DNA from: an uncultured Pseudomonadota bacterium
Lineage (GTDB): Bacteria; Pseudomonadota; Gammaproteobacteria; Burkholderiales; SG8-39
Length of the DNA stretch: 8,645 bases
Direction: 5' to 3'
Assembly: GCA_903909415.1 (NCBI GenBank)
Contig: CAIVVS010000251.1
Location: 1-8,645 of the forward strand
Position 1 is the first letter of the stretch. The number at the start of each line of letters is the position of its first letter. Positions 1-8,645 of the stretch are shown here, one piece after another. The notes below the pieces were generated by a model. It was not told where the DNA came from. It was given only the letters and a program-made list of their open reading frames with translations, and ran no database searches. The position numbers and the translations under genes were made by a program.

Positions 1-145
1 GCCGGCCGCCGGCCAGCACGGTGACGAGTTCATCGACCATTGCCATCGCCAGCAGCACCGCGCCCAGCACGAAGCTGGACTGGGGGATCCACAGAGGGAT
101 GGCGACCAGGCCGTTGGCCATGTCGTTGAACTCCCAGCTTTCCCA
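1..145 (-). repeat. Diverged direct repeat, copy A (dctQ 3' segment inside the chimera)
   Basis: Positions 1-145 align without gaps to 395-539 (offset 394 bp). By hand I count 18 mismatches in 145, about 88 % identity, mostly at synonymous positions. Similarity stops sharply at 145/539, the Trp codon of the shared Trp-Glu-Ser. The other end of copy A is cut by the window edge, so the true repeat length is unknown. Confidence 0.9.
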
Positions 146-301
146 GAAGGCCGAGAACAGGTTTTTGCCAGGCTGTGTTTGCGTGAAGAAGGCCTGGCCC
201 ACCCAGCCGCAGATGGCCAGGGTCATGGCGATCCAGACGCCGCCTGCCAGCAGCAGCATCATCACCAGCAGCAGGATTCCTCCGACCTCGATCAGGTTCA
301 T
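1..301 (-). CDS. Chimeric TRAP permease: DctM N-terminus joined to DctQ C-terminus (partial, runs off left edge)
   Basis: Reading from the ATG at 301 down to the edge gives 100 residues with no stop. Residues 1-55 start MNLIEVGG, contain one hydrophobic segment (about 8-38) and end GKNLFSAFWES; this matches the usual N-terminus of TRAP large permeases (DctM, 12-TM subunit), where Ser-rich sequence and a hydrophobic LAALPLFIWMG-type stretch normally follow. Here residue 56 onward instead reads WEFNDMANGL and continues to the edge as a near copy of DctQ residues 127-171 in the adjacent gene (three differences in 45: N/R, V/I, V/A). The switch is at Trp53-Glu54-Ser55, shared by both families. 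The gap from the dctQ stop is 31 nt, with no clear Shine-Dalgarno and no upstream in-frame ATG, GTG or TTG before it. It could be a non-functional recombination product, a re-anchored second small subunit, or an assembly mis-join. The chimera itself is read directly from the sequence; the family assignment of the N-terminus is from memory of DctM proteins. Confidence 0.75.
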   Translation of the reverse strand, partial: MNLIEVGGILLLVMMLLLAGGVWIAMTLAICGWVGQAFFTQTQPGKNLFSAFWESWEFNDMANGLVAIPLWIPQSSFVLGAVLLAMAMVDELVTVLAGGR

Positions 302-332
302 GGCCAGGGCGTCATCGCTGGAATCGCACGGG

Positions 333-908
333 TCAGATGTCCTCGCTGAAGTCGCCGCGCGCGTGGCGCTGCTCGACCGCGACCTCGTAGCGCGGCCGGC
401 CTCCCGCCAGTACGGTGACGAGCTCGTCGGCCATCGCCATGGCCAGCAGCACCGCCCCCAGCACGAAGCTGGACTGCGGGATCCAGAGCGGGATGGCGAT
501 GAGGCCGTTGGCCATGTCCCTGAATTCCCAGCTCTCCCACACGAAGCGCGCCGCGGCCCAGGCGAGGAAGCCGCAGAATGCCGTGCCGACGAACAGGCAG
601 GCGATCTCCAGCGGGCGCCGGACCGCCGGCACGAGCTGCTCCGACAGCAAGGTGACGCGCACGAAGTCGCCGCGCTCGAAGGTGTGCGCCATGGACAGGA
701 AGGCGGCCGCCGCGCACATCCAGGATACGATGTCGTCGGAGCCCCCGGTGCGCATGCCCAGCTCGCGCATCACCGACACCGCGATCATGGTCGCGAAGAT
801 GGCGAAAACGAAAAACGCCGCGAGCATGCCCGCGGCGTCGTAGAGGAAGTCGAGCGCCTTGCGCAACGGGTGTCCCGCGGCCTGCCGCCCGGTTCCGTCC
901 CCGCTCAC
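333..908 (-). CDS. dctQ: TRAP transporter small permease subunit (DctQ family)
   Basis: Encodes a 191-residue inner-membrane protein, the usual size for the four-helix small subunit of tripartite ATP-independent periplasmic transporters. It pairs with DctM and accepts substrate delivered by DctP. Hydrophobic segments lie at about 27-47, 59-76, 101-123 and 142-168. Family-like features include the GGSDDIVSW stretch before helix 2, AHTFERGDFVRV in the loop after it, and FVWESWEF...IPLWIPQSSF between helices 3 and 4. The reading frame stays open far upstream into dctP, so the start must be chosen. I take the GTG at 908, whose GTGA overlaps the dctP stop by 4 nt, implying coupled translation. A TTG 15 codons further in is the alternative. 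The dctP-dctQ order and overlap are typical of TRAP operons. The odd point is that its 3' quarter is repeated in the next frame. Confidence 0.88.
   Translation of the reverse strand: MSGDGTGRQAAGHPLRKALDFLYDAAGMLAAFFVFAIFATMIAVSVMRELGMRTGGSDDIVSWMCAAAAFLSMAHTFERGDFVRVTLLSEQLVPAVRRPLEIACLFVGTAFCGFLAWAAARFVWESWEFRDMANGLIAIPLWIPQSSFVLGAVLLAMAMADELVTVLAGGRPRYEVAVEQRHARGDFSEDI
395..539 (-). repeat. Diverged direct repeat, copy B (native dctQ 3' segment)
   Basis: This is the in-place counterpart of the repeat at 1-145 and encodes DctQ residues 124-171, from Trp-Glu-Ser through the last membrane segment to Ala-Gly-Gly-Arg. Sequence just to the right (540 onward, the DctQ N-terminal part) shows no similarity to 146-301. 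Confidence 0.9.
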
Positions 909-1888
909 ATCTTGCGGAATGCGTCGACCACGGCGCGGCCCTCGGCGCCGGCTTTCTTGAGCCAGTCCTCGACCATGACGTCGCCGACCTTCTTCAGGTC
1001 GGCGCGCAGTTGCTGCGAGGGCGGATAGATGGTCATGCCGTTCTTGCGCAGCTGGTCCAGGTACCAGCCGTTCTTTTCCTCGGACACCTTCCAGCCGCGG
1101 ACCTCGGCGTCGGCGGCGGCCTTCTGCACCGCGGCGCGGGTGGCGGCGTCCAGCGCGTCCCAGGCTTTCTGGTTCACGATCACCGCGTTCTTGGGCAGCC
1201 AGGCCTGGGTGTCTGCGAAGAACTTCAGGTGCTCGAAGGTCTTGGAGTCGTAGCCGGTGGAGCCCGAGGTCATGAACGAGTTCACCACGCCGGTGGCCAT
1301 GGCCTGCGGCAGCTCGGCCGCCTGCACCGTGACCGGCTGCGCGCCGACCAGCTCGGCGATTTTCGCGGTCGCCGGGCTGTAGGCGCGCCACTTCAGGCCC
1401 TTGAGGTCGGCCGCGCTGTTGATCTGCTTGTTGGAATACACGCCCTGCGGCGGCCACGGCACCGAGAACAGCAGGCGCATGCCCTGCTTGGCAAGGCGCT
1501 CCTCCAGCGCCTTCTTCGATGCGCGGTAGAGTTTGTTGGACTCGGCATAGCTGGTGGCCAGGAAGGGGATGCCGTCGATCTCGTACATCGCATCCTCGTT
1601 GGCGAAGTTCACCAGCAGGATCTCTCCGGCCTGGGCCTGGCCGCCCTGGACCGCGCGCTTGATCTCCGGCGCCTTGAACAGGGAGGCATTGGCATGCACC
1701 TGGATCTTGAGCTTGCCGGCGCTGGCCTTGTCTACCTCGTCGGCGAACTGCTGGATGTTCTCGGTGTGGAAGTTGGTCGCCGGATAGCCGGTGGGGAGGT
1801 CCCATTTGGCCTGTGCCAGCGCGTTCGTGGACAAAAGCAATGCGATCGCGGACACGGTGAGCGAAAGCAGGGACGGGGCGTGGCGCAT
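905..1888 (-). CDS. dctP: TRAP transporter periplasmic substrate-binding protein (DctP family)
   Basis: Encodes 327 residues. It begins with a clear Sec signal peptide: Met-Arg-His, a hydrophobic core to about residue 20, and likely cleavage after Ala-Leu-Ala (residue 25) or Ala-Gln-Ala (27). The mature part is a DctP fold that captures a carboxylate in the periplasm for the DctQM permease. DLKGLKWRAYSP places Arg168 where family members keep the arginine that salt-bridges the substrate carboxylate. The following QAAELPQAMATGVVNSFMT is also typical. The frame is open 20 codons further upstream, but ATG 1888 is preferred: it starts the signal peptide and has GGAG seven nt upstream (plus-strand 1896-1899). 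The exact substrate cannot be read from the sequence. Pyroglutamate is a candidate because a fused oxoprolinase-like gene lies nearby and some Bordetella DctP proteins bind pyroglutamate (inference). Confidence 0.93.
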   Translation of the reverse strand: MRHAPSLLSLTVSAIALLLSTNALAQAKWDLPTGYPATNFHTENIQQFADEVDKASAGKLKIQVHANASLFKAPEIKRAVQGGQAQAGEILLVNFANEDAMYEIDGIPFLATSYAESNKLYRASKKALEERLAKQGMRLLFSVPWPPQGVYSNKQINSAADLKGLKWRAYSPATAKIAELVGAQPVTVQAAELPQAMATGVVNSFMTSGSTGYDSKTFEHLKFFADTQAWLPKNAVIVNQKAWDALDAATRAAVQKAAADAEVRGWKVSEEKNGWYLDQLRKNGMTIYPPSQQLRADLKKVGDVMVEDWLKKAGAEGRAVVDAFRKM

Positions 1889-1895
1889 GGCGGAA

Positions 1896-1899
1896 CTCC
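1896..1899 (-). promoter_or_regulatory. Shine-Dalgarno of dctP
   Basis: The minus strand reads GGAG, then seven bases, then ATG. This decides the dctP start at 1888 over the longer open frame reaching 1948. Confidence 0.7.
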
Positions 1900-1919
1900 G
1901 TGGAGGGGCGGTGCGGGCT

Positions 1920-1948
1920 ACTTTAGCCGGATTGACCGGCGCGCTCAA
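1920..1948 (-). promoter_or_regulatory. Candidate sigma-70 promoter for dctPQ
   Basis: On the minus strand TTGAGC (1948-1943) and TAAAGT (1925-1920) are separated by exactly 17 bp, each matching four of six consensus positions. Transcription would begin near 1913, giving a leader of about 25 nt before dctP. It lies in the 96-nt gap after the oxidoreductase gene, so the transporter genes may be transcribed separately from the DMT/oxidoreductase pair, or in addition to read-through. Confidence 0.5.
1926..1940. promoter_or_regulatory. Inverted repeat in the promoter spacer (possible operator)
   Basis: GCCGG-N5-CCGGC forms a perfect 5-bp dyad lying entirely in the 17-bp spacer between the candidate -35 and -10 of dctP. 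A regulator bound there would block or remodel RNA polymerase. The arms are short and GC-rich, so chance is not excluded. No T-run follows on either strand, so it does not look like a terminator. Confidence 0.3.
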
Positions 1949-1949
1949 C

Positions 1950-1972
1950 GCATTCCGCGATGGCGCATTCCG
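1950..1972 (-). promoter_or_regulatory. Paired direct repeats upstream of the dctP -35 (possible activator site)
   Basis: The minus strand carries CGGAATGC twice (1972-1965 and 1957-1950), repeating every 15 bp. The second copy ends one base before the candidate -35 hexamer. A tandem pair in this position is a common layout for an activator contacting polymerase. No regulator is encoded in the window. Confidence 0.35.
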
Positions 1973-1984
1973 GCCCGCGGCCGC

Positions 1985-3085
1985 TCAGCCGAGGTGCGCG
2001 ACGACCTCGTCGGCGATGGCGAGCGACGCCGTCAGCCCCGGCGATTCGATGCCGAACAGGTTCACCAGTCCCCGCACGCCATGCGCAGAAGGGCCCTGGA
2101 TCAGGAAATCCGCATTGCCGCCTTCAGGGCCGTGCAGCTTGGGACGGATGCCCGCGTAGCCCGGGGACAGCGCGCCGTCGGGAAGTTCCGGCCAGTAGCG
2201 CCGTATCGCCGCGTAGAAGCCGTCGGCGCGCGCAGGGTCCACCCGGTAGTCGATGGTCTGCACCCATTCCACGTCGGGGCCGAAGCGCGCCTGCCCCGCC
2301 ATGTCCAGCGTCAGGTGGACCCCCAGTCCCGCCGCTTCCGGCACCGGATAGACCAGGCGCGAGAACGGTGACCGACCTGCCAGCGCGTAGTAGTTGCCCT
2401 TGGCGTATCCCTGTGGCGGCAGGCGCATGGCTGGAAAGCCGGCGAGCGCCCGTGCGATCGAATGGGCATGCAGTCCGGCGGCATTCACCACGCTGCCCGC
2501 CAGCAAATCCATCGGGTCGGCGCCGCCCACCTGCAGCAGCACGCCGTTGTCGCGCAGTTCACCGCCCTGCACCGGGGAGCGCAGCGCCAGTACCGCGCCG
2601 TGCGCCTCGGCGTCGCCGAGCAGGGACAACATCAGGGCATGGCTGTCGATGATGCCGGTGGACGGCGAGAGCAGGGCGCGGGTGCATTGCAAGCGTGGCT
2701 CCAGGGCGCGCGCCCCGGCCGGATCCAACCGCGCGAGGTCGGTGACGCCGTTGGCCTGCGCCTGCGCCAGGATCGTGTCCAGCTTCGCGTGCTGGGCTTC
2801 GCCGGTGGCGACGATCAGCTTGCCGCACCGCCTGTGGGGTACACCCCGCTCGGCGCAGTAGCGGTAGAGGACATCGCGCCCGGCCACGCACAGGCGCGCC
2901 TTGGCCGTGCCGGGCGGATAGTAGATGCCGGCGTGGATGACCTCGCTGTTCCTGGCACTGGTGGCGGTGCCGAAGGCGTCCTCGGATTCCAGCACGAGCA
3001 CTTCACGCCCGGCCAGGGCCAGCGCGCGCGCCACCGCGAGGCCGACCACGCCTGCGCCGATCACCGCGCACTCGACCCGTTCCAT
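1985..3085 (-). CDS. FAD-dependent oxidoreductase, L-2-hydroxyglutarate dehydrogenase/LhgO-like
   Basis: Encodes 366 residues, a DAO-type flavoprotein. The N-terminus carries the FAD-binding Rossmann motif G10-A-G12-V-V-G15 after a beta strand, with Glu33 ending the second strand where family members bind the adenosine ribose. [14 protein letters not shown] (46-59), [26 protein letters not shown] and the C-terminal [14 protein letters not shown] are characteristic of the L-2-hydroxyglutarate oxidase/dehydrogenase group, which oxidises 2-hydroxyacids to 2-oxoacids. It is shorter than E. coli LhgO (about 420 residues) and has Glu where LhgO-type proteins often have Gly after Asn-Ser, so the substrate may differ. 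No signal peptide is seen, so it is cytoplasmic or membrane-associated. The start ATG 3085 lies 3 nt after the DMT stop (TGA-AGC-ATG), indicating tight translational coupling. No convincing terminator separates it from dctP. Confidence 0.88.
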
Positions 3086-3088
3086 GCT

Positions 3089-3982
3089 TCAGCCTGCCGA
3101 AGGCCTCGCAGCCGGCGCCGGCGTGCCGCTGCGCTGATAGACCAGTACCGCAATGATCACCATGCCCGCGCCCAGCAGCTGCACGGGGCCCAGTCCCTGG
3201 TTGAGCAGAAAATACCCCATCGCCAGGGTCACCACCGGTTCCAGGTTGAGGAACATCGCGGCGCGCATCGGTCCCAGCGCGGCGACGCTCGCGAACATGC
3301 CGATGACCGCGAAGCAATAGAACGCGGCATTGGTGGCCATCGCGGTCCAGCCCTGCGCGTCGGTCGGGTAGCTCGCCTCGCCGGTGGCCAGCACCAGCGC
3401 GAGGTAGGTGAGCGCGCCCGCGACCAGCATGTGCAGGGTGCGCGGCCGGGCCTCGCCGCCGCGGAACAGCTTGCCGGTCACCACCAGGATGGCGGCGAAG
3501 GCGAGCGCGGACAGCGCGGCCAGGCCTGCACCCACCATGTCCGTGGTGCCGGCCCCGAGGTCCAGGGTCAGGCCGATGCCGGCGAACGCCAGGAACACCG
3601 AACCCACGGTGCGCACCGTCGGCCGTTCGTCGCCCGAGATCCAGCCCCAGATGCCGGCGAGAAGCGGGAAGGTGTAGAAAATCAGGATGGCGATCGCCAC
3701 CGGCACGCGCGCGAAGGCCATGTACAGGACCCAGGCCTGCACGGCATGCGCCGCGCCGAGCATCCACGCGACATGGCGCTGGCGCGGCGGCAGCGCCGAA
3801 GGCATGCGGGTGGCGAGCGCGAACGCCAGGAATACCAGGGCCGCAGCGAACTGGCGCGTCGAGGCGACCGCGAGCGGCGTCGCGCCCGAGTCATAGGCCA
3901 TGCGTGCCATGGAGGAAGTGACCGCGTAGGCGCAGGGCACCGCCATGGCCATGGCCAGTCCGTAGCGCGGCGGCTGGCTCAT
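3089..3982 (-). CDS. DMT superfamily permease with two EamA domains
   Basis: Encodes 297 residues, the usual length of ten-helix drug/metabolite transporters. Hydrophobic segments follow one another almost without loops in two halves (about 8-140 and 148-283), the duplicated EamA architecture. The motif-like LIFYTFPLLAGIWGW ends the first half and MFLNLEPVVTLAMGY sits in the matching place of the second. The half-match P(V/L)xxx...G is typical of the family. Members export or exchange amino acids and other small metabolites; the substrate cannot be told from sequence. It is the first gene of the minus-strand train and is coupled to the flavoprotein. ATG 3982 fits the first membrane helix. The Shine-Dalgarno is weak (a GGGGC stretch just upstream). 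It is divergent from the oxoprolinase-like gene. Confidence 0.9.
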   Translation of the reverse strand: MSQPPRYGLAMAMAVPCAYAVTSSMARMAYDSGATPLAVASTRQFAAALVFLAFALATRMPSALPPRQRHVAWMLGAAHAVQAWVLYMAFARVPVAIAILIFYTFPLLAGIWGWISGDERPTVRTVGSVFLAFAGIGLTLDLGAGTTDMVGAGLAALSALAFAAILVVTGKLFRGGEARPRTLHMLVAGALTYLALVLATGEASYPTDAQGWTAMATNAAFYCFAVIGMFASVAALGPMRAAMFLNLEPVVTLAMGYFLLNQGLGPVQLLGAGMVIIAVLVYQRSGTPAPAARPSAG

Positions 3983-4022
3983 GCCCCGTGCCCTGCCTGC
4001 GGCGCGAAGCCCGCTTTCACCG

Positions 4023-4031
4023 TGCTACCAT
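4023..4031 (+). promoter_or_regulatory. Weak candidate extended -10 for the hyuAB-type gene
   Basis: TGC-TACCAT resembles an extended -10 element (TGn plus four of six hexamer matches). No -35 is evident 16-18 bp upstream. It lies in the 128-nt divergent region (3983-4110), where I find no convincing promoter for the leftward DMT gene. Confidence 0.25.
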
Positions 4032-4070
4032 CGTTTGCTCCATACGGCCCGAACTCTAGCAGATGGCGTG

Positions 4071-4090
4071 GCGCGCCCCGCGCGGCGCGC
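4071..4090. other. GC-only hairpin in the leader of the hyuAB-type gene
   Basis: GCGCGCC (4071-4077) and GGCGCGC (4084-4090) can pair as a perfect 7-bp stem with a 6-nt loop, 20 nt before ATG 4111. If transcription starts near 4038 the hairpin would sit close to the ribosome-binding region. If translation instead starts at ATG 4063 it would be coding. No U-tract follows, so it is not a classical terminator. Confidence 0.4.
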
Positions 4091-4110
4091 ATGTCCCCCA
4101 AAGCACCCCG

Positions 4111-7100
4111 ATGAACCAAGCAACAGCTGGCCGCTGGCAATTCTGGATCGACCGCGGCGGTACGTTCACCGACGTGGTCGCGCGCCATCCCGATGGACGC
4201 CTTCTCACCCACAAGCTGCTGTCGGAGAACCCCGGCCGCTACCGCGATGCCGCCATCGCGGGCATACGCGCGCTGATGGGCGTGCCCGAGGGCCAGCCCA
4301 TTCCGGGTGGGGCGATCGAGGCGGTCAAGATGGGCACCACCGTCGCCACCAATGCGCTGCTGGAGCGCAAGGGCGAGCGCACGCTGCTGGTCACCACGCG
4401 CGGCTTCCGCGACGCGCTGCGCATCGCCTACCAGAACCGCCCGCGCATCTTCGACCGCCACATCGTGCTGCCCGAACTGCTGCATTCGGATGTGGTCGAG
4501 GTGGACGAGCGCATCGGCGCGCACGGCGAAGTCGTCACGCCGCTGGACGAGGCCGCTGCCCGGCGCGACCTGCAGGCCGCGCGCGCCGGGGGCTACGCCT
4601 CGGTCGCGATCGCCTTCATGCATGCCTACCGCTACCCGCAGCACGAGCAGGCTGTGGCGCGTATCGCGCGCGAGGCCGGCTTCACGCAGGTGTCGACATC
4701 CAACGAGGTGAGCCCGCTGCTGAAGCTGGTGCCGCGTGGGGACACCACGGTGGTGGACGCCTACCTCTCGCCCATCCTGCGCCGCTACGTGGACCAGGTC
4801 GCCTCGGAACTGGCGGGCGTGCGCCTGATGTTCATGCAGTCCAACGGCGGGCTGACCGACGCGCGCCGCTTCCAGGGCAAGGACTCCATCCTGTCCGGCC
4901 CGGCAGGCGGCATCGTCGGCGCGGTCCGTTCCTCGCTCGCGGCGGGTTTCGACCGCATGATCGGCTTCGACATGGGCGGCACGTCGACGGACGTGTCGCA
5001 CTTCGCCGGCAGCGCACCCAGCGACATGGAGCGCGCCTTCGACACCCAGGTGGCCGGCGTGCGTATGCGCGCGCCGATGATGAGCATCCACACCGTGGCG
5101 GCCGGTGGCGGATCCATCCTGCATTTCGACGGATCGCGCTACCGCGTAGGCCCCGATTCGGCGGGCGCCAACCCAGGGCCGGCCGCGTACCGTCGCGGCG
5201 GGCCGCTGACGGTGACCGATGCCAACGTGATGCTGGGCAAGGTCCAGCCGCAGTTCTTCCCCTCGGTGTTCGGCCCCGGCGGCGACCAGCCGCTGGACGC
5301 GCAGGTGGTGCGCGAGCGCTTTGCGGCGCTGGCCGAGGAGATCCACGCCGCCACCGGTGACCGCCGCAGCCCGGAATCGGTCGCGGCAGGTTTCGTGCGC
5401 ATCGCCGTGGGCAACATGGCCGAGGCGATCAAGCGCATCTCGGTGCAGCGCGGCCATGACGTCACCGGCTACACGCTGAACTGCTTCGGTGGCGCGGGTG
5501 GCCAGCATGCCTGCCTGGTGGCGGATGCGCTGGGCATGACGCGTGTCTTCGTGCACGGCCTGGCCGGCGTGCTGTCGGCCTACGGCATGGGGCTGGCCGA
5601 CATCGCCGCGATGCGCGAGCAGTCGGTGGAACTGCCGCTGGCCGATGCCTCCGTGCCGCAGGTCGAGCAGGCGCTGGACCGGCTCGCGCAATCCGCACGC
5701 GACGAGGTGCTGGGGCAGGGCGTGCCGGCTGACCGCATCCGGGTCATCCGCCGCGCGCATGTGCGCTACGACGGCACGGATACCGCGCTGGTGGTGGATT
5801 ACGCCGCGCCGCAGGCCATGCAGGGCCAGTTCGAGGACGCCTACCGGATGCGCTTCAGCTTCCTGATGCCGGGCCGCGCGCTGGTGGTCGAGGCGGTGTC
5901 GGTCGAGGCGCTGGGTTTGTCCGAGGCGGGGACGCTGGAACCCGCCGCTGCCGCGGGCGCGGTGGAGCCGCCTGCGCCCGCCGCGCCGCCGGCGGCGCTG
6001 GAACAGGTGCAGATGGTCTGCGACGGAGCGGCGAAGAACACCCCGGTGTACCGCCGCGAGGCCCTGCTGCCGGGCCATCGCGTGGCCGGCCCCGCGATCA
6101 TCGCCGAGGCCAATGCCACCACCGTGGTCGAGCCCGACTGGGAGGCGCGCATGACCGCGCGCGGCCACCTGGTGATGGAGCGGGTGCGCGCGCGCCGCGC
6201 CGAGACCGCGATCGGCACCAGCGTCGACCCGGTAATGCTGGAGATCTTCAACAACCTGTACATGTCCATCGCCGAGCAGATGGGCCTGCGCCTGGCGAAT
6301 ACCGCGCACTCGGTGAACATCAAGGAGCGGCTGGACTTCTCCTGCGCGCTGTTCAACGCGCAGGGCGAGCTGATCGCCAATGCGCCGCACATCCCGGTGC
6401 ACCTGGGCTCGATGGGCGAGTCGATCCGGACCGTGATCCGCGAGAACGCCGGGAAGATGCAGGCGGGCGACGTCTACGTGCTGAACGCGCCCTACAACGG
6501 CGGCACCCACCTGCCCGACATCACCGTGATCACCCCGGTGTTCGATGAGGCTGGGCGCGAGATCCTGTTCTACGTCGGGTCTCGCGGCCACCACGCCGAC
6601 ATCGGCGGCACCAGCCCCGGCTCCATGCCGCCCGACAGCAAGGTGGTCGAGGAAGAGGGCGTGCTGATCAACAACTTCAAGCTGGTCGAGCGCGGGCGCT
6701 TCCGCGAGCAGGAGACGGTGGACCTGCTCACCTCCGGCCGCTACCCGGTGCGGAACGTGGCGCAGAACCTCGCCGACCTGCGCGCGATGATCGCCGCCAA
6801 CGAGAAGGGCGTGCAGGAACTGGCGCGCATGGTGCGGCACTTCGGCCTGGACGTGGTGCACGCCTACATGCGCCACGTGCAGGACAACGCCGAGGAGTCG
6901 GTGCGCCGCGCCATCACCGGCCTGGCCGACGGCAGCTTCCGCTACGAGATGGACAACGGCGGCGTGGTGCAGGTGGCCATCCGCATCGACCGCAAGGCGC
7001 GCGGCGCGGTGGTGGATTTCACCGGCACCTCGGCCCAGCTGCCGAACAACTTCAATGCCCCCTCGGCGGTGTGCATGGCCGCGGTGCTGTACGTGTTCCG

Positions 7101-7779
7101 CTCGCTGGTGGACGACGACATCCCGCTGAATGCCGGGTGCCTCAAGCCGATCGAGGTGATCATCCCCGAGGGCTCGATGCTGCGGCCGCGCTACCCGGCG
7201 GCGGTGGTGGCCGGCAACGTCGAGACCTCGCAGTGCATCACGGGCGCGCTCTACGGCGCCCTCGGGCTGATGGCCAATGCCTGCGGCACCATGAGCAACT
7301 TCACCTTCGGCAACCAGCGCTACCAGTACTACGAGACGGTGGCAGGCGGTTCCGGCGCCGGCCTGGAGCGGCTGGGTGGCGAGCGCGGCTTCGACGGCAC
7401 CGACTGCGTGCAGACCCACATGACCAACTCGCGGCTGACCGACCCGGAGGTGCTGGAATGGCGCTATCCGGTGCGGCTGGAGAGTTTCGCCATCCGGGCC
7501 GGCTCTGGCGGCGCAGGGCGCTGGAAGGGTGGCAACGGCGCGGTGCGCCGGATCCGGTTCCTGGAGCCCATGACGGCCGCCATCCTGTCCGGGCACCGGC
7601 GCATCGCTCCCTTCGGCATGGCAGGCGGCGCACCCGCGCTGCCCGGTCACAACAGCGTGGAGCGGGCCGGGGGCGAGCGTGTCGAGTTGGGCGGTGCCGA
7701 CCGGATCGAGATGGGCGCCGGGGATGTTTTCGTGATCGAGACCCCCGGTGGCGGCGGCTTCGGCACGCCGCCAGCCTGA
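4111..7779 (+). CDS. Fused hydantoinase/5-oxoprolinase (HyuA-HyuB) family protein
   Basis: Encodes 1222 residues, close to eukaryotic 5-oxoprolinase (about 1290). It carries both parts that many bacteria encode separately. HyuA part: N-terminal nucleotide-binding domain with D14-R-G-G-T-F-T-D21 (phosphate-1 type motif of the ASKHA fold), [14 protein letters not shown] (75-88), then D287-M-G-G-T-S-T-D294 (phosphate-2 type), TVAAGGGS (328-335) and FGGAGGQHA (459-467). A C-terminal HyuA domain and an Ala/Pro-rich linker at about 610-630 follow. HyuB part: begins near V705-D-P and contains [12 protein letters not shown] (792-803) and RGHHADIGG (825-833), ending TPGGGGFG. The family hydrolyses 5-oxoproline or hydantoins with ATP, or carboxylates ketones; the substrate here is not determined. 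ATG 4111 is preferred because family proteins begin just before the [13 protein letters not shown] stretch. ATG 4063 would add 16 Arg/Pro-rich residues, and neither start has a good Shine-Dalgarno. All key motifs are intact. It is divergent from the transporter genes. Confidence 0.92.
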
Positions 7780-7847
7780 ATCGGGTTCGCGCCGGATCCT
7801 GCGGGGGCGGTGCGTCCGGATCGGAAGGGGGCGTGGAAATGCGCCTT

Positions 7848-7862
7848 TTGACCTTGGTTGAC
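7848..7862 (+). promoter_or_regulatory. TTGAC direct repeat (two -35-like elements or regulator site)
   Basis: TTGAC occurs at 7848-7852 and again at 7858-7862, a 10-bp period (one helical turn). The first could act as a -35 with AATATC (7870-7875, 16-bp spacer). Neither is correctly spaced for the TATAAT at 7895. It is located in the 197-nt spacer 7780-7976, in which I find no clear terminator for the preceding gene. Confidence 0.3.
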
Positions 7863-7894
7863 GCATGCCAATATCGCCCGAAGGGTGAACTGCC

Positions 7895-7900
7895 TATAAT
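7895..7900 (+). promoter_or_regulatory. Perfect -10 hexamer TATAAT upstream of the repeat-protein gene
   Basis: An exact TATAAT in otherwise GC-rich sequence, 77 bp before the next start codon. The -35 position at 17 bp spacing reads TATCGC, a poor match, so an activator or an alternative element may compensate. A transcript would start near 7907 and have a leader of about 70 nt, containing a small AGGGG (7917-7921) / CCCCT (7930-7934) inverted repeat. Confidence 0.5.
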
Positions 7901-7976
7901 TGAGGCCGTCCTGTCGAGGGGCGGTTTTTCCCCTTCCTGAACCCGTCCGTCCAGGCTCGAGAACCGGAACAAGAAT

Positions 7977-8645
7977 ATGGATAGGCGCACCGTCTGCTCG
8001 AAGACCGCCAAGGGGCTGATGGAAGCCTCGGGCAAGACCAGCCTGCTGTCGCGCGACCTGCGCAACCTGCTCAAGGAGGTCGACGGCAAGCTGTCGGTCG
8101 CCCAGATCGGGGAGAAGTTCGGCAAGGTTCCCGAGGCCAAGTTGCTGGAGGCGTTCAAGCGCCTTGAGTCCGACGGGTTCCTGCGCTCGGTGGTAGCGAC
8201 CCCGGACCGCGCCGCGCCGCCGTCCCAGAGCGCGGCGCCCAACACCGAGGAGTCCGACCTGGACTTCACGGCCATGCCCGGCGCCGGCCCGACCAAGGAC
8301 GACGAGGACGCATTCCAGCAGGCACAGGCTGCCGAGATCGCGCGCATCGCCGCGGAGACCCGCGCCCGGGAGGCGGCTGCGGCGAAAGCCAAGGCTGAAG
8401 CCGAGGCGCGCGCGCGGGCGGAAGCCATCGTCAAGGCGCGCCTGGCCGCCGAAGCCAAGGTCAAGGCCGACGCCGAGGCCAAGGCGAAAGCCGAGGCCGA
8501 GGCGAAGATCCGGGTCCTCGCGGAAGCGAAGGCAGCCGCGGAAGCGAAGGCAGCCGCGGAAGCGAAGGCAGCCGCGGAAGCGAAGGCAGCCGCGGAAGCG
8601 AAGGCAGCCGCGGAAGCGAAGGCAGCCGCGGAAGCGAAGGCAGCC
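7977..8645 (+). CDS. Unknown protein: small N-terminal domain plus long Ala/Glu/Lys-rich helix (partial, runs off right edge)
   Basis: The first 223 residues are present, without a stop. Residues 1-72 look globular: a basic start (MDRRTVCSKTAKGLMEASGK), a helix with LLSRDLRNLLKEVDGK, then helix-turn-helix-like IGEKFGKVPEAKLLEAFKRLESDGFL ending in a possible wing. This resembles a small winged-helix fold and, from memory, the N-termini of uncharacterised betaproteobacterial proteins, but I cannot name the family. Residues 73-112 form a Pro/Ser- then Asp/Glu-rich linker. From about 113 on the chain is Ala/Glu/Lys/Arg-rich helix, first irregular, then strictly repeated from 182. There is no signal peptide or N-terminal membrane anchor, so it is not TolA-like. 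The start ATG 7977 has a weak GGA 8 nt upstream and follows a consensus -10. The C-terminal domain that would reveal its function is outside the window. Confidence 0.8.
   Translation, partial: MDRRTVCSKTAKGLMEASGKTSLLSRDLRNLLKEVDGKLSVAQIGEKFGKVPEAKLLEAFKRLESDGFLRSVVATPDRAAPPSQSAAPNTEESDLDFTAMPGAGPTKDDEDAFQQAQAAEIARIAAETRAREAAAAKAKAEAEARARAEAIVKARLAAEAKVKADAEAKAKAEAEAKIRVLAEAKAAAEAKAAAEAKAAAEAKAAAEAKAAAEAKAAAEAKAA
8520..8645 (+). repeat. Seven perfect in-frame 18-bp tandem repeats (AEAKAA)
   Basis: The unit GCGGAAGCGAAGGCAGCC repeats exactly seven times, from codon 182 to the last base of the window, with no substitution even at third positions. Each unit encodes Ala-Glu-Ala-Lys-Ala-Ala. Upstream codons (about 8316-8519) encode similar but diverged AEAKA-type sequence. 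The array probably continues past the edge, so the copy number is a minimum. Confidence 0.97.

Follow-up and report, generated by a model that had tools for sequence, protein, structure and literature searches.

An in-frame dctM–dctQ junction near a contig end looks most like an artefact of assembly or library preparation

The window (the whole stretch of DNA that was analysed, 8,645 nucleotides) opens with a frame which starts as the TRAP large permease gene dctM and ends as the tail of a second copy of dctQ, the small permease gene. Its most likely explanation is an artefact of assembly or of the library; failing that, it looks like a private broken copy, and not like a new kind of gene. We assign a probability of roughly 0.63 to the reading that an artefact joined dctM, at about nine shared bases, to the dctQ of a close relative or of a paralogue; the sequence shows the join itself, the divergence of the second tail, its place at the contig end and its absence from the matches examined, whereas we infer that the join is artificial and where the tail came from. 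The short contig would carry dctP and dctQ as well as the initial 156-165 bases of dctM. At its left end, a word of about 9 bases common to both genes (TGGGAAAGC) would connect dctM with the tail of a different dctQ, which comes either from a close relative present in the sample or from another TRAP operon in the cell itself. Most likely, the join arose when the library was prepared or the reads were assembled, and dctM continues normally in the living genome. A mis-join, which the initial annotation had named only as something to be checked, fits best with the position at the contig end and with the absence of the fusion from the matches examined.

Composition of the chimeric frame

Table 1. 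Features of the window on the TRAP operon and in its surroundings.
Feature	Position	Strand	Basis or remark
Chimeric open frame, 100 codons	2..301	-	ATG at 301-299; runs open to the window (contig) edge
dctM-derived part, 55 residues, the last three being the common Trp-Glu-Ser	137..301	-	Best agreement with 436-aa DctM proteins 48/55
Junction, Trp-Glu-Ser common to dctM and dctQ (TGGGAAAGC)	137..145	-	Sequence comparison
Second dctQ tail, 48 residues, ended by the contig end	1..145	-	127/145 nt to 395-539; 45/48 aa
Intact dctQ, 191 aa	333..908	-	PF04290, 2.7e-19; GTG start at 908, as in P0103
Stretch of intact dctQ pairing with the second tail	395..539	-	Ungapped alignment and repeat finder
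dctP (TRAP substrate-binding protein), with which the operon begins	905..1888	-	PF03480, 5e-43; NF037995, 8.4e-38
FAD oxidoreductase gene	1985..3085	-	Like L-2-hydroxyglutarate oxidase
Hydantoinase gene, 1222 aa	4111..7779	+	Hydantoinase A and B (oxoprolinase-type) domains
18-base tandem repeat	8519..8645	+	Perfect, 7.1 copies, reaching the last base

The initial annotation had described the frame after dctQ as DctM for 55 residues and DctQ thereafter, uninterrupted in the window, with the switch exactly at Trp-Glu-Ser, a tripeptide present in both proteins. Each of these points was recovered. The minus-strand frame is open over all 100 codons from position 301 to position 2. Residues 1-55 agree with DctM proteins of 436 aa in up to 48 of the 55 residues, and from Trp-Glu-Ser on the frame agrees with the window's own DctQ in 45 of 48 residues. 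The motif NASWELAA comes next in 116 of the 120 DctM relatives listed from the 1,799 found, so the switch falls after Trp-Glu-Ser; the DctQ motif IPQS occurred within residues 51-140 in none of the 120. Searches of Pfam and NCBIfam with the 100-aa chimera returned no family, and neither did a Pfam search with the 55-aa DctM piece, so the DctM identity of residues 1-55 is taken from the direct comparison with DctM proteins. The chimera has no match to the small permease domain (DctQ, PF04290), its tail holding 48 residues only, and none to the transport domain of the large permease (DctM, PF06808), a protein of approximately 436 aa of which it contains the 55 N-terminal residues only. With GC3 values of 0.865 for the dctM part and 0.896 for the second tail, compared to a mean of 0.917 (sd 0.055) over 47 blocks of the other window genes, no compositional break was seen at the join.

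In natural fusions of the two permease subunits, too, a single frame encodes sequence from both DctQ and DctM. In SiaQM of H. influenzae, DctQ is connected through its C-terminal part, by way of an additional helix, with the N-terminal part of DctM (PMC5812351). There DctQ precedes DctM, unlike in the window, where a DctM start is followed by a DctQ tail and both are partial; the arrangement of a natural DctQM fusion, with DctQ first and both proteins complete, was not found in the chimera.

Position at the contig end

The database record P0103 is 100% identical to the window DctQ, and its contig has 8645 bases, the same as the window. Most likely, the window is therefore the whole contig and base 1 a contig end, which puts the join 145 bases from that end. 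The right end of the window also stops within a repeat with a perfect 18-base unit. Both circumstances argue for an artefact and the first of them against a genuine deletion. The repeat sits in a frame with weak TolA-like similarity.

Inter-genome translocations are reported to be the commonest misassembly in CAMI data (PMC9661791), and chimeric contigs in metagenome assemblies are counted in another publication (PMC11261854). The window resembles such translocations in that, close to a contig end, its sequence switches abruptly to a dctQ of a different lineage; its mis-join is proposed here from sequence comparison.

Two further genes lie near the TRAP operon. The hydantoinase A and B domains are combined in a single frame, and a related hydantoinase is present in 53 of 80 loci, these being the best 80 of 379 matches to the chimera. 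The FAD oxidoreductase scored 213.5 bits, which is below the NCBIfam cut-off of 299 bits.

Divergence and origin of the second dctQ tail

In an ungapped alignment of positions 145..1 with 539..395 of the local dctQ, 127 of 145 nucleotides and 45 of 48 amino acids are identical, and a repeat finder independently paired the same two stretches at 88%. The 18 differing positions comprise 14 synonymous and 4 non-synonymous changes (dS ~0.56, dN ~0.04). By these rates the second tail is a dctQ under purifying selection, so it was evolving as part of a working gene until it was joined. Sequencing error was rejected as its origin because 14 of the 18 differences are synonymous.

The tail is closest to the window's own dctQ (45/48), the next best of 120 listed DctQ proteins (2,466 found) reaching 40/48. 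Such closeness is to be expected if the tail comes from a sister strain, a sister species or a close paralogue, and it counts in favour of the preferred reading. The 90% cluster of the window DctQ (P0103) has 9 members, and outside this cluster the closest dctQ among the matches listed is at 73%.

The same figures bear on the two histories put forward in the initial annotation. According to the first, a tandem duplication of the 3' end of the local dctQ together with the 5' end of dctM left a chimera between an intact dctQ and an intact dctM. In its recent form this is rejected, since 18 of 145 positions differ, dS is 0.56 and the near-identical copies to be expected were not found. An old, diverged duplication fits the gene order and the open frame, but we regard it as very improbable: the differences between the tails are not those of a recent copy, nor those of a useless fragment in decay. 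A fragment with dS 0.56 and dN 0.04 would have to have been retained under selection for a long time, and none of the relatives examined has one.

According to the second history, a deletion between two neighbouring, paralogous TRAP operons connected dctM of one with dctQ of the other. In the form considered here, the operons have direct orientation and the deletion is recent and illegitimate, with the join at Trp-Glu-Ser. The rest of the first dctM and the front of the second dctQ would have been lost and an intact second dctM would follow; the first dctQ and the second dctM could still form a transporter, the chimera being a by-product. A paralogue would also have evolved as a working dctQ, and the tail is in accordance with this. 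We consider a real deletion unlikely, although it is a possibility to be taken seriously.

Microhomology at the junction

TGGGAAAGC, the spelling of the chimera, is also the commonest one at this site in related dctM genes (55 of the 80 matches that fall within the 15 commonest forms), and the local dctQ has TGGGAGAGC. The parents probably shared a word of about 9 bases, with a range of 5 to 11 as they are deduced from relatives, which agrees with the approximately 9 nt of microhomology in the initial annotation. As chance model, 1,123,000 in-phase joins were formed from 71 natural same-strand dctM/dctQ pairs; at least 9 nt were shared by 0.07% of these joins and at least 5 nt by 1.9%. Since the shared word exceeds chance, the join points to a process that used short homology, whether in the cell or in amplification or assembly. 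Assemblers and PCR are able to join at short overlaps.

Homology above chance, estimated here from relatives at 9 nt, is what a microhomology-mediated deletion would leave, and it counts for the real deletion and, short homology being found in real deletions, against an artefact; the reading frame, which is kept across the join, also counts against an artefact. In Salmonella, a study on spontaneous rearrangements takes junction microhomology longer than that in simulated chimeric reads as a sign of reality, with verification cut-offs of 8 bp for deletions and a deduced 11 bp for duplications (PMC3411829). The window junction is similar to the junctions described there in its approximately 9 bp of presumably shared sequence, and different in that this sequence is estimated from relatives instead of from an unrearranged parent of the same genome. 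The 8-bp cut-off is counted here against an artefact and the 11-bp cut-off against the old tandem duplication.

Search for the same fusion elsewhere

A scan of 84,980 reference species with the chimera gave 379 confirmed stretches. Among the best 80 of these, no such fusion was present, and the highest-ranking one is a DctM of the usual kind (56% over residues 1-92). The junction pattern was also found in none of 100 loci (3 pairs of which overlap and 9 of which are without any dctQ match). The DctM matches in these loci comprise 91 of full length, 6 cut by the locus edge, 3 distant homologues (29-30% identity) and 1 with an internal deletion; 7 loci have no DctM match, and 6 of the 7 had been fetched for the oxidoreductase gene.

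In a set of 399 genomes, 19 matched, and the 30 listed rows contain no DctM start joined to a DctQ tail: the halves of DctM type and those of DctQ type are located apart from each other, and one short DctQ row of 96 aa (G012) is a dctQ ended by its contig end. The junction is thus absent from related genomes, as for a misassembly or library chimera; these genomes are not close to the species of the window, their dctQ reaching 59% at most in the best genome matches, so a rearrangement confined to that species may have escaped the search. The best oxidoreductase match is at 68%, and 36 genomes from the family to which it led yielded no match at the set threshold. Viral contigs gave no match to the junction pattern, which is weak evidence, and a plasmid search returned 44 records, of which the 20 listed match the hydantoinase gene only. 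The absence of the fusion from the best 80 of 379 matches, the 100 loci and the 30 listed rows for 399 genomes argues for an artefact and against a deletion. A literature search on TRAP operon duplication produced nothing on point by title and abstract.

Other joins and broken copies at TRAP permease genes

All of 102 related short database proteins were read, the candidates having 55-175 residues, a choice which favours broken or joined pieces. DctM only was found in 83 and DctQ only in 9. Five proteins join DctM to antisense DctM (P0018, P0032, P0045, P0046, P0087) and one joins DctM to antisense DctQ (P0098). Four were labelled as DctM with sense DctQ, of which P0016 and P0070 are true sense fusions; P0009 and P0051 (1 and 2 hits) were rejected, as they only carry upstream leaders read from the dctQ end. 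Joins between sense and antisense sequence are an expected product of artefacts. With 6 antisense and 2 sense joins, the 102 proteins show the mixture expected of artefacts, and DctM joined in all orientations supports an artificial origin of the window junction as well.

P0016 and P0070 are like the window chimera in having a DctM start, a DctQ tail and a tripeptide common to both parents, but their breakpoints differ, P0016 having 112 residues of DctM and a shared GSV and P0070 having 30 residues and a shared LAI. The window's breakpoint itself is present in none of the 102 relatives. In P0016, the DctM part (112/112) and the DctQ tail (35/38) are like locus L038, which would also fit a single related genome, so that this protein speaks neither for an artificial nor for a real join. 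The contigs of P0016, P0070 and P0098 have 5566, 1195 and 1603 bases.

A functional small membrane protein, competing for instance with DctQ for DctM, could be read from an open frame that holds parts of both proteins. We find this scarcely credible, given that the breakpoint recurs in 0 of 102 relatives and that both sense fusions break elsewhere. No support was found in these comparisons for a conserved or functional chimera.

Whether a suitable second operon is at hand was judged from the 100 loci. Two dctQ copies are present in six of them and none in 9. In five of the six the copies lie on opposite strands, with 60-66% amino acid identity, and in one they share a strand. The latter, L043 from Cupriavidus basilensis, has the only same-strand second dctQ in the 100 loci, 3.7 kb after the first and with 85% amino acid identity over 132 residues and 87% nucleotide identity to it. 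This copy (5230-5937, plus strand) is truncated, continues without a change of frame into a biotinyl/lipoyl attachment domain, and lies approximately 2.4 kb past the end of an intact dctM. In L083 (969-1424, minus strand; genome G062), residues 1-66 of DctM are joined to residues 351-436 in a frame of 157 aa, i.e., by an in-frame internal deletion. Broken TRAP permease genes thus occur in assembled genomes. Lying inside genome contigs, L043 and L083 tell against an artefact and keep the deletion between paralogous operons alive; against this history counts that a second dctQ on the same strand was seen in one of the 100 loci only (9 of them without dctQ, with 3 overlapping pairs), the other two-copy loci having the wrong orientation.

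Implications

The preferred reading is still the artificial join. If this is right, the window illustrates cleanly that a tripeptide common to two genes, when it lies close to the end of a contig, can yield a believable in-frame fusion gene. If the frame were translated, the product would begin as DctM and finish with the final portion of DctQ, without a transport domain. If the join is real, it would indicate partner swapping between paralogous TRAP operons via illegitimate recombination. In a wider form, which we hold to be highly unlikely, Burkholderiales-like dctQM operons would repeatedly recombine dctM with paralogous dctQ at short shared words, so that TRAP operons exchange their Q and M partners. 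Three independent snapshots of this process would then be seen in the window, P0016 and P0070, with the broken copies of L043 and L083 as by-products.
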